This document shows, in pieces, positions 1 through 52,530 of a DNA stretch of 52,530 nt (its first letter is position 1; every line of letters begins with the position of its first letter). The DNA comes from Bacillus sp. (in: firmicutes) (lineage in GTDB: Bacteria; Bacillota; Bacilli; Bacillales; Bacillaceae), in assembly GCA_031180805.1 (NCBI GenBank), contig JAPSLL010000028.1, forward strand, positions 1-52,530, in the 5' to 3' direction. Under the pieces are notes generated by a model. That model saw only the letters and a list, made by a program, of their open reading frames with translations, made no database searches and had not been told where the DNA came from. Both the position numbers and the translations under genes were made by a program.

Positions 1-17
1 TGTAACATTTTGCTCAT
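1..17 (-). CDS. start of a leftward gene cut by the window edge
   Basis: On the minus strand an ATG at 17-15 follows a GGAG-type ribosome site (about 24-32) at a usable distance and opens the codons M-S-K-M-L before the window ends. Only five codons are visible, so nothing can be said about product. A perfect TGTNA-N7-TNACA box at 122-138 lies upstream of it. The gene could be spurious; the ribosome site and the empty intergenic region on its 5' side are the only support. Confidence 0.35.
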
Positions 18-121
18 GACAGTCATCTCCATTTTATTATTTTCCTACTATTTACCTTACAGTAGAAATGTTAGTTGTTGGTTAAGGCAGTGTTAAGATT
101 TTCTTTCAACATATTAATTTT

Positions 122-138
122 TGTTAAAAGAGTTAACA
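122..138. promoter_or_regulatory. candidate TnrA/GlnR box
   Basis: TGTTAAAAGAGTTAACA fits the TnrA/GlnR core TGTNA-N7-TNACA exactly. It lies between the leftward gene at the window edge and the rightward gene at 305, two genes upstream of tnrA itself. In B. subtilis the genes next to tnrA are also TnrA targets. The AT-rich centre preferred by TnrA is interrupted here by two Gs, so affinity is uncertain. Confidence 0.45.
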
Positions 139-206
139 GTGTCTTTTTCTTCAATTGTAAAATGTACACATAAGTCTGCTAACAGCTATCATTATCCTCC
201 TTCAAC

Positions 207-223
207 TGTTAAAAGGATGAACA
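207..223. promoter_or_regulatory. second, weaker TnrA/GlnR-like box
   Basis: TGTTAAAAGGATGAACA shares its first nine bases with the box at 122-138 and has one mismatch to TGTNA-N7-TNACA (G for T in the right arm). Its centre is about 85 bp from the first box, close to eight helical turns. A weak -10-like TATGGT near 257-262 would put a start for the gene at 305 about 50 bp from the box centre. Confidence 0.3.
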
Positions 224-304
224 GCAATGAAGCTTTCTATACTTCTTGTTTAAATTTATGGTAATTCGGCGAAAATAGTTTCAATGACGCAAGGAGTTGA
301 AACG

Positions 305-562
305 ATGAAAATACGTGTAGTTTCTGTTGAAGAAATAGGTAGTAAAACGAAAATTTTCTTTTTAAATGAAACTGAACCAAAACCATTACAGTTATATATG
401 GCAATAACCGATCATTTATCACTCGAATTATTAACAGTTTTTAATTTAGATACAAATCAATTCGAAGATGTCACTACTTTATTCACTAAAGAGTATTTAC
501 AAAACCTCAATCATCTCCTTTTAATAGATGCATCCCCTGTAAAGCAATCTAAAGTGCTATAA
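305..562 (+). CDS. hypothetical protein, 85 aa
   Basis: A small soluble, acidic protein that I do not recognise. The ATG at 305 follows AAGGAG (291-296) at an ideal distance; the upstream in-frame ATG at 284 lies in front of that ribosome site and has none of its own, so 305 is chosen. The protein begins MKIRVVSVEEIG and has no signal peptide, membrane segment, Cys pair or repeat. It sits alone between two TnrA-type boxes and the tnrA promoter, which makes nitrogen-responsive expression possible but unproven. No function is assigned. Confidence 0.7.
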   Translation: MKIRVVSVEEIGSKTKIFFLNETEPKPLQLYMAITDHLSLELLTVFNLDTNQFEDVTTLFTKEYLQNLNHLLLIDASPVKQSKVL

Positions 563-673
563 AAGATGTTTCATCACTCCCCCCTTTTATTACTTTTCAT
601 ATTAATATTTCTCACATAATAATTCACACACCCTGTCAGTATTCCTAACAATACTTTTAAAAACGACTTTCTT

Positions 674-725
674 TGTTAGATTTTATGACATTATTGAAGT
701 TTTTTCTTACACATTAAAGTATACT
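674..725 (+). promoter_or_regulatory. tnrA promoter with perfect TnrA box
   Basis: TGTTAGATTTTATGACA at 674-690 matches the full 17-bp TnrA consensus, including the A/T-rich centre (TGTNANAWWWTNTNACA). A -10 TATACT lies at 720-725. The predicted start near 732 puts the box centre at about -50, the position from which TnrA activates its promoters in B. subtilis. There is no good -35 at 17 bp, as expected for an activator-dependent promoter. This argues for positive autoregulation of tnrA. Confidence 0.8.
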
Positions 726-759
726 AATATCAAGAATGTTTCTTTAAAGGGGTGGAGTT

Positions 760-1098
760 ATGAGTCAGCAGGACCGCTCTTATAAGGATAAAAAGGTCAT
801 CTCAATTGGGACAGTTAGTGAGTTAACCGGTTTAACCTTAAGACAAATCCGTTATTATGAGGAAAGAAAATTAATTGCTCCATATCGTAATGACAGAGGA
901 ACAAGGAAATACTCATTTAACGATATCGAGACCTTAATGGATATTGCTGATAAACGTGAAGATGGTGTCCAAACAACTGAGATTTTAAAAGAAATGAGAT
1001 TAAAAGAAAAGCAGCGTGAAAGTGAAGCAGATATGAAGAAAAAGATGCTCCAAGGCCAATTAAATGCACAATTTAGATATGGACGAGGAAAATTGTAA
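760..1098 (+). CDS. tnrA: TnrA, MerR-family global nitrogen regulator
   Basis: A 112-aa MerR-family DNA-binding protein whose sequence closely follows B. subtilis TnrA. The helix-turn-helix and wing (residues about 14-70, with SIGTVSELTGL and RQIRYYEERKLI) are followed by the short TnrA-type C-terminus ending QLNAQFRYG, the tail through which feedback-inhibited glutamine synthetase binds and inactivates TnrA. In nitrogen limitation TnrA activates ammonium, nitrate and amino-acid uptake genes and represses glnRA and glutamate synthase. The ATG at 760 follows AAGGGGTGG at about 747-755. A perfect TnrA box upstream indicates autoregulation. GlnR is the closest alternative, but GlnR is longer and is normally found next to glnA. 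Confidence 0.95.
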   Translation: MSQQDRSYKDKKVISIGTVSELTGLTLRQIRYYEERKLIAPYRNDRGTRKYSFNDIETLMDIADKREDGVQTTEILKEMRLKEKQRESEADMKKKMLQGQLNAQFRYGRGKL

Positions 1099-1103
1099 CA
1101 ACC

Positions 1104-1161
1104 CCTTCCAAGGACCCTTATATAGTATTAGTTTCTCCTAATACTATGTATAGGGGTCTTG
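1104..1161 (+). terminator. hairpin after tnrA
   Basis: The arms AAGGACCCTTATATAGTATTAG cover 1110-1131 in outline and pair imperfectly with CTAATACTATGTATAGGGGTC just downstream; a C/T-rich run follows only at a distance. It is probably the tnrA terminator, though the T tract is poor. Confidence 0.5.
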
Positions 1162-1386
1162 CCATATTCTATCCCCTCTTTTTTGCTTTTTCCCAGATCT
1201 TTTCCCCCATAACGTTTTACCTAAAAATATCATTCACTAACAATTATTCGACAATCTTTGTATTTTTGAATGATTATTTTAATCATATGAATCTCAAAAT
1301 ATTGCATCAATCAAAGCCTAAAACTACTAAATATAGTGATTCCATCAAAATTTTATGAAAATTGTAAAAAAAATGCTCCGAAACCC

Positions 1387-1414
1387 TTTACAATAGGAAA
1401 AAATATCCGATAAT
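1387..1414 (+). promoter_or_regulatory. promoter of the spo0E-like gene
   Basis: TTTACA (1387-1392), a 16-bp spacer and GATAAT (1409-1414) form a good SigA-type promoter about 50 bp before the start codon at 1466. Confidence 0.55.
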
Positions 1415-1432
1415 AGAATTACTAGGGCTTTT

Positions 1433-1460
1433 CCACCTAGTAAAGCTAAGAGCGAGGTGG
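1433..1460 (+). promoter_or_regulatory. hairpin that covers the ribosome site of the spo0E-like gene
   Basis: CCACCT (1433-1438) is the exact complement of AGGTGG (1455-1460), which is the Shine-Dalgarno sequence of the gene starting at 1466. The six-base stem with a 16-nt loop would hide the ribosome site. Whether it is used for control is inference. Confidence 0.4.
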
Positions 1461-1465
1461 TTTTT

Positions 1466-1645
1466 GTGAAATCTATTGATGCAAAAATTGAAGAGTACCG
1501 AAAGAAAATGTTTGTTATCGCAAAAGAAAACGGTATAGAATCGCATCTCACACTAATTGCAAGCCAAAACCTTGACGAGCTACTTAATATTAAAATGAAT
1601 GAAAGTCACCAAAATTTATTTCATAGCGAGTGTAAAGAAATATAA
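1466..1645 (+). CDS. Spo0E-like aspartyl-phosphate phosphatase
   Basis: A 59-aa member of the Spo0E family, small helical-hairpin phosphatases that dephosphorylate Spo0A-P and so delay sporulation. The family core is visible as LIASQNLDELLN at about residues 29-40, with the SQxLD stretch that supplies the acidic catalytic residue. The start is taken as GTG 1466 because GAGGTGG at 1454-1460 is a strong ribosome site for it; the GTG at 1457 lies inside that site. Its length fits the short Spo0E paralogs (YnzD/YisI size) rather than Spo0E itself. It is transcribed alone between its own promoter and a terminator. Confidence 0.85.
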   Translation: MKSIDAKIEEYRKKMFVIAKENGIESHLTLIASQNLDELLNIKMNESHQNLFHSECKEI

Positions 1646-1662
1646 AAAATAAAGACAGCGAT

Positions 1663-1700
1663 TACATCAATAAACAATATGCTTATTGATGTATTTTTTT
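1663..1700 (+). terminator. terminator of the spo0E-like gene
   Basis: TACATCAATAA (1663-1673) pairs perfectly with TTATTGATGTA (1683-1693), followed by seven Ts. Confidence 0.85.
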
Positions 1701-1746
1701 GGTCATTTGGGGACAGTCCCCCATTATAGGTATTGGAGTGATAAAG

Positions 1747-2409
1747 ATGTCAAATGAGAAAAAAATTGTTTGGCTTAGTAAAGGTTTACCAAAGACATTG
1801 ACACATAAAGGGAAAGAATACCGCTCTGGAATAGCTAAGGATCAGACCGAGCAATTAAACATAACCTTTGAGAAAATAGTGGATGATGATGTCGAAAATC
1901 ATATATATCACGGTGGCAAAGATAGAGTTATTTGTGTTTATCCTTATGAGCATTATCATTTTTGGGAGAGTACCTACGATAAATCATTACAAAAGGCAGC
2001 CTTCGGGGAAAACCTTACAACAGTTGGGATGAAAGAATCAGATGTATGCGTAGGAGATGTTTATCAAATAGGAGATGCAATTGTTCAAGTATCACAAGGA
2101 AGGTTCCCTTGTGCGACAATTAATAAGCACACTCATATTCATACACTATTAAATAAAACGATTGAACTCGGCTATACAGGGTATTTCTTTCGAGTATTAG
2201 AGGAAGGAACGATAAATACGCAATCCAAGATAAAGCAATTAATCCAACATCCTATGAAATTATCTGTTGCGACAATCCATGAAACATTTTTTCATACGAA
2301 GGAACTATCTAAAATAGAAACGATTTTGTCTGTTCCTGAGTTGTCACACGAATGGAAAGTTCGGTTCGAAAAGCTCTATCAACAAGAAAAGCAAAAACAA
2401 CTCGGTTAA
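1747..2409 (+). CDS. yflK: MOSC-domain protein, YflK/YiiM type
   Basis: A 220-aa protein of the MOSC family (beta-barrel domains fused to or related to molybdenum cofactor sulfurases), close in length and layout to B. subtilis YflK and E. coli YiiM. The MOSC domain occupies roughly residues 25-165, with the conserved stretches YHGGKDRVICVYPYEHY, FGENLTT and a Cys in QGRFPCATI at the position expected to hold sulfur or bind cofactor. The C-terminal 50 residues look like the 3-alpha domain. YiiM-type proteins reduce N-hydroxylated compounds or carry MoCo; the substrate here is unknown. The start at ATG 1747 follows GGAGTG (1735-1740); earlier in-frame starts lack a ribosome site. Confidence 0.8.
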   Translation: MSNEKKIVWLSKGLPKTLTHKGKEYRSGIAKDQTEQLNITFEKIVDDDVENHIYHGGKDRVICVYPYEHYHFWESTYDKSLQKAAFGENLTTVGMKESDVCVGDVYQIGDAIVQVSQGRFPCATINKHTHIHTLLNKTIELGYTGYFFRVLEEGTINTQSKIKQLIQHPMKLSVATIHETFFHTKELSKIETILSVPELSHEWKVRFEKLYQQEKQKQLG

Positions 2410-2536
2410 AATTTAATAATCTGGAGCAATTGTACCTCGTTCCCTATCCTCCATTTATCAAAAATAGAAATGGTACCTATAAAGATCCTCTTCATAGGTA
2501 CATAGCTTCATATTTATTTTTAGCACAAAGAATGTA

Positions 2537-2564
2537 TTGACTGGATACATCGATATGCTATAGT
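2537..2564 (+). promoter_or_regulatory. promoter of the thiC leader
   Basis: TTGACT (2537-2542), a 16-bp spacer and TATAGT (2559-2564) give a SigA promoter whose transcript would start about 25 nt before the TPP aptamer. Confidence 0.65.
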
Positions 2565-2593
2565 AAAAACAGAAATGAATATATTACAAATTT

Positions 2594-2697
2594 CTACTAG
2601 GGGAGTCCATAAGCCTGGACTGAGAGAAGAACGCGCGATTTAAGTTCTTTGACCCTTTGAACCTGATCTGGATGATACCAGCGTAGGGAAGTAGCTG
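2594..2697 (+). ncRNA. TPP riboswitch (THI element) of thiC
   Basis: The diagnostic blocks are in order: CTAGGGGAGT, CTGAGAGA, GACCCTTTGAACCTGATCTG, and ACCAGCGTAGGGAAG. These form the TPP aptamer, with CTGAGA binding the pyrimidine and the ACCTGATC/AGCG helix binding the diphosphate arm. A terminator at 2747-2778 sits between the aptamer and thiC, so control is by premature termination when TPP is abundant. Confidence 0.97.
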
Positions 2698-2746
2698 CAG
2701 TTGAAAAAGGAGTCGTCTATCTTTTTCAATATTAATGCTTACATCC

Positions 2747-4594
<1,848 letters not shown>

Positions 4595-4606
4595 GCTTAA
4601 AACATT

Positions 4607-4635
4607 AAGAGGGCTATATTTAGTCCTCTTTTTTC
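4607..4635 (+). terminator. terminator of thiC
   Basis: AAGAGGGCTA (4607-4616) pairs with TAGTCCTCTT (4621-4630), with one G-U pair and a four-base loop, followed by a T run. It overlaps the 3' end of the convergent ymaF gene. Confidence 0.8.
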
Positions 4636-5033
4636 CTATTTTCATAGAAAAATGGATCTACCCCTATTCGATCCACGGTTCTACCTTGAAAACGATGATC
4701 ATGCTTTGGTTTATCATCTGCAGCATACCAAACTCCACCGTGTTGAATTTCTAACGGTTCATCGTAATTAAAATACGTCCTCTCGTTAAATTCGTGATAA
4801 TGACTACCATCAGGTAACGGAATGGCGGGACCAGTAATTCCGTAATATCGATGATAATGGTTATTCTCATAAGAGGTAATTCCTTGAAAACGATGGACAT
4901 GTTTATCAAAGCTATTACCATTTACATTTCTCGTAAACCCTGTTATCAGATGAAAATGCCCCTTATCTACTGTAGTTTGCGCGTAAATCCGATGTGCATG
5001 ATGCGGCTTAACGGTGTAATTAAAATAAGTCAC
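4620..5033 (-). CDS. ymaF: YmaF family protein
   Basis: A 137-aa His-rich protein of the YmaF family, function unknown. It consists of about five imperfect repeats with the pattern H-x-H-R/Y...G-x-T, for example HHAHRIYAQT, HFHLITGFT, HVHRFQGIT, HYHRYYGIT and HDHRFQGRT. The paired histidines at regular spacing suggest metal binding or a small beta-repeat fold; this is inference. There is no signal peptide. The ATG at 5033 follows AGGGGAGAC on the minus strand. It is convergent with thiC and shares the hairpin at 4607-4635. Confidence 0.85.
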   Translation of the reverse strand: MTYFNYTVKPHHAHRIYAQTTVDKGHFHLITGFTRNVNGNSFDKHVHRFQGITSYENNHYHRYYGITGPAIPLPDGSHYHEFNERTYFNYDEPLEIQHGGVWYAADDKPKHDHRFQGRTVDRIGVDPFFYENRKKED

Positions 5034-5374
5034 TGTCTCCCCTCCCTTTTCATTTTCATGAGGTGTTATACTTCTTACTATGCAAAAATGAGTTAATTGT
5101 GAAAATGTTTATCAATGATTCAATGATATAATTAATAAATAACAACCCGCGCAAATACTTATCAAATGGCAATTTTTTTAGCAAAGTACTTTATCTTCAC
5201 ATTTAGAGCCTCAAATTTTGATAGTACTTATGATAGATTTTTCTAAATGACGCCACATTAACACTACTCGTATTTTTTTAAAAATTTTGCTAGAATTTAA
5301 ATGAAACCTTTTATTAATATATCCGTATTAGTAAGATAGAAATATGATAGATTTTGAGGAGGAGTTTTTACATC
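5034..5374. other. intergenic region between ymaF and the 145-aa protein
   Basis: An AT-rich 340-bp stretch between divergent genes. A possible rightward promoter is TTGCTA (5287-5292) with TTATTA near 5311-5316. No operator, repeat or RNA structure was recognised. Confidence 0.4.
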
Positions 5375-5812
5375 ATGATAAAAAAATTATTATCAGCAAT
5401 GCTCGTTATGACTCTAGTATTCACACCAGTTGGTGGATTTTTACTAGGAGATCAAGTAACAACAGTTAGTGCAAAAGGATATAAATCTGGTAAGAAATCA
5501 TTTAATTCAAACACAAATAATAACTCATCTTTTTTCAAAAAGGATGACACACAGCAAAAATCTTCGACAATTACAAAAAGTAGTAAAACTACTAAATCTA
5601 AAACTGGAAGCATTATGAAAGGCTTATTTTTAGGTGGACTAGCTGGGTTACTACTAGGCGGATTATTAAGTAACCTTGGTATTTTAGGCTCAATTATTGG
5701 ATTATTTATAAATGTAATTGCTATTATTGCTGTCATTGTTATTATTCGAAAAGTATTTACCTTCTTTAAAAAGAAACGTAAAGAAGAGGAAGATACAATA
5801 TGGGGAAGATAA
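5375..5812 (+). CDS. secreted/membrane hypothetical protein, 145 aa
   Basis: The protein starts with a typical signal peptide (MIKKLLSAMLVMTLVFTPVGG, likely cut after VSA near residue 29), then a Lys/Ser/Asn-rich stretch of about 40 residues. A Gly-rich hydrophobic region with two membrane segments follows (about 75-97 and 100-127), ending in a Lys-rich tail. ATG 5375 follows GAGGAGGAG (5356-5364). It overlaps yxcD by 13 bp, so the two are translationally coupled. In B. subtilis the gene beside yxcD (yxcE) is also a small membrane protein; I am not certain it is the same family. The SAKGYKSGKKSFN region resembles low-complexity linkers seen in Bacillus exported proteins. Confidence 0.75.
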   Translation: MIKKLLSAMLVMTLVFTPVGGFLLGDQVTTVSAKGYKSGKKSFNSNTNNNSSFFKKDDTQQKSSTITKSSKTTKSKTGSIMKGLFLGGLAGLLLGGLLSNLGILGSIIGLFINVIAIIAVIVIIRKVFTFFKKKRKEEEDTIWGR

Positions 5813-6090
5813 AAATAGCTGAGCAGGATATTGTTAATGCCCTTTGCCTTCATATTGCTCATAAAAGACAAATTACTCCACAGGAAGTTGAAATTGAGCT
5901 TATTTATGATGACGATTATGGCTTTTCAGCTGAATCATATGTAAATGGTAGAAAGCAAATTCTTATTACAGCTAATATTATCGAAGCATTGCGATATTGG
6001 CTTGATACAGTTATGAAGGTTGACCCTTATTCAGCAGCTCTTGAGCTTGTTTTGGATGACGAAGAAGGAATTATTGCATATGCGGATTAA
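5800..6090 (+). CDS. yxcD: YxcD family protein (DUF2653)
   Basis: A 96-aa soluble acidic protein that matches B. subtilis YxcD almost end to end. Diagnostic stretches are IYDDDYGFSAESYVNGRKQ and LELVLDDEEGIIA. Function is unknown. The ATG at 5800 lies inside the last codons of the preceding membrane-protein gene. The strict coupling suggests YxcD works with that membrane protein, but there is no direct evidence. No catalytic motif is recognisable. Confidence 0.85.
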   Translation: MGKIKIAEQDIVNALCLHIAHKRQITPQEVEIELIYDDDYGFSAESYVNGRKQILITANIIEALRYWLDTVMKVDPYSAALELVLDDEEGIIAYAD

Positions 6091-6155
6091 AGACGAGTGG
6101 CTTTTGCCCTCGTTTTTTGCTAATTAAGATAATAAAATAAAAAAGGAATGTTGTT

Positions 6156-6326
6156 ATGCGTTCAATGAAAGTATATATCATCGGCTCGATCGTAACAGAT
6201 ATCATTTTAATTGGTTATCTTTTTACCCTATTGGACAGTATTGGAATCGGATTTTTCCTCCTCTTATCAATACTATTGCTTGGTGGATCCTTTATATCAA
6301 TCTATTTTATGAGAAAAAATTCGTAA
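6156..6326 (+). CDS. small two-helix membrane protein, 56 aa
   Basis: An ORF of 56 codons starts MRSMKVYIIGSIV and ends FMRKNS, with AAAGGAA (6142-6148) as ribosome site 7-8 nt before ATG 6156. It holds two hydrophobic helices (about residues 6-27 and 32-51) joined by a short turn, with basic residues at both ends. This places both termini on the cytoplasmic side by the positive-inside rule. It follows yxcD by 65 bp in the same direction. I recognise no family; it is shorter than a 60-codon ORF cutoff and so easily missed. Confidence 0.65.
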   Translation: MRSMKVYIIGSIVTDIILIGYLFTLLDSIGIGFFLLLSILLLGGSFISIYFMRKNS

Positions 6327-6361
6327 GAACTCATAACCAAAAGAGTTATGTATATTTAAAA

Positions 6362-6409
6362 GAGGGTGGCCTCAATACCAAAGGTTTAGACCCTTTTGAG
6401 TCACCCTCA
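6362..6409 (-). terminator. terminator of the YhfE-type peptidase gene
   Basis: GAGGGTG-CCTCAA on one side pairs with TTGAG-CACCCTC on the other; on the minus strand the stem is followed by TTTTAAAT. It belongs to a group of similar hairpins in this window (see findings). Confidence 0.7.
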
Positions 6410-6422
6410 TTCATTGCCAATT

Positions 6423-7466
6423 TTAATACGTCATATCTGATTGTACATAATAATAAAGTAAATTAGCTGTATGTATCAATGAAGAAGTATGCGTTCGTTC
6501 AAACGCATGTGATGCATCAATTCCTGGTCCGACTAAGCCGTGAACAATATCATTTCCTGAACGAATAGCAGCAGATGCATCTGAACCATAATAAGGGTAA
6601 ATATCCACTTTATAATCGATATGATGCCTGCGAGCAAGATTTACCAGCTTTTTTCTAAGTCCATAATGGTAAGGACCACTCGCATCTTTGGCACAAATAG
6701 ATACCGTATATTCATCTGTTGCTTGTCCATCACCGATTGCTCCCATATCAACCGCTAGATACTCAACCGTTTCTTTAGGGATATTTGAATTTCCTCCATA
6801 GCCAATCTCTTCATTATTTGAGATGAGGAAATGAGTTGTATAAGGTAATGATATGTTTTCAGTTACAATTTGTTTAATAAGATTCAATAAAATAGCCACA
6901 CTTGCTTTGTCATCTAAGTGGCGAGATTTGATAAAACCAGTTTGTGTGATTTCTACCCTTGGGTAAAATGAAATAAAATCTCCTACGTCAATTCCTAGCT
7001 TTCGCACATCGTCAGCATTTTTAACGACAGCATCAATTCTTACTTCAATATTTTTTTGATTTCTCTCTAATTTCCCAGCATCTTTATAAACATGAACAGA
7101 TGTTTGATGCATCAAAATCGTCCCAGTATAAATATCTCCATTTGCTGTTTCAATTTGACAATATTCACCCTCAATGGAGTTATACTGGAAGCCTCCAATT
7201 AGATCGATCATTAATCTTCCATTTGATTTAACCTCTTTAACCATTGCCCCAAGTGTATCGACATGAGCTGTTAACATCCGCTGCTTCGTTGTATCTTCAC
7301 CAGGCAAGGTAATGATTAACCCTCCCTTATGATTTCGCTTCATTTCAACATGTAAATCTGCTAAATAATTCTCAACAAAGGATATGACGTTTTCCGTATT
7401 TCCTGATGGGCTTGGAATCTCAACCAATTTCTTTATCAGTTGAACAATTTCATCGCTCGTATTCAT
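6423..7466 (-). CDS. yhfE: M42-family aminopeptidase, YhfE type
   Basis: A 347-aa cytosolic metallopeptidase of the M42 family (tetrahedral aminopeptidases, often labelled endoglucanases). Metal-binding positions are visible: His in MLTAHVDTLG, Asp in SRHLDDKASV, the Glu pair in ISNNEEIGYGG, Asp in YLAVDMGAIG, and the C-terminal His in ASHAFERTHTSS. The family removes N-terminal residues from peptides and forms large hollow dodecamers. ATG 7466 is chosen because AAGGAG (minus strand, 7474-7479) precedes it by 7 nt; this gives the same length as B. subtilis YhfE (346 aa). The gene stands alone with its own terminator. Confidence 0.85.
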   Translation of the reverse strand: MNTSDEIVQLIKKLVEIPSPSGNTENVISFVENYLADLHVEMKRNHKGGLIITLPGEDTTKQRMLTAHVDTLGAMVKEVKSNGRLMIDLIGGFQYNSIEGEYCQIETANGDIYTGTILMHQTSVHVYKDAGKLERNQKNIEVRIDAVVKNADDVRKLGIDVGDFISFYPRVEITQTGFIKSRHLDDKASVAILLNLIKQIVTENISLPYTTHFLISNNEEIGYGGNSNIPKETVEYLAVDMGAIGDGQATDEYTVSICAKDASGPYHYGLRKKLVNLARRHHIDYKVDIYPYYGSDASAAIRSGNDIVHGLVGPGIDASHAFERTHTSSLIHTANLLYYYVQSDMTY

Positions 7467-7645
7467 AGACAAGCTCCTTTCAATTACTAAAAACAAGATA
7501 AATTCATTTTAACAAAAAAAATCGAATACCACATACTTTACGAAAGCTTCAATATTTAATAAACCTCAATCAGCTGTCCCGAAAAAATCATTGGATAATC
7601 TAACCAGTTGAGGGAAAAATAAGAGTAATGATCATTTTAAGAGAA

Positions 7646-7657
7646 AGGAGGCCTCCT
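7646..7657 (+). repeat. palindrome containing the ribosome site
   Basis: AGGAGGCCTCCT is a perfect 12-bp palindrome whose left half is the Shine-Dalgarno sequence of the gene at 7660. In RNA it could dimerise or compete with ribosome binding. Confidence 0.5.
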
Positions 7658-7659
7658 AA

Positions 7660-7881
7660 ATGAAATTGTCTAATAATATGGAGTTTGAATTACGAGGTAG
7701 TTTTATTCCGAATATCAGTAACTCTGATCGATTGAAAATTATCGAAGTTAACGAAAACAGTATCGTTATCCAAATGAATAACTCTAAGCGTAGAGGTGTT
7801 TTTCCGGTCGATAGCTTTCAATATTGGATTAAACGAAATTCGTTAATTCAAATCGATTATGAAGAAAAAAGAACATCATAA
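7660..7881 (+). CDS. hypothetical protein, 73 aa
   Basis: A small basic soluble protein with alternating hydrophobic residues that look like several beta strands (for example RLKIIEVNENSIVIQM and GVFPVDSFQYWI). No Cys, signal peptide or membrane segment is present. AAAGGAGG (7644-7651) is a near-perfect ribosome site, embedded in a palindrome. I do not recognise a family; the strand-rich pattern is compatible with a small barrel. It is monocistronic. Confidence 0.65.
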   Translation: MKLSNNMEFELRGSFIPNISNSDRLKIIEVNENSIVIQMNNSKRRGVFPVDSFQYWIKRNSLIQIDYEEKRTS

Positions 7882-7888
7882 TAAAAAA

Positions 7889-7930
7889 GGGGTTATCTCA
7901 AGGTACTTAGCCAGGACCTTAAGAAACCCC
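7889..7930 (-). terminator. leftward terminator-like hairpin
   Basis: GGGGTT (7889-7894) pairs with AACCCC (7925-7930), with an inner CAAGGT/ACCTTAAG stem. On the minus strand it is followed by six Ts, so it best terminates leftward transcription, possibly from the GreA-like gene 240 bp away. Confidence 0.5.
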
Positions 7931-7961
7931 CTCCTTAGGAAATATGATTTATTATTTGGAT

Positions 7962-8162
7962 GTTTTCGAAAACTTTGTTGCTTTTAACTTAGTTGTCGTT
8001 CTTGGTTGATTTCCACTACTGTGCTCGCGTTCCGCTGGGTGGGTTGTGAGTGAGCAAACTTACGCGGTCTCACTATTCCCATGCATCGTGCAGGAGTCTC
8101 ACAACACACTCCGATTAACCTTTATATAAATAGTGCAAAAAACAACAATCTTTCAGAAAAGT
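7962..8162. repeat. MITE-like intergenic element with terminal inverted repeats
   Basis: The left end reads TTTTCGAAAACTTTGTTGCT. The right end, read from the other strand, gives TTTTCTGAAAGATTGTTGTT. Between them lies a GC-richer core (GTGCTCGCGTTCCGCTGGGT and a GTGCAGGAGTCTCAC block) that looks like an intergenic repeat common in Bacillaceae genomes. It has no ORF of note. Degenerate relatives appear near 9152-9225 and 20985-21075. Confidence 0.5.
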
Positions 8163-8171
8163 GTCTTTTAT

Positions 8172-8597
8172 TTAAATCGATATATCATTTATAGTCACTC
8201 TTACTTCACCACCAGGAGTACTTAAGCTCATTGTTTCCCCTAATGACCGAAGCAATAATTGATGGCCGACTGGTGAAAGGAATGAAATAAAGCCATTGTC
8301 TGGATCCGTTTCCTCTGGGAAACAAATGACAAATTCTTCAATCTCCTCATCATCTTCAAATTTTACACTCACTTTACTGCCTATGAACACCTTCGTTAAA
8401 GAAGATTGCTTTTCTAATTGGTTGTTCAATAATGATAAGTAGCTTTCTACTTCTGACGTATACGATGAACAGAAGCTTCTATATTTCTCTCTTTCTGAAA
8501 CAAAATAAGTATCCATTAATTCGCTACTATTTTCCTCAAGAAATACTAATTGGCTAATAAGAGTCTCTTTTAAAGCATCGATTGGATTATGGCTCAT
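8172..8597 (-). CDS. GreA/GreB-family protein
   Basis: A 141-aa protein with an N-terminal helical part (about 1-70) and a C-terminal FKBP-like Gre domain recognised by SPVGHQLLLRSLGE and VTINDI. Gre factors bind the RNA polymerase secondary channel through an N-terminal coiled coil carrying two acidic tip residues. Here the coiled coil is short and lacks the usual DFE tip, so transcript cleavage activity is doubtful; it may be a Gre-like regulator of polymerase. The start at ATG 8597 follows AAGGGGGG on the minus strand; an upstream ATG at 8618 is possible but has a weaker site. It is not the housekeeping greA, by length and sequence. Confidence 0.75.
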   Translation of the reverse strand: MSHNPIDALKETLISQLVFLEENSSELMDTYFVSEREKYRSFCSSYTSEVESYLSLLNNQLEKQSSLTKVFIGSKVSVKFEDDEEIEEFVICFPEETDPDNGFISFLSPVGHQLLLRSLGETMSLSTPGGEVRVTINDISI

Positions 8598-8782
8598 GGT
8601 AGATAGCCCCCCTTCCATGATGTAAACCTTTGCATAATTTTAACTCACGATTCATAAAATCCCTCCAGTTACTATTTTTGAGATAATCTACCAATCTCAA
8701 AGACCATCATATCATAGCCGTACATAAGTTTCTATCTATGGTATCCCCGTATTGTTTCATGAAATAATGGGGGTACTCAAAA

Positions 8783-8805
8783 GGGGATGACCCCTAGCCA
8801 CCCCC
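8783..8805 (-). terminator. terminator of the zinc-ribbon gene
   Basis: On the minus strand a GGGG-rich arm and a CCCC-rich arm are followed by TTTT, just downstream of the stop codon at 8833. Confidence 0.5.
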
Positions 8806-8832
8806 AACTTTATACAACTCTATTTATTTACA

Positions 8833-9039
8833 TTAGCCTCCAAAAAATAAATCCAATACATTTGATGCTGTTGAAGCCTTTTTATTGTAAAACTCTGAGT
8901 ACCCACAATTATTGCAATAAATAACTAAAAATTGATTATGCTGTACATCGAACATTTTTGATAAGCCTGTACCTGTCATTGAAACCTCTTTTGAACTAGC
9001 ATTTTGACTCCCACATTTTATACATCCGTTTCTACTCAT
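8833..9039 (-). CDS. zinc-ribbon nucleic-acid-binding-type protein
   Basis: A 68-aa protein with one zinc ribbon: CIKCG near the N-terminus and CNNCGYSEF after about 30 residues, so four cysteines for one Zn. The pattern fits COG3478, predicted nucleic-acid-binding Zn-ribbon proteins. The start is ATG 9039, 9 nt after AAGGAG; the ATG at 9048 overlaps the ribosome site. The C-terminus (SNVLDLFFGG) is hydrophobic with a Gly tail. Function is unknown; it is monocistronic. Confidence 0.75.
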   Translation of the reverse strand: MSRNGCIKCGSQNASSKEVSMTGTGLSKMFDVQHNQFLVIYCNNCGYSEFYNKKASTASNVLDLFFGG

Positions 9040-9151
9040 TTTGTTCATCTCCTTCTTTTCTATAATTGTATTACGTTTATAAACAAGCATTTGTTTCACT
9101 TTTCATTTATCCATATGTAGATTTTTTTATTACACTTACTTAAAACTTCCA

Positions 9152-9225
9152 GTGCAAAAAACAGCGTTCCTTGAGATTATGACCATGGAGGAGTTGGCCG
9201 CTTGTGCTCGACACGAAAACTATGT
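9152..9225. repeat. degenerate fragment of an intergenic repeat
   Basis: The stretch beginning AGTGCAAAAAACAGCG and containing TTATGACCATGGAGGAGTTG resembles both the end of the element at 7962-8162 (GTGCAAAAAACA) and the block TTATGACCTCGAGGGACTAG near 52459. It looks like a decayed copy. Confidence 0.35.
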
Positions 9226-9254
9226 ATAAATTTTTATCCTTTCTTACATGACAA

Positions 9255-9285
9255 GAAAGAGGACTGAATACCTCAGCCCTCTTTC
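9255..9285 (-). terminator. hairpin after the first YjcZ-like gene
   Basis: GAAAGAGG-CTGA (9255-9267) pairs with CTCAG-CCTCTTTC (9272-9285). T richness on the minus strand is modest. Confidence 0.6.
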
Positions 9286-9293
9286 CAATTAGC

Positions 9294-9437
9294 TTATAAC
9301 CAAGCTGCACCAACGATAATTAATAAAATGAACAATACAACGATTAAAGCAAATCCTCTTCCATATCCGTAACCGCCACCGCCATAGCCGTAGCCTCCGC
9401 AGCCATAGCCGCCGCCAAATCCATATCCGTAACCCAT
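9294..9437 (-). CDS. YjcZ-family sporulation micropeptide, 47 aa
   Basis: This short gene reads [20 protein letters not shown] at its N-terminus, a Gly/Tyr-rich tract, followed by a single membrane helix [19 protein letters not shown]. The family (YjcZ/YizC-like) is common in spore formers, where members are expressed in sporulation or found in spore layers; the role is unclear. AAGGAGG stands 8 nt before the ATG at 9437. One Cys lies in the Gly-rich tract. It is shorter than a 60-codon ORF cutoff. Confidence 0.85.
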
Positions 9438-9528
9438 TATAATTCCTCCTTTTAATGGTTTATCACCAAAATGTTGACTACCTAAATAACGGACTTATTT
9501 ATAATAGTCAAAAAACCAAAACGAAATT

Positions 9529-9633
9529 TTAGTACCCAACGAAAGCTGCACCGACAATAATCAATAAAATAAATAATACAACAATTAACGCAAAACCAGC
9601 GCCATAGCCATAACCTTTACTTGCACCACTCAT
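9529..9633 (-). CDS. second YjcZ-family micropeptide, 34 aa
   Basis: [20 protein letters not shown] opens a 34-aa peptide whose membrane helix ([18 protein letters not shown]) is almost identical to that of the neighbour at 9294-9437, while the Gly/Tyr head is much shorter. The strong ribosome site GGGAGGTG precedes ATG 9633. The pair looks like a local duplication in which only the hydrophobic part was kept. Function unknown; likely sporulation-linked by family. Confidence 0.85.
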
Positions 9634-9867
9634 AAAACAACACCTCCCTTTCGTTGTACTAATACATTATGTAATTAGGGAGATGTACGTAAGGGCATTC
9701 GCACAGAGACATGTTTTTTATTTTTGCCTATGTTAAAAATTAATGTTGATTTTTAACTTTGTTTTAAGTGACAAGTTTGCTAAATTGTAAGAAATGCGGG
9801 TAAAATGAAGAAGTTATAATGATAAAATGATTACTGTTATGAATATTAGAAAGTTAGGGTGAAATTA

Positions 9868-10425
9868 ATGAAGAAAATACTTTTTATAATGATATGTTTC
9901 GTTTTATTTACTCCATTTATGGCATCAGCACATACAACGCTTGAGTCATCAACACCAAGTGCTGGCGATGAAGTAAAGACAGAATTAAAGGAAATAACAC
10001 TTGAATTTGCTAGTGAAATTGAAAATAAAAGCACATTTACATTAAATTCAAATAGCGACGTCGTTCAAGTAGACTCAATTACAGTTGATGGAAAAACTTT
10101 ATCAGGACAAATCCCAACACCATTAAAAAACGGCGAATACACGATTACGTGGAACATCGCGGCAACAGATGGACATTTGTTATCAGGAGAGATCCCATTT
10201 ACAGTAAATATCCCGAACCAAGAGGAGCCTGAAGTTCAGGAGGAGCCAGCTGCCGATGATGAAGCTAAAGTAAATGAAGAACAATCACCTCAGGTAGACA
10301 ATGATACTGATTCAAATCATGAAGAAAGCGATGATAATCGTTCTATCATTTCAACTGTTTCAATAATCGTCTTAATCATCCTGTTAGCAGTTGGAATAGG
10401 AATCTTAATCCGTAAAAAGAGGTAG
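9868..10425 (+). CDS. CopC-domain copper-binding protein, membrane anchored
   Basis: A 185-aa exported protein. A signal peptide (residues 1-21, cut after ASA) leaves His as the mature N-terminus (HTTLESSTPSAGDEV), the classic copper ligand of CopC/YcnJ-type domains. The beta-sandwich ends around residue 113 with DGHLLSGEIPFTV, which holds the second conserved Asp-Gly-His. An acidic linker of about 45 residues and a C-terminal membrane helix with RKKR stop-transfer tail follow. ATG 9868 is chosen by the signal peptide and GGGTG at 9857-9861. The copD gene starts 3 bp downstream, so the two form a copper-uptake pair on the outer face of the membrane. Confidence 0.88.
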   Translation: MKKILFIMICFVLFTPFMASAHTTLESSTPSAGDEVKTELKEITLEFASEIENKSTFTLNSNSDVVQVDSITVDGKTLSGQIPTPLKNGEYTITWNIAATDGHLLSGEIPFTVNIPNQEEPEVQEEPAADDEAKVNEEQSPQVDNDTDSNHEESDDNRSIISTVSIIVLIILLAVGIGILIRKKR

Positions 10426-10428
10426 GAT

Positions 10429-11511
10429 ATGAATCAATTAATACCAATTACCGAATACATAACATATATGTTATTTTCATACTTGGTAGGCTATGTCGTC
10501 CTGCAGTTTATACCTGTCTCTAAAAAGCCTGAAACGACCGCTTCAAAACAGAGTGTATTAATAGCTGTATTAGGAATCATCATTTTTACTTTTCTTCCAG
10601 TACTTCAGGTGATTTCCTTTTTTTCGACAGAAGGTCTTTTCAGCCTTACATCCTATTCTATTTTAACTGAATTTCAAGTAGGAATAGCATGGTTATACGG
10701 TAGCTTCTTTGCCGTTTTCTTATGGATGATTATATATGTTGAAGGATCAAAATATATCCAAGCAGCCCTTTTATTCGTGATGATTATTTCAATCGGATAT
10801 GCAAGCCATTCAGCTTCAATTTCGCTAATCCCTGGACTAATCTCACATTCGATCCATTATTTAGTTATTACGATATGGGTAGGTGTTCTAATTCATATTG
10901 GTTGGCTGTCAAAAAATACGAAGCATTGGCAAGCATTTTTACGTTGGTTTACACCAATATCTATTACATTATTTCTCATTACCATTGTTAGTGGTGTTTC
11001 CCTGATGCTTCTTGCAGTTGACTTAAAGGACTATGTAAACGCTTGGGCACTTCCATATGGACAAATGCTGTTATTAAAACATTTAAGTATTATCCCTGTT
11101 TTAGCGTTTGCGGTAATAAATGGCTTTTTATCACGAAAAACGAAGCATGATAGAACATTTAATCCAAAGAAATGGATTCAGGCTGAGACAATTTTTCTTA
11201 TGCTTATCTTTTTCATTACCGGTGTTCTAGGAACCTTACCTCCTCCACACCAAGTAAATGCAACAGTCGTTCAATATGGTCCTGCTTCTTGGGTGCAATT
11301 TTTAATAGGACAAGATATTGTCCCTCCATTTCTTTTTCACATAACACCTGGGCTTCAAGGTATTATGTTGCTTACGATAGCGATCATTTTTCTAGCGATG
11401 ATTTTCATAAGCTTTTACAAAAAAATTACACCGTGGGTTGCCCTATGCTTTGGATTATTTTTCGTCATAGCCACCTATCTCGGTCTAATGATGTCGGTGA
11501 ATATTCAATAA
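10429..11511 (+). CDS. CopD-family copper import membrane protein
   Basis: A 360-aa integral membrane protein with about nine helices, matching the CopD family (copper resistance D). The conserved region with His residues (SHSIHYLVITIWVGVLIHIGWL and LLLKHLSIIPVLAF) is present, as is a C-terminal PPPHQVNAT loop. With CopC it is thought to import or handle copper for cuproenzymes such as cytochrome oxidase. In B. subtilis YcnJ both domains are fused in one chain; here they are two genes 3 bp apart. No copper-responsive operator was recognised. Confidence 0.85.
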   Translation: MNQLIPITEYITYMLFSYLVGYVVLQFIPVSKKPETTASKQSVLIAVLGIIIFTFLPVLQVISFFSTEGLFSLTSYSILTEFQVGIAWLYGSFFAVFLWMIIYVEGSKYIQAALLFVMIISIGYASHSASISLIPGLISHSIHYLVITIWVGVLIHIGWLSKNTKHWQAFLRWFTPISITLFLITIVSGVSLMLLAVDLKDYVNAWALPYGQMLLLKHLSIIPVLAFAVINGFLSRKTKHDRTFNPKKWIQAETIFLMLIFFITGVLGTLPPPHQVNATVVQYGPASWVQFLIGQDIVPPFLFHITPGLQGIMLLTIAIIFLAMIFISFYKKITPWVALCFGLFFVIATYLGLMMSVNIQ

Positions 11512-11517
11512 TGATAG

Positions 11518-11553
11518 CAGCTTTCATTTTTATAATGAAGGCTGTTTTATTTT
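11518..11553 (+). terminator. terminator of copC-copD
   Basis: CAGCTTTCATT (11518-11528) pairs with AATGAAGGCTG (11534-11544), with one G-U pair, followed by TTTTATTTTT. Confidence 0.85.
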
Positions 11554-11657
11554 TCTTCGCTTTTAATCTGGACCTCCCGTTTCCATTTCGCTTATCTAAA
11601 TGGAAAAGAATATACAATATAGGCAAAATTTTTTGAAGATTATTATATTACGATATA

Positions 11658-11686
11658 TTGACTTTTAGAAATTATGAAAATATACT
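11658..11686 (+). promoter_or_regulatory. promoter of the amino-acid permease gene
   Basis: TTGACT (11658-11663), a 17-bp spacer and TATACT (11681-11686) form a near-consensus SigA promoter about 60 bp before the start codon. Confidence 0.7.
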
Positions 11687-11745
11687 AAACTTTGTGCTTT
11701 TTATTGAGTATTTATATTTTTGCAAAAAAACATCTTGGAGGAATT

Positions 11746-13131
11746 ATGCGTTCACTTTTTAGAAAAAAATCAATTACACAACTTATCCATCAAAGTCAGC
11801 AGCGCACACTTGAGCGAACACTTAGTGCGATTGATTTAACATTGTTAGGAATCGGAGCTGTAATTGGTACAGGTATTTTTGTTTTAACAGGTGTGGTTGC
11901 AGCAGAATCTGCTGGTCCTGCATTAATTATTTCATTTATATTATCAGGGATTGCTTGTGCTTTAGCTGCATTTTGCTATGCAGAATTTGCTTCAACCGTA
12001 CCTATTTCAGGCAGTGTGTATACATACACATATGCTACACTAGGAGAGCTCTTTGCTTTTTTAATCGGCTGGGATTTAATTCTTGAATATTTAATTGCGA
12101 TAGCCGCTGTTGCCACAGGGTGGTCTGGTTATTTTCAAACCCTTCTTTCTGGGTTTGGGATTCACCTCCCAAAAGAATTATCCTCAGCACCTGGAGCAGG
12201 TGAGGGAGGAATCATAAATTTACCAGCAATTATTATTATTTTCCTAATTACTGCATTATTATCTAGAGGGATGAAGGAAAGTAAACGAGTCAATAACATT
12301 ATGGTTGTGATAAAGCTGGCGGTAATCGTTGCATTTATCATTGCCGGAATATTCTATGTAAAGCCCGATAACTGGACACCTTTTGCTCCGTTTGGATTTG
12401 AAGGGATCATTACAGGTGCTGCGACAGTGTTCTTTGCCTATATCGGGTTTGATGCCGTCGCAACAGCTGCTGAGGAAGTAAAAAAACCACAGCGCGATAT
12501 ACCGATCGGAATTATTGCTTCTTTAGCAATTTGTACAGCGTTATATATCATCGTTTCATTCATTTTAACGGGAATGGTTCCGTACACTCAATTGAATGTA
12601 GCTGACCCGGTATCATTTGCTCTTCAATTTGTCGGGCAAAACACAATAGCAGGTCTGATTTCCGTTGGTGCCATCACAGGAATTACAACTGTCCTCCTCG
12701 TTATGGTATATGCGCAAGTACGCGTTTCGTTTTCGATGAGCCGTGATGGATTACTTCCTAAAAAGCTTTCAAAAGTTCACCCGAAATTTAAAACACCGTA
12801 TTTAAATACATGGATCACAGGCTTTATCGCTGCAGCACTTGCTGGGTTTATCGATTTAACAACATTGGCACATTTAGTGAATATCGGAACATTAGCTGCC
12901 TTCACATTAGTCTCTATAGCAGTCATTGTTTTAAGAAAAACACACCCTACGTTAAAGCGAGCATTTAAAGTACCTTTCGTACCAGTTTTACCATTGATTA
13001 GTACGATATTATGTATTCTTTTAATGACAAGCCTTCCTGCGGTAACGTGGAAAGCATTTATTATCTGGATTGTGATCGGATTAATTATTTATTTCACATA
13101 TTCACTGAAGCATAGTCAGTTAAATAAGTAA
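11746..13131 (+). CDS. APC-superfamily amino acid permease (YfnA/CAT type)
   Basis: A 461-aa membrane transporter with about twelve helices, of the cationic amino-acid transporter branch of the APC superfamily; it is close in length and sequence to B. subtilis YfnA. The first helix has the substrate-site motif GIGAVIGTGIFVLTG, and FFAYIGFDAVATAAEEVKKP marks helix 6 and the following loop. It imports an amino acid by proton symport; the substrate is not readable from sequence. The start is ATG 11746 because TTGGAGGAATT sits directly before it; the longer reading frame from 11692 covers the leader. Monocistronic, between a strong promoter and a strong terminator. Confidence 0.88.
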   Translation: MRSLFRKKSITQLIHQSQQRTLERTLSAIDLTLLGIGAVIGTGIFVLTGVVAAESAGPALIISFILSGIACALAAFCYAEFASTVPISGSVYTYTYATLGELFAFLIGWDLILEYLIAIAAVATGWSGYFQTLLSGFGIHLPKELSSAPGAGEGGIINLPAIIIIFLITALLSRGMKESKRVNNIMVVIKLAVIVAFIIAGIFYVKPDNWTPFAPFGFEGIITGAATVFFAYIGFDAVATAAEEVKKPQRDIPIGIIASLAICTALYIIVSFILTGMVPYTQLNVADPVSFALQFVGQNTIAGLISVGAITGITTVLLVMVYAQVRVSFSMSRDGLLPKKLSKVHPKFKTPYLNTWITGFIAAALAGFIDLTTLAHLVNIGTLAAFTLVSIAVIVLRKTHPTLKRAFKVPFVPVLPLISTILCILLMTSLPAVTWKAFIIWIVIGLIIYFTYSLKHSQLNK

Positions 13132-13141
13132 ATGTATTGTC

Positions 13142-13168
13142 GCCTTAGTTTCGAAACTAAGGCTTTTT
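13142..13168 (+). terminator. terminator of the permease gene
   Basis: GCCTTAGTTTCGAAACTAAGGC at 13142-13163 is a perfect palindromic hairpin followed by five Ts. Confidence 0.9.
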
Positions 13169-13274
13169 CTTATGTCCTTTTGAAAGTCACATCTATATTT
13201 CCCTACATTTTTTCCAGTTAGTCCATCTTTCGCATGAAAGCCATTAAACAATCCCATAATAACTCAAGCAGCAC

Positions 13275-13303
13275 AAAAAAGACCGACATCTAAAATGTCG
13301 ATC
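13275..13303 (-). terminator. terminator of proHJ
   Basis: On the minus strand GATCGACAT pairs with ATGTCGGTC (+ strand arms 13281-13289 and 13295-13303), followed by six Ts. Confidence 0.88.
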
Positions 13304-13329
13304 ACGTTTTTTAGCTGATTTATATATTC

Positions 13330-14460
13330 TTACACTCCGACCGGTAGTGATAATTCAAGTTCACAAACTAGGTCATCAAAATGAACGATCTCATATTTTT
13401 CAAGCTCTTTTTCAGATTGTTTACTTATTTTGATTATTTCATCGCTAGAGTAATTAACTACACCTAAGCCGATTCGGTCACCATTTTCGTCGATAATCCG
13501 AATGACAGCACCTTTGTTAAATTGGCCCTTTACCTCCATAATATCTGAAGAATAAATGCTATGATTATGATCAGCGATTGACAGTTTTGCAGGCTGATAA
13601 ATGACGAGTTCTCCTTTTGGGCCTGAATGAAAAGCAATCCACTGTCGTTTTTGATTTAAATTAACTGTTTCATCGGTCACTTCAAAATAAGTGCCTTTTG
13701 CTTTTCCGCTTACTGCATCAATTAATATATTCGGAATACTTGCTTTACCTAGAAATGTTGAGATGCCCGATGCCATCGCGATTTTAACTGCATCGATTTT
13801 TGACTTCATGCCTCCTGTGCCTACATGACTCCCCGTCTCACCAGCACCTGCCTCAATTTCAGGAGTAATTTCATACACTTTTTCAAGTAATTTTGCTGCT
13901 TCATTTTTACGAGGATCGGAATCGTACAATCCATCAATATCTGATAAAATAATTAATTGTTCAGCACCAACTAAACCAGCGACCTTTGCGGAAAGATTAT
14001 CATTATCGCCGAATTTCAAGCGGTCTACTGTGACGGTATCATTTTCATTGACAATTGGGATAATGCCTCTTTCTAATAAAACATTTAATGTATTTCTTAC
14101 ATTGTTATAGCGATTTTCATCTGAAAAGTCACTACGGGTAATGAGAATTTGTGATGCAATATAGCCATGAGATAAAAAAATTTCAGAATAAGCCTCGATT
14201 AATAAGCCTTGCCCAATTGAGGCAGCTGCTTGTTTTTCAGGTAAAGATGTCGGGCGATTAATGAGCCCTAGCTTACGATATCCAGCAGCAACTGCCCCAG
14301 ATGAAACAAACACAATTTCATATCCCTCATCTTTCAGCTTTGCTACTTCATCTGCTAGCTTCTCTAATTTACGACGACTTATTTCTCCATGTCGACTTGT
14401 TAATGAACTACTGCCTACTTTTATTACAACCCGTTTTTTGTTGTTTAGTTGGGTCGACAT
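13330..14460 (-). CDS. proJ: glutamate 5-kinase ProJ
   Basis: A 376-aa cytosolic kinase that phosphorylates glutamate, the first step of proline synthesis. The amino-acid-kinase domain (about 1-260) shows VVIKVGSSSLT, FVSSGAVAAGY, NENDTVTVDRLKFGDND and GTGGMKSK; a PUA domain follows (about 280-360). Gene order proH-proJ, without proA, is that of the osmotically induced proHJ operon of B. subtilis rather than the anabolic proBA operon. No T-box leader precedes the pair, which supports the osmostress assignment. It lies 77 bp downstream of proH on the same strand. The housekeeping ProB is the alternative identity. Confidence 0.9.
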   Translation of the reverse strand: MSTQLNNKKRVVIKVGSSSLTSRHGEISRRKLEKLADEVAKLKDEGYEIVFVSSGAVAAGYRKLGLINRPTSLPEKQAAASIGQGLLIEAYSEIFLSHGYIASQILITRSDFSDENRYNNVRNTLNVLLERGIIPIVNENDTVTVDRLKFGDNDNLSAKVAGLVGAEQLIILSDIDGLYDSDPRKNEAAKLLEKVYEITPEIEAGAGETGSHVGTGGMKSKIDAVKIAMASGISTFLGKASIPNILIDAVSGKAKGTYFEVTDETVNLNQKRQWIAFHSGPKGELVIYQPAKLSIADHNHSIYSSDIMEVKGQFNKGAVIRIIDENGDRIGLGVVNYSSDEIIKISKQSEKELEKYEIVHFDDLVCELELSLPVGV

Positions 14461-14537
14461 TGTATCACTCCCGAATTAGTAATCTCTTTACAAATAAACG
14501 TGTAGCTTAACGATACGAGCAAATTTGCGCTTCCACT

Positions 14538-15386
14538 CTAATCAATACTGACTAAAATGCTATCCTTGATTTGAGCACTTATTTCCTTTGAACGTTTTGT
14601 TGCGTACTCTACAGCTTTTGAAATAGCCAATCCACCTTGATATTGCTCCAAAGCACTTATTCCAGCAGCAGTTGTTCCATTTGGTGATGTGACGTTTTCT
14701 CTAAGTAAAGTCGGCGATTCTTCCCGTTCCTGTACCATTTTTGCTGCACCTATAATCGTTTGCGAAATGATTTGTCTTGCGTTTTCCACCTCTAGTCCTG
14801 CTTTCAATGCTTCCTGTTCCATATATTCCATGAAATAATAAAAATATGCTGGGCCACTTCCGGCAATGCCTGTAAAAACATCCATCTTATGCTCATCGAT
14901 TATAAAGATTTTTCCAATGCATTCAAGTAAAGATTTCGCTAATTGGATTTTCTCATCAGTTGTATGAAGACCAGGGGAAATAGCTGTCGCAGATTCGCCA
15001 ATCATACTTGACGTATTAGGCATAACTCTAACAACTTGTTGGTCATTTTGAAGAATTTGTTCAAAATATCCTGTTGGGATACCTGCTAAAACAGATAATA
15101 TGAGTTGATTAGCTTGAATATGATGCTTCATCGTTTCGATCGCTTTCGCAACATCCTTTGGTTTCATCGCAAAAATAAGGATATCTATTTCATTTAAGGA
15201 AAGCTGATTTTGTGTTAACCCAATTACACCATATTTGCTTTCTAATTCGGTCAAACGCTTCTCGTTCGTTCGGTTTGTTACAATAATTTGTTTTGGGGAA
15301 ATTTTTTCTGATTGAACAAGACCTGATATCATTGCTTCAGCCATAGAGCCTGCGCCTATAAATAAAATCTTTTTATCAACTAACAT
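14538..15386 (-). CDS. proH: pyrroline-5-carboxylate reductase ProH
   Basis: A 282-aa NAD(P)H-dependent reductase that makes proline from pyrroline-5-carboxylate. The Rossmann motif FIGAGSMAEAM is at about 9-19, and the C-terminal dimer/active-site region has ENVTSPNGTTAAGI, characteristic of the family. GGAGAGATGAG precedes ATG 15386. It is the first gene of a two-gene operon with proJ, so the pair would raise proline during high osmolarity using the general ProA; this rests on the B. subtilis parallel. ProI or ProG paralogs are the alternatives. Confidence 0.9.
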   Translation of the reverse strand: MLVDKKILFIGAGSMAEAMISGLVQSEKISPKQIIVTNRTNEKRLTELESKYGVIGLTQNQLSLNEIDILIFAMKPKDVAKAIETMKHHIQANQLILSVLAGIPTGYFEQILQNDQQVVRVMPNTSSMIGESATAISPGLHTTDEKIQLAKSLLECIGKIFIIDEHKMDVFTGIAGSGPAYFYYFMEYMEQEALKAGLEVENARQIISQTIIGAAKMVQEREESPTLLRENVTSPNGTTAAGISALEQYQGGLAISKAVEYATKRSKEISAQIKDSILVSID

Positions 15387-15833
15387 CTCATCTCTCCAAT
15401 TTCTAAAATTTTGTAAAAAGGGATTAAGAAATAAAAAACGATTTGTCTTTTATGTTTCAATGGTAACATGCTGATATATTTATTCAAGGTAAGACAATAA
15501 GGTTGTGAGCATTCCTTCCAATTAGTTAGTGAAAGCGTAAACATCTATTGTTAAATGACGATAAGGACTGTTAATAAGTCATAATCACTTCTCATCGGTT
15601 ATTTTTGCATTTTATTGAGTGAAAATTCAATCTCTTCATGCATTTTCAGGAAGATATTCAATTTTTTATTAGATTTCTATCAATTCTTCAGTACTTAGTT
15701 CCTACTCGATCATAATGAAGTATATCAATCGTTTACACTTCCACCAAGAATATGGACAAATATGGTTTAATAACAAATAATTAGAAATCTTTTTTTATCC
15801 TACTATTTATCCTTTTATTTTTCTTCTAACTAG
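15387..15833. other. intergenic region between proH and the SurA-like gene
   Basis: An AT-rich stretch of about 450 bp between divergent genes. It must hold the leftward proHJ promoter; no convincing -35/-10 pair was found by eye, and no T-box features are present. No ORF with a ribosome site was seen. Confidence 0.4.
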
Positions 15834-15839
15834 TATACA
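15834..15839 (+). promoter_or_regulatory. -10 box of the SurA-like lipoprotein gene
   Basis: TATACA (15834-15839) in the context TAGTATACAAT is a good -10; the -35 is poor. A transcript from about 15846 would carry a 155-nt leader. Confidence 0.4.
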
Positions 15840-15861
15840 ATTCGACTATGTCCGTCTAAAA

Positions 15862-15949
15862 TAGGCGTGACCTGAAAATATCAACTCATATCCTTTCTTA
15901 CGTAAGGCATATGAGAGGATTATTATTTATCCCATCTCAAAAGCGCCTA
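15862..15949 (+). ncRNA. candidate structured leader RNA with alternative hairpins
   Basis: TAGGCG (15862-15867) pairs with CGCCTA (15944-15949) to close the element. Inside, CTCATAT-CCTT (15885-15895) pairs with AAGG-ATATGAG (15904-15915). Alternatively TGAGAGGAT (15912-15920) pairs with ATCC-TCTCA (15929-15939). The two inner stems share bases 15912-15915 and cannot form together. It matches no riboswitch class that I recognise. The start codon is 50 nt downstream and there is no terminator T run, so translational control would be the likelier mode. Confidence 0.4.
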
Positions 15950-16001
15950 ATTAAGAGATATACGGGATTTTTCTTGGTCATTAACGAAAGGAGAAATACG
16001 A

Positions 16002-16760
16002 ATGAAAAAATATGTTTTATTACTATTAATCGGATTATTCACCTTTTCACTCACTGCTTGTAATGATGATGAAAAGAAAGAGTCAGCTAATAATGCGGAG
16101 ACTAAATCAGATGAAGAAGTAGCTGCAGAAGCAAAGGAAATGCAAAAAAAGCTTGATAAACAAAAGGTTGAAGAAAATACAATCGTTGCGATCGTAAATG
16201 GTCAAGAACTTAAAGGCTCAGATTATAATGCACAATTAAATATAGCACAAACGACCTTTCAACAGATGGGTCAAGATCCAACAACTGAAGAAGTCGCAAA
16301 ACAAGTGAAGGATTATACACTCGAAAACCTTGTCGGACAAACCTTATTGATGCAGGAAGTTGATAAAAAAGGCTATAAAGCGACAGATGAAGCCATTAAT
16401 AAGAAGCTGGAAACTATTAAAGGACAATATAAAGATGAAAAAGCGTTTGAGCAAGCACTAAAAAATAACAACATTACACTTGATGAGCTAAAAAAGCAGA
16501 TCTCAGATGAAGTAAGATATAGCCAATATATCGAAAATGACTTAAAGGTTGAAGAAGTAAAAGAGGAAGATGTAAAGGAATATTACGATACAATGGTTAG
16601 CTCATTAAAGGAATCTGATGATAAATCCACAGAAGTTCCAGAGTATAAAGATGTTAAAGAAACATTAAAGGTAAATTTAGAATCTCAAAAAACTCAAGAA
16701 AAGCTAAGTGAAAAGGTTGAAGAATTGAAAAAAGCTGCAAAAATTGAATTGAAAATTTGA
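16002..16760 (+). CDS. SurA-N/PrsA-like chaperone lipoprotein without PPIase domain
   Basis: A 252-aa lipoprotein: signal peptide with lipobox LTAC (Cys20), a charged linker, then a SurA N-terminal-type helical domain from about residue 58 (IVAIVNGQELKGSDYNAQL) to the end. The chain stops where the parvulin rotamase of PrsA/SurA would begin or resume, so it is a chaperone-like module only. It probably helps fold exported proteins at the membrane-wall interface; this is inference from the family. AAAGGAG precedes ATG 16002. The protein is very Lys/Glu-rich. The leader may be structured (15862-15949). Confidence 0.75.
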   Translation: MKKYVLLLLIGLFTFSLTACNDDEKKESANNAETKSDEEVAAEAKEMQKKLDKQKVEENTIVAIVNGQELKGSDYNAQLNIAQTTFQQMGQDPTTEEVAKQVKDYTLENLVGQTLLMQEVDKKGYKATDEAINKKLETIKGQYKDEKAFEQALKNNNITLDELKKQISDEVRYSQYIENDLKVEEVKEEDVKEYYDTMVSSLKESDDKSTEVPEYKDVKETLKVNLESQKTQEKLSEKVEELKKAAKIELKI

Positions 16761-16813
16761 TGCATGTTTTCAAGTTCCTGCTACTAGCTCAAGCTAATTA
16801 GATAACATATTAC

Positions 16814-16851
16814 AAAAAGGCAGTGAGAGAAATATCTTACTGCCTTTTTAA
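16814..16851. terminator. bidirectional terminator
   Basis: AAAAAGGCAGT (16814-16824) pairs with ACTGCCTTTTT (16839-16849). It serves the SurA-like gene and the convergent methyltransferase gene. Confidence 0.85.
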
Positions 16852-16856
16852 CTTCA

Positions 16857-17558
16857 CTATTTACGGTTTTTATATAGCTTTAACATCGTATTTGCATTTT
16901 TTTGAAATTCATATGGTACCTTTACCTCTTCATAATCAATGATATCCTTTAAATCAGCTAATAGTTGATCGATATAAGATGATCGCTTCCCTTCTAAATC
17001 AATTATCGGAAATATCCGTATCTCATTTTTTGTTACTCGAAGCAATTCCTTTATAGTTTGGATATGAAAAAAGTAGTCTAAACGATCATCGTACGTAAAG
17101 AGAAAATGTGCCGATAAGGTTATGTCAAATTGATCATTTTGAAATGGTAACTGTGGAAGTATTGCTGTTACATATTTCCTAGGGAATTTTCCAAAATGAT
17201 CCACAAAATCAAGTAATGCATTTTTACGATGTTGGTTTAATTGGTCAATATTTTTATGAAACTCCCATACATAGGCATCCTTCACATCATTCATATTGCC
17301 AATAACATGATGAATATCATGGAGCCCCTTCTTTTTTATCTGCTCAGCAGGAATCGAATAGACAAGATCACAAGCAGTAACATCATAGCCCTTTTCAGAT
17401 GCAATTGCGGTAAAAGAACATGCTCCAGCTGGACAATCTAAAATCTTCTTCCCGTTTAATATGTTTTCATTCAAAGAGAACATATTCATGTATTCCTCAT
17501 AGCTTCGTCCGATAAATACAATTCTGTCTAAATCTAATTTGTTCTCAGCTCTACTCAT
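16857..17558 (-). CDS. class I SAM-dependent methyltransferase
   Basis: A 233-aa protein with the SAM-binding motif ILDCPAGACSFTAIASEKG (about 39-57) and the acidic residue of motif II in YDVTACDL. The QFDITLSAHFLFTY stretch corresponds to motif IV/V. DCPAG in place of the common DxGxG is typical of a Bacillus subgroup of unknown substrate. No substrate-recognition domain is obvious. GGTGAGCCGAG before ATG 17558 is a weak ribosome site. It is monocistronic and separated from the thi operon by a strong hairpin at 17586-17621. Confidence 0.75.
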   Translation of the reverse strand: MSRAENKLDLDRIVFIGRSYEEYMNMFSLNENILNGKKILDCPAGACSFTAIASEKGYDVTACDLVYSIPAEQIKKKGLHDIHHVIGNMNDVKDAYVWEFHKNIDQLNQHRKNALLDFVDHFGKFPRKYVTAILPQLPFQNDQFDITLSAHFLFTYDDRLDYFFHIQTIKELLRVTKNEIRIFPIIDLEGKRSSYIDQLLADLKDIIDYEEVKVPYEFQKNANTMLKLYKNRK

Positions 17559-17585
17559 CTCGGCTCACCTTTCTTTTCTATTAAA

Positions 17586-17621
17586 TTAAACCCCTTACAC
17601 CAATTAGTGTAAGGGGTTTAA
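17586..17621 (-). terminator. terminator of the ylmB-tenA-thiZXY operon
   Basis: TTAAACCCCTTACAC (17586-17600) and GTGTAAGGGGTTTAA (17607-17621) form a perfect 15-bp stem with a six-base loop, about 140 bp beyond the thiY stop. Confidence 0.75.
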
Positions 17622-17763
17622 TTGACTGTTACAACCATTTTTTGAAAGGCTATGTAAAAAAATGATTTTTATGCACTTTTGATTGGAACAGATACATGAG
17701 ACGAATGCTTGAAGCAGGAATCAACAACCAAGTTAAACATAGTGTTTTGAATAAGCAGCTATC

Positions 17764-18768
17764 CTATTCTATTATATTCACAAAGATATCTTCAAGCTTT
17801 GGTTCTTTTTCAATTAGCCCAGCATCCTTCATCCAGCTTATTATTTGCTGCCATTGTTCTTTATCTTGAGAGCCAAACTGTTGCTCTGATTTCATTAATG
17901 GCAGTAAAATATCTAGACTTTGCACCTCAACTTCCATTTCTAATGGAAAATTAGCTTCGTCCTGGTTTTTCATTAATATTTCTAACGCTTCCTTTGGGTT
18001 CTTTGCTGTATATTCATAGCCTTTCGTAGCTGCTCTCCAGAACGCTTCAATGCTCTCTTGTTCTTTTTCCCATGTTTGGTCACTTGTTACAGCAATGAGC
18101 TCATAATAGCTAGGGATATTATAATCGGTCGGATTAAGATTTCGTGTTTCATAGCCTTGATGTTTTAAAACAGGAACTTCATGATTTATATATGCCCCAA
18201 TGACCGCATCTACTTTATTCGTTACAACAGAAGATCCTAATTCAAAACCAACATCAATCATTTTTACTTTATTCGGATCTCCTCCATCCGCTTTTACCAT
18301 TGACTGAATTAACGACTCATTTAACGGTATACCAGGATACCCGACTGTTTTTCCTTCTAAATCCTTTGGTGATTGAATATCACTATCTTCATTAAAAATA
18401 ACACGATTTAATGGGGAGCGAACAATCGCACCAACTGATTTAATGTTTACATCCTCATTTGCTCGAGCTATTATGACATCCGGTTGATAAGAGATTCCGA
18501 GAGTTATTTTCCCTGCTGCTGCTAAATTAATTGGATCCGTTGGATTCGCGGGAAATTGAATATCGACACTAATTCCCTCTTCTTCAAAATAGCCTTTTTC
18601 TTTTGCGACATATAAAAAACTATGAACAGCATTTGGATACCAATCAAGCATAATGCTAACCTTTTTTAATTTTTTATCTTCCTTATTTTCACCAGCAGTT
18701 TGATTACTCCCACAAGCTGTTAATAAGCTTAATATACTGATTAATAAAATGATGACAATCTTTTTCAA
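17764..18768 (-). CDS. thiY: ThiY, formylaminopyrimidine-binding lipoprotein
   Basis: A 334-aa substrate-binding lipoprotein of the NMT1/THI5-like family, which binds N-formyl-4-amino-5-aminomethyl-2-methylpyrimidine (FAMP), a thiamine breakdown product. The signal peptide ends in lipobox LTAC (Cys19). The mature start has MLDWYPNAVHSFLYVAKEKG, typical of ThiY, followed by GISYQPD and VGYPGIP. The start is a TTG at 18768 that shares TTGA with the thiX stop; GGAGG lies 8 nt upstream inside thiX. Starting at ATG 18783 would add five residues before the signal peptide. It is the last gene of the TPP-controlled operon. Confidence 0.9.
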   Translation of the reverse strand: MKKIVIILLISILSLLTACGSNQTAGENKEDKKLKKVSIMLDWYPNAVHSFLYVAKEKGYFEEEGISVDIQFPANPTDPINLAAAGKITLGISYQPDVIIARANEDVNIKSVGAIVRSPLNRVIFNEDSDIQSPKDLEGKTVGYPGIPLNESLIQSMVKADGGDPNKVKMIDVGFELGSSVVTNKVDAVIGAYINHEVPVLKHQGYETRNLNPTDYNIPSYYELIAVTSDQTWEKEQESIEAFWRAATKGYEYTAKNPKEALEILMKNQDEANFPLEMEVEVQSLDILLPLMKSEQQFGSQDKEQWQQIISWMKDAGLIEKEPKLEDIFVNIIE

Positions 18769-19517
18769 TCGAATTTCCTCCATTTAAGTATATTTTTTTC
18801 TACGATTACAACGATAAGAAATAACCCGATTCCAACTGCTGATAACAACACAATTGGCGCAAACACACCGGCACCATCAAATTGAGTCATCATCCGTCTG
18901 CTAAAATACCCTAACCCTGCCTGTGAGCCAATCCATTCCCCGATGGCAGCCCCAATGACACTTAGAGTAACGGCAACCTTTAAACCTGAGAAAAAATAAG
19001 GACTGCAAGCTGGCACCTGAAGCTTTAAAAAAATGTCCTTCCTTTTGGCACCCATTGTTAATAATAAATCCTTATATTCCTTACTCGCCCTTTTTAGACC
19101 GTCATATGTATTCACTGTTATCGGGAAAAAAGTAATCAGTACAGTGACCATAACCTTACTCCAAATGGAATAGCCGAACCAAAGCACAAAAATTGGTGCA
19201 AGGGCAATAATCGGGATTGTTTGCGATGAAATGATAAGCGGATAAAACGTTCTTTCAACTGTCTCACTTAAGCTCATCCATACAGCGAGCCCAACCCCAA
19301 AGCAAACTGAAATGAGGAGACCTATTACTATAATTCCAAGTGTTGCAGGTAAATGTTCAACGAATAGAACAACCTTTAATTCCCATAGCTTAACGATAAT
19401 ATCTGTCGGAGAAGGGAGAATAAATCCCATATTCACTACTCTTGCACCTATTTCCCAAATCATAAGCAGAACGAAAACAAGAAGAATCGATGACAAATAT
19501 TTTTTTACAGTTTTCAT
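18765..19517 (-). CDS. thiX: ThiX, ABC permease for formylaminopyrimidine
   Basis: A 250-aa ABC transporter permease with about six membrane helices and the EAA loop MGAKRKDIFLKLQVPACSP (about 158-176) that docks onto ThiZ. It belongs to the BPD_transp_1/SsuC-like group that carries small planar nitrogen compounds. The gene overlaps thiZ by 4 bp (ATGA) and thiY by 4 bp (TTGA), so all three are translationally coupled. By family and context it imports FAMP made from thiamine in the environment. Confidence 0.9.
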   Translation of the reverse strand: MKTVKKYLSSILLVFVLLMIWEIGARVVNMGFILPSPTDIIVKLWELKVVLFVEHLPATLGIIVIGLLISVCFGVGLAVWMSLSETVERTFYPLIISSQTIPIIALAPIFVLWFGYSIWSKVMVTVLITFFPITVNTYDGLKRASKEYKDLLLTMGAKRKDIFLKLQVPACSPYFFSGLKVAVTLSVIGAAIGEWIGSQAGLGYFSRRMMTQFDGAGVFAPIVLLSAVGIGLFLIVVIVEKNILKWRKFD

Positions 19518-20284
19518 ATTTTCACTTTCTTTCGTAACAGGTCATACAAAAAGTCCTTTTGCTCAAGAATCTTAGGATCATTTAAATCTTTCAGCTTCCT
19601 TGGTCGTGGTAATGGAACAATTACTTCTTCTAACCTACTTGCTGGTGTATCGATAAAGATAAAAATTCGGTCAGATAAAAACAGCGCCTCATTTACATCA
19701 TGGGTAATGAAAAGAATCGTCTCCTTCCGCCTTTGCCATTGAGCTAATAACCACTCCTGCATTGTTACTTTTGTAATGGCATCAAGCGCACTAAAAGGTT
19801 CATCTAATAGCAATACTTTAGAACCGCTCAAGATTGTTCGTAGGAAGGAAACACGCTGTCTCATTCCTCCGGATAATTCATGGGGAAACTTTTTTTCAAC
19901 CCCTAAAAGCCCAAAATCATCTAAGAGAACAGAAACCTTTTCATAGGCTTCCTTCTTTTTTAATCCCTTTATTTCAAGTGGAAGCGCTGCATTTTCCATA
20001 ATTGTTCGCCACGGAAATAATAAATCATGCTGTGGCATATATCCGACTTGACCTAGTCGTTTCGTTGCAAGCCTATTGCGCAAGTAAATTTCCCCTTCTG
20101 TAGGCTGCTCAAGTCCTGTTACTAGTTTAAATAACGTGCTCTTACCTGAACCGCTTGGGCCAATAATGCTGATAAACTCCCCTTCATTTATATGAAAATT
20201 AAAATCATGTAAAATTGATTGCTTCCCCTTTTCCGATTCATAATGAAACGAAACTTTTTTGAATTGCAATGCTAAATTATTCAT
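19514..20284 (-). CDS. thiZ: ThiZ, ABC transporter ATPase
   Basis: A 256-aa ATPase. Walker A GPSGSGKST is at 42-50, followed by the Q-loop MPQHDL, signature LSGGMRQ, Walker B VLLLDEPFSALD and the H-loop THD. It powers the ThiXY system. ATG 20284 is chosen because it lies inside the last codons of tenA (8-bp overlap) and gives a normal N-terminus; the 17-residue extension upstream is tenA sequence in another frame. The best related group is the SsuB/TauB family, but the neighbours define the substrate. Confidence 0.9.
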   Translation of the reverse strand: MNNLALQFKKVSFHYESEKGKQSILHDFNFHINEGEFISIIGPSGSGKSTLFKLVTGLEQPTEGEIYLRNRLATKRLGQVGYMPQHDLLFPWRTIMENAALPLEIKGLKKKEAYEKVSVLLDDFGLLGVEKKFPHELSGGMRQRVSFLRTILSGSKVLLLDEPFSALDAITKVTMQEWLLAQWQRRKETILFITHDVNEALFLSDRIFIFIDTPASRLEEVIVPLPRPRKLKDLNDPKILEQKDFLYDLLRKKVKI

Positions 20285-20951
20285 CGAAAGGCCACATCTC
20301 TTCATGATAGGCCATATCCCAAAACATATATTCAAATCTCGTTGTGTTAAGGAAAATGTCCTCCAAATTGCTAAGCTCTGCTACGGATTTCCCCTCTGCT
20401 AATTGATCCATTAAATCGATACACCAAGTCGCAAGCTTTCCAAACTCATCAGATGCATACATCCGAATCCATTCACCATAAAATTCATGTTCACTCGCAC
20501 CAGATTGCTCATTCAATATCTTTCCAATTTCCCAATAGCTCCACATACAAGGCAGGAGTGCAGCAACAAGCTCAGCAAGTGTGCCATTTTGACTAACTTG
20601 TAACATATAGTGTGTATAGGCAAGTGTAATTGGTGATGGCTTAGCTTCTTCCAGCTCCTCTGTAGAAATGGCAAACTTCTTTGCATATTGTCGATGCAGC
20701 TCCATTTCTTCATGTAGTGTCGCATCAAGTAACTTTGAAAATCTCCCCATTGTTTCAAGATCCCTAGCCTTAACAGCTCCTAAAGCAAACACTTTTGCGT
20801 ATTCAATTAAATATAAGTAATCTTGAATCATGTAAAATCGAAACTTCTCTTTAGCTAATGTGCCATTCCCTATACCTTGAACAAATGGATGAGTATGATT
20901 TTTTTCCCATATTGGTAAAACCTTTTCGCGTAACTGCTCAGTAAATTTCAT
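20277..20951 (-). CDS. tenA: TenA aminopyrimidine aminohydrolase (thiaminase II)
   Basis: A 224-aa helical enzyme that hydrolyses 4-amino-5-aminomethyl-2-methylpyrimidine to HMP, salvaging the pyrimidine half of degraded thiamine. The nucleophile is Cys135 in LLPCMWSYWEIG, exactly where it lies in B. subtilis TenA; Asp44 in QDYLYL and the C-terminal Glu in FEYMFWDMAY are the other active-site residues. It follows ylmB, whose product supplies its substrate, and overlaps thiZ. AGGAGGCAAACAA precedes the ATG. Confident by residues and context. Confidence 0.95.
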   Translation of the reverse strand: MKFTEQLREKVLPIWEKNHTHPFVQGIGNGTLAKEKFRFYMIQDYLYLIEYAKVFALGAVKARDLETMGRFSKLLDATLHEEMELHRQYAKKFAISTEELEEAKPSPITLAYTHYMLQVSQNGTLAELVAALLPCMWSYWEIGKILNEQSGASEHEFYGEWIRMYASDEFGKLATWCIDLMDQLAEGKSVAELSNLEDIFLNTTRFEYMFWDMAYHEEMWPFDE

Positions 20952-20984
20952 TTGTTTGCCTCCTAAAATTTTAAACTCGTTAAA

Positions 20985-21075
20985 GCCAGTAATTGATTGA
21001 AATGAAAGTCAGCGTATAGACTCCTGAGGGAAAAGCGCGTGTCAAAGGTGTTCCTATCTCCAACGTAAAGCTAAA
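20985..21075. repeat. degenerate intergenic repeat between ylmB and tenA
   Basis: The block ATTGATTGAAATGAAAGTC followed by GACTCCTGAGGGAAAAGCG resembles one arm of a GC-richer intergenic repeat family common in Bacillaceae (compare GTGCAGGAGTCTCAC at 8090-8104, other strand). It separates two genes of one operon. Confidence 0.35.
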
Positions 21076-21098
21076 CGAGCATCAACTTCTAAATTAGT

Positions 21099-22388
21099 TT
21101 ATTGTGATTTCATTTCATTTTCTGTATGACACCAATCATAAATAAACGATAATAGTACTTTTGTATAAGCTACTAGCTGCTCAATTGACACTTGCTCATT
21201 CACGGCATGTGCATGATGTAAATTTCCTGGGCCATAAATGACTGTTGGTATTCCTGCTTCACCTAACCATCCACCATCTGTTACAGTTGGCGAGACATCA
21301 ACGATTGCTTGCTTGTTTGTAACATTGTGATGTGCACCCTCCAGCTGTTTCACTCCCGGATGATTTGGATCAATCTGTAACGAAGGAAAAATTTCACCCC
21401 TATCAACAATCATAGACTTACCACCCCATTCAAATTGCGGTGGATTATCCCTTAACCAAGGATCAGCGTGAGCAACATGCAAAATATGCTCCTCAATTTC
21501 CTTAATGATTTGTTCATGTGATTCATCTGGATAATAGTGAACAGTTATCCAAAGTCTACATTCATCAGCTATAAATGCTGCATGTCGACCACCTTCAATG
21601 ACAGCTGGGTTTATCGTATTTGTTCCAGGTGCCATTTTTGGGTAACTTTTCATGACTGCCCAATGCCGTTCAAGCTCCTGTAAGCCAGCAATAATTTTTG
21701 TCATTTTTTCAATCGCACTTGCACCTTTAAGCTTTCCACCCGCATGGATCATTTGTCTTCTTGTTGCATCATGAAAGGTCTCGGTACTTTTTACGGTTAT
21801 CCACCCTGTAATAACTCCTCCTTGACCTTGAATATGTAAATCACTCGTATCAACAACGATTGCAAAATCAGCTTTATACCCACGTTCACAGCATTGTAAT
21901 GTTCCGGCTTCACCGACCTCTTCTCCGATAACTGATTGAAATATTAAGCTACCAGGCAATTCCACACCAGCTTCATGAAGTAATTGGATAGCAAACATTG
22001 CTCCAGCTAATCCTCCCTTCATATCAGCTGCACCCCTCCCAACCACTGCTCCATCTTTCACATATGGTTGAAACGGGTCTTTTTCCCAGTTTTCATCCTC
22101 ACCTACTTCAGCAACATCGATATGGCCATTGATAATTAAGCTTTTGTATTGTTTTGCATGCTCTCCTTTTAAAACACCAACAACATTCGGATCATTTGGA
22201 TAAACATCCCACATATCGATCGAAAACCCTTTTTCACGTAAAAAGCTAGCTATAAAGTGCTGAGCATCTTTCGTATTTCGTGCTGGTGGAGCAGGTGTTT
22301 TAAATTCAATTAGCTTTTTTAGTAATGAAATTAATTCATCCTGTCTTCTGTCAACCTCGTTGATAAGATCTGAAATTCCTTGTGACAA
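21099..22388 (-). CDS. ylmB: YlmB, formylaminopyrimidine deformylase
   Basis: A 429-aa M20-family zinc amidohydrolase (ArgE/DapE type) that removes the formyl group of FAMP, giving the aminopyrimidine used by TenA. Metal ligands are visible in INGHIDVAEV, GRGAADMKGG and SVIGEEVGEAG, with the last His in PGNLHHAHAVNE. A TTG at 22388 is preferred as start since AAAGGAG lies 8 nt upstream, whereas ATG 22406 has no ribosome site. It is the first gene behind the TPP riboswitch. Acetylornithine deacetylase is the generic label, but the operon argues for YlmB. Confidence 0.9.
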   Translation of the reverse strand: MSQGISDLINEVDRRQDELISLLKKLIEFKTPAPPARNTKDAQHFIASFLREKGFSIDMWDVYPNDPNVVGVLKGEHAKQYKSLIINGHIDVAEVGEDENWEKDPFQPYVKDGAVVGRGAADMKGGLAGAMFAIQLLHEAGVELPGSLIFQSVIGEEVGEAGTLQCCERGYKADFAIVVDTSDLHIQGQGGVITGWITVKSTETFHDATRRQMIHAGGKLKGASAIEKMTKIIAGLQELERHWAVMKSYPKMAPGTNTINPAVIEGGRHAAFIADECRLWITVHYYPDESHEQIIKEIEEHILHVAHADPWLRDNPPQFEWGGKSMIVDRGEIFPSLQIDPNHPGVKQLEGAHHNVTNKQAIVDVSPTVTDGGWLGEAGIPTVIYGPGNLHHAHAVNEQVSIEQLVAYTKVLLSFIYDWCHTENEMKSQ

Positions 22389-22433
22389 ATGTAACGCTCC
22401 TTTCATTTCTTTTTTATTGAAGTAGTTTTAGCC

Positions 22434-22470
22434 AACAAAAAAACCACTTCGGCAGAGAGAAGTGGTTTGA
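22434..22470 (-). terminator. riboswitch-controlled terminator before ylmB
   Basis: On the minus strand AACCACTTC pairs with GAAGTGGTT (+ arms 22442-22450 and 22460-22468), followed by seven Ts. It lies between the TPP aptamer and ylmB. Confidence 0.9.
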
Positions 22471-22540
22471 AATGTAGATATGATAGGCAAATTATACGAA
22501 AAACACGCACAAATATGCAATTCCATTATCATTCAAACAC

Positions 22541-22625
22541 CTCTTCCCTACGCTAGTATTATCTAGATCAGGTAATAAGGGTCAAGACAAATGTCTCTCT
22601 CAGCTATAAAGCTCCCCTAGTGGTG
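22541..22625 (-). ncRNA. TPP riboswitch of the pyrimidine-salvage operon
   Basis: On the minus strand the THI-element blocks occur in order: CACTAGGGGAGC, CTGAGAGA, GACCC, ACCTGATCTAGATAATACTAG and GCGTAGGGAAG (the fourth spans 22556-22576 in outline). The terminator at 22434-22470 follows, so TPP turns off ylmB-tenA-thiZXY by premature termination. Confidence 0.96.
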
Positions 22626-22716
22626 AAGTCTATTAAATTTTTAAACTAAAAATCTGTTTAACTAATTATCAATATTATTAACACAATCTACTAAGTTTGG
22701 CAAGAAGGAACGACCA

Positions 22717-23694
22717 TTACGAAACATTCATTTTATTATCAATAGGTTTAACTTCAATTGATTTTCTTTCGAAACGATCAAATAAAAAACCGAAAATAGA
22801 TGCTAAAACCTGTTGGAATAACATACCGATAATGACTGGGACAGCCACAGCTGCCGGAAAGTATTGAACAGCAATAACTGCACCTGCACTTATATTTCGC
22901 ATTCCACCAGTAAAGATCATGACTGCCGTCGTATCTCTACTTTGCTTAAAGCATTTTCCAATGAACCAAGCGATTAAATAGCCTATAAAAGCAAGAGCAA
23001 ACACTGTACAGGTTATTATCAATAATTTTCCAGTTATATTTACTAAATATGGGGCAACGACGGCACCATTAATCATCACGACAAAGCCAAGTCCCAATTT
23101 TGAAAAAGGCGCTAAAGATGCACCAACCTTTACGCTTTTTCCTTTTGTCCATTGATGAATAAGCATTCCGAGTATAGAAGGAATAACAACCATAAAAAAT
23201 AATCCATTCATAATTGAGAATGTATTTATCTCTACCTTTTGTCCAACTAATAAAGCTAATGTATGTGGCACAAGAAACGGCGATAAGATTGTATCAAATA
23301 AGATAATCGCTAAAGCAAGCGGAATATTCCCCTTATAAATGGTCACCCATATAAAGCTCGTAATCCCGGTCGGAATGACTGCTGCTAATATAAGACCAGT
23401 TATCGTAAATTGATCTTTCGGAAATATAATATGTCCTGTACACCAGGCGATAATCGGCATTATTAAATGTAAGATGAGCAATACTAATACAAAAGGTAAA
23501 GGACTTTTTAATACACCTTTTAACGAGGTAAAACTCGAATTAAGACTTCCCGAAAATGTAATAAATGCGAAAATCCATGGGATTAAAAACGAAAGTGACA
23601 CAAAATGTTCAGCAAAAAAGACGCCAATTACAACGCTCATTGGTGTGATAAAAGGCATTAATTTTTCAAGCTGTTTATTCATTGATTGAAGCAT
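22717..23694 (-). CDS. bile acid:sodium symporter (BASS) family transporter
   Basis: A 325-aa membrane protein with about ten helices, of the BASS superfamily. Diagnostic regions are FAFITFSGSLNSSF, AVIPTGITSFIWVTIYKGN and IFTGGMRNISAGAV, the crossed discontinuous helices that bind Na+ and substrate. B. subtilis YocS is a similar protein. Family members carry bile acids, pantoate or keto acids; the substrate here is open. ATG 23694 follows AGGAGAAA; the frame extends upstream without a ribosome site. It is upstream of, not under, the TPP riboswitch at 22541-22625, so proximity to the thi operon says little. Confidence 0.82.
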   Translation of the reverse strand: MLQSMNKQLEKLMPFITPMSVVIGVFFAEHFVSLSFLIPWIFAFITFSGSLNSSFTSLKGVLKSPLPFVLVLLILHLIMPIIAWCTGHIIFPKDQFTITGLILAAVIPTGITSFIWVTIYKGNIPLALAIILFDTILSPFLVPHTLALLVGQKVEINTFSIMNGLFFMVVIPSILGMLIHQWTKGKSVKVGASLAPFSKLGLGFVVMINGAVVAPYLVNITGKLLIITCTVFALAFIGYLIAWFIGKCFKQSRDTTAVMIFTGGMRNISAGAVIAVQYFPAAVAVPVIIGMLFQQVLASIFGFLFDRFERKSIEVKPIDNKMNVS

Positions 23695-23880
23695 AAAATT
23701 TCTCCTACTTTTACTGTTCACTTTTCTTACTTGAATATTCTTCTATTGTAACAAAGATTTTTCCTCATGTATGCCTACTTAAAATATTACACCTTTTGTT
23801 TCCAATTATTCTTAAACATAAGTTTATCGTTATTAACCAACACTATTTCGTAGAACACTCATTTTTAGTGAGGTGAAGTA

Positions 23881-24732
23881 ATGCGTATTTTTGCGATCAT
23901 GCTATTCATTTCTCTTTTTTCAAGTACGATGTCTGATGAGGTTTCGCTCACCTTAAATGGTATGGAAATGAAAACAATAAGCCGTTCTGATTTCACCCTA
24001 TATCCTTTCTCAGAGCTTTTCCTTGATCAAGATAAATACGACAATTTAGTAAAGGAATTAGAAGGCAGTGTTTACGAAAAGCCACAAAATGCTTCATTAG
24101 ACAAAAAAGGAAAAATGATTAGTGAAAAAAATGGATATAAGCTTAACAGTCAATTATTCAAAAAAAAGTTTTATTCCTTCTATTTTTCTAAAAATAACGA
24201 AACAATTGAAATTCCGCTTCAAACGATTTATCCAAAGGTAGATAGTGAATTGCTTGAGATTATCAGTCAGAAACGAATTAGCTTCTATAAAACAACCTTT
24301 AATCCAAATAATAAAGAAAGAGCCCAAAATATTCACCTAGCCTCAAATGCAATTAACAATTATGTTTTATTTCCAGGAGAAACATTTTCCTTTAATGCGA
24401 TCGTTGGGGAACGAACAACGGAAAGAGGATATTTACCAGCTCCTGAAATTGTTAAAGGTGAATTAACTGAAGGAATTGGCGGGGGGATATGTCAAGTTTC
24501 CTCAACACTATTCAATGCTGTCGACATAGCAGGGGTAAATATTGTAGAACGGTATTCACACAGTCGTAATGTCACATATGTTCCGCCAAAAAGAGATGCT
24601 ACTGTTAGCTGGTATGGACCTGATTTCAAGTTTCAAAACCTCCATCAGCAACCTTTGCTTATTCGTTCAAAAATCGTAAATGGTCACGTCATCATTGAAG
24701 TCTTCTCTTCTGAAACATTTAGTATTCAGTAG
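23881..24732 (+). CDS. VanW-family protein with signal peptide
   Basis: A 283-aa exported protein. After a signal peptide (about 1-18) comes an N-terminal region of about 110 residues, then the VanW domain (about 150-275) with its hallmark stretches FPGETFSFNAIVGERTTERG, GGGICQVSSTLFNA and RYSHSRNVTYVPP. VanW proteins accompany vancomycin-resistance clusters and are frequent in spore formers; the domain is a YkuD-like/L,D-transpeptidase neighbour of unknown activity. GTGAGGTGAAGTA precedes the ATG. The last codons form half of a hairpin (24697-24742). B. subtilis YoaR is the nearest named relative. Confidence 0.85.
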   Translation: MRIFAIMLFISLFSSTMSDEVSLTLNGMEMKTISRSDFTLYPFSELFLDQDKYDNLVKELEGSVYEKPQNASLDKKGKMISEKNGYKLNSQLFKKKFYSFYFSKNNETIEIPLQTIYPKVDSELLEIISQKRISFYKTTFNPNNKERAQNIHLASNAINNYVLFPGETFSFNAIVGERTTERGYLPAPEIVKGELTEGIGGGICQVSSTLFNAVDIAGVNIVERYSHSRNVTYVPPKRDATVSWYGPDFKFQNLHQQPLLIRSKIVNGHVIIEVFSSETFSIQ

Positions 24733-24742
24733 AGAAGACTTC
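24697..24742 (+). repeat. perfect inverted repeat spanning the vanW stop codon
   Basis: GAAGTCTTCTCT (24697-24708) and AGAGAAGACTTC (24731-24742) enclose 22 nt that include the stop codon. It may stabilise the mRNA end; the real terminator is at 24781-24818. Confidence 0.6.
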
Positions 24743-24780
24743 AGTGGTATTTTAGTTTTATTGATGTACAATCCTTAGAA

Positions 24781-24818
24781 AAATAGCCCAGTTGAGTTCA
24801 AACTGAGCTATTTTTTGA
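24781..24818. terminator. terminator of the vanW gene, possibly bidirectional
   Basis: AAATAGC-CAGTT (24781-24793) pairs with AACTG-GCTATTT (24801-24813), followed by a run of Ts on the plus strand. Confidence 0.85.
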
Positions 24819-24856
24819 ATATCTTAAATAAGCTCAACAACTTAAAGCCTTTTATA

Positions 24857-25495
24857 TCAATCATTTAAATAATATATATTCGCTTCATCATTACTAACAA
24901 ATACTTTTATTTTTCCTAGTGTTTTTTCGTTTACTAAAACCTCTATTTCCCAAATTCCTGATTGTGGAAATGAAATAGTAGTTGATGCGAGTGAAACTGG
25001 GATATCCCCGTTTATTTTTTTCTCCTCAGCAAATGTTTTATAACGATTTAAAGGAATTGTAGTATAATTACTAGGCAAATCTTGAATTGTCCCTTTTTTC
25101 TCGGAGATTTTCCCTTCTCCTATTACTTTTTGTTTCGTTTCAAGATTTGTGCAAATGATTCGCAAATCTCCAAGAGTTTTTTCATTATCAAATGACCAAA
25201 AAAGCCATTCTATGTTCGTTTCCTTGTTCTTAATCAACTGTTTATTTAAAAATCCATATTTATTTTCCTCTCCTCGTACTTCATAAACCATCATTACATC
25301 CTTAATTTTTTCACTAATTGTAAAAGTTTGTGTTAGCTCGGAATCATTGAGTTCAGCATTCCCTCTTGAAAATGTCTCAATGCTATTGTGAGATTTACTA
25401 TTTGGTTCTTTCGCTTCAGCAACTAAGTTATTTTTTTCTGATGAACACCCGGATAATAGGATTGCACATATAATTAGAATACAAATGAACCTCAT
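24857..25495 (-). CDS. hypothetical lipoprotein, 212 aa
   Basis: The signal peptide ends in lipobox LLSGC (Cys17). The mature protein starts with a Ser/Asn/Lys-rich linker. Two strand-rich regions follow, the second (SGIWEIEVLVNEKTLGKIKVFV) like an Ig-type or carbohydrate-binding sandwich of the kind seen in DUF4871 lipoproteins; this is a weak resemblance. GAAAGGAGAAGCA precedes the ATG. It is monocistronic, convergent with vanW. The AT content and short Ile/Lys/Asn-rich composition are like its neighbours. Confidence 0.6.
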   Translation of the reverse strand: MRFICILIICAILLSGCSSEKNNLVAEAKEPNSKSHNSIETFSRGNAELNDSELTQTFTISEKIKDVMMVYEVRGEENKYGFLNKQLIKNKETNIEWLFWSFDNEKTLGDLRIICTNLETKQKVIGEGKISEKKGTIQDLPSNYTTIPLNRYKTFAEEKKINGDIPVSLASTTISFPQSGIWEIEVLVNEKTLGKIKVFVSNDEANIYYLND

Positions 25496-25822
25496 TGCTT
25501 CTCCTTTCGAATTTTGATTTTATAGATTAGTCGAAAATATCCTTTCTTGGTTTCACTTTTTCCAATTTCTTTAGGTTGATGCATTTCATTTGAATAAGGA
25601 ATCTATTCACATTTTTATAAGTTCACAAAAAAAACGAGACTATCTCAAGGCAAGATTGAATCCCTCCAATAAACACCTATTAGGACGTATAATCATTTTT
25701 ATAAAATCCTAATTTTGTGCTTATTGAGTCTGATCCTCTGCTTTTTGAGACAGCCTCGTTTTCAATTTATTACTATTACAATTAGAACATATTTGTTTTA
25801 AATATTTGCGCGTCGTTTTGTT
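25496..25822. other. intergenic region between the lipoprotein and the oxidoreductase genes
   Basis: It contains the leftward terminator hairpin (25629-25762) described separately and, near 25500-25600, the promoter region of the lipoprotein gene; no clear -35/-10 could be chosen. No ORF was seen. Confidence 0.4.
25629..25762 (-). terminator. long terminator-like hairpin after the xylB operon
   Basis: AAAACGAG-CT-TCTCAA (from 25631) pairs with TTGAGA-AG-CTCGTTTT (to 25762), around a loop of about 90 nt. On the minus strand eight Ts follow, so it would end leftward transcription from xylB and the oxidoreductase. Its core TCTCAA/TTGAGA recurs in other hairpins of this window. Confidence 0.6.
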
Positions 25823-26815
25823 CTACATTAAAACTTCTTTACCATCTTCAATCGCCTGCAAGCACGCTTCAATTACTCGCATGTTTTGGATTGCATGCTC
25901 CCCAGTGTAGGATGGGTCTTGATCTTTTAAAATCGCTGCTGATAAATGATCCACTTCTAACACGTAAGTATCTGCAGGGAAAGTCTCAGTTCTTTCACCG
26001 CTTCCACTAACAACCTTCACAATGCCATCACCATTGCCATGTTGATCTGGTCGAAAGGCATATGGTGCTGTTATTTTTCCTTTTGTACCAACAACCTCAT
26101 AATATTGGCCACCAAACATATCAAAGCTACAATCAAATGTTGCTTGCACACCATTTTCAAGTGTCATAAGTACAGTCGTAGTTATGTCTACACCTGTTTT
26201 TTCATCAATCGTAGCTGTTGCTTTTATTAGTTTCGGCTCAGATCCTGTGATCATTCGGATCACGTGGATGCAATAACAACCAATATCATATAATGCCCCC
26301 CCGCCCATTTCTTTTTTCATCCGAATATTTGTATCCCTGTCACTTAAATAAAAGGAAAAGCTTGAGCGAACGATTTTTACCTCTCCAATTTCACCATTTG
26401 CAATAATCTCTTTAACTCGTTGATTCATTGGATGGAATTGGTACATGAATGCTTCCATGAACTTGACATTCTGCTTTCGGCACACTGCAACCATTTCTTT
26501 CGTTTCCTCTGAATCTAAAGTTGCAGGTTTTTCACAAAGAACATGTTTTCCATGCTTTGCTGCTTCAATCACCCATTTTTTATGCAAGTGATTTGGTAAC
26601 GGAATATAAACAACATCTATCGAAGGATCTCGTAATAGCTCCTCATAGCTTGAATACGTTGTCGGAATATTTAAATCCCTGGCAATTTCGTTAACATTTT
26701 CCCTTCCACTCGCGATTGCAGCTACTTCTGCGAGTTTAGAACGATGAATAGCAGGAATGACTTGCTCACGGCCAATTTTTGCCGTACTAAGAATTCCCCA
26801 GCGTACCTTTGACAT
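25823..26815 (-). CDS. Gfo/Idh/MocA-family sugar oxidoreductase
   Basis: A 330-aa NAD(P)-dependent oxidoreductase. The N-terminal Rossmann domain starts RWGILSTAKIGREQVIPAI, and the catalytic EKPA motif (HVLCEKPATLD, about 92-102) carries the conserved Lys. GGALYDIGCYCIHVIRMITG holds the second conserved Asp and His. The closest general type is D-xylose 1-dehydrogenase/dihydrodiol dehydrogenase. It lies 24 bp after xylB on the same strand, so it acts in the same pentose or polyol pathway; the exact substrate is unknown. Context would fit oxidation of a sugar or polyol that ends as xylulose. Confidence 0.82.
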   Translation of the reverse strand: MSKVRWGILSTAKIGREQVIPAIHRSKLAEVAAIASGRENVNEIARDLNIPTTYSSYEELLRDPSIDVVYIPLPNHLHKKWVIEAAKHGKHVLCEKPATLDSEETKEMVAVCRKQNVKFMEAFMYQFHPMNQRVKEIIANGEIGEVKIVRSSFSFYLSDRDTNIRMKKEMGGGALYDIGCYCIHVIRMITGSEPKLIKATATIDEKTGVDITTTVLMTLENGVQATFDCSFDMFGGQYYEVVGTKGKITAPYAFRPDQHGNGDGIVKVVSGSGERTETFPADTYVLEVDHLSAAILKDQDPSYTGEHAIQNMRVIEACLQAIEDGKEVLM

Positions 26816-26839
26816 TTTGTTACCTCCTAAAACAACTCG

Positions 26840-28339
26840 TTATCTTCTATATTTCGACAAACCTTCATTCAATTCCTTTGTTTGTTTGTAAACATCTTGA
26901 TACAAAGAAAAGAGCTCTTTATATTTCTCGACGTTTTCTTTAATTGGTTCATAGACATTTGCTTGGTGAACAAAGAGATCGGCAATTCCCTGTAAAGTAG
27001 AAGACCAGCCAGCACCATAAGCTGCAAGAATAGCGGCCCCTATTCCCGGTCCTTGCTCACTTTGTAATTTAACGACCTTTGTGTTAAAAATATCTGCCTG
27101 TATTTGCAGCCATGTTTCATTTTTCGCTCCTCCGCCAATCGAGGTAATTTGCTCAATATCCTTTCCACTTTCACGGAAAATTTCGATTGACTCATGTAAG
27201 GAGAAAGTAATTCCTTCAACTACAGCTCTAGCGAAATCCTTTTTCGTATGAGCTCCCTCCATCCCAATAAAGCTAGCACGGATTGTCGGATCAGCATAAG
27301 GCGTTCTTTCTCCTGCGAGATATGGTGTGAATAATAATCCGTTCGCACCAACTGGTACTTCGTCAATCCCATCAAGTAATTGTTCAAATGATTCGTGTTC
27401 AGCGAAAACCTCTTTAAACCAGCTAAGACTATAGCCTGCAGCTAACGTTACACCCATTGTATAAAAGGCATTTTCTTTACCATGATTAAAATAATGTACT
27501 TTACCTGCAAAATCACGATTATTTCGTTCTTCATAAGAAAGAACTACCCCTGATGTTCCTACACTACATAATGTTGTCCCTTCTGTTAATATACCTGCTC
27601 CAATTGCCCCACAAGCATTATCTGCACCACCTGCAAACACCTTTGTTTCGGGTGACAAGCCTGTTTGACGAGAAAACTCTGCTGTAAGAGTCCCAACACA
27701 TTCATGTGATTCCACTAAAGGAGGACATAGCTCTTCATTTAATTCTAATAGCTGACATATTTCAGTACTCCACTTTTTCTCTCCTACATTTAAAAGCAAG
27801 GTTCCTGCTGCATCTGAATATTCGCTATGAATCTTTCCTGTCATTCGGTAGCGTAAATAATCTTTAGGTAGCAAAAATACTTTTGCTTTTGCAAAAAGCT
27901 CAGGTTCATTTTCTTTAACCCACAAAATTTTCGGTAACGTAAATCCTTCTAATGCTGGATTTTTTGTAATATCTAGCAATCTCTCTTTTCCAACAACATC
28001 ATAAATTTGCTTGCATTGAGCTGTTGTTCGAACATCATTCCATAGAATTGCATTACGCAAAACGTTATGTGATTCATCTAATAAAACAAGACCATGCATT
28101 TGCCCTGAATAGCTAATTCCTTCGATATCTGCAACATTACCATTAAATTTGCTAACTAATTCAGCTAACCCTTCACGAGTTTTTTCTACCCATTGCTCTG
28201 GCTCCTGTTCGCTATACCCAGATTTCTCATGGATTAACGGATATGACTTCGAAACTTCCTCAACAATTGTTCCAGTCTGATTAATCAAAATAAGCTTAAC
28301 TGCACTCGTCCCTAAATCAATTCCAATAACATATTTCAC
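26840..28339 (-). CDS. xylB: xylulokinase XylB
   Basis: A 499-aa FGGY-family kinase that makes xylulose-5-phosphate; the length equals B. subtilis XylB. The phosphate-binding start YVIGIDLGTSAVKLIL, SYSGQMHGLVLLD, FAGGADNACGAIG (catalytic Asp) and SIGGGAKNETWLQIQADIF are all characteristic. The start is GTG 28339 because GGAGG precedes it by 8 nt; the longer frame from 28375 lacks a site. It is first in a two-gene unit with the oxidoreductase. A XylR-type operator lies upstream at 28509-28533. Xylose isomerase (xylA) is missing here. Confidence 0.92.
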   Translation of the reverse strand: MKYVIGIDLGTSAVKLILINQTGTIVEEVSKSYPLIHEKSGYSEQEPEQWVEKTREGLAELVSKFNGNVADIEGISYSGQMHGLVLLDESHNVLRNAILWNDVRTTAQCKQIYDVVGKERLLDITKNPALEGFTLPKILWVKENEPELFAKAKVFLLPKDYLRYRMTGKIHSEYSDAAGTLLLNVGEKKWSTEICQLLELNEELCPPLVESHECVGTLTAEFSRQTGLSPETKVFAGGADNACGAIGAGILTEGTTLCSVGTSGVVLSYEERNNRDFAGKVHYFNHGKENAFYTMGVTLAAGYSLSWFKEVFAEHESFEQLLDGIDEVPVGANGLLFTPYLAGERTPYADPTIRASFIGMEGAHTKKDFARAVVEGITFSLHESIEIFRESGKDIEQITSIGGGAKNETWLQIQADIFNTKVVKLQSEQGPGIGAAILAAYGAGWSSTLQGIADLFVHQANVYEPIKENVEKYKELFSLYQDVYKQTKELNEGLSKYRR

Positions 28340-28508
28340 TGTGAAAACCTCCAAATTGTTAATAGAAAAAAACAAGGGATATACCGCTTATGTATACTCC
28401 CTAAGTAACCCCTTACATTTAAAGATTTTATAAAAAAGGAATAACATATTCTTCTAATCTAAAAAATTCAAAAGCAAAAAACGTTATGAAAATTATAACA
28501 CCGAGAAA

Positions 28509-28533
28509 AATGTTTGTCTATCCATTAAACTAA
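28509..28533. promoter_or_regulatory. XylR operator
   Basis: Read on the minus strand this 25-bp site is TTAGTTT-N9-ACAAAC-N3. It aligns without gaps to the B. subtilis xyl operator (TTAGTTT-N9-ACAAACTAA), with both half-sites intact except the last three bases. It lies 170 bp before xylB and 155 bp before xylR, so XylR could repress both. Confidence 0.7.
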
Positions 28534-28687
28534 GTTTATAATGAAACAATACGAGTAAACAGGTAGTGGCTCATTCCGCCCATTAATAATTGAAAAATAA
28601 TATGAAAATCGTTTAAATAAGTGGGCAGAAAGCAAAACTACTATATAATGTAAAGAGAAGCAAAACTGTTGAAATTAGGTGAAATCG

Positions 28688-29851
28688 TTGGAAAGAATGA
28701 CATGGAATCAACAAGTAGTGAAGAAAAATAATACATCTCTTGTTTTTCGAACAATAACACAGCAAGAGCCGTTATCAAGAGCAGATATCGCACAGGATTC
28801 TGGCTTAAATAAAGCAACAGTATCATCACTTGTAAATGAATTGTTAGAAAAACAACTTGTGTATGAATCTGGTCCAGGAGAGTCAAGCGGCGGCCGTCGT
28901 CCAGTCCTCCTTCATTATAATCAGTCAGCAGGATATTCAATCGGAATTGATATCGGTGTTAATTATATTTTAGGTGTTGTAACAGATTTAAAAGGTAACA
29001 TAATCAATGAACAAAAACTATCCATGAAGGATTCAGCATTTGAAGACGTCCTAAATCGTGTAAAAAAAATGGTTTATACGTTAATGGAGCCACTGCCACA
29101 AAGCCCGTACGGCGTTGTCGGAATTGGAATCGGAATCCCTGGAATCGTTGATAAGCAAGGAAGTATTTTGCTCGCACCAAATTTAGGCTGGAAAAACTGC
29201 CAAATTAAACAACAAATTGAAGAGGAATTCAACATCCCAGTCATTGTAGAAAACGAAGCAAATGCAGGTGCATATGGTGAGAAGCAATTTGGAGTTGGAA
29301 AAAGCTTCAATGATATTATTTATGTCAGTGTCGGGATCGGTATTGGGGTTGGATTAATCTTAAATAATCAGTTATATCAAGGAGTAAATGGTTTTTCCGG
29401 TGAATTAGGTCATATGGTGATCCAAATGGATGGTGCCCCTTGTCGATGTGGAAGTAAAGGATGTTGGGAAGTGTATGCTTCTGAGCACGCACTCATTGAT
29501 AACGCCAAAGATTTAGATGAGCCAACACTTGAATCAATCATTGAATTAGCAAAAAATAACGACGAAAAAGCGATCGCTTTATTTGAAGAAATCGGAAAAT
29601 GCCTAGGCTTTGGCATCAATAATATTATCAATACTTTTAATCCGGAACAAATTATTATTGGCAATCGCTTAGCAATGGCAAAGCAATGGATTGAACAACC
29701 GCTCCAAGATATCGTCCAATCACATGCCCTTGCCTTTCAGCAAAAAAACCTACAAATTAGCTTTTCTCAGCATTCAACACATTCAGCTGCACTCGGCGTA
29801 TCGGCCTTTGCTTTTGAGCAGTTTTTGGAAAATGAGTTACAGGAAATTTAA
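28688..29851 (+). CDS. xylR: XylR, ROK-family xylose repressor
   Basis: A 387-aa repressor: an N-terminal winged helix (about 12-70, PLSRADIAQDSGLNKATVSS) followed by a ROK sugar-binding domain. SSGGRRPVLL, YSIGIDIGVNYI, the Zn-binding CRCGSKGCWE (about 252-261) and FSGELGHM are present. It matches B. subtilis XylR over its length, including VVGIGIGIPGIVDKQG and VENEANAGAYGEKQFGV. XylR releases DNA when it binds xylose. The start is uncertain: TTG 28688 stands 6 nt after AGGTG and is chosen; GTG 28679 or ATG 28697 are possible. It is divergent from xylB. Confidence 0.9.
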   Translation: MERMTWNQQVVKKNNTSLVFRTITQQEPLSRADIAQDSGLNKATVSSLVNELLEKQLVYESGPGESSGGRRPVLLHYNQSAGYSIGIDIGVNYILGVVTDLKGNIINEQKLSMKDSAFEDVLNRVKKMVYTLMEPLPQSPYGVVGIGIGIPGIVDKQGSILLAPNLGWKNCQIKQQIEEEFNIPVIVENEANAGAYGEKQFGVGKSFNDIIYVSVGIGIGVGLILNNQLYQGVNGFSGELGHMVIQMDGAPCRCGSKGCWEVYASEHALIDNAKDLDEPTLESIIELAKNNDEKAIALFEEIGKCLGFGINNIINTFNPEQIIIGNRLAMAKQWIEQPLQDIVQSHALAFQQKNLQISFSQHSTHSAALGVSAFAFEQFLENELQEI

Positions 29852-29876
29852 AGGTCCTTTTATAACGGAATGCTTA

Positions 29877-29908
29877 AAAGACTTGGTAATTAGCAAGTCT
29901 TTTTTTAT
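29877..29908 (+). terminator. terminator of xylR
   Basis: AAAGACTTG (29878-29886) pairs with CAAGTCTTT (29894-29902), followed by a T run. Confidence 0.85.
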
Positions 29909-29930
29909 TTCCTCTAATGATAAAATCCTT

Positions 29931-31070
29931 TCATTGTTCAATATTAAATTGGATGACCCTCATAATCGACTCTATTCGCTCAACAACCCATTCTGGTGTG
30001 TTAGCAATGGCTTCTTTCAAGGTGGTTGGTCCTGGTACGATGGAAAAGGCTGTTAATAATCCGAGCTTGCTTATCTCTGTTTGAGTAAGCTCTAAATGAC
30101 CACATAGTGCAATCACAGGAATATTTTTTCTTTGCGCAAGTCGTGTTACTCCTGAAATTACTTTACCTGAAAAGGTTTGCTTATCAAGCTTCCCTTCACC
30201 AGTAATAACAAGAGTTGCATCAGCTAGTTTTTTTTCAAAATGGATAAGTTCAAGCATAACATCAATTCCAGACTTTCGTTTTCCACGACAAAAGGCAAGC
30301 AAACTAGCTCCTATCCCTCCTGCTGATCCACCTCCAATGAACTCCTTCAAATTAATTCCACTTTGCTTTAACACAATGTCACTATAATGGGAAAGAGCAG
30401 CATCTAATTTTTCAACCATTTCCGGTGTAGCTCCTTTTTGCGGACCAAAGACAAAGGAAGCTCCATCTATTCCACAAAGTTTGTTTGTTACATCACTTGC
30501 AACAACAAACGATGATTCTGTTAGTCTTTTATCCAAATATGTATCATCATAATAGGCAAGGTCAGCTAATGCTCCCCCTCCTTCCTCAAGCTCTTTACCA
30601 TTTTCCTTAAAAAACTTCATTCCAAGTGCTTTTAGCATACCGGTACCAGCATCATTTGTCGCACTTCCCCCTAATCCAATGATAAAATGACGAAAGCCTT
30701 CATCTAACGCATGCTTTATTAATTCACCAGTCCCGTAGCTAGTTGTTAATAATGGATTTTTCTCCTTATCTGTTAATAGTGGCAAACCTGAAGCCTGTGC
30801 TATTTCAATAACGACTGTCTTTTTATCACCTAAAATACCATATGCTGCTTTCACTTTCTCCTTAGCTGGACCACATACATTTGCAAATATTTTTTTTCCA
30901 TTTGTAGAAGCAACGAGATTATCCAATGTACCTTCTCCACCATCAGCTAGTGGTGCTAACACAATAGTAGCATCAGGAAAGACACGACGTATTCCTTGCT
31001 CAATCCTCTCGCACAATAGTTGAGAGGATATAGATCCCTTGAACGAGTCTGGTGCAACAATAAACTTCAT
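29931..31070 (-). CDS. glxK: glycerate kinase
   Basis: A 379-aa kinase of the GarK/GlxK family (glycerate 2- or 3-kinase), recognised by FIVAPDSFKGSISS at the start, LAPLADGGEGT, GLGGSATNDAGTGML and GFGGGSAGGIGASLL-like GGGSAGGIGASLLAFC, plus VITGEGKLDKQTFSGK. It phosphorylates D-glycerate from glyoxylate or sugar-acid breakdown into the lower glycolytic pathway. AAGGGGGTAAATC precedes ATG 31070. The upstream region carries five 21-bp repeats whose last unit supplies a consensus -35. It is convergent with xylR and monocistronic. Confidence 0.92.
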   Translation of the reverse strand: MKFIVAPDSFKGSISSQLLCERIEQGIRRVFPDATIVLAPLADGGEGTLDNLVASTNGKKIFANVCGPAKEKVKAAYGILGDKKTVVIEIAQASGLPLLTDKEKNPLLTTSYGTGELIKHALDEGFRHFIIGLGGSATNDAGTGMLKALGMKFFKENGKELEEGGGALADLAYYDDTYLDKRLTESSFVVASDVTNKLCGIDGASFVFGPQKGATPEMVEKLDAALSHYSDIVLKQSGINLKEFIGGGSAGGIGASLLAFCRGKRKSGIDVMLELIHFEKKLADATLVITGEGKLDKQTFSGKVISGVTRLAQRKNIPVIALCGHLELTQTEISKLGLLTAFSIVPGPTTLKEAIANTPEWVVERIESIMRVIQFNIEQ

Positions 31071-31176
31071 GATTTACCCCCTTTTTTCTTAAATAACCTA
31101 ATTTTTTAGACATTTACTATTAAGTTCTTTTTATCTTGTGAAATATCCTACTATATTTGGTGACTTGTTCTTATTT

Positions 31177-31205
31177 AATAATGCAAATAAACTTAAATCT
31201 GTCAA
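31177..31205 (-). promoter_or_regulatory. promoter of glxK inside the repeat array
   Basis: On the minus strand TTGACA (31205-31200), a 17-bp spacer and ATTATT (31182-31177) form a good SigA promoter about 100 bp before glxK. The -35 is part of the repeat unit nearest the gene. Confidence 0.55.
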
Positions 31206-31290
31206 CTTGTTAAAATTATCTGTCAACAATAGAGGGAAATCTGTCAACTTTAATGAAAAATCTCTCAACTCCGTTAAAAAATCTGTCATT
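31197..31290. repeat. five direct repeats with exact 21-bp period
   Basis: ATCTGTCAAC starts at 31197, 31218 and 31239; ATCTCTCAAC starts at 31260 and ATCTGTCATT at 31281. The spacing is 21 bp each time, two helical turns. The bases between cores are A/T-rich and vary. On the minus strand each intact core reads GTTGACAGAT, which contains TTGACA. The array lies between the glxK promoter and the RNA gene at 31330-31559. Confidence 0.9.
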
Positions 31291-31326
31291 CTACGTCATC
31301 CGACATCATTCGTCAATTTTATACAA

Positions 31327-31362
31327 ATAAAAAACCCGATCCTCTAAAAGAGAATCGGGTTT
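31327..31362 (-). terminator. terminator of the candidate ncRNA
   Basis: AAACCCGAT-CTCT (31332-31345) pairs with AGAG-ATCGGGTTT (31349-31362). On the minus strand it is followed by TTTTTTATTTG. No protein gene ends just before it; the only transcript it can serve is the RNA described at 31330-31559. Confidence 0.85.
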
Positions 31363-31559
31363 ATCATTTTAAAAAGGTGCCGCGATTGCCGCATCATATT
31401 ATAGAGTTTTAAACCACCACTCCTACAAGTGGGTGTTTGCAGAAGCTTTCGTATCGTCCTCTACTCAGATGGAGGCTTGATATTCCGACTTCAATATAAA
31501 ACTCCCTATTTCAGCTTAAAGGTTAAAACTTTATAAGAAATGCGTACAGCGCAGCTTGT
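31330..31559 (-). ncRNA. candidate structured small RNA, about 230 nt
   Basis: No protein gene fits here, yet the segment has a promoter (31566-31594), a predicted start at 31559, a long closing helix and a Rho-independent terminator. Closing helix: minus-strand bases 31555-31521 (GCUGCG, CGCAU, UUAUA, GUUUUAACC) pair with 31415-31379 (GGUUUAAAAC, UAUAA, AUGCG, CGCGGC). Inside lie hairpin P2 (31492-31442; GAAG/CUUC, UCG/CGA, UAUC/GAUA, CCUC/GAGG) and hairpin P3 (31438-31411; CCACUUGUAGGAGUGG). The RNA starts four bases before the closing helix. It is not tmRNA, SRP RNA, RNase P RNA or a riboswitch I know; 6S RNA or a sporulation sRNA are alternatives. Confidence 0.65.
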
Positions 31560-31565
31560 ATAGTA

Positions 31566-31594
31566 ATAATACTAAAAATGGACTTAAATTGCAA
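31566..31594 (-). promoter_or_regulatory. promoter of the candidate ncRNA
   Basis: On the minus strand TTGCAA (31594-31589), a 17-bp spacer and TATTAT (31571-31566) give a SigA promoter whose start falls at 31559, at the foot of the RNA's closing helix. Confidence 0.65.
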
Positions 31595-31655
31595 CTCATG
31601 TTCTTATTTTCTTTTCGTTTTATGAAAGTTCCCTTAATTGGTAAATCTCTCCTTC

Positions 31656-32615
31656 TTAATAAGAAGGCCACCCTTGCGAATCCCAATACAAATCATTAAT
31701 AAGCATTGTTGGCATTCCGTTGTTCTCAGCATCATAGGCATGGCGAATAATTACATTGTTATTGTAAACATCTTGATGACCTGGACCCTTCCAACGAACA
31801 TTACCGGCGTCCATAATTGTACCGCCGCCATTCATCATGCTCACACCATTTTTATCGACGTATGGACCTGTAATATTTTTGGAACGGCCATAAGCAATTT
31901 TGTAAGTGCTGTTCACACCTTGACAGCAGCTATCAAAAGAAACAAATAAATAATAATAACCGTTTCTGTAAGTGATGCTTGGAGCTTCAATTGGATTGTT
32001 AGGAATATTTGGTCTTGATGCAATTGAATAAACTGTACCTGTTGGCTTCATCGTATTTTTATCTAATCTAGTTAATTTAATTCCACTCCAGAATGAGCCA
32101 TATGAAAGCCATGGGTTCCCTTCAGCATCAATTACAAGGTCACCGTCAATCGCATTAAAATTAGAAGAGCTTGTTGATCTTACGACTAAACCATCATCTC
32201 TCCATTGACCAGACGTTATACTATGGGTGGATAATAAGCCAATAAGTGAATTATTTGAACCAAAGCTTGAAACAGAATAATAAAGCCAATACCTACCATT
32301 ATAATATTGAATATCTGGTGCCCATTGATTTGACTCATGGTTTGGTACATATGTTTTCCACCAAGATAGAGCTGTCGGAAAAATAACTGGGGTTGTATAC
32401 CAATTCGTCCCATTATCTGAGCGTAATACGCGAATTCCATTTTTCCCTACTTCACCTGTTCCAAACACATACCATGAATTTCCTTCTTTTATAATAGAAG
32501 GATCATGAATCATTCTTTCGCCTTCAACATTCCAAAATGCCCCATAAGCTTGCTGAGGAACTGCGATCATTGCTAAAATGATGGCAATCCATGTAAAATA
32601 CTTCAACCGTTTCAA
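31656..32615 (-). CDS. abnA: secreted endo-1,5-alpha-L-arabinanase AbnA
   Basis: A 319-aa GH43 enzyme with a signal peptide (about 1-25, cut after AYG). It cleaves the arabinan backbone of pectin outside the cell. The five-blade propeller has its catalytic triad at Asp38 (IHDPSI), Asp157 (NAIDGD, transition-state Asp) and Glu210 (PIEAPS, general acid), as in B. subtilis AbnA. The C-terminus ends at the domain edge with no extra module. The start is TTG 32615, preceded by GAGGAGGAG. It has its own leader with a cre-like site and an orphan Shine-Dalgarno sequence, and is the distal gene of the arabinan locus. Confidence 0.94.
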   Translation of the reverse strand: MKRLKYFTWIAIILAMIAVPQQAYGAFWNVEGERMIHDPSIIKEGNSWYVFGTGEVGKNGIRVLRSDNGTNWYTTPVIFPTALSWWKTYVPNHESNQWAPDIQYYNGRYWLYYSVSSFGSNNSLIGLLSTHSITSGQWRDDGLVVRSTSSSNFNAIDGDLVIDAEGNPWLSYGSFWSGIKLTRLDKNTMKPTGTVYSIASRPNIPNNPIEAPSITYRNGYYYLFVSFDSCCQGVNSTYKIAYGRSKNITGPYVDKNGVSMMNGGGTIMDAGNVRWKGPGHQDVYNNNVIIRHAYDAENNGMPTMLINDLYWDSQGWPSY

Positions 32616-32670
32616 AATAATCTCCTCCTCTTTGTTCTTTAATATTTACAATGTTAAAACCTATTTACAA

Positions 32671-32685
32671 ACATCACCTCCTTTC
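32671..32685 (-). promoter_or_regulatory. orphan strong Shine-Dalgarno sequence in the abnA leader
   Basis: On the minus strand GAAAGGAGGTGATGT is almost fully complementary to the 3' end of 16S rRNA but lies 56 nt before the abnA start, which has its own site. The only reading frames it could serve are a TTG-TAA start-stop or a six-codon ORF placed too close. It resembles the STAB-SD that stabilises cry3A mRNA in B. thuringiensis. Confidence 0.5.
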
Positions 32686-32690
32686 AAATA

Positions 32691-32704
32691 TTAAACGCTT
32701 TCAT
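32691..32704 (-). promoter_or_regulatory. cre-like site of abnA
   Basis: On the minus strand TGAAAGCGTTTAAT matches the CcpA consensus TGWAANCGNTNWCA except for the last two bases. It lies 75 bp upstream of abnA, as expected for glucose repression. Confidence 0.5.
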
Positions 32705-32815
32705 TATCTGCGAAAAAATAAGACATACGATGATGCAAAACTACGAATCTCACAGTTTTCATCATCGAATATCTTATTATGTTCTTTCATAGCTGTCGAA
32801 TAAATTCCTTCTAGC

Positions 32816-33073
32816 TCACCATTTAGAGCCACTTGGAGATGGACATTTTTTGTTTGTAAATTTTGCTCGATATTCTACTAGGCAGCCGCTATAGGAGCAA
32901 GTAGTCCCATACATTAACGACGAACAGGCTTTACAAGTATCTAACCTTAAGTGATACACATCGTTTGAAACTATAAGTTGCTCATCACCCTGATGCTTAG
33001 AAAGAATATGTTCAATTTCTTCTCGTTTTATGATGACATTTCTTGTACAGCCTTTACATGTATTTGTTGTCAT
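32816..33073 (-). CDS. DUF6171 Cys-rich small protein
   Basis: An 85-aa protein with eight cysteines in four groups: CKGC (6-9), CKAC (about 47-50), CSYSGC, and CPSP near the end. The spacing suggests two structural zinc sites; no catalytic motif is present. The family is known only as DUF6171. Start ATG 33073 gives a compact N-terminus (MTTNTCKGC); in-frame GTG/ATG codons at 33085 and 33082 are too close to the AAGGG ribosome site. It follows abf2 by 18 bp, so it is the last gene of the araBDA-abf2 transcript. Confidence 0.7.
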   Translation of the reverse strand: MTTNTCKGCTRNVIIKREEIEHILSKHQGDEQLIVSNDVYHLRLDTCKACSSLMYGTTCSYSGCLVEYRAKFTNKKCPSPSGSKW

Positions 33074-33091
33074 CTCTACCATCACCCTTTT

Positions 33092-34579
33092 TTATTCAAT
33101 TGTTAAGCTAACAACTGACATTGCAGGTAATGATACTTGTAATTCACCATTTTCGATTTTTGCACCTGTAAATTCAGTTGGTTTTACAGCATCTGGTTGT
33201 TCAAATGTATTATGTGCATCCATTGTGTCAGCTGTTAAAATCGTACCAGAAAGACTTGCAATTTGTTCTTTAATTCCGCGAAGTTGGATCGTGAAAGATG
33301 CAGATTCTTTATTGTCAATATTACATAAGCCAATATGAACCTTTCCATCTTTATCCTTTGATGCTGTAATCGAAATTTGATCAACCTCTAAATCCTCATA
33401 TTTATGACGATTCACATTAGCATCTACAGCTAAAAGCGTTGCATCCTGGTGTACTTTGTACATATCAAATACATGGTATGTTGGCGTAAGAATCATTTTT
33501 TCACCTTCTGTTAATACCATCGCTTGAAGCACGTTAACGGTTTGAGCAATATTTGCCATGTGTACGCGATCACAATGCTTATGGAAAATATGAAAATGAA
33601 TGGCTGCAACAACTGCATCACGAATTGTATTTTGTTGATAGAGGAATCCTGGGTTTGTTCCTGGTTCAACATCAAACCATGTCCCCCATTCATCAACGAT
33701 CATTCCAACACGTTTTTCAGGATCATATTTATCCATAATCGTACTGTGTTTCGTAATAAGTTCGTCCATAAAATAAGCTTGTTCGACCGTTTTAAACCAT
33801 TCATACTCTGGGAAGCCAGTTGCAGCACCTTTACCTAACCAGAAATCACCAGGTCTTGTATAGAAATGTAAGCTTAAACCGTCCATATAGCGACCAGCTT
33901 CACGCATCAACACTTCTGTCCAGTTATAATCATCTACATTTGCTCCACCAGCAATTTTATAAATTTTGTTATCACCATAGTTTCTTACATATGTTTGGTA
34001 CCTGCGATAAAGATCAGCATAATATTCCGGACGCATGTTTCCGCCACAGCCCCAGTTTTCATTGCCAACACCAAAATATTTCACATTCCATGGCTCTTGT
34101 CTTCCGTTTTCTTGTCTCCAGTTAGCCATTGGTGATTCGCCGTCAAATGTCAAATATTCAACCCATTCTGACATTTCTTGAACTGTTCCACTACCAACGT
34201 TACCGCAAATATATGGTTCACAATCTAGTAGTTCACATAGCAACATGAATTCATGTGTACCAAAGTGATTGTTTTCAACAACGCCACCCCAATGAGTATT
34301 AACCATGCGTTTACGGTTTTCTCTTGGTCCAATCCCATCTTTCCAGTGATATTCATCAGCAAAACAGCCACCAGGCCAGCGAAGAACAGGGATATTAATT
34401 TGTTTTAGCGCTTCCAAAACATCATTACGAATTCCTTTTGTATTTGGAATTGGAGAGTCTTCCCCCACCCAAATCCCCTCATAAATGCAACGACCTAAAT
34501 GTTCAGCAAAGTGACCGTAAATATGTTTGCTTATTTTCCCTTTTTCAACATCCGCATTGATTACAACTTTATTTGACAT
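33092..34579 (-). CDS. abf2: alpha-L-arabinofuranosidase Abf2 (GH51)
   Basis: A 495-aa cytosolic GH51 enzyme that removes arabinose from arabino-oligosaccharides; the length equals B. subtilis Abf2 (XsaA). The general acid is Glu174 in FGVGNENWG and the nucleophile Glu296 in IVDEWGTW; the C-terminal beta-sandwich runs from about residue 390. Start ATG 34579 follows GGGATGAAATC; the 23-residue upstream extension has no ribosome site. It is the fourth gene of araB-araD-araA-abf2, separated from araA by a hairpin. A second GH51 enzyme (abfA) lies at 42951. Confidence 0.93.
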
Positions 34580-34628
34580 GATTTCATCCCAACCTTTTTG
34601 ATATATTAATAGATCCATCGAAAAATAA

Positions 34629-34679
34629 GAGGTAGAGCATTTCGACAAGTATACTTGTTCATTCGATTAACTCTACCTC
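34629..34679 (-). repeat. intercistronic hairpin between araA and abf2
   Basis: GAGGTAGAG (34629-34637) pairs with CTCTACCTC (34671-34679) around an inner perfect palindrome ACAAGTATACTTGT (34645-34658). On the minus strand TTATTTTT follows, so it may act as a leaky terminator between metabolic genes and the glycosidase. Confidence 0.6.
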
Positions 34680-34697
34680 CTATTATGTTAAGAAACC

Positions 34698-36182
34698 TTA
34701 TTTATAAACGACGTCATTCCAACGTAATTCATTTTTAAATGCATGTTTATTTGTATCATTGTTGATAACAACACACTCAATACCAACTAGTTCAGCAAAG
34801 TCTCTTAATTGGTCAACTGTTACTTTGTAAGAGAACACTGTGTGGTGAGCTCCGCCAGCAACGATCCAGTTTTCTGCACCTTCGCTTAAATTTGGTTGTG
34901 GAGTCCAAAGAACTCGTGCAACTGGAAGATTTGGCATATCAATTTCAGGCTGTACAGCATCTACTTCATTAACGATTAAACGGAAGCGATGTCCTAAGTC
35001 AATAATTGATGCATTTAAAGCCGCACCGCTTTTTCCATTAAAGATAAGGCGAGCAGGATCTTCCTTTCCACCGATACCTAGTGGATAAACAGCAATTTTT
35101 GGTTTTGTTGCTGTAATTGTTGGGCAAACCTCAAGCATATGTGAACCAAGAACAAGCTCATTACCAGGTTCAAAGTGATATGTGTAATCTTCCATGAATG
35201 ACGTATCTTCATTATCAGCAATAATTTTAGAAATGCGTAAAAGTGCAGCTGTTTTCCAGTCACCTTCTCCGGCAAATCCATAGCCTTGTGCCATTAAGCG
35301 TTGTACGGCAAGACCTGGCAATTGCTTCATACCATGTAAATCTTCGAATGTAGTTGTAAATGCTGTATAATTTCCAGCTTCTAAAAATGCCTTCATTCCA
35401 AGTTCAATTCTCGCTTGGTAACGAATTGAATCACGAACAGGACCGTCTTCAAGACCTTCTGGAACAATATCGTACTCTGCTTCGTATTCGTTCATTAACT
35501 CGTCAATTTCTTGTTCTGTAACTTCATTCATTTTTGCAACTAAGTCACCGATTCCGAAGCCATCTACTGTCCAGCCAAGCTTAATTTGTGCTTCTACTTT
35601 ATCGCCTTCTGTAACAGCTACGTTACGCATATTGTCACCGAAGCGCGCTACTTTTAAATGTTTGCTTTCAGAGAAAGCAACCGCTGTGCGCATCCAACTG
35701 CCAATCGTATTTCTTACATCACTGTTTTCCCAGTGACCGACAACAACCTTACGCTTCACATGTAATCTGCTACCCATAAAACCAAATTCACGGTCACCGT
35801 GAGCGGATTGGTTTGTGTTCATGAAATCCATATCAATCGTATCCCAAGGAATGTCACGATTAAATTGAGTGTGTAGGTGTAGCATCGGTTTTTGTAATGC
35901 AGTTAATCCAGCAATCCACATTTTAGCTGGTGAGAAAGTGTGCATCCATGTAATAATCCCTGCACATTTTTCATCAGCATTTGCTTCAAGACATAATCTG
36001 CGGATAGAATCTGCTTCTTTTAATACGGTTTTAAATACTAGTTTATATGTAACCGCTGGGTCACTATCTAAGCCTTCTGTAATTACTTTTGAATTAGCTT
36101 CAACTTCACGAATTGTATCGTCACCGTATAGGTCTTGACTTCCTGTTACAAACCAAAATTCATATTCTTTCACTTTTAACAT
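34698..36182 (-). CDS. araA: L-arabinose isomerase AraA
   Basis: A 494-aa Mn-dependent isomerase turning L-arabinose into L-ribulose. It matches the family throughout: FWFVTGSQDLYGDDTI at the start, WMHTFSPAKMWI, LHTQFNRDIPWDTIDMDFMN, EDYTYHF and LVLGSHMLEVCPT, with the metal ligand His in the latter and a second in VAGGAHHTVFSY. GGGGGAATCAGAG precedes the ATG. It is third in the araB-araD-araA order; B. subtilis has araA-araB-araD, so the unit has been rearranged. Confidence 0.97.
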   Translation of the reverse strand: MLKVKEYEFWFVTGSQDLYGDDTIREVEANSKVITEGLDSDPAVTYKLVFKTVLKEADSIRRLCLEANADEKCAGIITWMHTFSPAKMWIAGLTALQKPMLHLHTQFNRDIPWDTIDMDFMNTNQSAHGDREFGFMGSRLHVKRKVVVGHWENSDVRNTIGSWMRTAVAFSESKHLKVARFGDNMRNVAVTEGDKVEAQIKLGWTVDGFGIGDLVAKMNEVTEQEIDELMNEYEAEYDIVPEGLEDGPVRDSIRYQARIELGMKAFLEAGNYTAFTTTFEDLHGMKQLPGLAVQRLMAQGYGFAGEGDWKTAALLRISKIIADNEDTSFMEDYTYHFEPGNELVLGSHMLEVCPTITATKPKIAVYPLGIGGKEDPARLIFNGKSGAALNASIIDLGHRFRLIVNEVDAVQPEIDMPNLPVARVLWTPQPNLSEGAENWIVAGGAHHTVFSYKVTVDQLRDFAELVGIECVVINNDTNKHAFKNELRWNDVVYK

Positions 36183-36204
36183 CTCTGATTCCCCCAGTAA
36201 GTTG

Positions 36205-36921
36205 TTATTGATTTACTTTTGATGTAGTCTTTTGACCGTAGTAAGCATTTGCTCCATGCTTGCGAAGATAGTGCTTATCAAGTAAAAATTGGTCAATTGG
36301 TTGAATAGCTGGGTTTAATTGATACGTATGAAGAGCCATCTTTGCAACTTCCTCTAACACAACTGCATTATGAACGGCTTGCATCGCATCTTTTCCCCAG
36401 CAAAATGGCGCATGACCAGATACTAAAACACCAGGCATTGCAACTGGATCAAGGCCAGCATTTTCAAATGTTTCAATAATGACATTACCTGTTTCCAACT
36501 CATACGCACGTGTGATTTCATCCTCTGTTAAAGGTCTAGTACATGGAATTTCCCCATAATAATAGTCTGCATGAGTTGTACCTAAAGCAGGAATTGGACG
36601 TCCTGCCTGAGCCCAACTCGTTGCCCATGGCGAATGTGTATGAACCACACCGCCTAGTTTAGGAAATGCTTTATAAAGTGCAATATGTGTTGCCGTATCT
36701 GATGAAGGACGTAAATCACCTTCAACGACTTCACCATCTAAATTAACTACGACTAAATCTTCGACTTTTAATTCATCATAAGGGACACCGCTTGGCTTAA
36801 TAACTACTAATCCCTTTTCACGGTCAATACCACTAACATTCCCCCAAGTAAACGTTACCATTTGATACTTTGGCAGAAGTAGATTAGCCTTTAACACTTG
36901 CTCTTTTAATGATTCAAGCAT
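36205..36921 (-). CDS. araD: L-ribulose-5-phosphate 4-epimerase AraD
   Basis: A 238-aa Zn-dependent class II aldolase/epimerase producing D-xylulose-5-phosphate. Zn ligands are His94 and His96 in VVHTHSPWA and His170 in [10 protein letters not shown]; the phosphate-binding parts are TWGNVSGID and [23 protein letters not shown] precedes the ATG. It lies between araB and araA, 22 bp before araA. The C-terminus is slightly longer than in B. subtilis. Confidence 0.97.
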
Positions 36922-36947
36922 TCTCTTAATCTCCCCTTTTTATGAAG

Positions 36948-36994
36948 GGTGGCACGGCTTGTTAAAAAGCCTTACCGTACCACCTTATATTTAG
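36948..36994 (-). repeat. intercistronic hairpin between araB and araD
   Basis: GGTGG-ACGGCTT (36948-36961) pairs with AAGCC-CCGT-CCACC (36967-36984). There is no T run on the minus strand, so an mRNA-processing or stabilising role is likelier than termination. Confidence 0.55.
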
Positions 36995-36997
36995 GTA

Positions 36998-38689
36998 TTA
37001 TTGTGTGACTTTATCTTTTTGTGCAACACTTTCTCTTTTGATTTTCTTTAAGTTTTTCATGACATCATTTGCACCGCGTCCAAAATAGTCATATAGACGA
37101 GTATATTCAGCAAATAATTGGCTATATACTTCGGTGTTTTTTGGATTTGGACGATATACTGTATCTTTTAAGCGAGCCATTTCTTTTGCAGCGTCTTTAA
37201 TATCATCATATCCACCGCGCTCTTTACCAGCTGCCACTGCTCCGAACATCGCAGATCCTAAAGCTGGTGTTTGAGAAGAAGCCGAAATACGGATTTCCAT
37301 ATTTAACACATCAGCATAAATTTGCATCATTAACGCATTTTTCTCAGCAATACCACCGCAAGCATACACTTCATGAATCGGCACACCGTTACCTCTAAAT
37401 GCATCAACGATAGTACGAGTACCAAAAGCTGTTGCTTCGATAAGAGTTCGGTAAATTTCCTCAGGCTTTGTAAGCAATGTAGCACCTAATAAAACACCAG
37501 TTAAGTCAGCATCAACCAATGTTGAACGGTTTCCATTCCACCAGTCAAGAGCGATTAAACCGCTTTCACCAACCTCAAGCTTCGCAGCCTTTTCAGTTAA
37601 TAATTGGTGGATGTTCATTTCCTTAGCTTCAGCTTCTTCATAGTAGCTTGCTGGTACACAGTTCTCAGTGAACCATTCGAAGTGGTCACCAACACATGAT
37701 TGCCCTGCTTCATATCCCATAAATCCTGGGATAACGCCATCCTCTACAACACCACACATGCCTGGAACTACTTTTTCCTCTTCACCTAGTAAAATATGAC
37801 ATGTTGAAGTTCCCATAATCATTAGAAGCTTCCCTGGTTCAGTAATACCAACTGCAGGCACTGCAACATGAGCATCAACGTTGGCAATAGCAATTGCTGT
37901 ACCAGGCTTTAAGCCAATCATTTTCGCCGCTTGTTCTGTTAATTCCCCAGCCTTTGAACCAATTGGGAAAATTTCAGTTGATAACTTTTCTTCAACAACA
38001 TTTTCCAATCTATCGTCAAGCGCTTTAAAGAATTCTTTAGAAGGATAGCTATCTTGCTTGTGCCATATTGCTTTATATCCTGCCGTACAACTGTTTCTTT
38101 TTAGCTCACCAGTTAACTGATAGGTTACCCAGTCCGTTGCTTCAACAAATTGGTCTGTTGCTTCATATATTTCAGGCGCTTCATTAAGGATTTGCCATAA
38201 TTTTGGAAATAACCATTCGGAGGATATTTTCCCACCGTATCTTTGCAGAAATTTCTCGCCTCTTGCTTCAGCAATCTCATTTAAGCGATTTGCCTCATCC
38301 TGTGCTGCATGGTGCTTCCAAAGCTTAACAAATGCATGTGGATGATCTTTAAATTCTTCTGTTAAGCAAAGAGGTGTTCCAAATTCATTTATCGGTAAAA
38401 CTGTACATGCAGTAAAATCAATCCCAAGTCCAATAACATCTTCAGGAGAAATGTTAGCTTGTTTTAGTACATCTGGAATCGTTACTTGTAAAACTTCCAT
38501 ATAATCAGTTGGATGTTGAAGAGCCCAGTCATTTTCCAGTTTTGTTACTCCATCAGGTAAAAATTCATCCATTACACCATGTGTGTAAGGTTTAACTGAT
38601 GTTGCAATTTCTTTTCCAGTACCGATTTCTACAAGTACCGCTCTTCCTGATTGTGTCCCATAATCGACACCAATTGAATATTTAGCCAT
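36998..38689 (-). CDS. araB: ribulokinase AraB
   Basis: A 563-aa FGGY-family kinase that phosphorylates L-ribulose. Present are [32 protein letters not shown], the catalytic Asp in [25 protein letters not shown] and [22 protein letters not shown] 38689 follows GGGGTGACTAGA; a 12-residue extension upstream has no site. It is the first gene of araB-araD-araA-abf2-DUF6171 behind two AraR-type operators. The length is as in B. subtilis (560 aa). Confidence 0.97.
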
Positions 38690-38763
38690 TCTAGTCACCC
38701 CAGCCTCTTTCTTTCTCATACCCAAACATTTTTCTTATAAAATATCATTACTAGTTCATTTCT

Positions 38764-38779
38764 TATCATACGTACAAGT
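38764..38779. promoter_or_regulatory. AraR operator 1 of araB
   Basis: TATCATACGTACAAGT aligned to the AraR consensus ATTTGTACGTACAAAT keeps the whole central and right half (ACGTACAA). It lies 75 bp upstream of araB. Confidence 0.65.
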
Positions 38780-38848
38780 TTCAGGTTATTTCATATAGAT
38801 AATTGATAAAAATTCAAATAGTAAAATACTAATTTTTTAAGTAATTCA

Positions 38849-38864
38849 ACTTATACGTATAACC
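38849..38864. promoter_or_regulatory. AraR operator 2 of araB
   Basis: ACTTATACGTATAACC has the perfect inner palindrome TTATACGTATAA on the AraR pattern. Its centre is 85 bp from operator 1, about eight turns, which would allow the cooperative looping known for AraR. Confidence 0.6.
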
Positions 38865-38979
38865 TTAATTAAATTTTAGCACTTATCGATAATTTTTCAA
38901 TACAAATTTTCAATATTTCTTTAAAAATTGTACTTTTTTTACCGATTTCCCCTCCAACTCATCCTTACAAGTTAGTTTA

Positions 38980-40305
38980 TTAACCTTTTTTGCGTTTTTT
39001 TCCGATGAATACAATCCCTTGTTTGTCTTTTCCTGTAAAAACGAGAGTAGGATTCCAGCATTCGTAGTCCCATGCTGTCAGGACAATGATTTCAGCACTT
39101 GATAAGTGATGCGATAATGCTAACTCAACTACATTATTCTCTTTAAATTTCCATGATCCTTTACTATTTTTGCTATGAACTTCTCCATCTCTAGTGATTT
39201 CATACACATCCGAACAAATCATTCCATTGTTATGTTTATCTTGTATAATAATATCCCACACACCTGGAATCTCCTCTTGATCAATAGGCTGTTCCTCTTC
39301 CCCAGCATATCTTTCTGGAGAAACAAGCGGCCACCCATCTTCAGTCCAGACAATTTTTCGAATATGAAGACCGTGGTGGATTTTTGTTCGCTCTCCCCGA
39401 GCATGGTGACAAATATAAAAGTTTCCATTGTCTTGTAACACAGAGTTATGTCCTGGACCGATCCAGCCTTCTTTGTCGGCAAATTTATAACCGCCGAGAA
39501 TTTTCAAGCCTGTCTCATTCGGATCGATGTCAATGTCCCTCATGTCATTGCCGTTAAAATCAAGATAAGGACCTTCTATTCTATCTGAAACAGCTACGCG
39601 AATATTATAATCTCTGAATAGTGAATCATATGAAACAAATAAATAATACTTTTTCAACTCTGGATGGTAGACAATATATGGCCCTTCTATTGCCGCTTCA
39701 ACACTTTTTGGACGGCGAGCTAATAGAATTCCTTCATTCTGTTCGGCAAGCTTCCCTGTGCTTGGGTCAATTTTACATAGATAAATACCTCCAAAAAATG
39801 ATCCGTATACCATCCATGGTGTTCCGTTTTCATCAAATGTTATGTTCGGATCGATCGCATTTGGTCCTGATACACCATGCTCGGTTTTAATCACCTCACC
39901 TTGGTCTTCCCATGGTCCTTCAATATGCTTACTAGTGGCTACACCAATAAATGACTGATTTTTACCGAATTGGCTAGCAGCATAATATAAATAATAAGTA
40001 TCTCCATATTTAGCAACATCAGGTGCCCAAAGTCCTAATGCTCCAGTCCATTCAAACGCCTCTTCCGGAATTTTATCGAATGCATGTCCGACCCATTCCC
40101 ATTTAATTAAGTCTTTTGATTTCCTAATTTGGATACCTCCAGTCGGTGGTCCACCAACTTTTGCATCTGTTGAAAAGACATAATACGTATCACCATCCTT
40201 AATAAGTGCTGGATCGTGAACATTATGAATCGTCCATAATTGCTCATTGTTGGCGATTGATTCATCATATAAATCATCTTTTACTGGTTCATTCGGATAA
40301 ATCAT
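38980..40305 (-). CDS. cytosolic endo-arabinanase-like GH43 enzyme
   Basis: A 441-aa GH43 enzyme without signal peptide. The catalytic triad is Asp31 (NVHDPALI), Asp152 (NAIDPN) and Glu207 (AIEGPY); LWAPDVAKYGDTYYLYY is the usual blade motif. After the propeller (to about 330) comes a C-terminal module typical of large arabinanases, ending YECWNPTLVFTGKDKQGIVFIGK. It overlaps the stop of the membrane-anchored paralog by 4 bp (ATGA), so the pair is coupled. It presumably trims imported arabino-oligosaccharides. An identity as an unusual non-classically exported enzyme cannot be excluded. Confidence 0.85.
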   Translation of the reverse strand: MIYPNEPVKDDLYDESIANNEQLWTIHNVHDPALIKDGDTYYVFSTDAKVGGPPTGGIQIRKSKDLIKWEWVGHAFDKIPEEAFEWTGALGLWAPDVAKYGDTYYLYYAASQFGKNQSFIGVATSKHIEGPWEDQGEVIKTEHGVSGPNAIDPNITFDENGTPWMVYGSFFGGIYLCKIDPSTGKLAEQNEGILLARRPKSVEAAIEGPYIVYHPELKKYYLFVSYDSLFRDYNIRVAVSDRIEGPYLDFNGNDMRDIDIDPNETGLKILGGYKFADKEGWIGPGHNSVLQDNGNFYICHHARGERTKIHHGLHIRKIVWTEDGWPLVSPERYAGEEEQPIDQEEIPGVWDIIIQDKHNNGMICSDVYEITRDGEVHSKNSKGSWKFKENNVVELALSHHLSSAEIIVLTAWDYECWNPTLVFTGKDKQGIVFIGKKRKKG

Positions 40306-41792
40306 TCTTCTTCCTCCTCAACAAACTGCTTTCCCCATATAGCAGTTCCTTCATTATTTAAACCTGTAAAAACAAGTGTAGGCTTCCATTTTTCATAATC
40401 CCACTGTGGCAGGACTGTTACTTCATCAATCCAATAATCATCAGGAGCTTCATTTGGGGCATACCAATATAGCTTTAATGTTTTTCCGTCTAGCTCCCAA
40501 TAATCCTCTCCTTTAGCATCATTTATTTTTGCGTTTTTCAATAGCTTGAGATTAGCAGATGTTTGCATACTATCATCAAATCGAGGAAATTCAATTCTCT
40601 CCCAATTTCCTATTAAATTTTCTTCCTTTATTTGAGCGGAATCTTTCGGTTTTCCCGCATATCGTTCTGGAGATACAACTGGCCATCCATCTTTTGTCCA
40701 TATAATTTCTCGTACATGGAGATGTGACCAATAAATGTCCTCACCAGCTCTTGCATTATGTGTTAAATAGTATTTGTCCCCCTCTTGAAGCAGACCATTA
40801 TGACCAGTTCCAAGCCAGCCGCTATCATCATTAAATGCATAAGCGTTGATAATTTTTGTTCCTGTATCAAAGGATTCATCTGATGTGTCTATCATATTTT
40901 TTCCATTGAAATCTACATATGGGCCTTGAATATCCTTCGAACGTGCAACCCGAACATTGTATGTGTCCTCTAAATAGCCATATGAGACTGTTAAATAAAA
41001 CATATCTGTATCACGGTTATACATAATTGCTGGTGCTTCAATTTCAAAATCATTGCTTTTCCGTTTGGCAATAAGTGTTCCTTCTTCACCAGTTTTTTTC
41101 TGCTTTCCTGTTGTTTTATCTAATTCAGTAATAAAAATCCCACCGAAGTAAGAGCCATACACCATCCATGGATTTTCGTTTCTATCTATTATGATCCCGG
41201 GGTCGATTGCGTTTACTGTTTTTTCGTCATCCTCTTTTGTTTTTACGACAGGTCCTTGATTTTGCCATGGCCCTTCAATTGAGGAACTTGTCGCTAAACC
41301 AATATATGAGTTTCTCGTACCGAACTGAGAAACAGAATAATAAAGATAAAATTGACCATTCATTTCTACAACATCTGGTGCCCAATAGGTTTTTGTATTT
41401 CCATTAGTCCACTCTTTTGCTTCAGTTGATAAATCATCAAACACACGTCCAACAAACTCCCAATGAATCATATCGTGCGATTTTCGAATTTGAATACCTG
41501 GAAGTGGAGTCCCTGCAACCATATAATCGGTAGAAAACGTATAATACCAATCATCAACCTTGATGATGTCTGCATCATGGGTATTATTCGTTGACCATTT
41601 TGTTTCATCATGTATAATATCAACATTCACCTTCTCAAATGGTAATTCTTGAGGAGTTGTTGGATATTGGGAAGTTCCAAGCTTTTTAGGAGATTGATTC
41701 GTTTGATTAACGTAATAGAATCCAGCAAACGCCATTACGATGAGTAGAATCAATATCGAAATAAAAAGCGTGGGTTTCTTTTTTGTTATCAT
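40302..41792 (-). CDS. membrane-anchored endo-arabinanase (GH43, Abn2-like)
   Basis: A 496-aa GH43 enzyme with one N-terminal membrane helix (about 8-28) after Lys4-6 and no lipobox or obvious cleavage site, so it should stay anchored with the catalytic part outside. The triad is Asp73 (NTHDADII), Asp197 (NAIDPG) and Glu252 (FEIEAPAI). The C-terminal module (from about 385) matches that of its cytosolic paralog, both ending in W-x-PTLVFTG. B. subtilis Abn2 (YxiA) is the nearest named type but is secreted. It may cut arabinan at the cell surface. It follows the terminator at 41925-41948. Confidence 0.85.
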   Translation of the reverse strand: MITKKKPTLFISILILLIVMAFAGFYYVNQTNQSPKKLGTSQYPTTPQELPFEKVNVDIIHDETKWSTNNTHDADIIKVDDWYYTFSTDYMVAGTPLPGIQIRKSHDMIHWEFVGRVFDDLSTEAKEWTNGNTKTYWAPDVVEMNGQFYLYYSVSQFGTRNSYIGLATSSSIEGPWQNQGPVVKTKEDDEKTVNAIDPGIIIDRNENPWMVYGSYFGGIFITELDKTTGKQKKTGEEGTLIAKRKSNDFEIEAPAIMYNRDTDMFYLTVSYGYLEDTYNVRVARSKDIQGPYVDFNGKNMIDTSDESFDTGTKIINAYAFNDDSGWLGTGHNGLLQEGDKYYLTHNARAGEDIYWSHLHVREIIWTKDGWPVVSPERYAGKPKDSAQIKEENLIGNWERIEFPRFDDSMQTSANLKLLKNAKINDAKGEDYWELDGKTLKLYWYAPNEAPDDYWIDEVTVLPQWDYEKWKPTLVFTGLNNEGTAIWGKQFVEEEEE

Positions 41793-41924
41793 TATTATTT
41801 AGCTTCTTTCTCTATTAAATAGACGATTTACTAGCTTTGCCTACATCCAACCTTTAATCAGTTTTTCCCCTACTCTTCAATTATTAAGTAGAGGTAACAG
41901 AATATCTTTTTAATAGTAGAAAAG

Positions 41925-41952
41925 GCTGACTATCATCATAATCAGCCTCTCA
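41925..41952 (-). terminator. terminator of the araNPQ-abfA-GH43 unit
   Basis: On the minus strand GGCTGA pairs with TCAGCC (+ arms 41925-41930 and 41943-41948), followed by TTTTC. It separates the transport unit from the arabinanase pair. Confidence 0.75.
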
Positions 41953-41971
41953 TTTATTTAGATTGAATGCA

Positions 41972-42931
41972 TTAATTTGTATCAGGTCTAGGAACTCCAA
42001 AGTTTGGTGTACCATCCTCATTCCATTTAATCGCTTGAACGCGTGCATGGCGATTTGGGTCATATAATGGATCTCCTTCAATCTCTTTGTAGCTTCTAGC
42101 ATGATAAACGAGCAAATCTAATGAACCATCCTCAGATACTGTAAAGCTATTATGTCCAGGCCCATATTGACAATTAGCTTCATTAGTTGTAAAGACAGGC
42201 TCAGGTGATTTCACCCAAGACTTCGGATCCAATAAATCACTATCTTCATCTGCAGTTAATAATCCCATGCAATAATTATGATCGGTAGCACTAGCTGAAT
42301 ATGTCATGAAAATTTTGCCGTTTTTCTTTAAGATTGCTGCACCTTCATTTACTAAAAAGCCAATTTTTTCCCAATCATATTCTGGAATAGTAATACATAC
42401 TTGTTCACCTTTCAGTGTCCAAGGATTCTCCATTTCAGAAATATATAAATTTGAGTTTCCTTCAATTTCAGGGTCTTTTTGTGCCCATACATAGTAGCGA
42501 ACACCTTTATGCTCAAACGATGTAGCATCTAACGCAAACGATTCCCATTTCGTTTTTACTTGTCCTTTTTCGACCCATTCTCCCTCTAGTGGATTAGCTG
42601 ACTCATTTTCAAGAACAAACATGCGATGGTCGAACAAACCTTCATTTGTTTCAGTTGTACGAGCTGCCGCAAAATATACATACCATTTTCCATCGATATA
42701 ATGCAGCTCTGGCGCCCATATATTTGCACTCATTAATCCTGTTTCATGCTTTACCCAAATTGTTTTTTCTTCAGCCTCAGCTAAGCCAGCAATTGTCTTT
42801 GCACGACGAATAGCAATTCTGTCATATTCAGGTACAGAACCTGTGAAATAATAATACCCATCTGTATGTTTATACATAAAAGGATCTGCACGTTGTTCGA
42901 TAAGTGGATTTTTTACGTTATATTCAGTCAT
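41972..42931 (-). CDS. GH43 exo-acting arabinofuranosidase/arabinobiosidase-like
   Basis: A 319-aa cytosolic GH43 enzyme with no signal peptide. Catalytic residues are Asp16 (QRADPFMY), Asp135 (FALDATSF) and Glu196 (LVNEGAA); IWAPELHYIDGKWYVYFAA is a blade motif. The sequence resembles the GH43 subfamily that releases arabinose or arabinobiose from 1,5-arabinan ends rather than endo-arabinanases. It sits 19 bp after abfA and is last in the araNPQ unit, so it would degrade what AraNPQ brings in. Exact product size is open. Confidence 0.85.
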   Translation of the reverse strand: MTEYNVKNPLIEQRADPFMYKHTDGYYYFTGSVPEYDRIAIRRAKTIAGLAEAEEKTIWVKHETGLMSANIWAPELHYIDGKWYVYFAAARTTETNEGLFDHRMFVLENESANPLEGEWVEKGQVKTKWESFALDATSFEHKGVRYYVWAQKDPEIEGNSNLYISEMENPWTLKGEQVCITIPEYDWEKIGFLVNEGAAILKKNGKIFMTYSASATDHNYCMGLLTADEDSDLLDPKSWVKSPEPVFTTNEANCQYGPGHNSFTVSEDGSLDLLVYHARSYKEIEGDPLYDPNRHARVQAIKWNEDGTPNFGVPRPDTN

Positions 42932-42950
42932 ATTAACAACTCCTATATCA

Positions 42951-44450
42951 TTAATTTGATGTACATTGTAAACGGATCATATTCCAAGACATTCTTGGTA
43001 AAGTAAATTCGATATTATCTCCAGACTTATTGGAAACATCTACATTTCTTGGTTTCACATTGTCTGGATTATCAAAATTATTAACCGCATTCAGATCTGT
43101 CCCATCCATAACAACATGCTCAATTACTTGGACAGAACCAAAGGAACGGAACTGTGCATCCAACACTAAATCCTCATCCTCAGAACAGTTTAATGCAAAA
43201 ATACTTAGTGTATTATCCTCTGCATTATAAGTTGTCGAAGTTTGGACTAGCGGAATATCACCATGGCGATTTGTAGCTAGCTTTGGTGCTTCAACTAATG
43301 TGTTTAGTACCTCCCCTCTACCATAATTAGATACTTGATAAAACGGATAGAAGATTGCTTGTTTAATAGCAGGACCACCCTTTTGGGTGAAAATTGGCGC
43401 AATAACATTGACTAATTGGGCCAATGAAGCCATTTTCACGCGATCGACATGCTGCAATAGTGTACACATGAGACCACCAAATACTAAAGAATCTAATAAC
43501 GAATAAATATCCTCTAAAATTGGTGGTGCTACTTCCCAATCCTTTAACTCAACCTTCTTTTGATACCATACATTCCATTCATCAAATGAAATATACATTT
43601 TCTTTTTACTTCTATATTTAGCTTGCACATAGTCAGCTGTACTTGCTATCGTTTTTATAAAGTTGTCCATATCAGCGAATGAACCGAGAAAATCATTCGT
43701 ATCACCTAAATTTTCGTAATATCGGTGACATGAGATATAATCAACATGTTCGTACAAATGCTCTAATACGACGCGATCCCACTCAGGGAAAGTAGGCATC
43801 TCAGCAGAAGAGCTTCCACATGCAACTAATTCAATATTCGGATCTACCCACTTCATAATTTTCGCTGTTTCTCTTGCTTTTTTACCGTAATCCTCCGCAC
43901 TTAGTTGGCCAATTTGCCATGGACCATCCATTTCGTTTCCTAAACACCAAACTTTAACATTATATGGATCCTTCTGTCCGTTTTGGATTCGTAAATCACT
44001 CCAATATGTATTCCCTGGGTGATTACAGTATTCTACAAAGAAGCCAGCCTCTTTCGGTGTTCCTGTCCCTAAATTAACAGCAAGCATCGGTTCGACATTT
44101 GACTTGTTTGCCCACTTCATAAATTCATCAATTCCAACTTCATTGGGCTCTGTCGTTCTCCAAGCAAGATCCAATCTTCTAGGTCTGTTTTCTATGGGAC
44201 CGATTCCATCTGTCCAATCATAGCCAGATAAAAAGTTCCCCCCAGGATAGCGGACAATTGGTACGTTTAATTCCTTAACTAAATCCATTACATCTTTACG
44301 GAAACCATCCTCATCTGCAGTTGGATGTCCCGGTTCATATATCCCCGTATAAACTGCACGACCTAAATGTTCAATAAACGAGCCAAATAGCTTAGGGTCT
44401 ACTTGACCAATTTTATAATTTTTGTCTGCAAAATAGGTTACTCGTTTCAT
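42951..44450 (-). CDS. abfA: alpha-L-arabinofuranosidase AbfA (GH51)
   Basis: A 499-aa cytosolic GH51 enzyme. The general acid is Glu173 in WCLGNEMDGPWQ and the nucleophile Glu291 in ISFDEWNVWY; the propeller-free TIM barrel is followed by a C-terminal beta domain. Length and sequence follow B. subtilis AbfA (500 aa), and the order araN-araP-araQ-abfA is that of B. subtilis. It is only distantly like Abf2 at 33092, the two probably splitting linear and branched substrates. AGAGGTGAAATGAT precedes the ATG. A long hairpin lies between it and araQ. Confidence 0.95.
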   Translation of the reverse strand: MKRVTYFADKNYKIGQVDPKLFGSFIEHLGRAVYTGIYEPGHPTADEDGFRKDVMDLVKELNVPIVRYPGGNFLSGYDWTDGIGPIENRPRRLDLAWRTTEPNEVGIDEFMKWANKSNVEPMLAVNLGTGTPKEAGFFVEYCNHPGNTYWSDLRIQNGQKDPYNVKVWCLGNEMDGPWQIGQLSAEDYGKKARETAKIMKWVDPNIELVACGSSSAEMPTFPEWDRVVLEHLYEHVDYISCHRYYENLGDTNDFLGSFADMDNFIKTIASTADYVQAKYRSKKKMYISFDEWNVWYQKKVELKDWEVAPPILEDIYSLLDSLVFGGLMCTLLQHVDRVKMASLAQLVNVIAPIFTQKGGPAIKQAIFYPFYQVSNYGRGEVLNTLVEAPKLATNRHGDIPLVQTSTTYNAEDNTLSIFALNCSEDEDLVLDAQFRSFGSVQVIEHVVMDGTDLNAVNNFDNPDNVKPRNVDVSNKSGDNIEFTLPRMSWNMIRLQCTSN

Positions 44451-44555
44451 ATCATTTCACCTCTTAAGTCGTTTTTCAGTTATTGCCTCTAATTTGAAAT
44501 GATTATTCTTAGAAAGCTGCCCACAAGAGACAGCTTTTTTGCGATTAAACAAAAA

Positions 44556-44636
44556 GTGGCAGGAATCCGGTAAACTAGCTAGCCCATTCTAGTTATAGAA
44601 ATAGATTAGGCTAGCTAGTTCACCTTAAACCGCCAC
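44556..44636 (-). terminator. long hairpin between araQ and abfA, terminator-like
   Basis: Outer arms GTGGC/GCCAC (44556-44560, 44632-44636) flank inner arms AACTAGCTAGCC (44573-44584) and GGCTAGCTAGTT (44609-44620), which are perfectly complementary. On the minus strand TTTTTGTTT follows. It probably lowers abfA expression relative to the transporter. Confidence 0.65.
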
Positions 44637-44685
44637 ATGTATTTGTTTTTTCGTGTATCGCTGTAATTGCTTTAGCTTCCTAGCA

Positions 44686-45573
44686 TTAACCTTTGACACC
44701 TGAAATCGCAACAGATTCGATAATTTGCTTTTGGAAGACGATAAATACAATTAACATTGGTAATAACGATACAACGGATGCAGCCATAATTAGTGGGAAA
44801 TCACTTTGAATGGCATAGGTAGCATTAAAGTTCGCAATAACAATTTGTAATGTTTGTTTTTCTGGTGAGTTTAAATATAAAATTGGCGCTAAATAATCAT
44901 TCCAAATTGCCATAAACCATAAAATTAATTGTGCAGCAACAGCAGGTCTTACTAATGGGAATATAATGCGATAGAAAATCTTAAAGTATGAGCATCCATC
45001 AATTTTTGCTGCTTCAATTACTGAGTTCGGAATACTTGTTAAATACTGCCTTAAGAAGAAAATCATCATGATATTTCCGAATAGCCCAGGAACAATAAGT
45101 GGTAATAATGTATCGACCCAGCCAATTTGTGTAAAAATCATAAACTGTGGAATCATTACAACTGGATACGGAATCATCATTGCTGTTAAAAGCAATAAGA
45201 ACAGTTGATTTTTAAATGGGAAATTCAATTTACCAAACGCAAATGCAGCTAATGCAGAAGTGAAAGTACCAATAACCGTTACTGACAATGCGATAATTAA
45301 ACTGTTTTTAATCCCGCTTAAAAGCGGACCCTTTTCCCAAATTTCTTTATATTTAATCGGATTAAATGATTCTGGGATCCAAACTGGAGGCAATGCATAT
45401 ACCTCTTGAATGTTTTTAAATGATGTTGCAACCATCCAAATTAATGGAGCGATCATAAACACTGCACCGATTGTTAAAACGACGAAAATAATAATGTTTG
45501 TAATTCGTTCTGTTTGTTTTAATGATTTATACTTTACTTTTGGTTCCGTTTTCTTTTCAACTACTGCTTCCAT
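44686..45573 (-). CDS. araQ: AraQ, arabino-oligosaccharide ABC permease
   Basis: A 295-aa MalG-type permease with six membrane helices and the EAA loop AAKIDGCSYFKIFYRIIFPLVRP. With AraP it forms the channel for arabinose oligomers. ATG 45573 follows AAAGGAGTGGTAGAA; the frame starts ten codons earlier without a ribosome site. The end VAISGVKG is typical of MalG-type subunits. No ATPase gene is nearby; in B. subtilis the shared ATPase MsmX serves AraNPQ. Confidence 0.93.
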   Translation of the reverse strand: MEAVVEKKTEPKVKYKSLKQTERITNIIIFVVLTIGAVFMIAPLIWMVATSFKNIQEVYALPPVWIPESFNPIKYKEIWEKGPLLSGIKNSLIIALSVTVIGTFTSALAAFAFGKLNFPFKNQLFLLLLTAMMIPYPVVMIPQFMIFTQIGWVDTLLPLIVPGLFGNIMMIFFLRQYLTSIPNSVIEAAKIDGCSYFKIFYRIIFPLVRPAVAAQLILWFMAIWNDYLAPILYLNSPEKQTLQIVIANFNATYAIQSDFPLIMAASVVSLLPMLIVFIVFQKQIIESVAISGVKG

Positions 45574-45606
45574 TTCTACCACTCCTTTCTCTTGCAAAAG
45601 CATCGA

Positions 45607-46500
45607 TTAATCAAGATCGTATGATTGTTTTTCATTAACTCTAAATTGAATTAACGTTACGATAAAGATGAAAATACCTAATACGATAGCCATTGCAGAA
45701 CCATAACCCATTTCAAAGTTTCCAAAAGCTTTCTGCCAAATGTAGAATACAGAAGTTGCTGATGAATACTCTGGACCACCAGTTGGTGTCATAACATTAA
45801 TCTCTGTGAAGAGCTGTGCTCCTCCGATGATGTTTGTAACAACAATGAAGAATGTAACAGGTTTTACCATTGGTAGAGTAATATTTTTAAATACTTGGAA
45901 AGCATTTGCACCATCTAATTTAGCAGCTTCGTAATAAGTTTTCGGAACACTTTGTAATGCCGCTAAATATAAAAGCATACTGTAACCTAAGCCTTTCCAT
46001 ACAGTCATTAGTATTAAGGCTGGTTTTACTGTGTCTTTATTCATTAACCAGCTTGGACCGTCGATACCGAAGATGGCTAAAAATTGGTTTACTAAACCGA
46101 AGTCACCGTTATACGCGAACTGCCATAAAATTGCTACTGCCGCAATCGATGAAATAACAGGGATATAATATATTGTTCTAAATACTTGAGTACCAGGTAT
46201 GCCGCGGTTTAAACCGATTGCAAGTAATAGCGCTAAAACTAAACCGATTGGAATTCCTAGCATCATAAATACAGTATTGTACAATGCTTTATGGAAGGAC
46301 TCATCTGTTAGCAGGTCAGTATAGTTTTGTAATCCAATCCACGTCATTTGACCTAAACCGTCCCAGTTAGTAAATGAGCCATAAATGGAATAAAGTGCTG
46401 GAGCTAATGTAAAAACTAAAAATCCAATAACAGGTGCAGCAACAAAAATATAAGCATTTCTTCGCTCACTACGATATAACTTTGAAGTTGATGTTTTCAT
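45607..46500 (-). CDS. araP: AraP, arabino-oligosaccharide ABC permease
   Basis: A 297-aa MalF-type permease with six helices and the EAA loop AAKLDGANAFQVFKNITLPMVKP. It lies between araN and araQ with 33 bp to the chosen araQ start. GGGGAGAAGAA precedes the ATG. TGGPEYSSATSVFYIWQKAF is the conserved periplasmic-side loop of sugar permeases. Confidence 0.93.
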   Translation of the reverse strand: MKTSTSKLYRSERRNAYIFVAAPVIGFLVFTLAPALYSIYGSFTNWDGLGQMTWIGLQNYTDLLTDESFHKALYNTVFMMLGIPIGLVLALLLAIGLNRGIPGTQVFRTIYYIPVISSIAAVAILWQFAYNGDFGLVNQFLAIFGIDGPSWLMNKDTVKPALILMTVWKGLGYSMLLYLAALQSVPKTYYEAAKLDGANAFQVFKNITLPMVKPVTFFIVVTNIIGGAQLFTEINVMTPTGGPEYSSATSVFYIWQKAFGNFEMGYGSAMAIVLGIFIFIVTLIQFRVNEKQSYDLD

Positions 46501-46573
46501 TTCTTCTCCCCATTTCTCTTAAAAGGCTACGAGTTAAACCTTAACTACTAGTAGAGAGTTAATAAGTTAAGAG

Positions 46574-46598
46574 GGTGCTAGCCTATTACTCTAGCACC
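46574..46598 (-). repeat. intercistronic hairpin between araN and araP
   Basis: GGTGCTAG (46574-46581) pairs with CTAGCACC (46591-46598), with a further TTAACT/AGTTAA pair at about 46541-46562. Such hairpins after binding-protein genes often protect the upstream message so that more AraN than permease is made. Confidence 0.6.
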
Positions 46599-46614
46599 AC
46601 AATTCATTAACAGG

Positions 46615-47976
46615 TTATTTCTTTTTAGCTGTTTCCTCTTGTTGAATTGATTTGTCTAATAATTCTTGCATTTTAGGTTGTGCTTCTTTTACATATTCTT
46701 CAGCAGTTTTCTTACCGTCTATGACAGGTTGAATATTTTTGAAGAATTCATCATACCATTCACCAGTGTAAGTGAAGTTTGTTGGTAAATCGCGACCGTA
46801 ATCGGTAATAATTTGTAAATATTCTTTCTTATTAGCAGGCTTGATTGATGTATCATTTGCCCACTCTTCAGCTACTTTTGTGTTATTAGGTACTTGAACT
46901 TGTTGGTCAACTAATGCTTGTTGTCCTTCTTCATCAGCTGATAAATATAAAGCAAGCTCTGTCGCTAACTCAGGATGCTTTGTTTTTGCAGATACACCAA
47001 TTCCTAATGAACCAATCCAAGCAAATGATTCTCCAGTAGAACCAACAGGCCATGGAAGTAAATCAAAGTCAAATTTCAAATCTTTAAATGCTGCTAAATC
47101 CCAAGGAGCAATTGGGAAGAATCCAATTTGTCCTTGCATGAAACGTTGGTACGTATCAAGTGTTTGTCCTTCAGCAATTGAAGGTGTAACTCCGTGAACA
47201 TTTTGTAAATCAGCAAAATATTGGAATGCCTCAATGAATTTAGGATCATCTATAGTTACTTTTGTATGTGTATCATCTAACCAGTCAGCACCATTACTCC
47301 AAACAAATGGTTGTAATGTCCAGTTAACATTTAAACCAGTTCCCCATTGGTCAAGCTTTCCATCACCATTGTTATCCTTTGTTAACTTCTTGTTTACTTC
47401 TAACCATTCTTCAAATGTGTATGGCTTGTCCGGATCTGGTAATTCGATACCAGCCTCTTCGAACATTGTTTTGTTATAACCAAGTGCAAATGGTCCTAAG
47501 TCTTTTGGTAAACCATAAATCGCACCTACACCTGCAGTTTCACCGTCGTAACGGTATTTGTTAATACCAGCTTCCCAAATCGTTTTAACTTGTTCTGAAC
47601 CTTCAACATCCTTAGTGATATCCTTTAATACACCAGAGTTTACATATGCTTTTAAGTTACCAGGATTGTAGAAGAATACATCAGGTACACTTTTACCAGC
47701 AATTGCTGCTTGTAATTTCGTATCGTATTGATCACCAGTTGTTACGACTACTTTTACTTTTACTCCAGGATTTGCTTCTTCAAATTTCTTTACTACATTT
47801 TTATAGGCTGTTTGTTCATGAGGTTGTCCACTAAACATGAAAGTTAAATTTTTAGTTCCACCTTCTCCTCCCGAACTATCTTTACTGCCACATGCGCTTA
47901 GTACTCCAGCTAACACTACAACGAGAGCTGCTAAAAACATTAATTTGCTTAGCTTCTTTTTTGATTTTTTAAACAA
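46615..47976 (-). CDS. araN: AraN, arabino-oligosaccharide-binding lipoprotein
   Basis: A 453-aa extracytoplasmic solute-binding lipoprotein. The signal peptide ends in lipobox LSAC (Cys29). The mature part is a family-1 sugar-binding protein ([20 protein letters not shown] onward, then [11 protein letters not shown] and [16 protein letters not shown]). The start is TTG 47976 after GGGGGGATTAAA. It is the first gene of the unit with the AraR/cre-controlled promoter and is expected to be the most abundant product. The binding of alpha-1,5-arabino-oligosaccharides is known for B. subtilis AraN. Confidence 0.94.
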
Positions 47977-48060
47977 TTTAATCCCCCCAAAGCTTATTTG
48001 TTAGATAAGAGCCTTACGCAGCAATTTGTAGAATTTTGTCTATATTTTTGCAAATTGTTA

Positions 48061-48074
48061 TGTAAGCGCTTCTT
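48061..48074. promoter_or_regulatory. cre-like site of araN
   Basis: TGTAAGCGCTTCTT; the half TGTAAGCGCTT fits the CcpA consensus exactly, the last three bases do not. It lies at the predicted transcription start, where CcpA would block the promoter. Confidence 0.5.
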
Positions 48075-48081
48075 TAAATCA

Positions 48082-48110
48082 ATAGTATTATACCTGTTCG
48101 TACATGTCAA
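48082..48110 (-). promoter_or_regulatory. araN promoter
   Basis: On the minus strand TTGACA (48110-48105), a 17-bp spacer and TACTAT (48087-48082). AraR operator 1 covers the -35 and spacer, and the cre-like site covers the start region. Confidence 0.65.
48092..48107. promoter_or_regulatory. AraR operator 1 of araN
   Basis: ACCTGTTCGTACATGT matches the AraR pattern ATTTGTACGTACAAAT at most inner positions. It overlaps the -35 box and spacer of the araN promoter. Confidence 0.6.
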
Positions 48111-48125
48111 TAACTTTTTTAAAAA

Positions 48126-48141
48126 ATAAGTACATGTAAAA
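48126..48141. promoter_or_regulatory. AraR operator 2 of araN
   Basis: ATAAGTACATGTAAAA keeps GTAC and the AT-rich ends of the pattern but not the central CG. It is weaker than its neighbours and lies 34 bp from operator 1. Confidence 0.4.
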
Positions 48142-48154
48142 AATATGTCGATTT

Positions 48155-48170
48155 ATATGTACGTACATCT
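48155..48170. promoter_or_regulatory. AraR operator 3 of araN
   Basis: ATATGTACGTACATCT contains the full TGTACGTACA core and is the best AraR site in the window. Its centre is 63 bp from operator 1, six helical turns, suited to cooperative binding. Confidence 0.75.
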
Positions 48171-48370
48171 AGTGTCTTTTTCCTTTATACCTGTAAGGAT
48201 TTATTCTATTCTTTATTCTCTTAACAATTTTCAAATTTCATTTAAATTAAAGGCTGTGTTCGCTAAATATGTTAAATTTCATCTAGAAGTAGTTGCTTCC
48301 CCGTATGTCCTACAATTACCCCCTCCAAAACTCAAGGGAAACAACAATCTTTTATATAAGAGCAAAAAAA
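48171..48370. other. intergenic remainder between the araN promoter and the araR-unit terminator
   Basis: About 200 bp of AT-rich DNA after the operators. An open frame covers 48145-48378 on the plus strand but starts inside operator 3 and has no ribosome site. Nothing else was recognised. Confidence 0.4.
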
Positions 48371-48417
48371 GAGAATGATTCAAAAGTTCATCCATAACGT
48401 AACTCTTGAATCATTCT
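48371..48417 (-). terminator. terminator of the araR-araM unit
   Basis: GAGAATGATTCAA-AGTT (48371-48388) pairs with AACT-TTGAATCATTCTC (48401-48418). On the minus strand seven Ts follow. Confidence 0.88.
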
Positions 48418-48423
48418 CTTAGT

Positions 48424-49116
48424 TTAATTTTCTCTTTTTAACTGTTGAACTGTTTTAAATTTAGCATAATAACTAAAAAAGGCAAAATAGGCAATTGCCA
48501 CACCCATTAGAAATGGCATTAAAAAGGTTAATTTTGTTAAGCAAATATACAGAATTGCCAAATTCATAATCCCAACAATTAAGCTTTTCCCTGGGTGAAT
48601 AATCATAAAGATCAATGCTTGTTTAAAAGCAGGAAACAACTTGATATTATGGTGTACAATCACAGCAAAGAAATACGTAGTAAAAATGAAAAGTAATAGT
48701 AAAATCATTAATAAAATGATAGTTACATATATGTTTTGTTTAACTAAAAAGGCTATATCTGCAATTCCAATCGCCCAAAGTGGTACGAGGATAAGTCCGC
48801 CAAGTAAACTCTTTCCATAGTTTTCCCGGTATAATGCCCAATACTGTTTAATAATTGAAAAATCATGTTCACCGATAATCCACTTTCTCACAACACCAAA
48901 CATGGCCGATGTAGCAGGGAAAAACAAAAACGGGGCTAAAACTGCTATGAATAGAAGATTCATAACGATAAATGGGACATCGTCTGTTAACAAAATTGTA
49001 AAGACAAAAAAGCTAATCGGCAAATTAAACAATACCCATAAAAAATTAGTTAACGCGAAACGTGTAAACCATTCTAATAGTTTAAAAATCCCTTCAAAAA
49101 CTGATGTCGATTGCAT
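48424..49116 (-). CDS. YesL-like membrane protein (DUF624)
   Basis: A 230-aa membrane protein with about five to six helices, of the YesL/DUF624 family. Typical parts are the N-terminal LLEWFTRFALTNFLWVLFNLP and FFPATSAMFGVVRKWIIGE. Family genes travel with carbohydrate ABC transporters in Bacillus; the role is unknown, perhaps in transporter assembly. It lies 11 bp after the HAD gene and is last in the araR-araM unit. The Lys/Arg-rich C-terminus is cytoplasmic by the positive-inside rule. Confidence 0.8.
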   Translation of the reverse strand: MQSTSVFEGIFKLLEWFTRFALTNFLWVLFNLPISFFVFTILLTDDVPFIVMNLLFIAVLAPFLFFPATSAMFGVVRKWIIGEHDFSIIKQYWALYRENYGKSLLGGLILVPLWAIGIADIAFLVKQNIYVTIILLMILLLLFIFTTYFFAVIVHHNIKLFPAFKQALIFMIIHPGKSLIVGIMNLAILYICLTKLTFLMPFLMGVAIAYFAFFSYYAKFKTVQQLKREN

Positions 49117-49127
49117 ATCTGTCCCTT

Positions 49128-49844
49128 CTATCTACTTAAGATTTTCTTAACGAACTCATCATATTCCTTTATAACCAATGAAGGTTTATGATGAGATTGA
49201 GGCTTACGATTACGATAATTAAACCAAATTGATTTCCATCCCGCTTCAATTGGTGGTGCGATATCATTTTCCCATGTATCCCCAATATATAGACATTTTC
49301 CTGCTGATATTTTCACCTGTTTTTGTACAAATTCAAATACCCTCTTGTCAGGCTTTGTCAGACCGATGCCATCAGAGATAAAGATTAGATCATTTGAAAT
49401 GATACGGTCAAGTTGTAATGCTTTTATTTTTGACATTTGATGTTCTACTGGTCCATTCGTAATAATTCCAACAACTTTATCTTGACTTTGCAGCTCTTTA
49501 ATAATTGATTTCGCATGTGGAAACAAATCAATAACTTTTTGTTCATATTGATAACGTTCTTGAATTTCTATTGCTTGTTCGTTTGAAATATCTATTTCGA
49601 ATTCTAGAAGAGCGCATTTTAATCTTTCGATTCGAACCTGCTCTAGGGTCAATTCACCTTTCGTATAAGACTTCCAAAGCAAATCACTGTAAAAACGCAC
49701 TCTTTTATATATAACCTCATAATTTGAAGGGTCTATTTGTAGTTTAGCGTATTTAAGAGCAGATTGAAAAGGCAATAATTGGTCATACAATGTATCGTCT
49801 AAATCGAAAAATATCGCTTCTGCTTCCGGTAGGTTAAATAGCAT
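49128..49844 (-). CDS. HAD-IA phosphatase in the AraL position
   Basis: A 238-aa HAD-superfamily phosphatase. Motif I is FFDLDDTLYD with Asp14 (nucleophile) and Asp16; motif II is ITNGP; motif III Lys lies in GLTKPDKRVF; motif IV is YIGDTWENDI. The cap is helical and inserted after motif I (subfamily IA, YjjG/HAD 5'-nucleotidase type). B. subtilis has AraL here, a phosphatase of subfamily IIA with a different cap, so this gene fills the same slot with a non-orthologous enzyme. It overlaps araM by 11 bp. The target is probably a sugar phosphate of this pathway; that is inference. Confidence 0.85.
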   Translation of the reverse strand: MLFNLPEAEAIFFDLDDTLYDQLLPFQSALKYAKLQIDPSNYEVIYKRVRFYSDLLWKSYTKGELTLEQVRIERLKCALLEFEIDISNEQAIEIQERYQYEQKVIDLFPHAKSIIKELQSQDKVVGIITNGPVEHQMSKIKALQLDRIISNDLIFISDGIGLTKPDKRVFEFVQKQVKISAGKCLYIGDTWENDIAPPIEAGWKSIWFNYRNRKPQSHHKPSLVIKEYDEFVKKILSR

Positions 49845-51057
49845 GATGTGTACCTACAAGTTCATTCCAAAATTTAAGCATTGTATAACGATTTCTTAAT
49901 AAATGCGCCTCATTTAAGCTATTTTGAACAAGCTTAGCATCAATTTTTAAATCAGACGGCTTCGTAGGTCCTTTTACTTTAATTAGTAAATCTGCTACAG
50001 TATCCGCATTTGGTAAAGAATCGATTACCTTCTGTATCTCTTCTTGCTTTTCTAAAATTGCTGAAATAATTTCCTTTTGATTATTCTTTAATTCTACTAA
50101 TCTAGTAGAATTGCTAATTAAGTCTTTAACATCATTTTTATAAAGCTTTAAAATTTGCTGTGTTGACACTCCAACCTTCGCTCCATGGAGGACTTGCGGC
50201 TTGTCTTGTTTTAAAAATTCCATTTCCCAGTAATGTGACAAATGGTGCTCTCCTCCTGATGCTGGTGATGAATGGCCAACTAAAAGCATCGCTAATCCTG
50301 ACTCTATAAGTGATTCGATTAAAATTCGAATTCCCTCTTCATTTGCCGCTGCAATAAGCTCCACATTGTCGACACATTTTTTTAACGATGCCTCGGTTAT
50401 CGATGCAGATAAAGAACAATATGGTTCACCTGCAGCTAAATGTGAGAACTTCCAATCAGCAAGAGAGGTGAATTTTGCTAGCATGTCACCAAAACCTGCA
50501 GCAATCATTTCCTGTGGCGCTTCTTTTAAAATCGTCAAATCTGCAAAAATCGCAATTGGGGATTGCATTTGATACGTTGTTTTAACCCCTTTAATGACTA
50601 CAGGAGCTCCCATTGAATTAAACCCGTCAACAGAAGGTGCTGTCGGAACAGAAATGAATGGTTTTCCCATTTTAAAGCTTGAAAACCTCGTAATATCATG
50701 AATTGTACCAGAGCCTACTGCAATGACAACCTCAGAATCCTGTGATATCCCTAACATCGCTTCAATAAGTGCGATTTCATTTGCGATTACATCACCTTGT
50801 TCATTCGGCTGAATCAAAACTACTTCATGTTCTACATTAGATGCATTTAGCTCATCTGATAGCTTTTGCCCCGCTACATTAAATGTAATCTTATCTGCTA
50901 CAATGGAAACTTTGCGATATGACTTGTTTTCAATGTATGAACTTGCTTGTTCTAAAGCATCATGACTAACGACAATTTCCTCAATTGTACACTCAAAATG
51001 ATCATTTCCACATGAACAATCCTTGGCAAGATTTGAAAGCTCAGTTACAGAAAGCAT
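49834..51057 (-). CDS. araM: AraM, glycerol-1-phosphate dehydrogenase
   Basis: A 407-aa NAD-dependent dehydrogenase of the AraM/EgsA group, which makes sn-glycerol-1-phosphate, the archaeal-type lipid precursor, in B. subtilis. The nucleotide-binding part has VVIAVGSGTIHDITRF and the metal site lies in AAGFGDMLAKFTSLADWK and ASGGEHHLSHYWEME (Asp, two His). AAGGAGGAATTTTTT precedes the ATG. It comes 65 bp after araR and ends inside the HAD gene. Its place in an arabinose operon is conserved but unexplained. Confidence 0.93.
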   Translation of the reverse strand: MLSVTELSNLAKDCSCGNDHFECTIEEIVVSHDALEQASSYIENKSYRKVSIVADKITFNVAGQKLSDELNASNVEHEVVLIQPNEQGDVIANEIALIEAMLGISQDSEVVIAVGSGTIHDITRFSSFKMGKPFISVPTAPSVDGFNSMGAPVVIKGVKTTYQMQSPIAIFADLTILKEAPQEMIAAGFGDMLAKFTSLADWKFSHLAAGEPYCSLSASITEASLKKCVDNVELIAAANEEGIRILIESLIESGLAMLLVGHSSPASGGEHHLSHYWEMEFLKQDKPQVLHGAKVGVSTQQILKLYKNDVKDLISNSTRLVELKNNQKEIISAILEKQEEIQKVIDSLPNADTVADLLIKVKGPTKPSDLKIDAKLVQNSLNEAHLLRNRYTMLKFWNELVGTHHAI

Positions 51058-51122
51058 AAAAAATTCCTCCTTTTTTTCCGTTCAATTCAACAGCCAAAAA
51101 CCTTTTTCTGGTCTTACCTTCC

Positions 51123-52253
51123 TTAAATAACAAACTTCGATTCATTAGAACTTTTAGAAACGGCACTTGTAGAATTTCTTATGACAATTTCGGGTTCGTA
51201 AACCTTTTGTCTCGTTTCCTCCCAATCACCATTTTCAACAGCAGATACAATCCACTTTGCTGCTTCAATTCCCATATCCATCTTTGGATGAGTAACAGAT
51301 GTTAACTTTATTTCACTTGCCTCTGCTAAATAAGAATCATCATACCCAACAATTGATAATTCATCAGGCACTTTAATTTCAAGATCCCTTAACACATTTA
51401 GCACTTTAATTGCAATTTCATCGTTGTAACAAACAATTCCCGTCGGTTTCTCGTCTGAAACGAGTATATCCTTCATTTTTTGAAGATATGATCCTTCTTT
51501 TTCCTCTGTTGTATACGTAACAATCATTTCTGGGAAAAACTGAATATTATTCTCACGAAATGCTCTAATAAAGCCTTGCATCCGGTTTAACCCTTGATTA
51601 TCGTCACTTTTAAAAATCCCGATAACTTTCGTATGACCAAGTTTTATTAAATGGTCCGTTGCGATAAAACCGCCTTTTTCATCATCAAGAATGATATTTG
51701 GAGGATTTAATTGTGGATAATATTGATTTATCATTAAGTAGGGAATTTGGTTTTGTTCCATTTCAAGATAATAATGAAGGTTTGGATTATAGCTACTACT
51801 TCTTGTTGGTTCTACGATTAAGCCATCAATATTTCGGCTTAACATCGCCTCTAAACATTGCTTTTCCTTTTCAGGATCATTATCAGTACATGCAAATGTT
51901 AAAGAGTAGCCATGTGATGAAAGGTATGATTCAATTCCTTTAATAATTGATGGGAAAATATAATCAGAAATATAGGTTGTAATAACACCAATATTTTTTC
52001 CTGTCGAGCTTACTGGCTGAATTTGGATTTGTTCACGTCGGTTCGATACAAATGTACCTGCCCCTTGCTCACGATATAACCAGCCTTCATGAACTAAGTC
52101 ACCAACAGCCTGCCTCACTGTATGTCGACTCACTTCGAACATTTTTACTAGCTCATTTTCCGAATATATTTTTTCTCCAGGTAAAACCTTTCCTTCATCT
52201 ATCCATTCTTTTATTTGATTTTTAACCATGCTTGCTTTTGTTTGTTGAGCCAT
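51123..52253 (-). CDS. araR: AraR, arabinose-responsive repressor
   Basis: A 376-aa chimeric repressor: a GntR-type winged helix (about 8-72, with NELVKMFEVSRHTVRQAVG) fused to a LacI/GalR-type sugar-binding domain (about 88-360, IGVITTYISDYIFPSIIKGI and GYDDSYLAEASEIKLTSVTHP). It represses the ara and abn genes until L-arabinose binds. It is first in the leftward unit araR-araM-HAD-YesL, whereas in B. subtilis araR is divergent beside araE. An AraR-like site 37 bp upstream indicates autorepression. GTGGTGACATA precedes the ATG. Confidence 0.95.
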   Translation of the reverse strand: MAQQTKASMVKNQIKEWIDEGKVLPGEKIYSENELVKMFEVSRHTVRQAVGDLVHEGWLYREQGAGTFVSNRREQIQIQPVSSTGKNIGVITTYISDYIFPSIIKGIESYLSSHGYSLTFACTDNDPEKEKQCLEAMLSRNIDGLIVEPTRSSSYNPNLHYYLEMEQNQIPYLMINQYYPQLNPPNIILDDEKGGFIATDHLIKLGHTKVIGIFKSDDNQGLNRMQGFIRAFRENNIQFFPEMIVTYTTEEKEGSYLQKMKDILVSDEKPTGIVCYNDEIAIKVLNVLRDLEIKVPDELSIVGYDDSYLAEASEIKLTSVTHPKMDMGIEAAKWIVSAVENGDWEETRQKVYEPEIVIRNSTSAVSKSSNESKFVI

Positions 52254-52289
52254 TATGTCACCACTTTCAGCTTGTATGTTACGAATTCA

Positions 52290-52305
52290 ACTTATTCGTA
52301 CAACT
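52290..52305. promoter_or_regulatory. AraR-like operator of araR
   Basis: ACTTATTCGTACAACT matches the AraR pattern in the right half (CGTACAA) and at several left positions. It lies about 37 bp upstream of the araR start, consistent with autorepression. Confidence 0.55.
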
Positions 52306-52368
52306 AAAAACATTATACACTAAGAACAAGGATTTTTAAAAGATTCTTTCTTCTAACAACTTTTTATT

Positions 52369-52530
52369 CCGAAAAGCGGAAGTGTCTTGATCAGCCCCGA
52401 CAAGCATAAGACGCAAAAGAAATGGAGGTGTTCTTTACCTTCAATTCTTTTGTGGCTTATGACCTCGAGGGACTAGGCACTGGAGCTAGACATCCCGAAA
52501 AGCGGAAGTGCCTTGATCAGCCCCGACAAG
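52369..52530. repeat. intergenic repeat with two direct copies and a cruciform core
   Basis: A 36-bp unit beginning CCGAAAAGCGGAAGTG and ending CAGCCCCGACAAG occurs at 52369-52404 and 52495-52530, differing at one base (T/C). Between them CATAAG-C-CAAAAGAA and TTCTTTTG-G-CTTATG form inverted arms. The window ends exactly with the second copy, so the array may continue. Confidence 0.8.

Follow-up and report, generated by a model that had tools for sequence, protein, structure and literature searches.

An RNA gene without an apparent family in a Bacillus genome is almost certainly a 6S-2 RNA gene passed over by default Rfam filters

On the minus strand of a 52,530-nt stretch of Bacillus sp. DNA (contig JAPSLL010000028.1, hereafter the window), a promoter, a structured body and a terminator form one compact RNA gene at 31594-31332, and the locus raises the question of which kind of RNA is encoded there. 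An earlier note, made from the letters of the window, regarded this RNA as unrecognised and belonging to no known family, and routine searching gives the same impression: a cmscan of the whole window with Rfam default settings reports only two TPP riboswitches, at 2589-2706 (plus strand) and 22528-22628 (minus strand), with none of its matches at the RNA locus, and the same settings return no match for a 341-base piece around the RNA. When the filters are made permissive, this piece scores 74.4 bits with the model of the 6S RNA family RF00013, whose cut-off is 46.4 (E 4e-15 for 341 bases); the match is full-length, in that model positions 1-187 are aligned to a body of 188 nt at 31373-31560 (minus strand), and the 15 other Rfam matches of the permissive search all fall below their own cut-offs. 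Since the score exceeds the cut-off with permissive filters and is lost with default ones, the loss is due to the filters and not to the score, and the silence of the default filters at the locus explains its family-less look.

The RNA gene is therefore real but of a known kind, namely a 6S RNA of the 6S-2 (BsrB) type, and the earlier description of it as unrecognised is wrong. The covariance search against Rfam that the note had proposed as a check is what delivers the match once the filters are permissive; 6S RNA had been named in the note merely as one option in a list of alternatives, and that entry stands, whereas the transposable element (MITE) listed with it does not. The reading preferred in the note, a novel structured RNA with no relation to 6S, would agree with the absence of any match under default filters, but it is already refuted by a full-length 6S match well over the cut-off and by homology to the 6S-2 RNA of a presumed B. 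subtilis genome, and its probability is exceedingly small. The same shortfall appears across the genus, in which an RF00013 search reports the window-type locus in 12 of 21 genomes and misses it in nine, the window's own included, whereas by DNA similarity it is present in all 21; the genus search has a first look of its own, and the nine misses need not share one cause.

The promoter assigned to this gene, TTGCAA-17-TATTAT, is borne out on the minus strand at 31594-31566, with the -35 element TTGCAA at 31589-31594 and the -10 element TATTAT at 31566-31571. In this AT-rich part of the window, a match to the promoter consensus is not significant by itself, as 11 promoter-like sites are found between 30000 and 33000 and 10.2 are expected; conservation across the genus is more telling. 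TATTAT is identical in 21/21 genus members, 6 nt ahead of the RNA body, and the hexamer 17 nt upstream of it reads TTGCAA or TTGCAT in 20 of them and TTGATC in the remaining one. The transcript is predicted to start at about 31560-31559. At the other end, an intrinsic terminator at 31362-31332 (minus strand) comprises a 14-pair stem-loop with a T-rich tail, TTTATTTGTA, behind it, and changes on both sides of the stem are seen at 10/14 pairs. The perfect stem-loop described in the note is thus present, although the TTTTTT that the note placed after it partly overlaps the stem. There is strong support for the claim that the RNA comes from an independent gene, equipped with a promoter and a terminator of its own.

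Downstream of the RNA and on the same strand lies the glycerate kinase gene glxK (29931-31070), an arrangement that would suit a leader or riboswitch controlling glxK. Against such a role, the terminator with both-sided changes at 10 of its 14 pairs stands between the RNA and glxK, and in the genus the RNA is kept in place while the neighbouring genes change: among the 17 of 21 genus loci that were surveyed, 16 have a downstream open reading frame of at least 90 aa, which points in the opposite direction in 15, the window being the exception. Because glxK of the window is on the same strand, it is the terminator and the relatives that speak for independence of the RNA from glxK; the neighbours also vary within the family. 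The statement of the note that the RNA is not a simple leader is supported by these loci, and a glxK leader, ruled out by a varying and mostly opposing neighbour gene, is extremely unlikely. Regulation by catabolites was considered as well. A search for exact matches to the cre consensus gives two sites in the window (1.2 expected), both far from the promoter. With all exact-pattern sites so distant, cre control, to which the sugar genes and PMC8414754 had drawn attention, was rejected.

Long inverted arms could also be taken as the end of a MITE or another transposon with long inverted repeats, and copy number is decisive here. The window RNA has one match in its own genome and one match in each of the 21 genus genomes, and its helix pairs covary; a mobile element is thereby excluded, its probability being vanishingly small. 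As proposed in the note, related genomes were searched and copies were counted, with the outcome that the RNA belongs to all 21 and is not the end of a many-copy element. Beyond the genus, it is found in 80/80 family genomes and in 95 of 249 sampled genomes of the order; the latter figure comes from a limited blastn search in which at most three candidates per genome were scored, so that misses do not show absence. The phage collection contains no match to the window RNA at E 0.01.

The fold of the RNA is in keeping with the assignment to 6S. Inclusive of the terminator (31325-31560), the folding energy is -76.3 kcal/mol with a z-score of -6.19, and the body by itself has a z-score of -3.08; in either case, 0/200 shuffles are as good. 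The ends of the closing helix proposed earlier (31555/31379 and 31521/31415) and those of one hairpin (31492/31442) are pairs that the Rfam 6S model also draws here. In the closing stem, the 5' side at 31542-31555 pairs with the 3' side at 31392-31379 (minus strand); its helices 2 and 3 have 96.8% and 100% of alignment cells paired, and the compensatory changes for which the note had proposed to look are present as both-sided changes at 3/12 pairs. The internal stem, with its 3' side at 31405-31415 pairing with 31530-31521, has 98.9% of cells paired, and as 8/9 of its pairs are invariant, covariation speaks neither for nor against it. The terminal irregular stem-loop arm (GGGAG...CACCC, 31431-31506, minus strand, helices 5-8) shows both-sided changes at 7/19 pairs.

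Taken over 21 diverse 6S-2 rows (alignment A2), this 6S architecture of closing stem, central bubble and long terminal arm is supported by compensatory change, with 97.7% of cells paired and both-sided changes at 10/41 pairs, figures for which eight non-standard pairs of the window row had been removed beforehand; when these eight pairs are kept and the terminator is added (alignment A1, 23 rows), 83.7% of cells are paired and 19/63 pairs change on both sides. On the 21 rows, five measures were compared with shuffles, and 0/500 shuffles reach the observed value of any one of them; sliding of the pairing partners lowers the paired cells to 43-51%. When the body is folded alone for minimum energy, the central bubble is closed and the terminal arm is drawn differently; this minimum-energy fold includes a relative of the alternative 3' hairpin seen in the earlier note, CACCCACUUGUAGGAGUGGUG at 31411-31438 (minus strand), which competes with the terminal arm and is less supported across relatives (its helix 7 has 81.8% of cells paired). 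This fold has 89.1% of cells paired across relatives, against 97.7% for the 6S architecture, and was rejected as the true structure on this ground. Its eight pairs with both-sided changes are reached by 220/500 shuffles, yet its paired cells and covariation score still lie above all shuffles. Because some pairs of this fold beside or inside the bubble (columns 21/180 and 26/170) change on both sides, part of the bubble may be paired while the RNA is free.

Within the 6S family, the type of the window RNA can be determined by comparison with a family genome that is taken to be Bacillus subtilis 168 and in which two 6S loci are found; one of them, lying between the genes for an FMN-dependent NADH-azoreductase and a RecQ helicase, presumably represents the bsrB site. 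By blastn, the window RNA is 81.5% identical to the 6S-2 RNA of this genome over 173 nt (E 7e-45), and the block AAGUUUUAACCUUUAAGCUG is shared, whereas no match to either 6S-1 RNA is better than E 2.3. With RF00013, the presumed B. subtilis 6S-2 RNA scores 75.1 bits, so that the 74.4 bits of the window RNA are normal for the type. The gene neighbourhood differs, as the window RNA lies next to genes for glycerate kinase and a family-43 glycosyl hydrolase and its presumed B. subtilis counterpart between azoreductase and RecQ genes; a neighbourhood like that of B. subtilis would be helpful but is not defining. E. coli 6S RNA (SsrS) belongs to the same Rfam family, RF00013, and the same mechanism is proposed for it.

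In a tree of 38 rows (38 of the 60 available, with the genus thinned, and with a program warning of some long branches), the 15 rows labelled 6S-2, the window included, group together (support 96/92), and so, in a separate group, do the 17 6S-1 rows (100/99); the labels of the relatives had been fixed beforehand by overlap with the DNA search matches in the family and the order. The window row accordingly lies with the presumed B. subtilis 6S-2 RNA and apart from 6S-1. An earlier tree contained 13 of the 21 window-type rows, all 21 6S-1 rows, four third-type rows and two plasmid-record rows. Since the genus has at least three 6S types, the window RNA could conceivably descend from another lineage, for example as a recent 6S-1 duplicate or as a member of the third type; this is refuted at the level of the tree, in which the third-type rows fall outside the 6S-2 group (their own grouping is weak, 74/58), and by blastn, which yields nothing better than E 2.3 against 6S-1 or the third type, and such an origin is very unlikely. 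The window RNA is almost certainly the product of a bsrB-type 6S-2 gene in a member of the Bacillaceae, probably Priestia, and would act as a promoter mimic on sigma-A RNA polymerase.

The other 6S RNA of the window genome (G000:C79), which belongs to the same Rfam family and scores higher than the window RNA (99.3 bits), lies between a TcdA-like gene, a label given by the best NCBIfam match although this is below the cut-off of that model, and aspS, the gene for aspartate-tRNA ligase; yrvM is presumed to encode a TcdA-like protein. As aspS and yrvM flank bsrA according to PMC11077062, this copy is taken as 6S-1. It has a predicted product-RNA template different from that of the window RNA, and within this predicted stretch the window genome's 6S-1 (L024:1501-1689; G000:C79:29457-29645) is alone among the 21 genus members in carrying GC, the remaining 20 having GG. 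Elsewhere, a tandem pair of 6S-2-type RNAs is found in one family genome (L085, G028:C1:3138010-3138406), and the 22-kb Niallia plasmid NZ_CP137638.1 (L052) bears a 6S-2-type RNA at 4429-4621, followed after about 0.9 kb by a complete rRNA operon and two tRNAs.

The third, divergent 6S type occurs in 4/21 genus genomes: G003 (L054/L100), G007 (L057/L101), G009 (L056/L102) and G017 (L055/L103). Relatives of it at 73-74% identity are located on three Priestia plasmids (L096, L097 and L098), of which two represent nearly the same region, and it is because these plasmid relatives are Priestia in 3/3 cases that the window genome is taken as probably Priestia; these plasmid copies are not in any tree, and a 34-nt match to the third type in G052 was not counted. 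At 7/7 third-type loci, an SRP RNA adjoins the 6S RNA (cmscan for L054, L056, L096, L097, L098 and L101, together with G017), and some loci also contain tmRNA, 5S rRNA, tRNA-Leu, tRNA-Ala or a tRNA array; the plasmid loci lie near tyrosine recombinase genes, and one 9.8-kb plasmid with the third type has a complete 16S-23S-5S set. The tmRNA beside the third-type 6S in G003 (L100:8949-9311) encodes the tag GKQQNNFAFAA, and the other tmRNA of that genome GKSNNNLALAA; the tag GKQQNNFAFAA recurs in the corresponding tmRNA of G017 (L103:9209-9569), a genome with a second Rfam tmRNA match elsewhere that is uncalled by ARAGORN. In the four genus genomes, the SRP RNAs beside the third type are second copies. 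Two SRP RNAs are present in 7/8 genomes searched, three of which (the window's own, G010 and G005) are without an adjoining 6S; as the extra SRP copy also occurs with no 6S beside it, it is the steadier part of the cluster. In the window genome, the second SRP RNA (G000:C106:26714-26981; L114:8715-8982, minus strand; 173.4 bits) lies next to a tRNA-Ala, and the 17.5 kb around it hold no 6S match.

On a broader and rather improbable reading, 6S-2 would be one member of an enlarged 6S set in the genus, in which the third type travels in housekeeping-RNA clusters on plasmids and some chromosomes, and a mobile 6S, which could shift global transcription of the host, would draw on the same pool of polymerase as the resident 6S-1 and 6S-2 RNAs. 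Titles and opening portions of abstracts on tRNA arrays and rRNA-bearing plasmids describe no cluster combining 6S and SRP RNAs, which is no proof of novelty, and a literature search on 6S RNA with Priestia megaterium or Bacillus megaterium returned nothing with either term in title or abstract.

For the window RNA, a template for product RNA (pRNA) is predicted at 31518-31531 (minus strand), AAGUUUUAACCUUU, within the 5' strand of the internal stem and adjoining the central bubble. All 14 letters are kept in 20/21 genus rows and the first 12 in 21/21; these first 12 letters also recur in all 21 rows of alignment A2, in which the block AAGUUUUAACCU is identical throughout. From the predicted start site, the product RNA would read 5'-AAAGGUUAAAACUU, with GG at positions 4/5 and AA at 9/10; GG at 4/5 or 5/6 and AA at 9/10 are given as hallmarks of product RNAs in PMC8414754.

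In the proposed mechanism, transcription from the sigma-A type promoter would begin at 31560-31559 and end at the terminator (31362-31332), giving an RNA of about 230 nt whose 188-nt body would fold as a 6S RNA with closing stem, central bubble and long terminal arm. By mimicking an open promoter, the bubble would engage sigma-A RNA polymerase at its active site, and polymerase so occupied would transcribe less from many promoters, until a short product RNA, predicted to begin 5'-AAAGGUUAAAACUU, is copied from the bubble, refolds the 6S RNA and frees the enzyme. Expression, polymerase binding, product RNA and release are thus predicted steps for this organism. Deletion of B. subtilis 6S-2 is reported, in work of Thuring from 2021, to have a biofilm effect. 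That 6S RNAs are promoter mimics freed by product RNAs is described in PMC8876501 and PMC11077062; the latter also reports that B. subtilis 6S-2 is enriched on sigma-A in both exponential and stationary phase, with an expression maximum in mid-exponential phase. Its physiological role was called unclear in 2020, in PMC7726162.

An apparent orphan RNA is hereby resolved into a known global regulator, and the case illustrates how a 6S RNA scoring 28 bits over its own cut-off can go unseen in routine searches. With 9/21 genus genomes unreported in the RF00013 search, bacteria credited with just one 6S gene may be overcounted. The 6S-2 copies collected here provide natural variation with which to ask why Bacillaceae keep two 6S RNAs.
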